This document shows, piece after piece, positions 1-33,416 of a stretch of 33,416 nt of DNA. The first letter of the stretch is position 1. Every line of letters begins with the position of its first letter. A program made the position numbers and the translations under genes. Source of the DNA: Oscillospiraceae bacterium (lineage in GTDB: Bacteria; Bacillota; Clostridia; Oscillospirales; Oscillospiraceae). The stretch spans positions 1 through 33,416 of the forward strand of contig WRBE01000026.1 in the NCBI GenBank assembly GCA_009779845.1, in the 5' to 3' direction. The notes beneath the pieces were generated by a model. The model worked only from the letters and a program-made list of their open reading frames with translations. It ran no database searches and was not told the DNA's origin.

Positions 1-3000
1 ACGCCTTCTAGCGGAAGCTCAGGCGCCCAGCCGGCGAACGTGAACCCGTCACGGGTCGGGAGATCCGCCTCTGCGATGGCAGCTATGGTGCCACCGTCCG
101 CCACTGTCGCAGGCGGCGTGAACTCTCCAGACCATGCCCCGCCAACAAGCGCCCAGGTGATCGTGTGATCTCCAGATACCAGTGGCTCCCATACCGCGAC
201 AAGTGTCGTGTCTGCATATAGTGGTGTCGCAAAGTCAAAGAGTTCGAGGCGTGCTGCGCCCCGCTCATTCAATATCAGGTGCCCTTCCGTCTCGCGATGC
301 CAGCTCTGGAAAACATAACCCTCTCGGGTTGGCTCAGGTAGCGGCTCGTCAACTGTCTCGCCAACAAGAATTGTCTGCGGCGGGATAACCGCAGAGTCCG
401 TATCGGGGTCATTGTCGGGGTTGAGGTCGAAGATCACCGTTATTTCCTCAGCCGCCGGGGTAAATACCCATTGCCCGGTGAACACCACATCCTGCCTAGG
501 CATCGTGAACTCGCCGCCTTCGTCAACTGTTGCGTCTGTCGTCGTCCAACCACTAAACGCCCATGTACCCGGTACGCTCTCGTGCGTTGTCTCCGCAGTC
601 TCCAACTTGGGGGCTACCGTTACGGTCGTGCCCGTCTGCGCTTCGTGGTTCAGTGTCGATGGGTCAGCAGGTGTAAAGCTCACAGGAGCCAACGTGCCTG
701 TTACCGTGTAACGCACCTCGTACATGGCGGGATTAAGCATATTGTAAACTTCGTCGCTGGTCATGGCATTCCAGAACACCTTCACGTTGTCGAACTGGGC
801 GTTAGAGTACGGATCGCCGCCGTAGGGCGAGTAGCCCAAGGTGCCAAACAGGTCGATTCCGAATTGGGCAAATGTAAGCATATCGGTACGCTCAGAGCCG
901 ATTCTCTCGCCGTCACGATACAGCCGTACGCGGTTCCCTTCCATCACGATGGTGAAGTTCGTCCATACATTTATGGGGTTGGCACCGGGCACAGTTATCG
1001 ACCGCTGGGTGGGGTAGTCGTTTAAGCCCTGAGCGAAATGTACCTCGTTCGAGCGCAGGCGCAGATACATGCGGCTTAGTATGTCACGGTTGCCCACATG
1101 GAATTCCATGCGGTTGCCAGTGGCCGCCCTGTTGAACACATCGAATGAAATCGTCGCATTTTCTCGGTTGTCAAAGAACCCGATGGGGAACTGAGCAAAT
1201 GCCGGAGCCGTGCCGCCGGGCAGGTCAAGCACCCGGCCCCTGTCAGTGACTGCGGGGGCGGTTGCGTTACCCCGGGCGAACCCGTGGTTGCCGTTACCGC
1301 TTACATCGGTGATTCTGCCGTCCGGCATATTGTCGTCAAACGTCCAGTGGAGGGCAGGGCCTTCACTAAGCGGTATATCCGGATACGGCCCCCATTGCGC
1401 CATAATCGCATCGAATTCCGTCCTAGTGATCGGAATGATTCCGCCGTGTTTGGCTCCGTGGGGCATTCTGAACTCTCCGGCGGGAACCGGAGTGAACTGC
1501 ACATTGTCCCCCTCAAGCCGATCCGTCACAAAGGGGATGAACCCCGGGTTACCAGCAGCGGCGTATTGGTCAAGCATGACGACCCACCGATCTTCCTGAA
1601 CCTGCCTGAACATGGCGGGGCCTTCCACACCCGGAACATCACCGATATTGCTGGTCACCGGTGCCCACAGGCCTTGGGGCCTGTCGGCGGCTTCCATGAT
1701 CATGCGCTGGCTGTCTTCGTTCTTCGTCAGCCGGAAAAACCTGCCGTCATCGCCTTGCGCCATTGTGGTGTCGATACGGCGGGCATTGTTTTCACCAACG
1801 AACAGTTCCGGCTCTGAGAAGTTAACGAAATCCCGGGTTCTTACCACCCAGACACCGTTGTTCCAGCCCCGTTCAGCGGTGGGTGCTGAGAAATACACCA
1901 GATATTCTCCCGTATACGGGTCGTAAATCGCTTCCGGTGCCCAAGCACAACCCATGTCGTCAGAAGCCACTTGCACTTTGCGCTGCGGGCTCCAATTCAC
2001 AAGATCATAAGATTCCCACACCATGATGCTCCGACTGCCGCGCTGGTTGAAGTTGCCCCAGTTACTTCCGCCTGCGAGGCCACGGAAAACGTTCAGGTCG
2101 GTGGCAATGAGGTACACTTTGTCGTTGCCAGGAATCCGCAGCATGTGCATGTCACGCAGACCGCCGGTTCCCATGTGGGATGTAATCACAGGGCGATTTC
2201 CGTTTAGCTCACGCCAGTTCAGCCCGTCTTCGGAAATGGCAAAGTGAACCTGCTCTTCCTCATGCAGGCCGAAAATCGATCCCCGGAAGAACGCATAGAG
2301 GTAGCCGCCATGTACATCTAGGTCTTCAGGACAAGGAGCAGCTGTCCGAACCGTTGTGTTCATCACGGCGTTTGCCGCTGCGCCGTGGTACGTGGCGGTG
2401 GCGGTCAGCACCACAGGGCCACCTTCGTTGCGGTTAACAATACCCGCACGCTGTACGACATCACCTGCGAGGTCGTGAGCGGTTACTAGGTTTTCATTTG
2501 ACGATTGCCATGCCACGGTTGATCCGTTGGGGCCAACCAATGGCAGAGTGATATGTTCGATCAGTTCCACCGGAACCTGTGCCCGCATCATATTTGCATC
2601 GCCCGTTGCGCGTGCCTGCGGGGTGTCATCACCCACAACTATCGTCAACACCGGATTGCGGTATTGCGGCAGAAGCAGGCGGTCAGGAGTCATGTAGAGC
2701 ACCGGCATACCGTCAAAGCCCCAATGCACCACCCGCAATAGCGTGTGCCGCCCATAATGGTCACTTTCAGTGGCACTGTCCCGGGCGTGGAACACAATGA
2801 TATCCCGGCCGAACTCGTCTTGGATAAACGATGCGTGTCCGGTTGCGTACTGACCTTCCACCCGGTCACGGGTGAGAATCGGGCGTTGTGTGCGTAACCA
2901 GTGGTCACTATTCAAGGGGTCTCGGTTTTCTGGGTTCATGGGGTCGCCTGTAAATTCCAACACACCGATGGAATACATCTCACCAACACCAGAGCCGCAG

Positions 3001-6000
3001 AACATGATGAATTCACGTTGCCTGCCGTACTCGTCTGCTGGGCCTCGGAGCATGAATGCGCCCTCGTCTATGGAACCCGTCCAGCCGAACAGCGGCTCGT
3101 TGATCTGAATGGGCTCGCCCAGTATTCTGGCAGAGTTCGCCGGGTCTACTGGTGCAATCATCTGCACCGCACGGGAATTAAACGTCTGGTTCGGAGGCGA
3201 ATGAATCGGCGTTTCTGGCCGCTGAGACCACATGTAGTACGACACGCCGTCAATTTGGAAGTAGGTCATGTCTATGGCGAAGCCGTAAGGTGCGGCGATG
3301 CGATTGGCATAATTCGCCACATCAAAGGTGGTGTTGGGGGCATGTCCGCCGGTTGCGCCTACTGATTTCGTGACCATAACCGGCGGGTTCCAGTCGTCCC
3401 GATTCATGGGGTCGCCGCCGTCACGGAGAGTCATGATGTGCGACTGAACCGTATCCCAGCCCGTGCCGATGGCGAAGAGCAGCGAAAGCCTACCGTCAAC
3501 TACGTGTAGCTCCGGCGCCCATTTCAGGTAGCGCTCACAGATGAAGATACTGCGCTCTTCCGCACCGGCAAGTCCCTCAAGGGTGCGCGAACGGCGGATA
3601 TTGATGCGCTCTTGATACCCGGAACCGTCACGTATACGGTTGATATTTCCGACAGGAGGGTGTGCAGTGTCATAGGTGGCGACGAAATAGAAATAATAGT
3701 CGTCATCTTGGGCACCTTTGTAGCGGATGATGGTGGGGTCGGCACGATCCATGATAAACGGCCAAGGCCAATCCCCCACTTGGGCCACGCCCGGAATCTG
3801 ATACACGCCCGGCGTGTTCCAGTCGATGGCATTGAAGACGTTTTCATCCCAAACCACAGGCACTTCGCCTGTGGAGGTGTCTGTGTAATGAGCGGTAAGC
3901 CATGGCAGCTCATCAAATGCGATGGGCGTACCGACTGGGGCGGTAATGTCTTCTACGGGGTCTATATGGGTGTTTCGAGTTTCACCGTACTTATGCAAGA
4001 CAAACTCCGCTTCTTCTCGGGTAAGCTCGAACATCTGGCTGGGGATCGCCCCGAGAACCCCTTGGGAATCGGGTTGCGGCGTGCGCACTTTCGTTGTGCG
4101 GGCACCGTAGGAAGTGAACACTATCCAATCAGCCGTGGATGCCTCATGCTGGGTCGCGCCCACCATCCACGAAATGATATAGCGATCAAGATCAGAGTCG
4201 AAAGCGACTTGGGGCTGGGCAATGCTTTGGCCTGTCACGAGTTGCACAAGGCCCTCTGCATCACCGTGCCGCTCGAAGCGTTCTAGGTCTGTCGTTGTGT
4301 AGAACAATAATTGCCCGCTGGCGGTGTCCGTGTTGTTGTTATGGTTTGTACGCTGACCCACAAGTCCGATTGTACCGTCAGACATGCGGAACAGCCACGG
4401 GTTTATCATGCCCCAAGAGGTTCCCGATGTGTAGTTGCGGCGGGGGAACGCAGCAGAGATATAGGGCGTACATTCGGTGAATAGTATGGGGTGGTTGAAA
4501 TTCAGCGGTGTCATCACACCATCGATTTCCATGGCTAAGTGCAGGTTCCTGTTGCGAACCTGATGCCCTGCGAACCTGTTCGTGGTGTAGACCATCACTT
4601 CAGCGGCGGGCACAGGCAGGATGATTCTCGTGAAACCCCGTGTCTCGGTGCCGATTTGCGCAGTCAAAATCGCCTCACGCTCGTATTCGCCGCCTACAAT
4701 GGTGCGTCCGTCTTCAGCGAGAACATCCGCAGGGGACGCACTCCAAATAACGGCCTGTCCACGGGATGTCGTGGGCAGAACAAACCCATGGGGAAGCCTT
4801 GCAGGCAATGAAATTTCAGAGAATGGTGAATCGCCAACAAAGACCTCCACGGTTACCTCACGATACTGTGGCAACAGGTAACGGTCGGCTGTCATGTAGA
4901 GAATCGGATAGCCGCCGTAGCCCCAATGCACGGTACGGAAACCGGTGTGTCGATAAGAGCCGCCTGTCCCGCTGTGGAACACAATGACATCACGGCCGAA
5001 TTCGTCTCTGACGAAGGTATTATGGCCCGGCCCAGGCTGCACCCAGGGTGCCGTTTGGGGCCGTTCAGGCGGCTGTAAATGTCTGGTGGCCAACACAGGG
5101 AAGTTCCCCCTCGTCCAATTCCCCGGATCGAGCAAATGCGCAACACCGTATTCAGCATCTGTTCCGGGCCGGGCTTCCATGAAGGTGATAGCGTATGTCT
5201 CGTCGGTGCCGCTTCCAGAGACAGCCATGAATATCCGGCCTTCCGGGCTTCTCAGCACAAAGGGCCCTTCATCAACAGGGGAGCCGGGAGAAACATTGGC
5301 CCATGAAGGCATCGGGCGGGTCAATATAACGGGGTCGGAGGTGAGCACCGTCGGATCAGTGGGGCAGAAGGTGGCGATGGTAAGATTGGCATCGCTTTCA
5401 TTGAAGGGCGCACCGCCGCCAACATGTCGGGCAGACCAAATGTAGTAGTGGACACCGTTTTCATACAGATAGGACATGTCCAGAGATATGCCCACACTGT
5501 CCCCGGCGGCGTTTGCCGTAAGGGGGGTAACGCCGTCTTGCTGTAAAATCCAGTAGGGGCGGCTCCAATCATCACGGTTCAGGGGGTCGCCGTCCGCTTC
5601 AAGTGTCATGATAATGCTCTGCACATTACCCCAATGGTGGTTCGGTGATATCGCAGAAAGGATCCGCAACTGACCGTCTATCACTTGCAGTTCCGGTGCC
5701 CAGAAATTGCCGCCATTGGGCTCATCTGTTGTCCAGAAATTGGGACGGAAAATTCCGCTGCTGCTGTGGAAATCTCTGTTAAAATCCTGCCAGCAGTAGA
5801 GGGTCACATCCGGTGCTGTGGCAAGTCCCGATAGGGTTTCCGAACCACGAAGCTGGAACACCCGCTGGAACCCATAGGGCATTACAAATGTGTCACGGGT
5901 GGCGATGAAATAATACATGCCTTCAAATAAAACCACAGACGGATCGGCCCGTGCCGGTATAATCGGGAAAGGATAATCCGAAACCGCCGCTTGACCACGG

Positions 6001-7838
6001 ATGGTGAAGAACCCCTCTTCCGCTGTGTCTATAGCCGCAATGTCGCCTTCGTCCCATACGATTGGGATGTCGTTGGTCGATGTATCGGTGTAATAAGCCC
6101 GAATTGTCTCGGGAAGCGCATCTTGTGAGAACGTGTCACCCACGCCAAGCTCAATCACAGCATCAATAGGCTCTATGCGGTAATTTTTAACTTCAATGAG
6201 CCGTCTCGACAGGTATTGCGCCTCGGCGGCGGTTACCGAAAACCCGCAGGAAACCACGCCACCGTCAACATTCTGTCCGGGAAAAGCGCGGGCACGGGTG
6301 GAATCTGCCGCCGGTGTGAAGGTTGTCGTATTCGCAGGCTGCCTGAACGTGGGATTGTAACCCGGCATGTCCCACGATGCAGCCGAACTTTGGCGTACTT
6401 GTGCTCCATTCATCCAAGTTATGTAATATTGCCCGTTTTCATAGAAAACCTGCGGACTCGTGATATGCTCGCCTGCGGCGACAGTTACTAAGCCATGCCA
6501 GTCGAAATTGATAAGGTCATCCGTTGTCCAGAAGGAAAGCTGGCCCATATCCGCTGGTTGTCCCTCCTGCCCACCAAGCCCGAATGCATTTTGCGCAACC
6601 ACACCGATTGTGCCGTCAGACATGCGGAATATCCACGGATTGAGCATGACCCGCCGGTCTAAGCGAAAGTCTTGAAGCCAGTCGGAACCGATTCCGGCTG
6701 GAAACCCGCGTTGCGCATTGGCGTAAAGTACGCCCAAGTTAAAGTTCAGCGGCGTAACTTCCCCGGCAATTTCCATGGCAAGATGCATCGACGCACCCCG
6801 CCGCAAACCGCCCATTGCCGTGGTGTATGCGAAAACCGCTCGGGAATCAGGCCCCAGTATCGTCACCGCAAAGGTACGTGACTGGCTGTCGGTGGTTGCC
6901 GTAAGCACCACCTGCCTGTCGGTCGCACCTGCAACTATGGTTCTGCCATCGGCAGCGAGAACCGCCGGGTCAGACGCAGTCCAGGTCACAGCTTCACCAA
7001 TAACCGTAGTAGGCAACTCAAAATCACCGGGCAATACGTTGGGGATTTCCACCAAGTTGATAGCGGGAACGTGTTCCGCATACAGGCTTAACACCTCTTG
7101 GCTGGACAGAGCGCGGTTATACACCCGAATATCATCCACTCGGCCTCTGGCAAATTCACCGCCACCGCCCCAGTTGGCCCTGCCAATTTGCACCACAGGA
7201 GACCCTCCCAATATGGATGTCAGCGGAGCGTTGCCCGCAATGGTCGTAACCTCATTGCCGTCTATGTAGATGGTTGAAGAATCCCCTCGGTGAACCACCA
7301 CGGCATGGACCCATTCATTGAGGGGCATGTGCGGGGCGGTAGCCGTGGAGCTGGGCGCACCACGTCCAGCAAGGAAACGCTGATACATCAGGTTGTCAGA
7401 ACCCGCCCCGCCGTAACCAGAGAGCAAGCCCACGTAATGCTCGTTCTGCCACGTTTGCGGGTTTGCGTTCGGTGCGGCGAAAAACCACCAAGAGGCGGCT
7501 CTGTCAGTGCGGTTGAACCACAGGGAGGCGGTATATTCCGTAAGCCCTGCAAGCAGGGGCGCACCGCCTTCGCCCATAAGGGATAACCATCTGCCCGATG
7601 TAAGCACAGCGGCACGACCGCCGCCCACGCCTTCGTCAAAGGCACCCCCCGGCCACGTTCCGTGCTGGGTTGCTTGGCCGACTTGGGGCGTTGTGGTATT
7701 ATTGTCGAAATCCAAGTGGAAAATCAAGCCGTCCTCCGGTGCGGCATGGGCTGGCATAGCCGGGAACGCCGATAGTACACCTAGCATCATAACTACTGAT
7801 AGAATCATTGCGATACTTTTCTTTGCGGATTTTAGCAT
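1..7838 (-). CDS. Giant secreted multidomain GH43 glycoside hydrolase (3' end outside window)
   Basis: The frame is open for at least 2,612 codons and leaves the window before any stop. The start is the ATG at 7838, preceded by AAGGAGAAG. Residues 1-31 form a signal peptide ending near Ala-His-Ala. Visible order (approximate residues): LamG 38-245; atrophied Ig-like (aBig) 256-324; propeller-like module X1 326-553; Big_4-like 553-622; GH43 624-986; aBig 988-1073; X2 1074-1289; Big_4-like 1291-1356; GH43 1360-1726; Ig-like 1726-1829; GH43 1829-2163; LamG 2163-2373; SHIRT-like 2373-2455; InlB-type repeats from 2461. Each GH43 keeps an early Asp (ADPS, ADPT, RDMH), a WAPE motif and an acid Glu (DEGPF, DEGAF, VEGPA). 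X1 and X2 have LNPW/INPW where Asp is expected and look non-catalytic. GH43 enzymes cleave arabinan, arabinoxylan or related side chains; the substrate here is not determinable. A C-terminal anchor may lie outside the window. Confidence 0.9.
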   Translation of the reverse strand, partial: MLKSAKKSIAMILSVVMMLGVLSAFPAMPAHAAPEDGLIFHLDFDNNTTTPQVGQATQHGTWPGGAFDEGVGGGRAAVLTSGRWLSLMGEGGAPLLAGLTEYTASLWFNRTDRAASWWFFAAPNANPQTWQNEHYVGLLSGYGGAGSDNLMYQRFLAGRGAPSSTATAPHMPLNEWVHAVVVHRGDSSTIYIDGNEVTTIAGNAPLTSILGGSPVVQIGRANWGGGGEFARGRVDDIRVYNRALSSQEVLSLYAEHVPAINLVEIPNVLPGDFELPTTVIGEAVTWTASDPAVLAADGRTIVAGATDRQVVLTATTDSQSRTFAVTILGPDSRAVFAYTTAMGGLRRGASMHLAMEIAGEVTPLNFNLGVLYANAQRGFPAGIGSDWLQDFRLDRRVMLNPWIFRMSDGTIGVVAQNAFGLGGQEGQPADMGQLSFWTTDDLINFDWHGLVTVAAGEHITSPQVFYENGQYYITWMNGAQVRQSSAASWDMPGYNPTFRQPANTTTFTPAADSTRARAFPGQNVDGGVVSCGFSVTAAEAQYLSRRLIEVKNYRIEPIDAVIELGVGDTFSQDALPETIRAYYTDTSTNDIPIVWDEGDIAAIDTAEEGFFTIRGQAAVSDYPFPIIPARADPSVVLFEGMYYFIATRDTFVMPYGFQRVFQLRGSETLSGLATAPDVTLYCWQDFNRDFHSSSGIFRPNFWTTDEPNGGNFWAPELQVIDGQLRILSAISPNHHWGNVQSIIMTLEADGDPLNRDDWSRPYWILQQDGVTPLTANAAGDSVGISLDMSYLYENGVHYYIWSARHVGGGAPFNESDANLTIATFCPTDPTVLTSDPVILTRPMPSWANVSPGSPVDEGPFVLRSPEGRIFMAVSGSGTDETYAITFMEARPGTDAEYGVAHLLDPGNWTRGNFPVLATRHLQPPERPQTAPWVQPGPGHNTFVRDEFGRDVIVFHSGTGGSYRHTGFRTVHWGYGGYPILYMTADRYLLPQYREVTVEVFVGDSPFSEISLPARLPHGFVLPTTSRGQAVIWSASPADVLAEDGRTIVGGEYEREAILTAQIGTETRGFTRIILPVPAAEVMVYTTNRFAGHQVRNRNLHLAMEIDGVMTPLNFNHPILFTECTPYISAAFPRRNYTSGTSWGMINPWLFRMSDGTIGLVGQRTNHNNNTDTASGQLLFYTTTDLERFERHGDAEGLVQLVTGQSIAQPQVAFDSDLDRYIISWMVGATQHEASTADWIVFTSYGARTTKVRTPQPDSQGVLGAIPSQMFELTREEAEFVLHKYGETRNTHIDPVEDITAPVGTPIAFDELPWLTAHYTDTSTGEVPVVWDENVFNAIDWNTPGVYQIPGVAQVGDWPWPFIMDRADPTIIRYKGAQDDDYYFYFVATYDTAHPPVGNINRIRDGSGYQERINIRRSRTLEGLAGAEERSIFICERYLKWAPELHVVDGRLSLLFAIGTGWDTVQSHIMTLRDGGDPMNRDDWNPPVMVTKSVGATGGHAPNTTFDVANYANRIAAPYGFAIDMTYFQIDGVSYYMWSQRPETPIHSPPNQTFNSRAVQMIAPVDPANSARILGEPIQINEPLFGWTGSIDEGAFMLRGPADEYGRQREFIMFCGSGVGEMYSIGVLEFTGDPMNPENRDPLNSDHWLRTQRPILTRDRVEGQYATGHASFIQDEFGRDIIVFHARDSATESDHYGRHTLLRVVHWGFDGMPVLYMTPDRLLLPQYRNPVLTIVVGDDTPQARATGDANMMRAQVPVELIEHITLPLVGPNGSTVAWQSSNENLVTAHDLAGDVVQRAGIVNRNEGGPVVLTATATYHGAAANAVMNTTVRTAAPCPEDLDVHGGYLYAFFRGSIFGLHEEEQVHFAISEDGLNWRELNGNRPVITSHMGTGGLRDMHMLRIPGNDKVYLIATDLNVFRGLAGGSNWGNFNQRGSRSIMVWESYDLVNWSPQRKVQVASDDMGCAWAPEAIYDPYTGEYLVYFSAPTAERGWNNGVWVVRTRDFVNFSEPELFVGENNARRIDTTMAQGDDGRFFRLTKNEDSQRMIMEAADRPQGLWAPVTSNIGDVPGVEGPAMFRQVQEDRWVVMLDQYAAAGNPGFIPFVTDRLEGDNVQFTPVPAGEFRMPHGAKHGGIIPITRTEFDAIMAQWGPYPDIPLSEGPALHWTFDDNMPDGRITDVSGNGNHGFARGNATAPAVTDRGRVLDLPGGTAPAFAQFPIGFFDNRENATISFDVFNRAATGNRMEFHVGNRDILSRMYLRLRSNEVHFAQGLNDYPTQRSITVPGANPINVWTNFTIVMEGNRVRLYRDGERIGSERTDMLTFAQFGIDLFGTLGYSPYGGDPYSNAQFDNVKVFWNAMTSDEVYNMLNPAMYEVRYTVTGTLAPVSFTPADPSTLNHEAQTGTTVTVAPKLETAETTHESVPGTWAFSGWTTTDATVDEGGEFTMPRQDVVFTGQWVFTPAAEEITVIFDLNPDNDPDTDSAVIPPQTILVGETVDEPLPEPTREGYVFQSWHRETEGHLILNERGAARLELFDFATPLYADTTLVAVWEPLVSGDHTITWALVGGAWSGEFTPPATVADGGTIAAIAEADLPTRDGFTFAGWAPELPLEG

Positions 7839-8129
7839 TTTTCTTCTCCTTTTATGGTGGATTTTAATAGCGGACTTTTCAAATTGCACAAAACAGTTTT
7901 CCCCTCCCAAAAATTTCCTTCCTGCTCCTTAACATTTAGACTTGGTTGTCATTACATACATAACAGACCGTGCGGTCTGTCAAAGTTTTCATATACATTT
8001 TACATGTGTTATTTATATTTCGCAAGCAAAACTACTGTTCATTATGCATTTTGCCGATATGAACAATTACTATGTTGCAAAATAGTATTGTTAACTAAAA
8101 ACTAATCTCCCTGTATTACGGCCTCAAGT
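7839..8129. promoter_or_regulatory. Divergent control region between the GH43 gene and the ABC cluster
   Basis: This AT-rich stretch separates two divergent transcription units and holds no convincing gene. It contains the GH43 ribosome binding site, an 18-bp TetR-like palindrome at 7963-7980 and, on the minus strand, a TTGACA at 7983-7978. The best -10 candidates for that -35 (TATGTA) lie 15 or 19 bases away, so the GH43 promoter is only tentative. Confidence 0.5.
7963..7980. promoter_or_regulatory. TetR-family-type operator palindrome
   Basis: ACAGACCG-TG-CGGTCTGT is a perfect inverted repeat with 8-bp arms. Palindromes of the form AGACCG-N2-CGGTCT are typical TetR-family operators. It overlaps a minus-strand TTGACA (7983-7978), which would suit repression of the GH43 gene. 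It lies about 150 bp upstream of the promoter of the divergent ABC cluster. No regulator gene is present in the window, so the binding protein is unknown. Confidence 0.65.
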
Positions 8130-8158
8130 TTGACAACAACCGATTTTATCGTTATACT
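8130..8158 (+). promoter_or_regulatory. Sigma-A promoter of the Cys-rich/DUF4418/MacB cluster
   Basis: TTGACA (8130-8135), a 17-base spacer and TATACT (8153-8158) closely match the housekeeping consensus. The start codon follows at 8197. An inverted repeat, ACCGATT (8139-8145) and AATCGGT (8160-8166), spans the spacer and the -10 element and could be a second operator. Confidence 0.8.
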
Positions 8159-8196
8159 GAATCGGTAATGTACTTTTTATATTGAAGGGCGAACAT

Positions 8197-8526
8197 ATGG
8201 AACAGCGCAACAACATCCTTCATATGCAGAAACCGATTGCAATCCTGGTTATGTTTGCAATCGCTCTTGTCTTGTTCTCTTCTCATCAGGCCGCCGCTAC
8301 AAGCCCCATGCCACAATTAGACCCCTGTTGTGTGGACGAGCTGGTGTTATTGGAAGAGTTACCCTGTTGTGAAATCTCTGAGGTGGCCGGTTGCTGTTTT
8401 GCGCTCTACCCGCCCCCTATGTGTACATATTGCTTTGTGGCGGCAACAATAGACAATGCGGTTTGTATCAGCCTGTTTCACTATAGAGATTGTTGCAACT
8501 TTATTTTTGAACCTCCCAAAGCGTAG
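8197..8526 (+). CDS. Small exported cysteine-rich protein, unknown family
   Basis: The product is 109 aa. An N-terminal hydrophobic segment (about residues 13-34) looks like a signal peptide or membrane anchor. The mature part has four Cys-Cys pairs (in DPCCVDE, LPCCEIS, AGCCFAL and RDCCNF), a CTYC motif and one further Cys. The ATG at 8197 has AAGGG upstream; an in-frame TTG at 8182 is less likely. It is the first gene after the promoter at 8130 and precedes a DUF4418 gene and a MacB-like transporter, so it may be that system's partner or cargo. The Cys pattern would suit metal binding or disulfide chemistry, but no family was recognised and function is inference. A hairpin follows the stop. 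Confidence 0.65.
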   Translation: MEQRNNILHMQKPIAILVMFAIALVLFSSHQAAATSPMPQLDPCCVDELVLLEELPCCEISEVAGCCFALYPPPMCTYCFVAATIDNAVCISLFHYRDCCNFIFEPPKA

Positions 8527-8535
8527 GTGAAATAA

Positions 8536-8582
8536 GCTAGGTTCTTTTCGTGCGGAACCTAGCATTATTGCGCCCTTTTTTA
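8536..8582 (+). terminator. Hairpin after the Cys-rich gene, possible partial terminator
   Basis: GCTAGGTTC (8536-8544) pairs perfectly with GAACCTAGC (8555-8563) around a 10-base loop. The T-rich run begins only about 10 bases later, so termination is probably weak. It could set the ratio of the first gene to the three genes downstream. Confidence 0.45.
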
Positions 8583-8630
8583 AGACCTTAACTTGAAAAA
8601 CATTACACTTTTTTGGAGGTTCTATTTAAA

Positions 8631-9320
8631 ATGAAAAAATTTGCAATCTTACTTATCATACTTGGCGTACTGGTTGTTGCGGGTGTGTCTTTAGGCGTGT
8701 TCTCTTACACCGATTATATTTTTGAACATGTTGCTACGGGCGAACCCGTTGAACCGGATTGGCGGCCCGGTGAAATTCCGTTGCATCTCGACACGGTAAG
8801 AATCATCGCCAGCATTGGCGGGGCTGTTAGCCTGCTTGGACTCATCCTGTTTCTGGTTGGCCACGCAAAAGAAATCAGGAAACAAGACATCATCGGCATC
8901 CTTTTCGTTGTGCTGGGTTCACTGACAATGCTTGGTTTCTTGACGGGCATGTTCTACCCCTGTTACCACACAATGCCAGCAGCGCCTCGACCCATGCGCT
9001 GTATCTTTACAATGAGAGTTCTCAGCGGCGTAGCCAGCATGATTGGCATTTCAGGTGTTTTGATGCTTGTGTTCAGAAAAGTAAAAGCGATTGCCTTAGG
9101 GCTGAACATGGCAGTCGTTCTGGCTGGCATCGTGTTCCTTTTGATTCCAACCGTGGCGACAGGTGTTTGCGTCGTCCATAGGTGTGTGGATGGGTTCCTT
9201 CCCTTTTCTATTATCATGGGCGGCGTAATGACGGCTGTATCTTTGGTCAGCGTGTTCGTGCTGGCTAAACAGGAGGCGGATGAGGATGAAGAAGACGCGG
9301 AAACCTCTCACAACATCTAG
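8631..9320 (+). CDS. DUF4418 family multi-pass membrane protein
   Basis: The product is 229 aa with about six membrane segments: an N-terminal hydrophobic helix, a pair near residues 55-80 and 85-105, then three more towards the C-terminus. The C-terminal tail is acidic. Extracytoplasmic loops carry FYPCYHT, PMRCIF and GVCVVHRC, the Cys pattern of DUF4418 proteins. From memory, DUF4418 genes usually sit beside FtsX-like permeases and LolD-like ATPases, as here; their biochemical role is unknown. The ATG at 8631 is preceded by GGAGG (8615-8619). The 3' end overlaps the permease gene by 41 bases, which suggests translational coupling. Confidence 0.8.
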   Translation: MKKFAILLIILGVLVVAGVSLGVFSYTDYIFEHVATGEPVEPDWRPGEIPLHLDTVRIIASIGGAVSLLGLILFLVGHAKEIRKQDIIGILFVVLGSLTMLGFLTGMFYPCYHTMPAAPRPMRCIFTMRVLSGVASMIGISGVLMLVFRKVKAIALGLNMAVVLAGIVFLLIPTVATGVCVVHRCVDGFLPFSIIMGGVMTAVSLVSVFVLAKQEADEDEEDAETSHNI

Positions 9321-10500
9321 GATTTCCTACCATAACCTCAGCGGAAAACCGGGGCGGACGGCAGCACTCATTCTTGTCGTTGCCATCATGGCCTTTGCCC
9401 TGTTCGGCGGGGCTGTGCTGTCACAGAGTTTGGACAACGGGATCAACAGCTTAGAAGCGCGCCTTGGGGCCGACATTGCGGTGGTGCCACTGGGCAGTGA
9501 GTCTGATTATGAAAACGTTCTCTTAGCCGGCAGTCCAGTTAATTTCTACTTTCACAAAGATGTTGAACAACAAGCAACCGTACCGGGTGTCGCCCGTGTT
9601 ACAACACAGCTTCATCTGGCGACACTGGCAGATGCTGCTTGCTGTACGACAACGACACAGGTCATCGGCATTGATTACGACACGGACTTTGTCGTCACAC
9701 CTTGGATTGCACACTTTATCCAGCGTCAAATCGGGGACGGGGAGGTGATTGTGGGCAGTGACGTGATGATCGGCCCCAACAATACCATCACATTCTTTGA
9801 TATCTCTCTCCATGTTGCCGCACGGCTTGAGCGGACAGCGACAGGCATGGACTCGTCTGTGTTCGTGAATATGGATACCGCACGCTCACTTGCAACTGCG
9901 GCTGAAATCGGCTATGACGATCTTGGCGGTATCAACGTTACAGATGCAGCCTCCGCCGTGCTGGTACGGGTTGAGCCGTATTATGAGGTTGACGAAGTGT
10001 TGCAGCGCATTCGACACGCCGTGCCGGACGCTGGCCTTGTAGCAAGCAATGCCGTGTTTGCCAACATTTCTGCAAACTTGAGTTTCTTCACGGGCATGAT
10101 TGGTGCCATCACCATCGTGCTCGGTATCATGGCGGTGCTAATTTTGGCAGTGCTGTTCTCGGTGATCGCAAGCGGTCGGAAGAAAGAGTTCGCCATCTTG
10201 CGTATTCTGGGCGCAACCCGGAAAAAACTGGGTGGCATCGTGCTTATGGAAGCTTTGGTCATCAGTGCCCTAGGGTCCGCATTCGGCATCGTGCTCGCTT
10301 CCCTCGTGGTCTTTCCTTTCGGGCGAAGCATTGGCACACAGATGGGTATGCCGCTCCTCTTGCCTCACGTTTTAGAGTCCTTGCGGCTCTTGGCCGTGGC
10401 CTTGGTGGTGGCACTTGCCGTTGGCCCGTTATCCGCTGGGTATTCCGCCTTCCGCATTAGCCGGGCAGAGACCTACACAACGCTGAGAGAGGGGGAGTAA
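9280..10500 (+). CDS. MacB/FtsX-type ABC transporter permease
   Basis: The product is 406 aa with the MacB topology. One N-terminal helix (about 27-49) is followed by a large extracytoplasmic domain (about 50-265) and three C-terminal helices. The segment after the second helix has the FtsX signature, with KKEFAILRILGATRKKL as the cytoplasmic coupling region. The external domain has adjacent cysteines at 121-122 (ADAACCTTT). Such permeases do not usually import; they couple ATP hydrolysis to work on envelope proteins or small molecules. GGAGG lies just before the ATG at 9280. The gene overlaps the DUF4418 gene and ends one base before the ATPase gene. The substrate is unknown; the Cys pair matches the Cys-rich neighbours. 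Confidence 0.88.
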   Translation: MRMKKTRKPLTTSRISYHNLSGKPGRTAALILVVAIMAFALFGGAVLSQSLDNGINSLEARLGADIAVVPLGSESDYENVLLAGSPVNFYFHKDVEQQATVPGVARVTTQLHLATLADAACCTTTTQVIGIDYDTDFVVTPWIAHFIQRQIGDGEVIVGSDVMIGPNNTITFFDISLHVAARLERTATGMDSSVFVNMDTARSLATAAEIGYDDLGGINVTDAASAVLVRVEPYYEVDEVLQRIRHAVPDAGLVASNAVFANISANLSFFTGMIGAITIVLGIMAVLILAVLFSVIASGRKKEFAILRILGATRKKLGGIVLMEALVISALGSAFGIVLASLVVFPFGRSIGTQMGMPLLLPHVLESLRLLAVALVVALAVGPLSAGYSAFRISRAETYTTLREGE

Positions 10501-10501
10501 A

Positions 10502-11167
10502 ATGAACATCAAAGTACAGAATCTCACAAAAGAATACCCCCAAGGCGAGCAGATGTTCGGCGCACTGAAAGATGTCAACTTCTCCATCTCCAGTGGTGAG
10601 TTCATCAGTATTACCGGTCGCTCTGGCAGCGGAAAAAGTACACTGCTTAATATCATGGCGGGTCTCACACTACCTACATCGGGCAGTGTGCGCTTAGACG
10701 GAAAGGACATTTTCGACCAGTCTGACGAAGCCCTTTCCCTCTATCGCAACGCCACCATCGGCTGTGTGCCGCAGCAGTCTAGCATCTTGGCAACCCTCTC
10801 TGTGCTCGACAACGTGCGGCTCCCCTTCTATCTGGCCAAAAGGGAGGGCGATTCTGTGGAGACGGCCCGTGCGCTACTCAAGCAAGTCGGCTTAGAAAAA
10901 CAGGGCGGAAAACTGCCCAAGCGTCTTTCCGGCGGCCAACTCAAGCGCGTGGCTATCGCACGGGCCATGCTCAACCGTCCCCGCTTCCTGTTCGTGGACG
11001 AGCCCACCGGCGACCTAGATACCGAAACCACCGAAGAAATCATACAAATTTTCCGCCGCGTGGCAGACGAGGGGACGGCCATTTTAATGGTCACCCACGA
11101 GTTGGAGACCACAGAGTACGCTGACAAGCGGTTTCATATGGAGAACGGTGTTCTCAACCAAAAGTAA
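10502..11167 (+). CDS. LolD/MacB-type ABC transporter ATPase
   Basis: The product is 221 aa, the usual length for this family. Walker A is GRSGSGKST (39-47), the Q-loop Gln is at 91-92, the signature LSGGQLKRVAIARA is at 142-155, Walker B FLFVDE is at 162-167 with D-loop GDLD after it, and the switch His is at 199. All residues needed for ATP hydrolysis are present. It energises the FtsX-type permease encoded one base upstream. A purine-rich GAGAGGGGGAG, overlapping the permease stop codon, serves as ribosome binding site. It is the last gene of the cluster; a hairpin follows about 25 bases after the stop. Confidence 0.93.
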   Translation: MNIKVQNLTKEYPQGEQMFGALKDVNFSISSGEFISITGRSGSGKSTLLNIMAGLTLPTSGSVRLDGKDIFDQSDEALSLYRNATIGCVPQQSSILATLSVLDNVRLPFYLAKREGDSVETARALLKQVGLEKQGGKLPKRLSGGQLKRVAIARAMLNRPRFLFVDEPTGDLDTETTEEIIQIFRRVADEGTAILMVTHELETTEYADKRFHMENGVLNQK

Positions 11168-11192
11168 GTCTGTTTGTTGTACGGATACAAAA

Positions 11193-11229
11193 ACCGCCCT
11201 TTATCTTGATTCTCAAGGCGAAGGGCGGT
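11193..11229. terminator. Extended hairpin between the ABC cluster and rsmA
   Basis: ACCGCCCTT (11193-11201) pairs with AAGGGCGGT (11221-11229). Inside it, CTTGA and TCAAG pair around a TTC loop. The plus strand has no strong T run after the stem, whereas the minus strand reads into TTTTTG, so it may work better against antisense transcription. It contains most of the rsmA promoter. Confidence 0.5.
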
Positions 11230-11234
11230 ATACT
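11206..11234 (+). promoter_or_regulatory. Probable rsmA promoter
   Basis: TTGATT (11206-11211), a 17-base spacer and TATACT (11229-11234) form a good sigma-A promoter that gives a short leader before the start at 11267. The spacer lies in the 3' half of the hairpin at 11193-11229. Confidence 0.6.
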
Positions 11235-11266
11235 GTTTGTACACACTAATTAGGCGGTGAACCAAC

Positions 11267-12127
11267 TTGAATTTATGCGATATACAGCACATCAAATCCC
11301 TGCTTGCCCGGCATGGGTTTCGGTTTTCTAAAAGCATGGGGCAAAATTTTCTCATCGCTCCTTGGGTACCGGAAGAGATTGCGGCCTCTGCCGGAATTGA
11401 CGAACACACCGGCGTGTTGGAAATCGGCCCCGGTATCGGGTGTTTGACAGAGCAACTGGCCCAAAGGGCCCAGCGGGTGGCGGCGGTGGAGTTGGACACT
11501 TCTCTGCTCCCGGTGCTCCGTGAAACCTTGGCAGAGCACAATAACGTCCAAATCGTCCCCGGTGATATTATGAAAATTGACCTGCCCGCTCTCGTGGCAG
11601 AACAGTTTTCCGGCCTTACCCCCGTGGTTTGTGCGAACTTACCCTATAACATCACCACCCCGGTGCTGACATTGCTCATTGACTCCGGCCTGTTCCGGCA
11701 GATTACGGTTATGGTGCAGCGAGAGGTGGCAAGGCGCGTGGCGGCCCTCGCCGGGAGTTCGGATTACGGTGCGTTTTCCCTCTACATGGCCTATTATACC
11801 GAGCCTACGCTTCTCTTTGACGTGCCGCCGGAATGTTTTCACCCCCAGCCGAAGGTGCATTCCTCTGTCATTACCCTGCGGGTACGGGAAGCCCCAGCGG
11901 TAGACACAGGCCCTGGGGCCCTGTTCCGGGTCATTAAGGCATCCTTTGCACAACGGCGAAAAACTCTGGTCAATTGCCTCACTGCCGCCCTACCGAACGC
12001 CTCAAAAGGGGCACTTATTGCGGTACTAGAGGCACAGGGACATGACGCTCGTATCCGGGGCGAGACATTGGATTTACAAGGGTTTGCACAGTTGACGGAT
12101 GCCTTGTTGGACGCAGGATTGTTATAA
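11267..12127 (+). CDS. rsmA: 16S rRNA dimethyladenosine transferase RsmA (KsgA)
   Basis: RsmA dimethylates the two adjacent adenines of the 3'-terminal 16S rRNA hairpin, using S-adenosylmethionine, late in small-subunit assembly. The 286-aa product has the family N-terminus (FSKSMGQNFL), the SAM-binding EIGPGIG at 52-58 and catalytic NLPY at 124-127. PPECFHPQPKVHSSV and a helical C-terminal domain follow. The start is a TTG with AGGCGGTG upstream; the ATG at 11275 is out of frame. It is followed after 24 bases by the LUD-domain gene, probably co-transcribed. Loss of RsmA gives kasugamycin resistance in many bacteria. Confidence 0.95.
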   Translation: MNLCDIQHIKSLLARHGFRFSKSMGQNFLIAPWVPEEIAASAGIDEHTGVLEIGPGIGCLTEQLAQRAQRVAAVELDTSLLPVLRETLAEHNNVQIVPGDIMKIDLPALVAEQFSGLTPVVCANLPYNITTPVLTLLIDSGLFRQITVMVQREVARRVAALAGSSDYGAFSLYMAYYTEPTLLFDVPPECFHPQPKVHSSVITLRVREAPAVDTGPGALFRVIKASFAQRRKTLVNCLTAALPNASKGALIAVLEAQGHDARIRGETLDLQGFAQLTDALLDAGLL

Positions 12128-12151
12128 CGAATAAACACAAGGAGGGCCATT

Positions 12152-12769
12152 ATGAAAACAACCATCCAGACAACCATAGACAGCTTGGGGCGCAATAACA
12201 TGGCGGGCTATTTTGTAGCTGATGCAACAGAGCTGATCGGGCTTTTACAAGATTTACTCCCAAAAGGCACTATTGTCGGCAGCGGGGATTCCGTTACCTT
12301 AGAGCAGACAGGTGTATTTGAGTTTCTAAGAAACGGCGACTATGTGTTCCACGACAAGTTCCAACCCGGCTTGACATCTGCGGACAAGCGTTCCCTCTAT
12401 TTGAAGAACTTTTCTGCCCACACATTTATTATAGGAACCAGCGCAGTCACAATGGATGGAAAACTGTTTAACATCGACGGAAACGGAAGCCGTGTTGCAC
12501 CCATGATTTATGGCCCTGAACAAGTCATTGTTGTAGTCGGAACCAACAAGATTGTACCAAATGTCGAAGCGGCCATCGAACGAACAAGACAAATCGCAGC
12601 CCCATTGGACGCCATCCGACTCAAAAAAGACACCCCCTGCGTCACACTGGGCCGCTGTATTGATTGTAACCACAAACAACGCATATGCAATGACTTCGTA
12701 CTCATCACCGGACAATTCACCGAAAACAGAATCAAAGTAATTATAGTGAATGACGCACTAGGATATTAA
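12152..12769 (+). CDS. LUD-domain (DUF162, LutC-like) protein
   Basis: The product is 205 aa and nearly all LUD domain. It has GTIVGSGDS near residues 39-47 and the C-terminal Cys signature of the single-domain clostridial branch: Cys163, Cys169, Cys172 and Cys179, in GRCIDC and RICN. LUD proteins LutB and LutC oxidise lactate with LutA. This stand-alone form has no LutA or LutB neighbours and its substrate is not established; lactate use is a weak inference. AAGGAGGGCC precedes the ATG. It lies 24 bases after rsmA and probably shares its transcript. The four cysteines could bind a metal. Confidence 0.85.
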   Translation: MKTTIQTTIDSLGRNNMAGYFVADATELIGLLQDLLPKGTIVGSGDSVTLEQTGVFEFLRNGDYVFHDKFQPGLTSADKRSLYLKNFSAHTFIIGTSAVTMDGKLFNIDGNGSRVAPMIYGPEQVIVVVGTNKIVPNVEAAIERTRQIAAPLDAIRLKKDTPCVTLGRCIDCNHKQRICNDFVLITGQFTENRIKVIIVNDALGY

Positions 12770-12951
12770 AACACAAAAGAACAGCACCCCCCAGCGGCAC
12801 CACCGCCCTTGTAGGTTTCGAGGACTATGACATCCGGCGCGAGAGCCCTGTCGCCAGTGCAGAGTATAAGGAGCGAAATGACTTGACCTTCGGGGTACAG
12901 TAGGATGGCGCCCCTATAAAAAGACGAGGCTACTATAATGCCCACACACCT
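12770..12951. other. Intergenic stretch without a supported gene
   Basis: No start, ribosome binding site or RNA signature is convincing here. One plus-strand frame stays open over about 40 codons up to a TAG near 12903, but without a start or ribosome binding site. It may be a gene remnant or chance in GC-rich DNA. Confidence 0.3.
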
Positions 12952-12986
12952 AAGCCGCAAAGGCCCCCCCTTTGCGGCTTTTCTAT
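12952..12986 (+). terminator. Rho-independent terminator after the LUD gene
   Basis: AAGCCGCAAA (12952-12961) pairs perfectly with TTTGCGGCTT (12971-12980) across a C-rich 9-base loop, followed by TTCTATTT. It closes the rsmA-LUD transcript immediately before the next promoter. Confidence 0.75.
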
Positions 12987-13015
12987 TTGACACAACACCA
13001 GATATCCAGTATAAT
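12987..13015 (+). promoter_or_regulatory. Consensus sigma-A promoter of the SLH deacetylase gene
   Basis: TTGACA (12987-12992), a 17-base spacer and TATAAT (13010-13015) match the consensus exactly. Transcription should start near 13022, leaving a leader of about 50 bases. This predicts strong vegetative expression unless repressed. Confidence 0.88.
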
Positions 13016-13030
13016 CCAAACGAATACAGT

Positions 13031-13048
13031 CGAAACATGTCTGTTTCG
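13031..13048. promoter_or_regulatory. Operator-like inverted repeat just downstream of the promoter
   Basis: CGAAACA-TGTC-TGTTTCG is a perfect repeat with 7-bp arms, about 10-26 bases after the predicted transcription start. A repressor bound here would block the consensus promoter; alternatively it forms a small leader hairpin. The cognate regulator is unknown. Confidence 0.4.
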
Positions 13049-13074
13049 CTATACATAAAGTTGGGGGCGTTTTC

Positions 13075-15246
13075 GTGAGGAAGTTTTTGTGGCTTGGTGC
13101 ATTGTTTGTCGTGGTACTGCTCCTATTTCTAGGTATCCATACACCCATAGCACAAGCAGATGGCGACCAAGGAATCGACCGCACATCACTCCATACCCTT
13201 ATCACCCAAATGGCAGAGCGTGACGGGCGGGCCTATACCAACGTAACTTGGCGAACCGCAGCCCAAGCGGCGCAACGTGCCCAAACAGTGGCGGACAACC
13301 AACAGGCAACACAAGGAGATATAGACACCGCATATACCGCACTGCGTAGTGCGATACAACGGCTCGTACCCCTCTCATCCTTTGAGAACCCCTTTACAGA
13401 TGTCGCCCGGCAGGGTTGGTGGTTCTCCGATGCGGTGCGATACGTGGCGGCAAATGACCTGATGCGGGGCACATCAACCACAGCATTTATGCCAAACAAT
13501 AGCATGAGCCGTGCCATGGCGGTAACCGTACTCTATCGGATGGCGGGAGAGCCGGACACAACCGCCCCCCTCCCCTTCCATGATGTCACAGCGGGACAGT
13601 GGTATACAAACGCCATAGCTTGGGCGAACCAACACCACATCGCCACCGGGGTCGGGGGCGGACATTTTGCTCCGCATCGCAATGTGACCCGAGAACAACT
13701 GGTAACCATGCTATACCGCTATGCCCAACACCAAGGGTATCGGATGGACATCCCCGATTCCGTGAGACTTTCTGCCTTTTCCGATGCCGCACAGGTAAGC
13801 GGCTGGGCACTGGACGCTATGGCGTGGGCAGTGTCCGGTGAGTTGATCCGTGGCGCAAATGATAGAATCAGACCCCAAGGAACCGCCACCAGAGCCGAAT
13901 GCGCCGTGATGCTAATGCGGCTGATTGAACTATTTGAGTTCGAGCGGCAACCGTGGGAGAGTGAGCCTTTGGAACAGCATGTAATTCCTTGGCGGTTTGT
14001 TACATACCTAGAACCGGACTTCCGAGCGGCAGAACAAACACGTTACAGCCCCCGGACAGTGGGCATTCTATACCGGCGTGGGGACGGCTGGGCACTGATT
14101 CCTACCGCCAATGGTGAACGCTGGGTCTATTTACGGGCAAATATGCGCTATTTGGCCCGGTATGTATACTTATTTGACCAGCCAGAGGGCAATCAGGGGG
14201 CAAAAGTCGGGCCGCAGGTAGTCACAATCTCGGATGAACAGGGCAACTGGGCGCAAATTGGGACATGGCTTGGGCTGAGATGGGTCTATCTGGGGCCGGA
14301 AACACATACATTTCCATGGCAGTTTTTGACCTATTTAGAGCCAAATTTCCGGGCCGAGGTACAAGAGACCCTTGTACCGCAGACGGTGAACATCATATTC
14401 CGCCGGGATGACGGCTGGGCGCGCATCTCTACAGGAAGCGGCAATCGGTGGGCCTATTTACGGGAAAATCGGCGGTATACAGGGCGTAGCCTGTACCTGT
14501 TTGCCTACGCCGGCAGCAATACTCGCGGGCCGCAGATTGGCCCGCAAGTGGTGACACTGTTGGCCCAGAACGGCAACTGGGCGCAAATCAATACATGGCT
14601 CGGGCTACGGTGGGTCTATCTCGGGCCGGGGACACCGCCCGGCGGCAGACGCATCGCCCTGACCTTTGACGATGGGCCCAGTTTGCACACGGAACGGTTA
14701 TTAAACGCCCTGCGGGACAGGAATGTGCCGGTCACTTTTTATGTTCTGGGACGGCAAGTGGCGGCCCGCCCGGATTTGGCCCGGCGGATGGTAGCGGAAG
14801 GGCACGAGATTGCGTGCCACACGTTCTCTCACCCAAACCTCGCCCAAGTAAGCGCCGTCCGTATGCGGGACGAGTTAACAAGGACTCGTAATATCATATA
14901 CCAGACCACAGGAGCCGTGCCGACTACGTTCCGTCCGCCCTATGGTTCGTTCAATGCGACAACACGAGCCGTTGCCGCAGAGTTTGGGTATCCCCTTATC
15001 CTGTGGTCCGTGGACACCAGAGACTGGGAGACGCAAAACGTAAGCGCCATCATGAGCCACTTTGTAGGCCCCAGCGGTGTGCGAATCAGAGAGGGTGACA
15101 TTATCCTCATGCACGACACCATGCCCACCACAATCGATGCCGCCATCCGTGCGGTAGATCTGTTGCTGGCGGAAGGGTTTACCTTTGTGACGGTAGCAGA
15201 GTTATTAGGCTCGCCTGTATCGGGCCAAGTGTATCGGCGGAGGTAG
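13075..15246 (+). CDS. S-layer-anchored polysaccharide deacetylase (SLH x3, NodB domain)
   Basis: The product is 723 aa. Residues 1-30 are a signal peptide. Residues 33-100 resemble a FIVAR-type helical module. Three SLH motifs (about 102-285) should bind secondary wall polymer and hold the protein at the surface. Two tandem 109-residue repeats (from 305 and 414), each opening PW-F-TYLEP-FR and closing LGLRWVYLGP, look like SH3-like wall-binding modules. The C-terminal NodB domain (from 525) has all five CE4 motifs: TFDDGP, HTFSHP, RPPYGS, DTRDWE and LMHDT, so the Asp-His-His metal site is intact. CE4 enzymes deacetylate peptidoglycan, chitin-like or other N-acetylated glycans; peptidoglycan or wall glycan is most likely. 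Translation starts at GTG behind a G-rich site (GTTGGGGGCG). The gene is monocistronic and converges on TIGR03936 with 7 bases between stops. Confidence 0.92.
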   Translation: MRKFLWLGALFVVVLLLFLGIHTPIAQADGDQGIDRTSLHTLITQMAERDGRAYTNVTWRTAAQAAQRAQTVADNQQATQGDIDTAYTALRSAIQRLVPLSSFENPFTDVARQGWWFSDAVRYVAANDLMRGTSTTAFMPNNSMSRAMAVTVLYRMAGEPDTTAPLPFHDVTAGQWYTNAIAWANQHHIATGVGGGHFAPHRNVTREQLVTMLYRYAQHQGYRMDIPDSVRLSAFSDAAQVSGWALDAMAWAVSGELIRGANDRIRPQGTATRAECAVMLMRLIELFEFERQPWESEPLEQHVIPWRFVTYLEPDFRAAEQTRYSPRTVGILYRRGDGWALIPTANGERWVYLRANMRYLARYVYLFDQPEGNQGAKVGPQVVTISDEQGNWAQIGTWLGLRWVYLGPETHTFPWQFLTYLEPNFRAEVQETLVPQTVNIIFRRDDGWARISTGSGNRWAYLRENRRYTGRSLYLFAYAGSNTRGPQIGPQVVTLLAQNGNWAQINTWLGLRWVYLGPGTPPGGRRIALTFDDGPSLHTERLLNALRDRNVPVTFYVLGRQVAARPDLARRMVAEGHEIACHTFSHPNLAQVSAVRMRDELTRTRNIIYQTTGAVPTTFRPPYGSFNATTRAVAAEFGYPLILWSVDTRDWETQNVSAIMSHFVGPSGVRIREGDIILMHDTMPTTIDAAIRAVDLLLAEGFTFVTVAELLGSPVSGQVYRRR

Positions 15247-15258
15247 GCAATCCCTACC
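15242..15258. other. Hairpin spanning two convergent stop codons
   Basis: GGTAGG (15242-15247) pairs with CCTACC (15253-15258) around CAATC. The two TAG stops of the convergent deacetylase and TIGR03936 genes lie in the opposite arms. There is no T run, so it is not a classical terminator. Confidence 0.4.
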
Positions 15259-15922
15259 GAAACACCCGCATATCCTTATCATACACCTCTACCCTCGCAA
15301 ACGCCGCAAAGTCCGGTGCCAGCTCCGGTGCGCTCTGCCGCAGGGCCTCTAGTAATAGGCTGGGATTGAGCGATGGGTTCTGCGCCGCTACTACGGCGTG
15401 TAGGGTCACTTTGTGGGGGGGCGCAGCGATGAAGGTCAGTTCTTTTATCATGGGGCCCAAGTCTACTTGGGTCTCTTCTTTTTTCTTGTTAAGCTTTGTG
15501 ACAAATAGAGGCCGCTGTGCAAAAAATGTGTCTAGTTTCTGTGCCATGTCGGCGGTGTCCGTTATTGTATCATACTCCAGCGTCCCCGTCAGACGAAGCC
15601 AGACTAGCTCTTTCACTTTCCCCGGCGCCTCATAGGCTTTCAATACCCGAATACCCTCCGGCAACTTGGCAGTGAGCAGCTCCGGCAGGGTGGCTAGGGG
15701 CGTGTCGTCCACAACTTCAAAATCTAATAACTCGCAATCACTCTCCATCCCCACAGACGACGGCAGGGCCACAGAAATATAGGCATGGGGGTTAAACCCC
15801 TCCGTATGGCGAATGGCCACTCCCGCACGGGGAAACACCCGCTGGAGGGTTCGCATTAAATCCAGATGGGACAGATATTTGGCCCGCCCTGTCTTTTCAA
15901 AGCGCAGTCGATGTCTAGCCAC
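15254..15922 (-). CDS. TIGR03936 family (DUF2344) radical SAM-associated protein
   Basis: The product is 222 aa. It opens with RLRFEKTGRAKYLSHLDLMRTLQRVFPRAG-type sequence and GFNPHAYISVALPSSVGMES, both characteristic of DUF2344. The family is found fused to, or encoded next to, the TIGR03960 radical SAM protein, as here, where the genes overlap by 8 bases. The function is unproven; conservation beside RNase G and ribosomal protein genes in many Clostridia hints at RNA or ribosome modification. That operon continuation is absent because the next gene downstream is convergent. Confidence 0.88.
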   Translation of the reverse strand: MARHRLRFEKTGRAKYLSHLDLMRTLQRVFPRAGVAIRHTEGFNPHAYISVALPSSVGMESDCELLDFEVVDDTPLATLPELLTAKLPEGIRVLKAYEAPGKVKELVWLRLTGTLEYDTITDTADMAQKLDTFFAQRPLFVTKLNKKKEETQVDLGPMIKELTFIAAPPHKVTLHAVVAAQNPSLNPSLLLEALRQSAPELAPDFAAFARVEVYDKDMRVFR

Positions 15923-17750
15923 AGCAGTCCACCCCCATTCCCAGTCGTGTCACACCGCAGGCGGTGCAGGTGTCTCGGCAGTCCGGGGTCAATCGATGGG
16001 CATAGGCCGCTTGTCGTTCTTGCCAAAGATAACTTTGGTCTACCCCAGTGTCGAGAATTGCCCAAGGAAGTATCTCGTCCTCGCCCCGCTCTCTGTTTGC
16101 ATAGCAATGTGGGTCAATGCCGGTGGCGGCAAAGGCCGCAGTCCAGCGGTCTAGGTTGAAATGCTCACTCCACCCCTCTAGCCGTCCGCCGTTTTGCCAA
16201 ACGTGTTCAATAACCGGCCCTAATCGCCGGTCGCCTCTGGACAGTACCGCCTCAATGAAACTGGTCTCCGGCTCGTGCCAGTTGTAGGTGATGGCCCGAC
16301 TGGTTAGGCTCTCTTTGAGCAGAGCCACACGGCGGCTATACTCTTCCATGCTCACCTGCGCCTCCCACTGGAACGCAGAGTGGGCCTTTGGCACGAAACA
16401 AGACGTGCTCACCGTCAGCCGTACGCCCCGATTCTTGTTGGTGGCGTGCTGTTTCCATGCCCGAAGGATTTTATGGGCCAGCTCTGCAATGGCTACCACG
16501 TCCTCGTCCGTCTCCGTGGGCAGGCCCAGCATGAAGTAGAGTTTCACCGCACTCCACCCGCCGGAAAAGGCCACTTGCAGACTGTTTAACAACGCCTCTT
16601 CCGTTACGTTTTTATTGATGGTGTCCCGAAGCCGTTGGCTCCCCGCTTCCGGGGCAAAGGTCAGGCTGGATTTTCGCACTTTTTGTACCCGCCGCATCAG
16701 GTCAATAGAGAAGTTATCCGCCCGCAGACTGGGTAGTGATAGACCGATTTTCCTCGGCTCACAAAATTCCAACAGCCCGTCACACACACCAGAGAGGTCT
16801 CGGTAATCGCTGGTGCTCAGGCTCAATAGCGTTGCTTCTTGATACCCGGAGTACGCCAAAGCCCGCTTGCCCTGCTCGACCAAAGTATCTCGTGACTTCT
16901 CTCGCACGGGGCGATAGATATACCCCGCCTGACAGAACCGGCACCCTCGGATACAGCCCCGGAATAGCTCTAGGGCCACCCGGTCGTGGACGATTTCGGT
17001 GCTGGGCACCAATCCTTCTGCGGGGAAATATGCGTTGTCTATATCTTGCACAATGCGCTTGGACACACGCTCCGGTGCGCCGGGTTCTGGTGTAATTGCG
17101 GCGATGGTGCCGTCAGCATTGTACCCCACATGGTATAAGCTGGGCACATACACCCCGGCAATCTGCGCCGCCGCTTGGAGAAATTCGGACTTGCTCCACC
17201 CGGCCAGCTTCGCTTTGTCGTAAAGGGCCACCAGTTCCGGCCCTACCTCTTCCCCTTCGCCCAGCACGAACAGGTCAAAAAAATCCGCCACAGGTTCCGG
17301 GTTATAACAGCTTGTCCCCCCGGCAATGACCAAGGGACTAAGCCCTTCCCGCTCACTGGCCCGGATGGGGACACCCATCAGGTCTAGCATATTGAGCACA
17401 GTGGTATAGGACATCTCATAGCCCAAGGAAAAACCCAAGATGTCAAATTCCCCCGCAGACTGGCCGCTCTCTAGCCCGTAGAGGGATATTCCCGCCTCAC
17501 GCAGTTCTGCCTCCATATCCGCACCCGGTGCAAATATCCGCTCACACCAGACGCTGTCCATGCCGTTGAATATTCCGTATAGAATATGGATGCCTAAGTT
17601 ACTCATGGCAATTTCATAGGTGTCGGGGAAACAAAGCCCCAACCGTACCCGAACATTTGCCGGGTCTTTCGTCATCTGCCCGTACTCCCCGCCCACATAC
17701 CGGGCCGGTTTTTGTACCCGTGGCAAGATTCGTTGTAGTTTCTCGTTCAT
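15915..17750 (-). CDS. TIGR03960 family B12-binding-type radical SAM protein
   Basis: The product is 611 aa. An N-terminal cobalamin-binding-like Rossmann region (about 30-200, including DILGFSLGYEMSYTTVLNML) precedes a radical SAM barrel. The cluster motif CIRGCRFC (Cys266, Cys270, Cys273) sits in FRGC-type context as expected for a 4Fe-4S cluster and SAM cleavage. A Cys-rich C-terminal tail (CRDTCTACG and DCCG) could hold another metal. The family is conserved in Clostridia beside TIGR03936; the substrate is not known. The ATG at 17750 has GGAG about 10 bases upstream. The M50 protease gene ends 20 bases upstream, so the three genes are probably one transcript. Confidence 0.92.
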   Translation of the reverse strand: MNEKLQRILPRVQKPARYVGGEYGQMTKDPANVRVRLGLCFPDTYEIAMSNLGIHILYGIFNGMDSVWCERIFAPGADMEAELREAGISLYGLESGQSAGEFDILGFSLGYEMSYTTVLNMLDLMGVPIRASEREGLSPLVIAGGTSCYNPEPVADFFDLFVLGEGEEVGPELVALYDKAKLAGWSKSEFLQAAAQIAGVYVPSLYHVGYNADGTIAAITPEPGAPERVSKRIVQDIDNAYFPAEGLVPSTEIVHDRVALELFRGCIRGCRFCQAGYIYRPVREKSRDTLVEQGKRALAYSGYQEATLLSLSTSDYRDLSGVCDGLLEFCEPRKIGLSLPSLRADNFSIDLMRRVQKVRKSSLTFAPEAGSQRLRDTINKNVTEEALLNSLQVAFSGGWSAVKLYFMLGLPTETDEDVVAIAELAHKILRAWKQHATNKNRGVRLTVSTSCFVPKAHSAFQWEAQVSMEEYSRRVALLKESLTSRAITYNWHEPETSFIEAVLSRGDRRLGPVIEHVWQNGGRLEGWSEHFNLDRWTAAFAATGIDPHCYANRERGEDEILPWAILDTGVDQSYLWQERQAAYAHRLTPDCRDTCTACGVTRLGMGVDCCG

Positions 17751-17770
17751 CTGCTACTGTTCTCCAAGTT

Positions 17771-18388
17771 TTAGAAGTGTGTTACAGCATATTGTACCGC
17801 ACTTCCCCGGCTTTTACAATAGCCGATGAGTAACCAGATTGCCGCTGTCAGCAGGGTAAAGTTCCAGCCTGACCAGAAAAACAGCGTCAGCCCAGCGGCA
17901 AACAACGCTACAATCAGCACCCCGCCCAGCACCCGGTCTACTCGCCCGGCCACTGCGGGGCCAAGGGTATAGGCCAATATGCCGTATAGCCCCCGACCGC
18001 CGTCCAGTTGACCGATGGGCAACAGATTGAACACCGCCGCCCCTAGGCTGATGCCCGCTAGAAAAAATGCGGTTTCACCGCCTGTGTGGCGGCCCCAAAG
18101 GGATGCGCCGTAGGCCAGCGCAAGGTTTGCTAGGGGGCCCGCCAAGGCGATTGCCACCTCGCCTAAATAGCCAATGCCTTGGCCCTCGTAGTCGATGCAC
18201 AAGCCCACTAGCCCCAGATGCAGACGCAGTACTCGGCCACCCAAGGCCCAGATGAGTAGGACATGGCCCAGCTCGTGGGCGAGGGCTGTGATTGCCAGCA
18301 GTGGCAGTAGGTTATTTGCGTCGAAGAGGTACAGGATGGCGATTAGGGTGATGAACCCACCGGAGATAGTGATGCGAGCTGGTTGCAA
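17771..18388 (-). CDS. SpoIVFB-like M50 intramembrane metalloprotease
   Basis: The product is 205 aa and almost entirely hydrophobic. HELGH at 38-42 gives two zinc ligands and the catalytic Glu; the third ligand is Asp129 in NLLPIGQLDGG. This is the M50B arrangement of SpoIVFB, which cleaves pro-sigma-K in the mother cell during sporulation. B. subtilis SpoIVFB is longer because of a C-terminal CBS domain, which is missing here. It starts with TTG behind AGGTGA. It leads the TIGR03960-TIGR03936 unit. A SpoIVFA-like partner lies on the same strand 1.26 kb upstream, separated by a repeat island. Assignment to the sporulation role is inference from context; other M50 roles are possible. Confidence 0.8.
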   Translation of the reverse strand: MQPARITISGGFITLIAILYLFDANNLLPLLAITALAHELGHVLLIWALGGRVLRLHLGLVGLCIDYEGQGIGYLGEVAIALAGPLANLALAYGASLWGRHTGGETAFFLAGISLGAAVFNLLPIGQLDGGRGLYGILAYTLGPAVAGRVDRVLGGVLIVALFAAGLTLFFWSGWNFTLLTAAIWLLIGYCKSRGSAVQYAVTHF

Positions 18389-18847
18389 TTGTTCACCTCG
18401 TTTGTTGGTTGTGTTTTTCCCCTTTGTAGGGGACGTGCCCCTGCGCGTCCCGTGCCCTTGACCTTTTCTGTCGGCGTTGCCGCCGAGGGTTTCTTGGCGG
18501 AGACCGCCAACTGGTCATGTCCTGCCGGACGGGCCTTCTTTTCACCCTACGGGTGTTAACTCAACTAACCATTTGCGAGAAGGACACTCGCAAACGGAAG
18601 TTTCGTAGTATGTCGTTGAACAAAAAGAAGCAAAAAATCAACACAAGGGCTTCGCCCCTATGTACCCCAAAGGGCAAGGGCGAGTGACGACGGTTTTGCA
18701 TCTTATGCCTTGCACTGGTGCCGATAGCCTCTAGCCGGATGTAATAGTCGTCAAAAGTCCAATGGTCACGGGCGGTGGGATTGTGTTTTTGGCGTAAGTA
18801 TGGTAAGATTGTGGAGACGTAGAGTATTTATATTAAGCGAGGTTAAA
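18389..18847. repeat. Repeat-rich gap, left arm of the bracketed island
   Basis: The stretch contains a palindrome GGGACG/CGTCCC (18430-18435 and 18446-18451), the left 45-bp inverted-repeat core (18490-18534), a TTTCGTAGTATG motif near 18601 also found near 24845, and a short GGGC-TTC-GCCC hairpin near 18644. No coding region was recognised. Confidence 0.55.
18490..18534 (+). repeat. 45-bp inverted-repeat core, left copy
   Basis: It is identical in reverse complement to 19553-19597. It begins TTTCTTGGCGGAGACCGCC and ends CTGCCGGACGGGC, and contains an internal GGCGG-AGA-CCGCC hairpin. Confidence 0.85.
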
Positions 18848-19213
18848 ATGAAACGATATAGAGTAGCGGTAATTATCATATTAATACACGCCTTAATTGA
18901 AGTTAGCGGCTTTTTTTCAATGCTACCCATTTGGTTTATGGGGGTTGCTCCTGCGGAGTTTTTACCATTTGATATACCCTCTGTTGATTTTGTTATTGCA
19001 GGTCTCTTCTGGGGTATATTTCGTTCAATTGGAGCGGTTGCACTATGGCATGGAAAAATGTGGGGCTTTGTACTGTCGGGGATAAACTGTATAATCTCAT
19101 TAGTGTTAATGATGCATCTTTTGCCGTTTGGAATTATGGATGGCATTTTGGTGGGTACTGCATTGATTTTAATGTTAACTCAATATTTTGGCAAGAAGAA
19201 AATAATCGAATAG
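18848..19213 (+). CDS. Small four-TM membrane protein of unknown function
   Basis: The product is 121 aa with about four membrane helices and a basic C-terminal tail. The ATG at 18848 has GAGGTT upstream; an in-frame ATG at 18800 lacks a site and adds a non-hydrophobic basic leader. The gene is visibly more AT-rich than its flanks, lies opposite to the flanking sporulation genes, and is inside the inverted-repeat-bracketed island, all of which suggest acquisition. No family was recognised. Confidence 0.6.
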   Translation: MKRYRVAVIIILIHALIEVSGFFSMLPIWFMGVAPAEFLPFDIPSVDFVIAGLFWGIFRSIGAVALWHGKMWGFVLSGINCIISLVLMMHLLPFGIMDGILVGTALILMLTQYFGKKKIIE

Positions 19214-19645
19214 TATAAGCATTATCCACGATTAAAAGTCGGGCGACTGATAGTCGCCCCTGCAAACAACTACCCATTTTCGAGTCCTAGACTCTCCGTC
19301 ACTTAGGAGATTCATTTTGCCCCCGCCCTTGATCTTGCCCAGACCAAAACTCTCTTGACCCTATGCCATCCCCTCATGAGCCCCTTCAAATGACAAGACA
19401 GTGGCACCACAGACTACCCACACCCGTAGGAGAGTACCGCTGCACACCAACACCACCGCCCTATGCCATGCCCAGCCACAGCCCTTAGCGGGTTTTTAGG
19501 GGTGCAACCCCTAAATCGCATTTTTGTTTCTTTTTGGCGAGACAAAAAGAAAGCCCGTCCGGCAGGACATGACCAGTTGGCGGTCTCCGCCAAGAAATCC
19601 TCGGCGGAACGCCGAATAGCAAAGGGAAAAGGTCAAGAGAAAACC
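19214..19645. repeat. Repeat-rich gap, right arm of the bracketed island
   Basis: It holds palindrome GGGCGACT-GAT-AGTCGCCC (19241-19259), palindrome TTTAGGGGT-GCA-ACCCCTAAA (19495-19515), hairpin TTTCTTTTTG/CAAAAAGAAA (19527-19536 and 19543-19552) and the right 45-bp repeat core. No coding region was recognised. Confidence 0.55.
19553..19597 (-). repeat. 45-bp inverted-repeat core, right copy
   Basis: Perfect reverse complement of 18490-18534. A T-rich hairpin sits immediately to its left, and the outer flank to about 19640 matches the left copy apart from a short insertion. Confidence 0.85.
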
Positions 19646-20590
19646 CTAAAACTCCAAATAAAACTCCGGGTTCCGATAAACCCCACCCACCCGCAACTCA
19701 AAATGCAAATGCGGCCCCGTGGCGGCCCCGGTGGCCCCCACTCGGCCAATCCTCTGCCCCAGCGCAACGGTGTCCCCACCACGGACATACTGAACACTGG
19801 CATGGGCATAGCGCGTATAAACCCCGCCGCCATGGTAGAGTAAGATATACTTCCCCCAACTGTCATTCTCCCCAGCGGCCACCACCCGTCCGTTGGCGAA
19901 CGCTACAAACGGGGTGCCAGTGTAGACGGCAATATCGGTACCGAAGTGGAACCGTACCTCCCGCATAATCGGGTGTTGCCGGAACCCGAAAGACGACGAC
20001 ACAGGCCCCGCCACCGGGGCCACGAAGTCTAAATACAGCGGCTCATAGGCAAAACTGGCACCGGCAGGGAGGGCAAAGGCAGAAAACTCCGCCTGTTGCG
20101 CCAAAAACACCTCCACCGCCTCTGGCTCGTCCGGCTGGGTGTGCGTGTCTTCCGGGGCATACGCCTCCTGCGGTGAGAAGATGTCTGACAGGGTCGGTGC
20201 CGGGATCACCTCTTCAATGGGCGGGAACATCTCCATCACGGGCATGGGGGCGGATTCCGGCTCTGCTTTCGCTCCTTCTGCCTCGGCGGCAACAATCACA
20301 TCTTCCGGCTCTCTGCTGCCGAAGGCACGGATGTAGATATCGCCCAACACTTCCATGATACCCGTCTCCCCTGTCAGGGTTTCACCGAGGGCAGAGATGG
20401 CCGTTCGGTAGTCTAACTCCGCCTCCATTAAGGGCTGTACCGTGGTGCGGACTGCCGCCGTGGCATCCGGGAAAAACGCACGGAGCACGCCAACCGTGCA
20501 TAAGAGCACCATGCATATTGTCATGCGGAGTACGGTAAGTTGTCCTGTTCTAAAATGGTGTTTTGTTTGATGTTCGTATCTGTGTTCCAT
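19646..20590 (-). CDS. Membrane-anchored M23 (LytM) peptidase, SpoIVFA/SpoIIQ-like
   Basis: The product is 314 aa from the ATG at 20590, which has GGAAGGGGGG upstream; a longer frame to 20704 lacks a good site and crosses the cotH terminator. A membrane anchor (about residues 20-40) is followed by a long acidic, Pro-rich linker and a C-terminal LytM domain. HFGTD (about 217) and HLHFE (about 293), plus YAHAS between them, preserve the zinc ligands, so it could be an active endopeptidase. SpoIVFA domains are normally degenerate, whereas some clostridial SpoIIQ proteins are intact. The SpoIVFB-like gene downstream favours the SpoIVFA reading, but activity suggests SpoIIQ or a general wall hydrolase. 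Confidence 0.8.
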   Translation of the reverse strand: MEHRYEHQTKHHFRTGQLTVLRMTICMVLLCTVGVLRAFFPDATAAVRTTVQPLMEAELDYRTAISALGETLTGETGIMEVLGDIYIRAFGSREPEDVIVAAEAEGAKAEPESAPMPVMEMFPPIEEVIPAPTLSDIFSPQEAYAPEDTHTQPDEPEAVEVFLAQQAEFSAFALPAGASFAYEPLYLDFVAPVAGPVSSSFGFRQHPIMREVRFHFGTDIAVYTGTPFVAFANGRVVAAGENDSWGKYILLYHGGGVYTRYAHASVQYVRGGDTVALGQRIGRVGATGAATGPHLHFELRVGGVYRNPEFYLEF

Positions 20591-20655
20591 CTTGTCCCCC
20601 CTTCCTACAACGTATGTAAGGAGGGCACAGGATAGACCAAGCTTATAGCAAACGA

Positions 20656-20686
20656 AAACCCCCGCAGTGTGAACCCGCGGGGGTTT
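20656..20686 (-). terminator. Rho-independent terminator after the cotH-like gene
   Basis: AAACCCCCGC (20656-20665) and GCGGGGGTTT (20677-20686) form a perfect 10-bp GC-rich stem. On the minus strand the stem ends in TTTT followed by CGTTTG. It lies 15 bases after the cotH-like stop. Confidence 0.85.
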
Positions 20687-20700
20687 GGTTTGCCGAGCAA

Positions 20701-22464
20701 TCAATGCCGTATAATTTCAATCGTGTGGTCGTCTGAGTGCCATTCCACCTGATACCCCAACGCATCTACAATCGTGCGTAGCGGGACATACACATAGTCC
20801 CGAATCACCACAGCAGAGTCGGATTCGACATCTGCGCCATTTACTGTAAATACATCGGCACCTATGGTGTGGGTAATCGTGGTCGCATCCCGCGTTATGG
20901 TAAGCACTTCGGTTTCCGGGTTAAGGTCGGTAATTAAACCGAATACAGACGCAATCTCGTGCAGGGGAACCATGGCCCGGCCATCAAGTAAAATGGGCGA
21001 TGGATGGAAATCCCGCACTATCCCATCGATAACCATGGTGACAGGATAGCCGTAAGTGTGATATTGCACCAGCGCCCAATGACGGTCATGTCGTTCCGAG
21101 AACCAGCCGGTGGGTGCGTTGGGCCGCTGGTTGAAAAAGTTGTCTAACCACTCAACTCTCGTCTCTAACCAAGTGGTCATATACTCCACATGGCCCATGA
21201 AACTGTCGATGCGCCATAATTTGTCCGGCGTGGGTCGGTGGGGCCTGCCTAAGATATGCGGGTGCCGTTCAAAGTTGCGCTGGAAATCGGCCTCGTAACG
21301 CTCTGCCGTGTCACGGACATGGGCGATGGTGCCGCTGATTGCTGTATCTCGAATTTCATTCCACCGCGCTGCCACTAAATCGAAGATTTCCGGGATGTCC
21401 AACAATGTGGCAAACCAGTCGTTTTGGAACGCGGCGTAGATATCCTCCGGCTCCGGCCAGTCGAGCATATTGCCGATAGAGCGGTCAAAATCCCAGACGG
21501 GGCCAAAATGCAGACGGCGGTCATCCCCCTGTCCCCGGAGAGTCATAAACACACTGAACATGCCCACGTCCGCATTTTTTGTAACCTCTTGCACCAAATA
21601 GAAATCCACAAGAGAGGGCAGGTCAATCAGCGCTTCAACGGCCGCAAAATCACGGGAGTGAATGGTATCGCTGACCCGCTGGACAAAGGCTTGCAGATAC
21701 TCCAGATGCCCGTCCCAGTCGTCATCGTTGGGAAACCGGATATCGTAGGCCATGCCGTCTACAGTAAAGAAATCCTCCCCTTCCACATTCCCCTCTGCCA
21801 ACCAGCCCACCAAGTGGCCGTCCAGTTCAAAGAGATACTCACTAACCGCAGGGTCAGGGTCGAAGGTAAGCGGGAGCCGCCCGGAGCCGATGTCCCGCTC
21901 ATCAGTCAGTTGATAGACACCCATATATTCCCCATTTACATATAAATGGACATGGCGGGAAAATGGAGTGAAATCTAAGTTGTCCAATTGACTTGCCAAA
22001 TAGAGTGCCGTGTAATTCCGCAAAAGGGCCGCATCAAAGTGGTTGGCCAACAAAATCCAGTCCCTGTGGGCGTATCCAGAGTCGAAGAATGGTCTGTCCT
22101 CTGCAAACCGAATCCGCAGAGGGCGTTTATCGGCACCCCGCAGCCAAGTGCTGTTGCCTCTGCCCCGAATGCGGATATCTACATCGGAAAACGCATACTC
22201 TTCCGCCGTATCGGACAGGGTAAGCGTGCCGTCATGCCAAAAGTTCCGCTCTACGGTAAAGGGGTCATAGTCCGAGGTAATGTGGAGCGCAGGGAGTACA
22301 GGGGATGCAGGAGACACAGGATGTTCAGGAGAAGCAGGGTACTGCTCGGTATCGTGTGCCACAGTGGTTGGCACATCCCCCCTGTTCACCAAAAACAGCG
22401 TACCACCCAGAAGCAGAGCAACGGCCAGTGCAAAGGCCGCAATGGTTAGGATTTGTTTTTTCAT
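20701..22464 (-). CDS. CotH-type spore coat kinase with C-terminal copper-amine-oxidase-N-like domain
   Basis: The product is 587 aa from the ATG at 22464, which begins a typical signal anchor (MKKQILTIAAFALA). A Pro/Ser-rich linker (about 38-58) follows. The CotH domain (about 60-430) shows the RIRGRGNSTW, DWILLANHFD, LRNY, VQEVTKNADVG and GPVWDFDRSIGN stretches; the DFD is the metal-binding element of this atypical kinase fold. CotH kinases phosphorylate spore coat proteins in Bacillus. The last about 95 residues (RAMVPLHEIASVFG and YVYVPLRTIVDALGY) match the copper amine oxidase N-terminal-like module common in clostridial surface proteins. The signal anchor and wall module suggest an exported form rather than a cytoplasmic coat kinase. 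Only GGAG about 12 bases upstream serves as ribosome binding site. Confidence 0.88.
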   Translation of the reverse strand: MKKQILTIAAFALAVALLLGGTLFLVNRGDVPTTVAHDTEQYPASPEHPVSPASPVLPALHITSDYDPFTVERNFWHDGTLTLSDTAEEYAFSDVDIRIRGRGNSTWLRGADKRPLRIRFAEDRPFFDSGYAHRDWILLANHFDAALLRNYTALYLASQLDNLDFTPFSRHVHLYVNGEYMGVYQLTDERDIGSGRLPLTFDPDPAVSEYLFELDGHLVGWLAEGNVEGEDFFTVDGMAYDIRFPNDDDWDGHLEYLQAFVQRVSDTIHSRDFAAVEALIDLPSLVDFYLVQEVTKNADVGMFSVFMTLRGQGDDRRLHFGPVWDFDRSIGNMLDWPEPEDIYAAFQNDWFATLLDIPEIFDLVAARWNEIRDTAISGTIAHVRDTAERYEADFQRNFERHPHILGRPHRPTPDKLWRIDSFMGHVEYMTTWLETRVEWLDNFFNQRPNAPTGWFSERHDRHWALVQYHTYGYPVTMVIDGIVRDFHPSPILLDGRAMVPLHEIASVFGLITDLNPETEVLTITRDATTITHTIGADVFTVNGADVESDSAVVIRDYVYVPLRTIVDALGYQVEWHSDDHTIEIIRH

Positions 22465-22508
22465 TGTATTTATAATTCTCCATTCCACAATATGACAATT
22501 CAAAAGAA

Positions 22509-22546
22509 AACGAACACAACCGCCAAAGTCGGCAGTTATGTTCGTT
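22509..22546 (-). terminator. Rho-independent terminator after spo0A
   Basis: Arms 22509-22524 and 22531-22546 pair over 16 bp, the only deviations being two G-U pairs in the minus-strand RNA. TTCTTTTG follows. It isolates spo0A from cotH. Confidence 0.85.
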
Positions 22547-22646
22547 CCGCATTCGGAGTGCAGTATGGCCGACAACGCCTCTTTGTCGCCCATAGTATAC
22601 TAGCTGTCGCCCGCATTGTCAATGGCTACAGTATGCCCCAAAGTGC

Positions 22647-23432
22647 CTAATAATTATGATTCTTCCGCTGTAAATTCAGCCGATCAGCAATCATGGCGAT
22701 AAACTCACTGTTAGTGGGCTTACCCTTTATGTTTGACACCGTATAGCCGAAGAACTTTTGCAACACCTCTAAATCCCCTCGATCCCACGCCACCTCAATG
22801 GCGTGACGGATGGCCCGCTCCACCCGTGACGGGGTGGTGTTGAACTTTTTGGCCACCTCCGGGTACAGTACTTTTGTCACGGCGTTGATGATTTCCATGT
22901 CTCGCACGGTGAGCATAATCGCCTCTCGCAAATACTTATATCCCTTAATATGGGCGGGGACACCGATTTCATGGATAACTTCGGTCACTGTCCGCTCTAG
23001 GCTCTTCTCGCCCCTAGCTTGGTGCATGGCCACGTCTGACATCTCACGATGGTGAGTAATTTTCCCGGTGACACTGCGAATTTTCTCTAACAATGTCCCC
23101 ATATTGAAGGGCTTGAGCATAAAATAGCTGGCCCCTAAACTGGACGCTTCTGTAATCACGCTGTCCTTGTAAAACCCGGACACCACAATCGGGGCGGTTT
23201 TCATCCCCATTTCTCCCAAACGGCGCAGGACATCTAGGCCGTCTAGGTTTGCAAGCAAAATGTCCAAAACCAACACATCCGGTCGGGTCTCCTCGGCGAG
23301 ACGCAGGGCCTCTAATCCGTCGGCGGTACTTCCTACCAGCTCCATGTCAATTTCGTTTTGAAACTGGCCAGCCACGATCCCTCTGTAATCATCGCTGGGA
23401 TCTGCCACTAATACCTTGATCTTTTTGTCCAT
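22647..23432 (-). CDS. spo0A: Sporulation master regulator Spo0A
   Basis: The product is 261 aa, the family's usual length. The receiver domain has the phosphoacceptor Asp57 in VLVLDILL and a switch region up to about residue 120. The C-terminal DNA-binding domain has the diagnostic [21 protein letters not shown] and recognition-helix region [21 protein letters not shown]. Phosphorylated Spo0A binds 0A boxes and starts the sporulation programme. Unusually, the acidic pair that holds magnesium is Asp11-Pro12 rather than Asp-Asp (see findings). The ATG at 23432 has AAGGAG nine bases upstream. A terminator follows, so it is monocistronic. A TGTCGAA box lies 179 bases upstream. Confidence 0.97.
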
Positions 23433-23513
23433 GCTGCCACTCCTTTTCTTGATTCTTGTTTTTGTTCGACCATAACATGACACGATTGATGGAAATGTGG
23501 GTTTAGTGACAAT

Positions 23514-23542
23514 AATTTATCACAGATGTCTGGCTTTTGCAA
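23514..23542 (-). promoter_or_regulatory. Candidate spo0A promoter
   Basis: On the minus strand TTGCAA (23542-23537), a 17-base spacer and TAAATT (23519-23514) preceded by TGA form an extended -10 promoter, giving a leader of about 75 bases before spo0A. A sigma-H promoter was looked for and not clearly found. Confidence 0.4.
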
Positions 23543-23610
23543 GGAATTTCTCATTATTTTTATCAATTTATTTCCGATATTTCCCAAAACCATCATTAAT
23601 TGTAATAATA

Positions 23611-23617
23611 TGTCGAA
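23611..23617 (+). promoter_or_regulatory. Spo0A binding site (0A box) candidate
   Basis: TGTCGAA is the core 0A box. It lies between the queA stop and the spo0A start, 179 bases upstream of spo0A, a plausible place for autoregulation. A 7-bp motif can occur by chance. Confidence 0.45.
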
Positions 23618-23644
23618 TTTTGCCGAAAGAACTATATCAATTCC

Positions 23645-24667
23645 TCAAAGTATCAACATGGCATCGCCGAAGGAAAAGAAGCGGTATCGCTTCGCTACGG
23701 CCTCGTTATAGGCCCCTAAGACGTGTTCCCGTCCGGCGAGGGCCGCCACTAACATAATCAAGGTGCTCTCCGGCAGGTGGAAATTGGTAATCAGGCCGTC
23801 CATGCACTTAAACTCGTAGCCGGGATAGATGAAACAATTGGTCCAACCGGCGTAGGGCAATATTGTCCCGTCCGCCTCCGCCCGTGACTCAATGGTGCGG
23901 CAAGAGGTCGTGCCGATACACACCACTTTGCCGCCTACCGCTCGTGTTCGATTAATCGTATCCGCCGCCGCTTGCTCAATGATGCAATACTCGGCGTGCA
24001 TGTGGTGGTCTTCAATGTTCTCTGCTTTCACCGGCCGGAAGGTGCCGAGGCCTACATGGAGCGTGATCGTGGTCAGTGCAATCCCTCGTTCTTCCAGCCG
24101 CTTTAACAACTCCGGCGTGAAGTGGAGCCCCGCCGTGGGTGCCGCTGCCGAACCCGGCGCTTTGGCATAAACGGTCTGATAGCGTTCTGCATCCTCTAAT
24201 TCTTCCGTGATATAAGGCGGTAAGGGCACTCGGCCTAAACGCTCTAATACTTCTAAGAAAATCCCTTCGTAGTGGAACTGAATCACCCGGTTGCCGTCTT
24301 CGGCTACCTCTTCCACTGTGGCGGTGAGTTCGCCGTCACCGAAGATTAGCTTCTCCCCCGGCCGTACTTTTCGTCCGGGCCGTGCTAACGAGAGCCAGCG
24401 GCCCTCGCCCAAATCTTGCAGTAAGACCAGCTCTACCGCACCGCCGCTCTCCCGCTTGCCGAACAGTCGGGCGGGAATCACGCGGGAGTCGTTCATCACC
24501 AGACAATCGCCGGGGTTTAATAAATCCGGCAGGTCTGTAAACAAATGGTGCCCGGTTTGCCCCGTCAGCTTGTCTAAGGTAAGTAACCGAGATGCGTCTC
24601 GCCGCTCTAAGGGGGTTTGGGCGATAAGCTCTTGTGGGAGATCGAAGTGGAAATCGCTTGTTTTCAT
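23645..24667 (-). CDS. queA: S-adenosylmethionine:tRNA ribosyltransferase-isomerase QueA
   Basis: QueA transfers and isomerises the ribose of S-adenosylmethionine onto preQ1 at the wobble base of tRNA, giving epoxyqueuosine. The 340-aa product is full length: it starts with DFHFDLPQELIAQ and has the family landmarks RDASRLL, NDSRVIPARL, GSAAAPTAGLHFTPELL, VGLGTFRPV and the C-terminal TNFHLPESTLIMLVAA. The ATG at 24667 has GGAG five bases upstream. No tgt or queuosine genes are adjacent. The nearest downstream gene on the same strand is spo0A, 212 bases away. Confidence 0.97.
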   Translation of the reverse strand: MKTSDFHFDLPQELIAQTPLERRDASRLLTLDKLTGQTGHHLFTDLPDLLNPGDCLVMNDSRVIPARLFGKRESGGAVELVLLQDLGEGRWLSLARPGRKVRPGEKLIFGDGELTATVEEVAEDGNRVIQFHYEGIFLEVLERLGRVPLPPYITEELEDAERYQTVYAKAPGSAAAPTAGLHFTPELLKRLEERGIALTTITLHVGLGTFRPVKAENIEDHHMHAEYCIIEQAAADTINRTRAVGGKVVCIGTTSCRTIESRAEADGTILPYAGWTNCFIYPGYEFKCMDGLITNFHLPESTLIMLVAALAGREHVLGAYNEAVAKRYRFFSFGDAMLIL

Positions 24668-24694
24668 GGTGTCTCCATTTTTTTGTTTTGATTT

Positions 24695-24723
24695 ATTATA
24701 CATGGCATAAGAGAATGTGGCAA
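24695..24723 (-). promoter_or_regulatory. queA promoter
   Basis: On the minus strand TTGCCA (24723-24718), a 17-base spacer and TATAAT (24700-24695) give a near-consensus sigma-A promoter with a leader of about 20 bases, too short for a preQ1 riboswitch. Confidence 0.75.
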
Positions 24724-24770
24724 GGGATGGGGGATGTTTTTGTTCTCTTTTCTAGTCCGGCACAAGCTAG

Positions 24771-24857
24771 GGGCTTGTTCTGCCCTGCCGGGTGGTTTTT
24801 TTATCCTGCGGGTATCCAGTGGGCGGCGCACACGCAAAAGTCAGTTTCGTAGTATGC
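24771..24857 (+). repeat. Degenerate copy of the island-associated repeat
   Basis: The order of motifs (CCTGCCGG, a T-rich run, CCTGCGGGTATC, CACGCAAA, TTTCGTAGTATG) parallels the left arm of the island near 18521-18612, but with many changes. The TTTCGTAGTATG 12-mer is shared exactly. No coding region was recognised in 24724-25081. Confidence 0.45.
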
Positions 24858-24892
24858 AGGCCGGTAATGTGGTCAGGGTTCGGACAAAAAAT

Positions 24893-24940
24893 CGAGGTGC
24901 TTTTGCCAGCATTTTAATTAATGCTGCTGAGAACACCTCG
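24893..24940. repeat. 48-bp interrupted hairpin
   Basis: CGAGGTG and CAGCATT pair with AATGCTG and CACCTCG, separated by a symmetrical 7-base internal loop, with a TTAATT apical loop. There is no T run, so it is not a terminator. It could be a remnant of a mobile-element end or a structured RNA. The function is unknown. Confidence 0.5.
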
Positions 24941-25081
24941 GTTGGTTGGAGTTGAATGATGGGGACTGTCCAAACTATTGAAACTACTGTATTTTATAGG
25001 CTTTCAAATGGACTGCATCCATCAAATCATTGAGTTCTAGTCACCACAATCATAAACACGCCATATTTCTGAAGTATAGGA

Positions 25082-25211
25082 TTATTGGTTGGAAAAAAAT
25101 CTGTAAAATTCCCTAATGGCATTTGTGATAGCTTCCTCAAGTCTATTTCTTATACCAAAAGCCCCGTAAAAAAGATTTTCTCCAAGGTGCTCCCTTTCCT
25201 GTTCATATAGA
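25082..25211 (-). pseudogene. Out-of-frame continuation of the membrane protein gene
   Basis: In the frame shifted relative to the upstream gene, about 42 codons read LYEQEREHLGENLFYGAFGI and then a plausible amphipathic helix (NRLEEAITNAIREFYRFF) to a TAA. There is no start codon and a TAG precedes it, so it is not an independent gene. Removing one base near 25210 would join it to the upstream protein (NYLA to LYEQE). Confidence 0.4.
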
Positions 25212-26009
25212 TGCTAGGTAGTTTTCAATTCTAATATTTTGTATCTCCCAACTCAAATCTGTAATAGAGTCATGCCTCTCTTCAAGAATCTGGAACACTT
25301 CATTGCTTCTGCTTCTGACTTCGCTGTTAACTGTTTGAATGTTATAAAACAAAGCGACAATCAAAAAAACTACCAAAATAAAAATGAGCGCGACCAGACG
25401 CATATAAACCCTCTTGTTCACCCACTTCGGTTTTTTTAGTCTAAAGACCATGCGAGACAACATTACAAAGCAACATACTATGCTGAACCTGATAAAGGCT
25501 TGAACAGAAAATTGAAACGCAGATGACGCACGTACTGTATCTTCGGTCAAATTCATTATTATAAAATAAAGCTGCTCTAAGGATTGGGCGTGAGGATAGT
25601 TCATCCATATGCGTGCAATAGTGTAGTCGCTGACACCTGACGAGTATAAAAGTCGGCTAGGAAATTGTATCAGCAGCGGCTGAAAAATTTGAAGCAAAAT
25701 CTGGTTGATACCGAAGAAAATTAGCACAATGAGAAAAACTATCATCAATGGTTTAATCGACCAAAACCCTAGTTTTTTTGCAAGATTATGTAAAAAAACG
25801 CTTTGGATAGTTTGATTTCTAGGAATATATATGCCATTTTGAAGGACATATTGATTATTGTCTTTATCAATAAATCGTTTCATTAATGCTGTGCGATTTT
25901 CTTTCCCTATGACCCATAAGAAAAGCAAAATAGATATTATGCCAAGAAAAATCGGAGGAACTAAGGTTCCCCAAAACGATGATATATCATTTACTGTTTG
26001 AAATCCCAT
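25203..26009 (-). CDS. Unrecognised four-TM membrane protein, possibly frameshifted at the 3' end
   Basis: The product is 268 aa from the ATG at 26009, which has GGGAG upstream; a GTG at 26030 is less likely. Membrane helices lie near residues 12-35, 80-105, 165-185 and 200-222. A soluble C-terminal segment (about 225-268) is rich in charged residues and heptad-like (VRSRSNEVFQILEERHDSI), suggesting a coiled coil. A polar loop between helices 1 and 2 contains KRFIDKDNNQYV. The gene is AT-rich compared with queA and spo0A and lies in an accessory patch. No family was recognised. The shifted frame just after its stop still looks coding, so the present C-terminus may be truncated. Confidence 0.6.
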   Translation of the reverse strand: MGFQTVNDISSFWGTLVPPIFLGIISILLFLWVIGKENRTALMKRFIDKDNNQYVLQNGIYIPRNQTIQSVFLHNLAKKLGFWSIKPLMIVFLIVLIFFGINQILLQIFQPLLIQFPSRLLYSSGVSDYTIARIWMNYPHAQSLEQLYFIIMNLTEDTVRASSAFQFSVQAFIRFSIVCCFVMLSRMVFRLKKPKWVNKRVYMRLVALIFILVVFLIVALFYNIQTVNSEVRSRSNEVFQILEERHDSITDLSWEIQNIRIENYLASI

Positions 26010-26398
26010 AAGTTTCTCCCAATAATTCACATTATAGCTATCATTCGAAATTTAGTAGGCTGCGTGCTTCTGTTCTAGCTATAAGTTCATTATACACATC
26101 ATACTAAAACAAAGCGAATAAATCAACATCATGTATTCCCACCTCTCTCAACTCTTTGCAAGACAAGGCATAGAAAAAGCCGTCGATAAAAATCGACGAC
26201 TTTTTTACTGGTGGAAGGTGTCCTTATAGGACTTTTCTCAAAACCCAATAAAATCAATGCTTTTACCAACCAGTCAAAACAGCGTTTACACAAACCTCTG
26301 CCAATTCATGTGTCAATTATAGTGCTAATCGCAAACGAAGACAACATCTCTACATACCCGCCATCGTGCGGGCATTTTATTCTAGGAGGAAGTTGTCT
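26010..26398. other. AT-rich accessory gap
   Basis: Apart from the hairpin terminator at 26177-26206 and a short CCCGC/GCGGG hairpin with ATTTTATT (26357-26380), which resembles intergenic hairpins of phage gene clusters, no gene is supported here. Confidence 0.4.
26177..26206. terminator. Strong bidirectional-looking terminator
   Basis: AAGCCGTCGAT (26177-26187) and ATCGACGACTT (26192-26202) pair with one mismatch around an AAAA loop, followed by six T on the plus strand and by TTTTTC on the minus strand. No intact upstream plus-strand gene is present, so it is probably left from a lost gene. Confidence 0.75.
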
Positions 26399-26516
26399 AT
26401 ACAAAATCAAATTCAAGTGTTCCAAAATGAAGAGTTTGGGAAAATCGAGGTGCTGATGCTTAATGGCAAACCATATTTCCCAGCAACGGAATGTGCCACT
26501 CTGCTTGCTTACAAGC
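26399..26516 (+). pseudogene. Phage antirepressor (BRO-N-like) N-terminal fragment
   Basis: The first 39 or so codons read QNQIQVFQNEEFGKIEVLML and continue NGKPYFPATECATLLAYK, the start of BRO-N antirepressors. AGGAGG at 26384 stands nine bases before an ATA where ATG is expected, so the start codon seems mutated. The reading frame then changes to transposase sequence without a stop. Confidence 0.7.
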
Positions 26517-26660
26517 GTCAGTATACATCGAAGGCATTTCGGAACCTTTTGCGCATGAACAAGATTGTCCAACCATTTTCACGGACTGGAACGCCTCATG
26601 ATAACGCTGTTGCAGAGGCGTTTTTCTCTGCCCTGAAGAAAGAGGAGCTGTCCTCATTCT
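26517..26660 (+). pseudogene. IS3-family transposase (OrfB) C-terminal fragment
   Basis: QYTSKAFRNLLRMNKIVQPF, then SRTGTPHDNAVAEAFFSALK and KEEL, match the rve domain around the third catalytic acid of IS3/IS150 transposases. It is joined in frame to the antirepressor fragment at about 26516. The usual continuation (YN--RPH--L) is absent, so the fragment is broken on both sides. No IS ends were recognised. Confidence 0.75.
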
Positions 26661-26725
26661 GCTCCATGCTGGAAACCCGAATGTATCCGTATGTCCTAAT
26701 AATCATCATCCTCTCCAAAAAAGAA

Positions 26726-26756
26726 GAACGCCGTAGCACTCCACCACGACGTTCTT
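26726..26756. repeat. Imperfect hairpin downstream of the transposase fragment
   Basis: AGAACGCCGT and ACGACGTTCT pair with one mismatch around an 11-base loop, followed by TTTC. It is a possible remnant terminator. Confidence 0.35.
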
Positions 26757-26899
26757 TTCAACAATACCACTTTAACACACCCCCACCAGAACCAAACGAA
26801 CCACTCTGGCTTATCACACGCAAGGTATTCGCCCCTCGTAGGAGACGTGTAGCGCATGAACGGTTTATAAAACAACCGTAATACCACAGAACAAGCCCG

Positions 26900-26928
26900 T
26901 TGACCAGAAGGCATTTTTCATATAAAAT
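26900..26928 (+). promoter_or_regulatory. Promoter of the FUSC-HutD gene
   Basis: TTGACC (26900-26905), a 17-base spacer and TAAAAT (26923-26928) form a near-consensus sigma-A promoter, about 30 bases before the start codon. Confidence 0.7.
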
Positions 26929-26961
26929 AGAGCATATTAAATCCATGAGGTGGCACCTGAC

Positions 26962-28152
26962 ATGGTAGACTTAGAAAAACTACAAAAAATCCCCCATCCG
27001 GGGTTGCGGAACATCAAAACTGCCTTGGCGGCCACAATTTGTATTGTACTCTACACCTTAGTCGGTCGGATAGAGGGCTTGCCCTTGGCCCGGCTAGAGG
27101 GGTTGCCGTTGGCTTGTATTGCGGTCTTTATCTGCGTGCAGGACTCGGTGGACAAGTCGTGGAAAGCGGGCCGGGATCGGGCCCTTGGCACGTTGCTGGG
27201 CGGCGCATTTGCCAGTATCGCTGGGATCATCATGGCGGCAGTAGATGTAGAGCAGACTCTGATTGTGGCGGCAATTGTGGCCTTTGTTGGGATTGTGCTC
27301 TATATCTTCGCCTGCAATTTATTGAAAATTGAAAACAGCATCGTCATCGGCCTTGCCACCTATACCATCATCCTCTTTAGCCCCATGTCGGCAGAGATGG
27401 AGCCGGTCTTACACGCACTCAATCGCACGCTGGATACACTGATTGGCATCGTTATCGGATGCAGTGTCAATATCCTCCTCTTCCGGCCCCGGCCGGAGCG
27501 GTTCCGGGGGTGTGATACCGTGAACCCCGTGTTCCACTACGAACGCCGCCAGACCGGCCACCACAAAACCGTCCGCTGGGAAGGGGGCTATACGGAGGAA
27601 CTTTATATCTACCCGGAGGACGCTCTCTACCAAAACATGGACTTCGACTTCCGTGTGGCGGTCAACCGCGGGGTGGTGGAGCGGGGTTGTTACCGTACGT
27701 TTCCCGGTTTCAAGCGGCAAACCCTCCTACTAGACGGTGAGATACACCTGACCCACAAAGACGCCCACGATGTAGTGTTGGGGCCATACGAACAAGACGT
27801 GAGCCTAGGCGACTGGGAGACCGCATGTTCCGGCCATGGAACAGACATGACCCTACTCACCGCCGAAGGGGTAAGCGGTCGGTTTGATCTGCTCTATTGC
27901 GGAGAGCGGTTAGAGCTTGCCAACAGCGCTTTCGTTTCCCTCTACTGCCTCCGTGACGGGGCCAAACTCTATTTGAACAATGCCAGACAGACATATAAAG
28001 AAGAGTTGGCACAAGGGGATTTGGTGCTGGTCTCTTGGTTCCCCAACGGCAATGAGACATATCAGGTAGAAGTCCGCCATGAGACGGAAGAATCTACAAC
28101 AGAGCCGTTGGCGGTTATGGTTACGGTGCGGGAGGACACGGAAAAAGAATAG
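26962..28152 (+). CDS. FUSC (aromatic acid exporter-like) membrane domain fused to a HutD/Ves cupin-like domain
   Basis: The product is 396 aa from the ATG at 26962, with GAGGTGG upstream; a GTG at 26950 overlaps that site. Residues 13-175 are an ArAE/FUSC-type bundle of about six helices, with the conserved RALGTLLGGAFASI and LNRTLDTLIGIVIGCSVN. This is the smaller DUF939-like form. From about residue 190 the sequence is HutD/Ves-like: WEGGYTEELYIYP, DFDFRVAVNRGVVERGCYRTFPG and LLLDGEIHLTH. HutD is linked to histidine utilisation and Ves to cold-induced responses; neither is mechanistically well understood. FUSC proteins export aromatic acids. The fusion suggests a cytoplasmic ligand-sensing domain on an exporter, which is inference. 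Monocistronic, with its own promoter. Confidence 0.85.
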   Translation: MVDLEKLQKIPHPGLRNIKTALAATICIVLYTLVGRIEGLPLARLEGLPLACIAVFICVQDSVDKSWKAGRDRALGTLLGGAFASIAGIIMAAVDVEQTLIVAAIVAFVGIVLYIFACNLLKIENSIVIGLATYTIILFSPMSAEMEPVLHALNRTLDTLIGIVIGCSVNILLFRPRPERFRGCDTVNPVFHYERRQTGHHKTVRWEGGYTEELYIYPEDALYQNMDFDFRVAVNRGVVERGCYRTFPGFKRQTLLLDGEIHLTHKDAHDVVLGPYEQDVSLGDWETACSGHGTDMTLLTAEGVSGRFDLLYCGERLELANSAFVSLYCLRDGAKLYLNNARQTYKEELAQGDLVLVSWFPNGNETYQVEVRHETEESTTEPLAVMVTVREDTEKE

Positions 28153-28303
28153 ACTACAAATATAGACCTCACACGGCAGGGGCGGTGCAGTGGACTTTTA
28201 ACAGTGGATGTGGTAGAATAGGTTTGCTCGTTGTCTGCCTTTGCGGTGGGTAGTGTAAAGATTTTATAGTTGGTAGCGATTGTAAGGGCAGCAGTTTTGT
28301 CGC

Positions 28304-28347
28304 CTCGTCCGCTGTGCATCGTGGTGTCACGGTGTAGAGCGGACGAG
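28304..28347. repeat. 10-bp inverted repeat in the leader region of the lipoprotein gene
   Basis: CTCGTCCGCT (28304-28313) and AGCGGACGAG (28338-28347) are perfect inverted copies 24 bases apart, 42 bases before the lipoprotein start. They could be an operator or a leader hairpin. A weak promoter (TTGTCT 28231-28236, 17 bases, TGTAAA 28254-28259) lies upstream. Confidence 0.45.
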
Positions 28348-28389
28348 TTGAGATCGTCTGGAAAATAAAAGAAATCGAGGAAACAGAAT

Positions 28390-29589
28390 ATGAAAAAGAA
28401 GATTGGACTGGTGCTTGTCGCCCTGCTACTTGTACTTACACTGGCCGCCTGTAGCGCAGAGGAAGGCACTCCGGAAGACCGCGCTTTTGCAGCCTATATG
28501 ACATGGCTAGAGCGCATCGGCAGTGCAGGAGAGCCCCGAATCGGTGCATGGGATTCTGATTTTGTCATGGACGTGGATATGCGCTTTTTTGGCATGACGT
28601 TCCATACAGTTGCCACTGGCACATCGCAAGCGATTGTAGACGGTGACCACGTCACAATGTACATGGAGATGGACATGGACATGGGTATGCCCGGTGTGCC
28701 GGCCATGAATATGGAAATGTTCATGGAAATGGAGGGCTTTACTTTAATCGACACGGTAATGTTGATAGATGGTCAGTACATCTCCGGCTTGGCGGATGAA
28801 ATGGATGATGCCCTCTCACCCCTGGAAACAATGGAGAGCATGAACCAGGTGCCGGAGTTTATGCTAGACGATATTGTAGAAGTTGAACTCTACGAGGGTG
28901 AGGATTACACCGTGTTCACCATCATAGTAGACGGGGACGCCGTAGGCGAATTTATGAACCAAAATTTAGAGCAAGCCTATGCCGTGCTAGATGAGTTTGG
29001 CATGGACTTTGACTTTGGCGCAGAAGATTTGACGCTGATCCTCACCGTGGATGAAGAGGGCGAACCCCTAGCCGTTACCATGGATATGATCATGGAAATG
29101 GTCTTTGACGAAGATTTTGAGGAGGAAGAACTGGCCGGGCAGAGCTTTTCGGTTAGCTACTCTATCACTTATACCTACCACGCCTTTGGTGATGATGTAG
29201 TAGTCATGCGCCCAGAAGTACCAGAGCAACCGGAAGTGCTGGAGCAGCCGGATGTGGCGGAGCAACCGGATGCGGCAGAGGAGTTGGATATTCTGCTTGA
29301 CATTGACTTTGACAATTTGCACCAACCTGAAGTTTTCGTAGGTACTTGGGCGTGGGATGCAGACGATAGCTATATCTATGTGTTTTATGCCGATGGCATA
29401 GGGTTCCGCGGCTTTGACGGAGAGATGGAAGAGTTTGATTGGACAGTAGAAGGTGACGACCACTTGCTTATCCTGTCGCTGGATACATACCAAATTGAAA
29501 GCTGGAGCTTTGTCATCGCAGACGGTGTGCTAACCATTGATAACCGTCAAGTAGCTGGTATGACGTGGAGCTATGTGTTCCAAGGATAG
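28390..29589 (+). CDS. Acidic, Met-rich lipoprotein with C-terminal lipocalin-like module
   Basis: The product is 399 aa. A lipoprotein signal ends in LTLAAC with lipidation at Cys21. The N-terminal half resembles LolA/DUF6612-like lipoproteins: long beta strands reading VDMRFFGMTFHTVATGTSQA and so on. Residues 90-114 alternate Met with other residues (11 Met in 25). The whole protein is strongly acidic. Three 6-residue repeats (EQPEVL, EQPDVA, EQPDAA) form a linker near 279-296. The last 80 residues start GTWAWDADDSYIYVFYADG, like small lipocalin-like domains, and match the first domain of the next plus-strand gene. Probable extracytoplasmic ligand binding; ligand unknown. GAGGAAAC precedes the ATG. 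Confidence 0.8.
   Translation: MKKKIGLVLVALLLVLTLAACSAEEGTPEDRAFAAYMTWLERIGSAGEPRIGAWDSDFVMDVDMRFFGMTFHTVATGTSQAIVDGDHVTMYMEMDMDMGMPGVPAMNMEMFMEMEGFTLIDTVMLIDGQYISGLADEMDDALSPLETMESMNQVPEFMLDDIVEVELYEGEDYTVFTIIVDGDAVGEFMNQNLEQAYAVLDEFGMDFDFGAEDLTLILTVDEEGEPLAVTMDMIMEMVFDEDFEEEELAGQSFSVSYSITYTYHAFGDDVVVMRPEVPEQPEVLEQPDVAEQPDAAEELDILLDIDFDNLHQPEVFVGTWAWDADDSYIYVFYADGIGFRGFDGEMEEFDWTVEGDDHLLILSLDTYQIESWSFVIADGVLTIDNRQVAGMTWSYVFQG
29224..29277 (+). repeat. Three tandem 18-bp repeats in the lipoprotein linker
   Basis: Three units, each opening GAGCA(A/G)CCGGA, encode EQPEVL, EQPDVA and EQPDAA. This is a simple in-frame minisatellite that could change linker length by slippage. Confidence 0.75.
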
Positions 29590-29629
29590 TTTGATGCACC
29601 ACAAAGTACGGCGCAAAACCTCATTTGTA

Positions 29630-29656
29630 CAGCACAAGGCTTGAGAGATGAGGGTT
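29630..29656 (+). repeat. Repeat copy 1 flanking the PH-domain gene
   Basis: 29634-29656 matches the reverse complement of 31451-31473 at 21 of 23 positions. In direct orientation 29630-29652 matches 31430-31452 at about 20 of 23. Each copy lies about 35-40 bases after a stop codon. Confidence 0.6.
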
Positions 29657-29723
29657 GATATGCTCTCTTCAAAGTAGGCAGTGGAAGTAAAAAACCACGT
29701 TTACAGAGAGGGGAGCATTTGTA

Positions 29724-29801
29724 ATGCCACAAGAGGGAAAGTTGCCAACGGAGCAATACAGGGAGGTAGTAGGGACACGTCAACCTACAAAACTCGTATA
29801 A
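29724..29801 (+). pseudogene. Possible transposase OrfA N-terminal remnant
   Basis: A 25-codon frame (MPQEGKLPTEQYREVVGTRQ then PTKLV) with GAGGGGAG upstream recalls the N-terminus of IS3-type OrfA proteins (a basic start, then TxEfKxEVV). The match is short and it may instead be a genuine small peptide or chance. Confidence 0.25.
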
Positions 29802-29854
29802 CGTTTGTATTTAATTACATAATTTAGATTGACGTGGACAGAGTGATGGAGCGG

Positions 29855-29883
29855 TAGACTTTACGCCGCCCATGTGGTACAAT
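29855..29883 (+). promoter_or_regulatory. Promoter of the PH-domain membrane protein gene
   Basis: TAGACT (29855-29860), a 17-base spacer and TACAAT (29878-29883) with an extended -10 TGG immediately before it. The start codon follows about 70 bases later. Confidence 0.55.
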
Positions 29884-29956
29884 TCACAGTGATATTCTTT
29901 GTCCCAACGTTCGGCTTGGGGCGCACGGGAAAACTTATATTAGTCGTGGATAAACA

Positions 29957-31396
29957 ATGAAAAAAACAATCAGAACTATCCTGTTGCTCAAGCTCGTTGG
30001 TATTATGTTACTCGCAAATCTGGCAATTGTCGCAAGTGCAACTGATTCGATTGATCCTTCGCCAGTTTCGCTTGAAAAACACCTCATCGGTACATGGCGT
30101 TGGGAAGCGACTTCTTCGTCTTGGCGTATCATTTTCCGTGAAGATGGCACTATGTTGGATGGCCCGTCAAGCTTTCGAACGATCTATAATTGGCAAGCTG
30201 TCAACGACAGGCTGATTGTTAACGGTATAGACTGGAACATACGCCTCACCGACAACGCCATCACCGTCGATAGGTATGGGCAAGGGAACAACACCCACAC
30301 ATATATTTGGTACAGCGACTCAACGGAGGGCGAAACCAGCTTCACATTCATCTGGCTTATTTTGATTGTTCTACTGATACCAGTCGGCGTGATTGTGCTA
30401 ATTGTCGTACTCGTGCGTAAACGTAAACGCAAACAATTGAATCGGTTACTTGAACAATCAAGCGGAACTTCTTTGGTGCATATTTCAAGCAAGCCGTCAT
30501 TCATTGCCGACCTCATCATTTTGATCATCAATATTTTTATTGACATTTCGCTTCTTTTGAGCGGACGGTTTTTCTGGTTTTTCTTACTTCTTTTCTGCAC
30601 AATACTCCCCGCAAGCAGATTGATAAAAACGCTCAGAAGTGGCATTGTCGTGGGGAATGCAGGCATCTTCGTCACAATCAAAAAGGAGAAATTTCAAATG
30701 GCCTATCATGAAATTTCGTCTGTTAGTATAACAGATAACAGAGAGCTTCTCATTGTTTCCGGCTACCAATCTCGCTCTATCCGAATCAGAAATGTCCGTG
30801 CGATACGAGATGCGATTTCACATAACATGGAGGCGTTGGCGGTTGCACCTGCGCCCATGAAAACACCTGTGTTGCGCACATCGGATGCATTATATGTGGG
30901 CAATGATTCTGCCACAGAACTAAGCGTTTCTTTGGAGCGGCAAATTACTGAAATTTATGATCGTGAACGCACAGAGCTACCGGACGAATTTTACGCATTT
31001 GACAATATCCCATCCCAAAAGTTAGAAAATGCAAAGAAAAGCTATGCCGCATCGTTGGGTTCTGATGAACAGGTTATCTTCTTTTACGATGACACGGTCC
31101 GGGGTTCTGCTAAAACAGGGTTTATGCTAACATCAAAATATTTATACGGTAGCTTCAATGGAACAGAAGTGGAAAAAATTTATATTGGAAATATAGTCAG
31201 AATATCACAAGCGACCGCAAGTAAGCTAATGTATTTCATTACGGTTGAAATGAAAGATGAGAGATACACGGACTTTATTGTAGGCGCCTTGCAAAGGAAA
31301 ATATCTGCAATTGTACGCACCTTGGATGAAACCATAAGTTTGCTAAATAGCAATTCATCTGCACCATCCGAAAGTAACGTTGCCCATCACGAATAA
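29957..31396 (+). CDS. Membrane protein with lipocalin-like extracytoplasmic and PH-like cytoplasmic domains
   Basis: The product is 479 aa. A signal peptide (about 1-29) is followed by a small beta-rich domain (about 38-120) beginning LIGTWRWEATSSSWRIIFREDG, similar to the lipoprotein's C-terminal module. A membrane helix (about 133-153) ends in the basic RKRKRKQ, and a hydrophobic hairpin (about 178-215) follows. The first cytoplasmic beta domain (about 220-290, GIVVGNAGIFVTIKKEKFQM) resembles bacterial PH domains. A second (about 345-455) has DEQVIFFYDDTVRGSAKTGFMLTSKYLYG, typical of YokE-like PH domains. These domains usually bind proteins or lipids at membranes. The architecture suggests a signal passed from outside to inside; function is unknown. 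The ribosome binding site is weak (GTGGAT). Confidence 0.7.
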   Translation: MKKTIRTILLLKLVGIMLLANLAIVASATDSIDPSPVSLEKHLIGTWRWEATSSSWRIIFREDGTMLDGPSSFRTIYNWQAVNDRLIVNGIDWNIRLTDNAITVDRYGQGNNTHTYIWYSDSTEGETSFTFIWLILIVLLIPVGVIVLIVVLVRKRKRKQLNRLLEQSSGTSLVHISSKPSFIADLIILIINIFIDISLLLSGRFFWFFLLLFCTILPASRLIKTLRSGIVVGNAGIFVTIKKEKFQMAYHEISSVSITDNRELLIVSGYQSRSIRIRNVRAIRDAISHNMEALAVAPAPMKTPVLRTSDALYVGNDSATELSVSLERQITEIYDRERTELPDEFYAFDNIPSQKLENAKKSYAASLGSDEQVIFFYDDTVRGSAKTGFMLTSKYLYGSFNGTEVEKIYIGNIVRISQATASKLMYFITVEMKDERYTDFIVGALQRKISAIVRTLDETISLLNSNSSAPSESNVAHHE

Positions 31397-31434
31397 GCAC
31401 TTCCTCTAGTGAGGCACAAACCCACCCGACAGCG

Positions 31435-31472
31435 CAAGGCATGAAAGATGAACCCTCATCTTTCATGCCTTG
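31435..31472 (+). terminator. 17-bp perfect hairpin, terminator and repeat copy 2
   Basis: 31435-31451 and 31456-31472 are perfect inverted arms around ACCC, followed by TTTGC. It lies 39 bases after the PH-domain gene stop and probably ends that transcript, although the T run is short. The arms belong to a repeat family with a copy at 29630. Confidence 0.65.
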
Positions 31473-31516
31473 TTTGCAACTTGCCATTGATAAATCACCC
31501 CAAAGACAACAAAAAT

Positions 31517-31542
31517 AAAGTAGTGACAAGCGTCACTACTTT
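31517..31542 (-). terminator. Rho-independent terminator of the MFS gene
   Basis: AAAGTAGTGAC (31517-31527) and GTCACTACTTT (31532-31542) form an 11-bp perfect stem. On the minus strand it runs into TTTATTTTTG, five bases after the MFS stop codon. Confidence 0.85.
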
Positions 31543-31547
31543 TCGGG

Positions 31548-32798
31548 TCATGCATCACTCTCCGCTTCCCGGAAATGTTTGCGGACAAACAGTACCGTAA
31601 CCAGACAAATAAAAGCGGCAACGAACACAATAAGCCATGGCACTGTGTAAAGCCGTTCAAGAAATACGCCGGTCAAGAGAAATCCTAACCCCGTTGACAC
31701 GATCGGGAGCGCGGAAAGGAGAGACATGACTTTCCCAAGGAGTTGCGGGGGCGTGATCTTTTGTACATAAGCCCACAGCGGAATCATATATAGCATCAGG
31801 GCCACACCGCAGATTGTATCCGCAGCTATGATCACCACAAAGGCGGCAAGGTGCGGCATATCAAATAGCAAGACCACACCGACAGGAACCAAGGATAGGG
31901 CGAGAAATACTGCCGCAGAAGGGACACGCTTGATGGTTAATCGTTCTCCCAGAGCACCGGCGATTAAACCGCCGATGATCCCCCCACTCCAAGCAATGCC
32001 TCTGCCAATTCCAATATGCTCGGTGCCCATGCCCAGATATTGGGTGATGAATACCGGAACCCCTACCATAAATATACTGGCAACAAACATAGGCAGTACG
32101 ATCATCAAAACCGCCATCTTCACTAAGATGGGCCTTTCCTTTGTGACAAAGCGGAGTGCTCCGGTCATATCCGTTTTTACGATCTGTATCATTCCCATGC
32201 CCGTTTCTTGCTTTTTATACGGGATGCGGATCAACAGATCCATCCCTGCTGTAATCACAAAGCAAACGGCACAGGCCACCAAAATAGGCGATAACCCAAA
32301 CCTAGCAAGAAGAATACCGGCTGCGGCAGGTGCCGCCATATTCGCCAGTGTGTTTACCGTTTCAATGACCGAGTTCGCCCGGACAAGCGCATTTTCCGGC
32401 ACAAGCAGAGGGGTGCTCGCTTGCACGGCGGGTAGGTACATGCCTTGAATGGCGTTGAGCGCCAATAGCTTTACCAGCATAATCGGTGCGATGGCCCCCG
32501 ATATGCCGCTTATGATCATGTATATCACGATAATCAGGGCTACGGCCACATCAAGCCAAAACATGATGAATTGCTTTTTCAGCCGATCCGCCATAATACC
32601 GCCGATGGGAGACGTAATTGCAATCGGGAGGAAAGACAAGCCTAATATGATGCCGAATAGAGCAGGCGATCCGCTTGCGCTCAGGATATAGAGCGGCAGA
32701 ACGAAGGTAAGTACTTGATTACCGAAAACGGAAAAAATCTTTCCGATTGACAGTAGCAAAAAGTTATTGTTCCATAGTGTTTTGACGGCTGATTCCAT
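31548..32798 (-). CDS. MFS exporter, MefA/MFS_3-like drug efflux family
   Basis: The product is 416 aa with 12 predicted membrane helices. The N-terminal motif NNNFLLLSIGKIFSVFGNQV and the loop 2-3 signature GGIMADRLKKQ are typical of the MFS_3 branch that includes macrolide exporters. These use proton antiport; here the substrate is unknown. The ATG at 32798 has AAGAGG seven bases upstream and is preferred over the ATG at 32813, which lacks a site. A terminator follows the stop. It is preceded by about 300 bases of leader with small hairpins. Confidence 0.85.
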   Translation of the reverse strand: MESAVKTLWNNNFLLLSIGKIFSVFGNQVLTFVLPLYILSASGSPALFGIILGLSFLPIAITSPIGGIMADRLKKQFIMFWLDVAVALIIVIYMIISGISGAIAPIMLVKLLALNAIQGMYLPAVQASTPLLVPENALVRANSVIETVNTLANMAAPAAAGILLARFGLSPILVACAVCFVITAGMDLLIRIPYKKQETGMGMIQIVKTDMTGALRFVTKERPILVKMAVLMIVLPMFVASIFMVGVPVFITQYLGMGTEHIGIGRGIAWSGGIIGGLIAGALGERLTIKRVPSAAVFLALSLVPVGVVLLFDMPHLAAFVVIIAADTICGVALMLYMIPLWAYVQKITPPQLLGKVMSLLSALPIVSTGLGFLLTGVFLERLYTVPWLIVFVAAFICLVTVLFVRKHFREAESDA

Positions 32799-33113
32799 GT
32801 GATACCTCTTCATTTCTATAAAATTGTTGTGCGCGATGATTTATGCTGTACGCCTTTTCTTGCGTTCATGTTCTAGTAGCGCAAGGAAAAACGGGGTGCA
32901 TTCAGTGTTTGCGTCGAATGTTAAAGCAGTGGTGCGTGCGTGTTTGGCACCGCTCTTTTTCTATGTGAATATCATACCCGATACACTCCTCTCAACACGT
33001 TGAGGGGCTGTCCATGATTTGTCTGTTTCATTTGCAAGCCTCCGATTCAACCATATTTTTTGCGAATATGGGCCAGAGCGTTTTCGGCCGTAACATTCTA
33101 TTTTGCCGCAGAA
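32799..33113. promoter_or_regulatory. Leader/upstream region of the MFS gene
   Basis: It contains CTTGCG/CGCAAG arms flanking 15 bases (about 32859-32885) and an imperfect inverted repeat CCTCTCAA/TTGAGGGG near 32990-33010. MFS drug exporters are often controlled by leader attenuation or MerR/TetR regulators, but no leader peptide or clear promoter could be fixed. No gene is supported here. Confidence 0.35.
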
Positions 33114-33147
33114 AAAGAGCAGCTTATCGAAAAGATAGCCGCTCTTT
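33114..33147 (-). terminator. Terminator of the gene entering from the right
   Basis: AAAGAGCAGCTTATC (33114-33128) pairs, with two mismatches, with the arm ending GCTCTTT at 33147. On the minus strand the stem leads into TTCTG. It begins directly after the stop codon at 33148. Confidence 0.65.
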
Positions 33148-33416
33148 CTATCTGATCCGCATCTGGTGCCATGATATCATATCAAACATGACAACTGTAT
33201 GTCCTGTTTCATGGGAACACGTGTAAATTTTTTCAAGTCCAACGGTTTCACCTCCGCCTTTACTACTCTTTTTACTTGGTCTGCCCGCCTTCTTAGGTGG
33301 CGGTGCGTCGGCCTCTGATGTATAGCCCGTCTTGAAAACAAAAGTGATTTTATAGGGGTTTTTGTTCCCGTGCTCGTCAACCTCGCCGATAATCACCTTC
33401 TCAACCATACTTTCAA
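33148..33416 (-). CDS. C-terminal end of a larger protein, possibly a serine recombinase
   Basis: The frame is open to the right edge, and the first internal ATG (33408) has no ribosome binding site, so this is the 3' part of a longer gene. The visible 89 residues include SMVEKVIIGEVDEHGNKNPY, which resembles the end of the large serine recombinases found in clostridial mobile elements. A basic linker (KKAGRPSKKSSKGG) and an unusual tail with CSHETGH follow. The recombinase assignment is tentative. Confidence 0.45.
   Translation of the reverse strand, partial: ESMVEKVIIGEVDEHGNKNPYKITFVFKTGYTSEADAPPPKKAGRPSKKSSKGGGETVGLEKIYTCSHETGHTVVMFDMISWHQMRIR

Follow-up and report, generated by a model that had tools for sequence, protein, structure and literature searches.

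A DUF4418 membrane protein, an FtsX-type ABC permease with a vicinal cysteine pair and a LolD-type ATPase constitute a recurrent module of many anaerobic bacteria, recognizable by gene order, family membership, predicted fold, conservation of six cysteines and recurrent neighbouring genes. One such module is encoded at positions 8631-11167 of the window (the whole 33,416-nucleotide stretch of Oscillospiraceae bacterium contig WRBE01000026.1; all features considered here are on its forward strand), next to the gene of a small cysteine-rich protein, P0001. A thiol- or metal-handling envelope machine was already surmised in a preliminary description of this DNA, and gains support from cysteine conservation and from the genes that neighbour related modules; a thiol-redox or metal role is thus supported by context. 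The more definite proposal, that the DUF4418 protein, permease and ATPase form a complex driving ATP-powered thiol-disulfide exchange outside the membrane, is tentative and judged somewhat less probable than its negation.

The 406-residue permease (9280-10500) is of the FtsX/MacB (type VII) kind. Its FtsX C-terminal domain (PF02687) scores 50.5 bits against a cut-off of 25.5, and its structure model has the four transmembrane helices of type VII ABC systems (residues 24-62, 256-299, 314-355 and 364-405), with an extracytoplasmic domain (about 63-255) between the first two; the model matches LolE, MacB and a Streptococcus pneumoniae type VII permease. The Cys121-Cys122 pair (codons at 9640-9645) lies in this predicted extracytoplasmic domain. 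The preliminary description had pointed out the pair, which is indeed present, and had made its reading depend on conservation: among 34 full-length DUF4418-linked permeases (the window's included) the second cysteine is kept in all and the pair in 31. Of these 34, 28 are rows of alignment A2, in which the window's permease shares 22-49% identity with the others; Cys122 is found in 28 of these rows and Cys121 in 26. The other six all keep the second cysteine, and five of them the pair. Both columns are invariant in a 105-row alignment, and Cys-Cys is present in all 120 homologues listed (one of them the window's own) of 360 matched, Thermoclostridium caenicola and Sporobacter termitidis being among the species named. 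(Five plasmid records also have a permease match; three were inspected.) In contrast, 22 full-length permeases of the FetB/FetC kind (also FtsX-type), taken as a control from such loci, all lack a Cys-Cys, and the DUF4418-linked permeases form a separate clade. Judged from these alignments, the cysteine pair is a hallmark of the DUF4418-linked permease family.

The 229-residue DUF4418 protein (8631-9320) scores 48.6 bits against the PF14387 cut-off of 27. Its model (built from 5 sequences; mean pLDDT 72.6, a modest quality) has six helices arranged as three hairpins. That this protein bears cysteines had also been remarked on: four of them, Cys111, Cys124, Cys180 and Cys185, are located in two of the hairpins and, as in the rest of the family, are kept, in 37, 38, 37 and 38 of 38 aligned rows. 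The models and the positive-inside rule suggest that the cysteines of permease and DUF4418 protein face outward. Met122 is conserved in 35 of the 38 rows and a His directly follows Cys124 in 20, features compatible with metal binding no less than with redox function. Cys121 of the permease is replaced by His in three loci, and in two of these one of the four DUF4418 cysteines is missing as well; among 31 other loci the sole DUF4418 protein short of a cysteine is the one-hairpin form of L119. This coupled loss (Fisher p about 0.016, for loci that are not independent) is limited to two cases of three because L129 retains all four DUF4418 cysteines beside a His-Cys permease.

The number of hairpins varies: relatives have two in the aligned genomes and one in Treponema saccharophilum, whereas the window's protein has three. 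This long form is rare, and its additional hairpin duplicates, in diverged form, the first cysteine-bearing one; its second and third hairpins show no clear likeness to each other (z 0.4-4.1). Only four long-form proteins were found in metagenomes, and equal contig sizes (48235, 4971 and 6722) suggest that P0005, P0006 and P0007 adjoin permeases P0010, P0011 and P0016. A1 is matched in 11 of 400 genomes of the family, the source genome included, and in the other 10 no match reaches the first helix of the N-terminal hairpin; scans of genome contigs with P0003 and with A1 gave no matches. The best structure matches of the DUF4418 model are four-helix bundles (among them chains of the dystrophin complex, CD20 and TARP), with similarity of a degree that the search tool rates as common. 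A DsbB/VKOR reading of DUF4418 was considered and is unsupported, such proteins being absent among the best 50 structure matches listed for this model of modest quality and from a second structure comparison; the A3 profile has no match among PDB sequences, DsbB/VKOR included, at E <= 1. In the literature searched, DUF4418 occurs in one paper, as a table entry, PF14387 is not mentioned, and no biochemical data on any member of the machine were found.

The 221-residue ATPase (10502-11167) is of the LolD/FtsE type by Pfam and NCBIfam. Its best NCBIfam match, LolD, scores 196.9 bits, below the cut-off of 307.75 and thus short of LolCDE proper. With MacB, LolCDE and FtsEX the machine shares the four transmembrane helices, the large domain after the first of these, the FtsX C-terminal domain and the LolD-type ATPase; it differs from them in its dedicated DUF4418 membrane partner and its conserved vicinal cysteine pair.

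The neighbourhoods of 39 other DUF4418 loci (33 found through DUF4418 searches and six, L119, L121 and L126-L129, through permease searches) fall largely on two sides. Fifteen contain P19/FTR1/FtrD iron-uptake, FMN-binding or fumarate-reductase-like genes, and eight of the 39 have relatives of FTR1, P19 and FtrD, which bears out the link to the p19 iron locus that the preliminary description had drawn. Sixteen have genes for NMT1-type ABC systems and/or nitrogenase-like, sulfur-assimilation functions (one or more of NMT1-type substrate-binding protein (SBP), nitrogenase component 1, NifH, NifX and cysteine-synthase relatives), with an NMT1-type SBP in 13 and nitrogenase component 1 or NifH in 11. 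The remaining eight have neither. A cysteine motif of a single kind (LC, DC or NC) is present in 12 of 14 associated SBPs (all except L073:11974 and L079:4520). These frequencies are raw counts. They use the best label of each open reading frame, the 'NifB-like' tag also having struck SBPs at the same positions, and neighbours in L126-L129 were labelled with fewer families tested. Of 29 neighbour representatives used, 19 were Pfam-scanned (not those of cysteine synthase, CGS and SsuC), and the radical-SAM representative is below its Pfam cut-off. L104 and L129 are short contigs, and the stretches covered for L065-L068, L072 and L108 include no permease of full length. G011 (L041), G101 and G219 (L084, L085), all below the Pfam cut-off, were dropped before counting, as were G594 and G500 (internal stop codon).

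Both sides have counterparts among described systems. The FetMP-FetABCDEF/P19-FTR1-FtrD cluster likewise places type VII ABC permeases and cysteine/redox proteins beside an iron permease (PMC10783030, PMC8238504). According to PMC10783030, it is not clear what the ABC transporter of the C. jejuni P19/Fet iron-uptake cluster does; the FetBCD ABC proteins are suggested there to be a source of reducing power, relayed through FetE/F. Such P19-FTR1-FtrD clusters are described from Campylobacter and in Gram-positive versions with FMN-binding proteins. The sulfur-side loci share gene types with the nitrogenase-like Isr/Nfl and Mar loci (isethionate and methylthio-alkane reductase), and the more complete among them look like the isethionate locus of R. 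capsulatus (PMC11423573).

In the source genome the machine is a solo variant. No match to FTR1 or P19 is found in this 95%-complete genome, nor to FMN-binding genes, nor, at E <= 0.001, to nitrogenase component 1; the genome's three NMT1-family matches all lack the SBP cysteine motif. The window itself has no match to P19, FTR1 and FtrD representatives, no nitrogenase component 1 and no other nitrogenase-like or sulfur-assimilation neighbour gene, and none of the genes of the Isr/Nfl and Mar loci. Any client in this genome is accordingly a guess.

The likeliest candidate would be the neighbouring P0001, a 109-residue orphan (8197-8526). Its 11 cysteines (residues 44, 45, 57, 58, 66, 67, 76, 79, 90, 99 and 100) make up the four Cys-Cys pairs and the CTYC already described, plus one single cysteine. 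A Sec signal peptide is predicted by eye, with cleavage guessed after residue 34, leaving 11 cysteines in 75 predicted mature residues. The high cysteine count is not due to chance (probability of at least 11 in 109 residues 1.7e-9 at the window's cysteine frequency of 0.8%); given that content, the pairing is only mildly unusual: when the residues of the predicted mature protein are shuffled, at least four pairs arise in 709 of 20000 trials. Its own frame has the best coding score of six, yet a weak one (0.044 bits/codon, versus 0.14-0.25 for five neighbouring genes). As the preliminary description had it, P0001 belongs to no known family: it matches 0 Pfam and NCBIfam families at E <= 1, nothing in PHROGs and PADLOC, and no relative in the PDB (best E 0.57), and no relatives were found in viral contigs or phages. 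A word-matching search through 5.77 billion proteins retrieved P0001 itself alone; six candidates shared words, so that fast-evolving relatives could escape such a search. Against 60 related genomes 17 rows were returned at E <= 1 (matches uninspected): all but one come from other genomes, the 16 being spread over 12 of these, with E 0.0029 at best; the row in G008 is on a different contig from its DUF4418 gene. The homologues beside DUF4418 genes on which the earlier reading was to stand or fall did not appear: there are no counterparts in the 39 other loci (3441 mechanically called open reading frames of at least 40 residues, phmmer E <= 1), and a protein search found none in metagenomes encoding 65-73% identical machine proteins. 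By sequence search, then, P0001 appears to be an orphan, no relative having been found.

Whether P0001 belongs with the machine at all turns on gene arrangement. The consensus promoter reported upstream is there, as a predicted near-consensus σ70-type site (TTGACA-17-TATACT, 8130-8158, 11 of 12 matches, use not implied; eight promoter-like sites were found in the region versus 4.0 expected from shuffles), but its assignment to all four genes was not borne out. Right 3' of the small gene, a hairpin (8526-8574) followed by six T (8576-8581, seen by eye) looks like an intrinsic terminator or attenuator (folding energy of a 113-base stretch -29.4 kcal/mol, z -2.66, equalled in 3 of 200 shuffles); a simple terminator scanner did not list it and an Rfam scan returned nothing. 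P0001 is thus enclosed by promoter and terminator-like hairpin, which makes a single promoter for four genes doubtful. That the small gene is transcribed on its own and neighbours the ABC machine by chance comes close to an even proposition, favored by this hairpin and by the absence of counterparts elsewhere. Against it, P0001 and the machine are both predicted cysteine-based envelope proteins, and the genes are on the same strand, separated by 104 bases from stop to start; the promoter scan lists no site in the final 50 bases of this gap (8582-8630), upstream of the DUF4418 gene. (A 9/12 site at 8631-8659 is within that gene, which the permease start overlaps by 41 bases.) Chance adjacency would concern the small protein only and can coexist with a thiol machine. 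The partner or cargo role first proposed for P0001 is backed by adjacency and cysteine content, and is only a guess. The same gene order (predicted exported small protein, hairpin, membrane protein, FtsX permease, LolD-like ATPase) would also suit a bacteriocin-like peptide: in lactococcin-972 clusters a secreted peptide is encoded together with a transporter of the MacB type for immunity or export, and the ATPase does score on TIGR03608 (160.8 bits, under the cut-off of 254.85). This is very improbable, since P0001 lacks a family assignment and the permease falls within the DUF4418-linked Cys-Cys clade, whose 39 other loci encode no such peptide.

Thiol chemistry has two competitors as the task of the machine itself. 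Its cysteines, with Met122 and often a His, might instead be ligands that accept iron or copper delivered by an exported carrier and let go of it on ATP hydrolysis, P0001 being a secreted metal-binding protein. The FTR1, P19 and FtrD neighbours, the Met and Cys-His conservation and the cysteine density of P0001 favor this reading; the sixteen sulfur/nitrogenase-like loci are not metal-uptake loci, and type VII systems, to which the fold belongs, are not known to carry metals across the membrane. On balance metal transfer is rather unlikely. Less likely by a good deal is a lipoprotein- or drug-handling transporter of the MacB/LolCDE type with purely structural, disulfide-bonded cysteines. The fold matches to LolE and MacB and the sub-threshold LolD score of the ATPase would agree with it, but 31 of the 39 loci have iron, flavin or sulfur neighbours, no MacA-like gene is seen by eye among the window's long open reading frames, and the cysteines are vicinal, an arrangement that is seldom structural.

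In the preferred thiol-disulfide exchange mechanism, permease, ATPase and DUF4418 protein would form one complex, in which the conserved, predicted outward-facing cysteines and ATP would drive exchange outside the membrane and so maintain a partner that handles iron or sulfur in its reduced state. In relatives this client would be a P19/FTR1/FtrD iron-uptake or flavin system or, alternatively, the cysteine-bearing SBP of a nitrogenase-like sulfur-assimilation locus; here, P0001 would outnumber the machine because of the terminator-like hairpin that stands between them. Generalized, DUF4418 and the Cys-Cys permease would be an undescribed type VII branch coupling ATP hydrolysis to external thiol chemistry and serving two unrelated nutrient pathways, iron uptake through P19 and sulfur assimilation of the nitrogenase-like kind. 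DUF4418 would be a thiol carrier built modularly from one, two or three hairpins, and in this lineage the machine would have become self-contained with a secreted eleven-cysteine client. So broad a picture is speculative and, taken whole, improbable. Recurrence of the module in P19-type iron and nitrogenase-like sulfur loci nevertheless suggests a shared chemical task, external thiol/redox work, and the near-invariant, predicted external cysteines make that task testable by a few cysteine changes.

Four genes lie in a row on one strand of the window: a 109-aa cysteine-rich ORF (P0001; 8197-8526), followed by genes for a 229-aa DUF4418 protein (8631-9320), a 406-aa FtsX-type permease (9280-10500) and a 221-aa ABC ATPase (10502-11167). 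The promoter at 8130-8158 matches 11 of 12 consensus positions. Immediately 3' of the P0001 gene a long hairpin (8526-8574; z -2.66) is followed by six T. This looks like an intrinsic terminator, so that transcription of the P0001 gene may be largely separate from that of the genes after it. A perfect 18-base palindrome (ACAGACCGTGCGGTCTGT, 7963-7980), which by eye looks like a TetR-type operator, separates the small gene from a divergent giant gene. The latter (3-7910, minus strand) encodes an open-ended surface protein, 2636 aa read without a stop. Its start resembles a signal peptide, and it contains repeated blocks similar, as judged by eye, to LamG and GH43-type glycosidase domains.

DUF4418 is found in 6 of 99 relatives (5 over cut-off) and, across the class, in 23 of 391 genomes (21 over cut-off), the window's own genome being counted each time. 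A full-length permease of the window type is encoded in the stretch read at 27 of the 33 loci found via DUF4418; these, six loci found via the permease, and the window yield 34 permeases. Conservation of Cys121-Cys122, on which the preliminary description staked its proposal, is borne out: the pair is present in 31 of the 34 and the second cysteine in all (26 and 28 of the 28 aligned permeases, window included; 5 and 6 of six further ones). His-Cys replaces the pair in the other three (L038, L083 and L129). Cys-Cys is also present in all of the best 120 of 360 matched homologues (one of them the window's own), which as the closest are less independent; both columns are invariant in an alignment of the query with 104 of these. 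Such loci also encode FtsX-type permeases of the FetB/FetC kind; as a control, the 22 full-length ones all lack Cys-Cys, and so does a 25%-identical permease on a Methylocella tundrae plasmid (L120, 11962-13194) with no DUF4418 nearby. The ABC machine is a conserved family. Homologues named Treponema are close in sequence to the window permease (P0013, 65%; P0046, 52%; the L119 locus is also listed), and their closeness suggests that the machine moved horizontally between spirochaetes and Clostridia.

Conserved residues of the DUF4418 partner (38 proteins aligned) are Cys111 (37), Met122 (35), Cys124 (38), Cys180 (37) and Cys185 (38). In the model of the window protein these lie in or beside helix ends, which are predicted by the positive-inside rule to face out. 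One DUF4418 cysteine is lost at two of the three loci with a His-Cys permease (L129 shows no loss); among the other 31 loci only the one-hairpin protein of L119 has any of these cysteines missing. The window protein has an extra, cysteine-free hairpin at its N-terminus, a diverged duplicate of the one after it (z of 6.2, 9.3, 6.3, 8.4 and 2.2 in five long-form proteins); comparison of hairpins two and three revealed no clear likeness. In the extra hairpin His52, invariant in the five, occupies the position that corresponds to Cys124 or one beside it. The Treponema saccharophilum protein (67 aa) is a one-hairpin form; with the extra hairpin of the window form, this means that DUF4418 proteins occur with one, two or three hairpins.

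P0001 has a start that by eye is signal-peptide-like, a cysteine content far above chance and a weak codon signal. It matches no family in Pfam, NCBIfam, PHROGs or PADLOC, nothing among viral contigs or phages, and only itself among 5.77 billion proteins in a word-based search; its best match other than self in 60 related genomes has E 0.0029 (match uninspected). At the 39 other DUF4418 loci no relative is found among 3441 ORFs (phmmer E <= 1). A scan there for cysteine-rich ORFs (50-170 aa, at least 7 Cys, hydrophobic start, DUF4418 strand, within 3 kb of DUF4418) returned nothing beyond the DUF4418 genes, frames that overlap a longer ORF, and a single L108 frame that is nearly free of overlap and has no Cys-Cys. 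The loci read contain 1776 mechanical ORFs that are 60-170 aa long, and of these P0001 alone has four Cys-Cys pairs. (The L108 DUF4418 gene, 7711-8427, has no permease in the stretch read, and is preceded by a 69-aa cysteine-rich Asp/Arg-repeat ORF unlike P0001.) The proposal that P0001 is partner or cargo of an envelope machine had looked to homologues beside DUF4418 in other genomes, and thus fails on this point within the reach of the searches, as far as which P0001 is an orphan. The grounds for regarding it as a possible client of the window's machine are adjacency and cysteine content.

Neighbours at the 39 loci were labelled by phmmer with 29 representatives (19 Pfam-scanned), and the counts are raw. 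P19, FTR1, FtrD, FMN-binding or fumarate-reductase-like genes occur at 15 loci, FTR1, P19 and FtrD together at 8 of these; NMT1-type substrate-binding protein and/or nitrogenase component 1, NifH, NifX or cysteine-synthase-type genes occur at 16, and neither class at 8. (Treponema saccharophilum and Fusobacterium vincentii are represented among the loci.) NMT1-type proteins lie near DUF4418 at L107, L069, L081, L082, L077, L039, L072, L102, L119, L038, L083 and L073. A cysteine motif of their own, mostly LCxAP and then GxF, is carried by 12 of 14 associated substrate-binding proteins; SsuA-type proteins are not known to have such a cysteine. The nitrogenase-like gene set is similar to the R. 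capsulatus isethionate locus (PMC11423573), and P19 clusters with FMN-binding genes are described, mostly in Gram-positives, in PMC8238504. Searches of the window's own genome at E <= 0.001 gave no match for FTR1, P19, FMN-binding or nitrogenase component 1, and the three NMT1-family matches there all lack the cysteine motif, which points to a stand-alone version of the machine in the window.

The permease model has type VII architecture, shared with LolE, MacB and related permeases, which it matches. Type VII machines spend ATP on moving or working on things outside the membrane, not on pumping through it. The main rival to thiol exchange as the function of the window's machine is metal transfer. 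Thiol exchange is preferred on account of six conserved, predicted outward cysteines together with redox, iron and sulfur neighbours. The conserved cysteines of the permease and DUF4418 that are predicted to face outward may carry out thiol exchange, and this would be the most economical reading of the machine.
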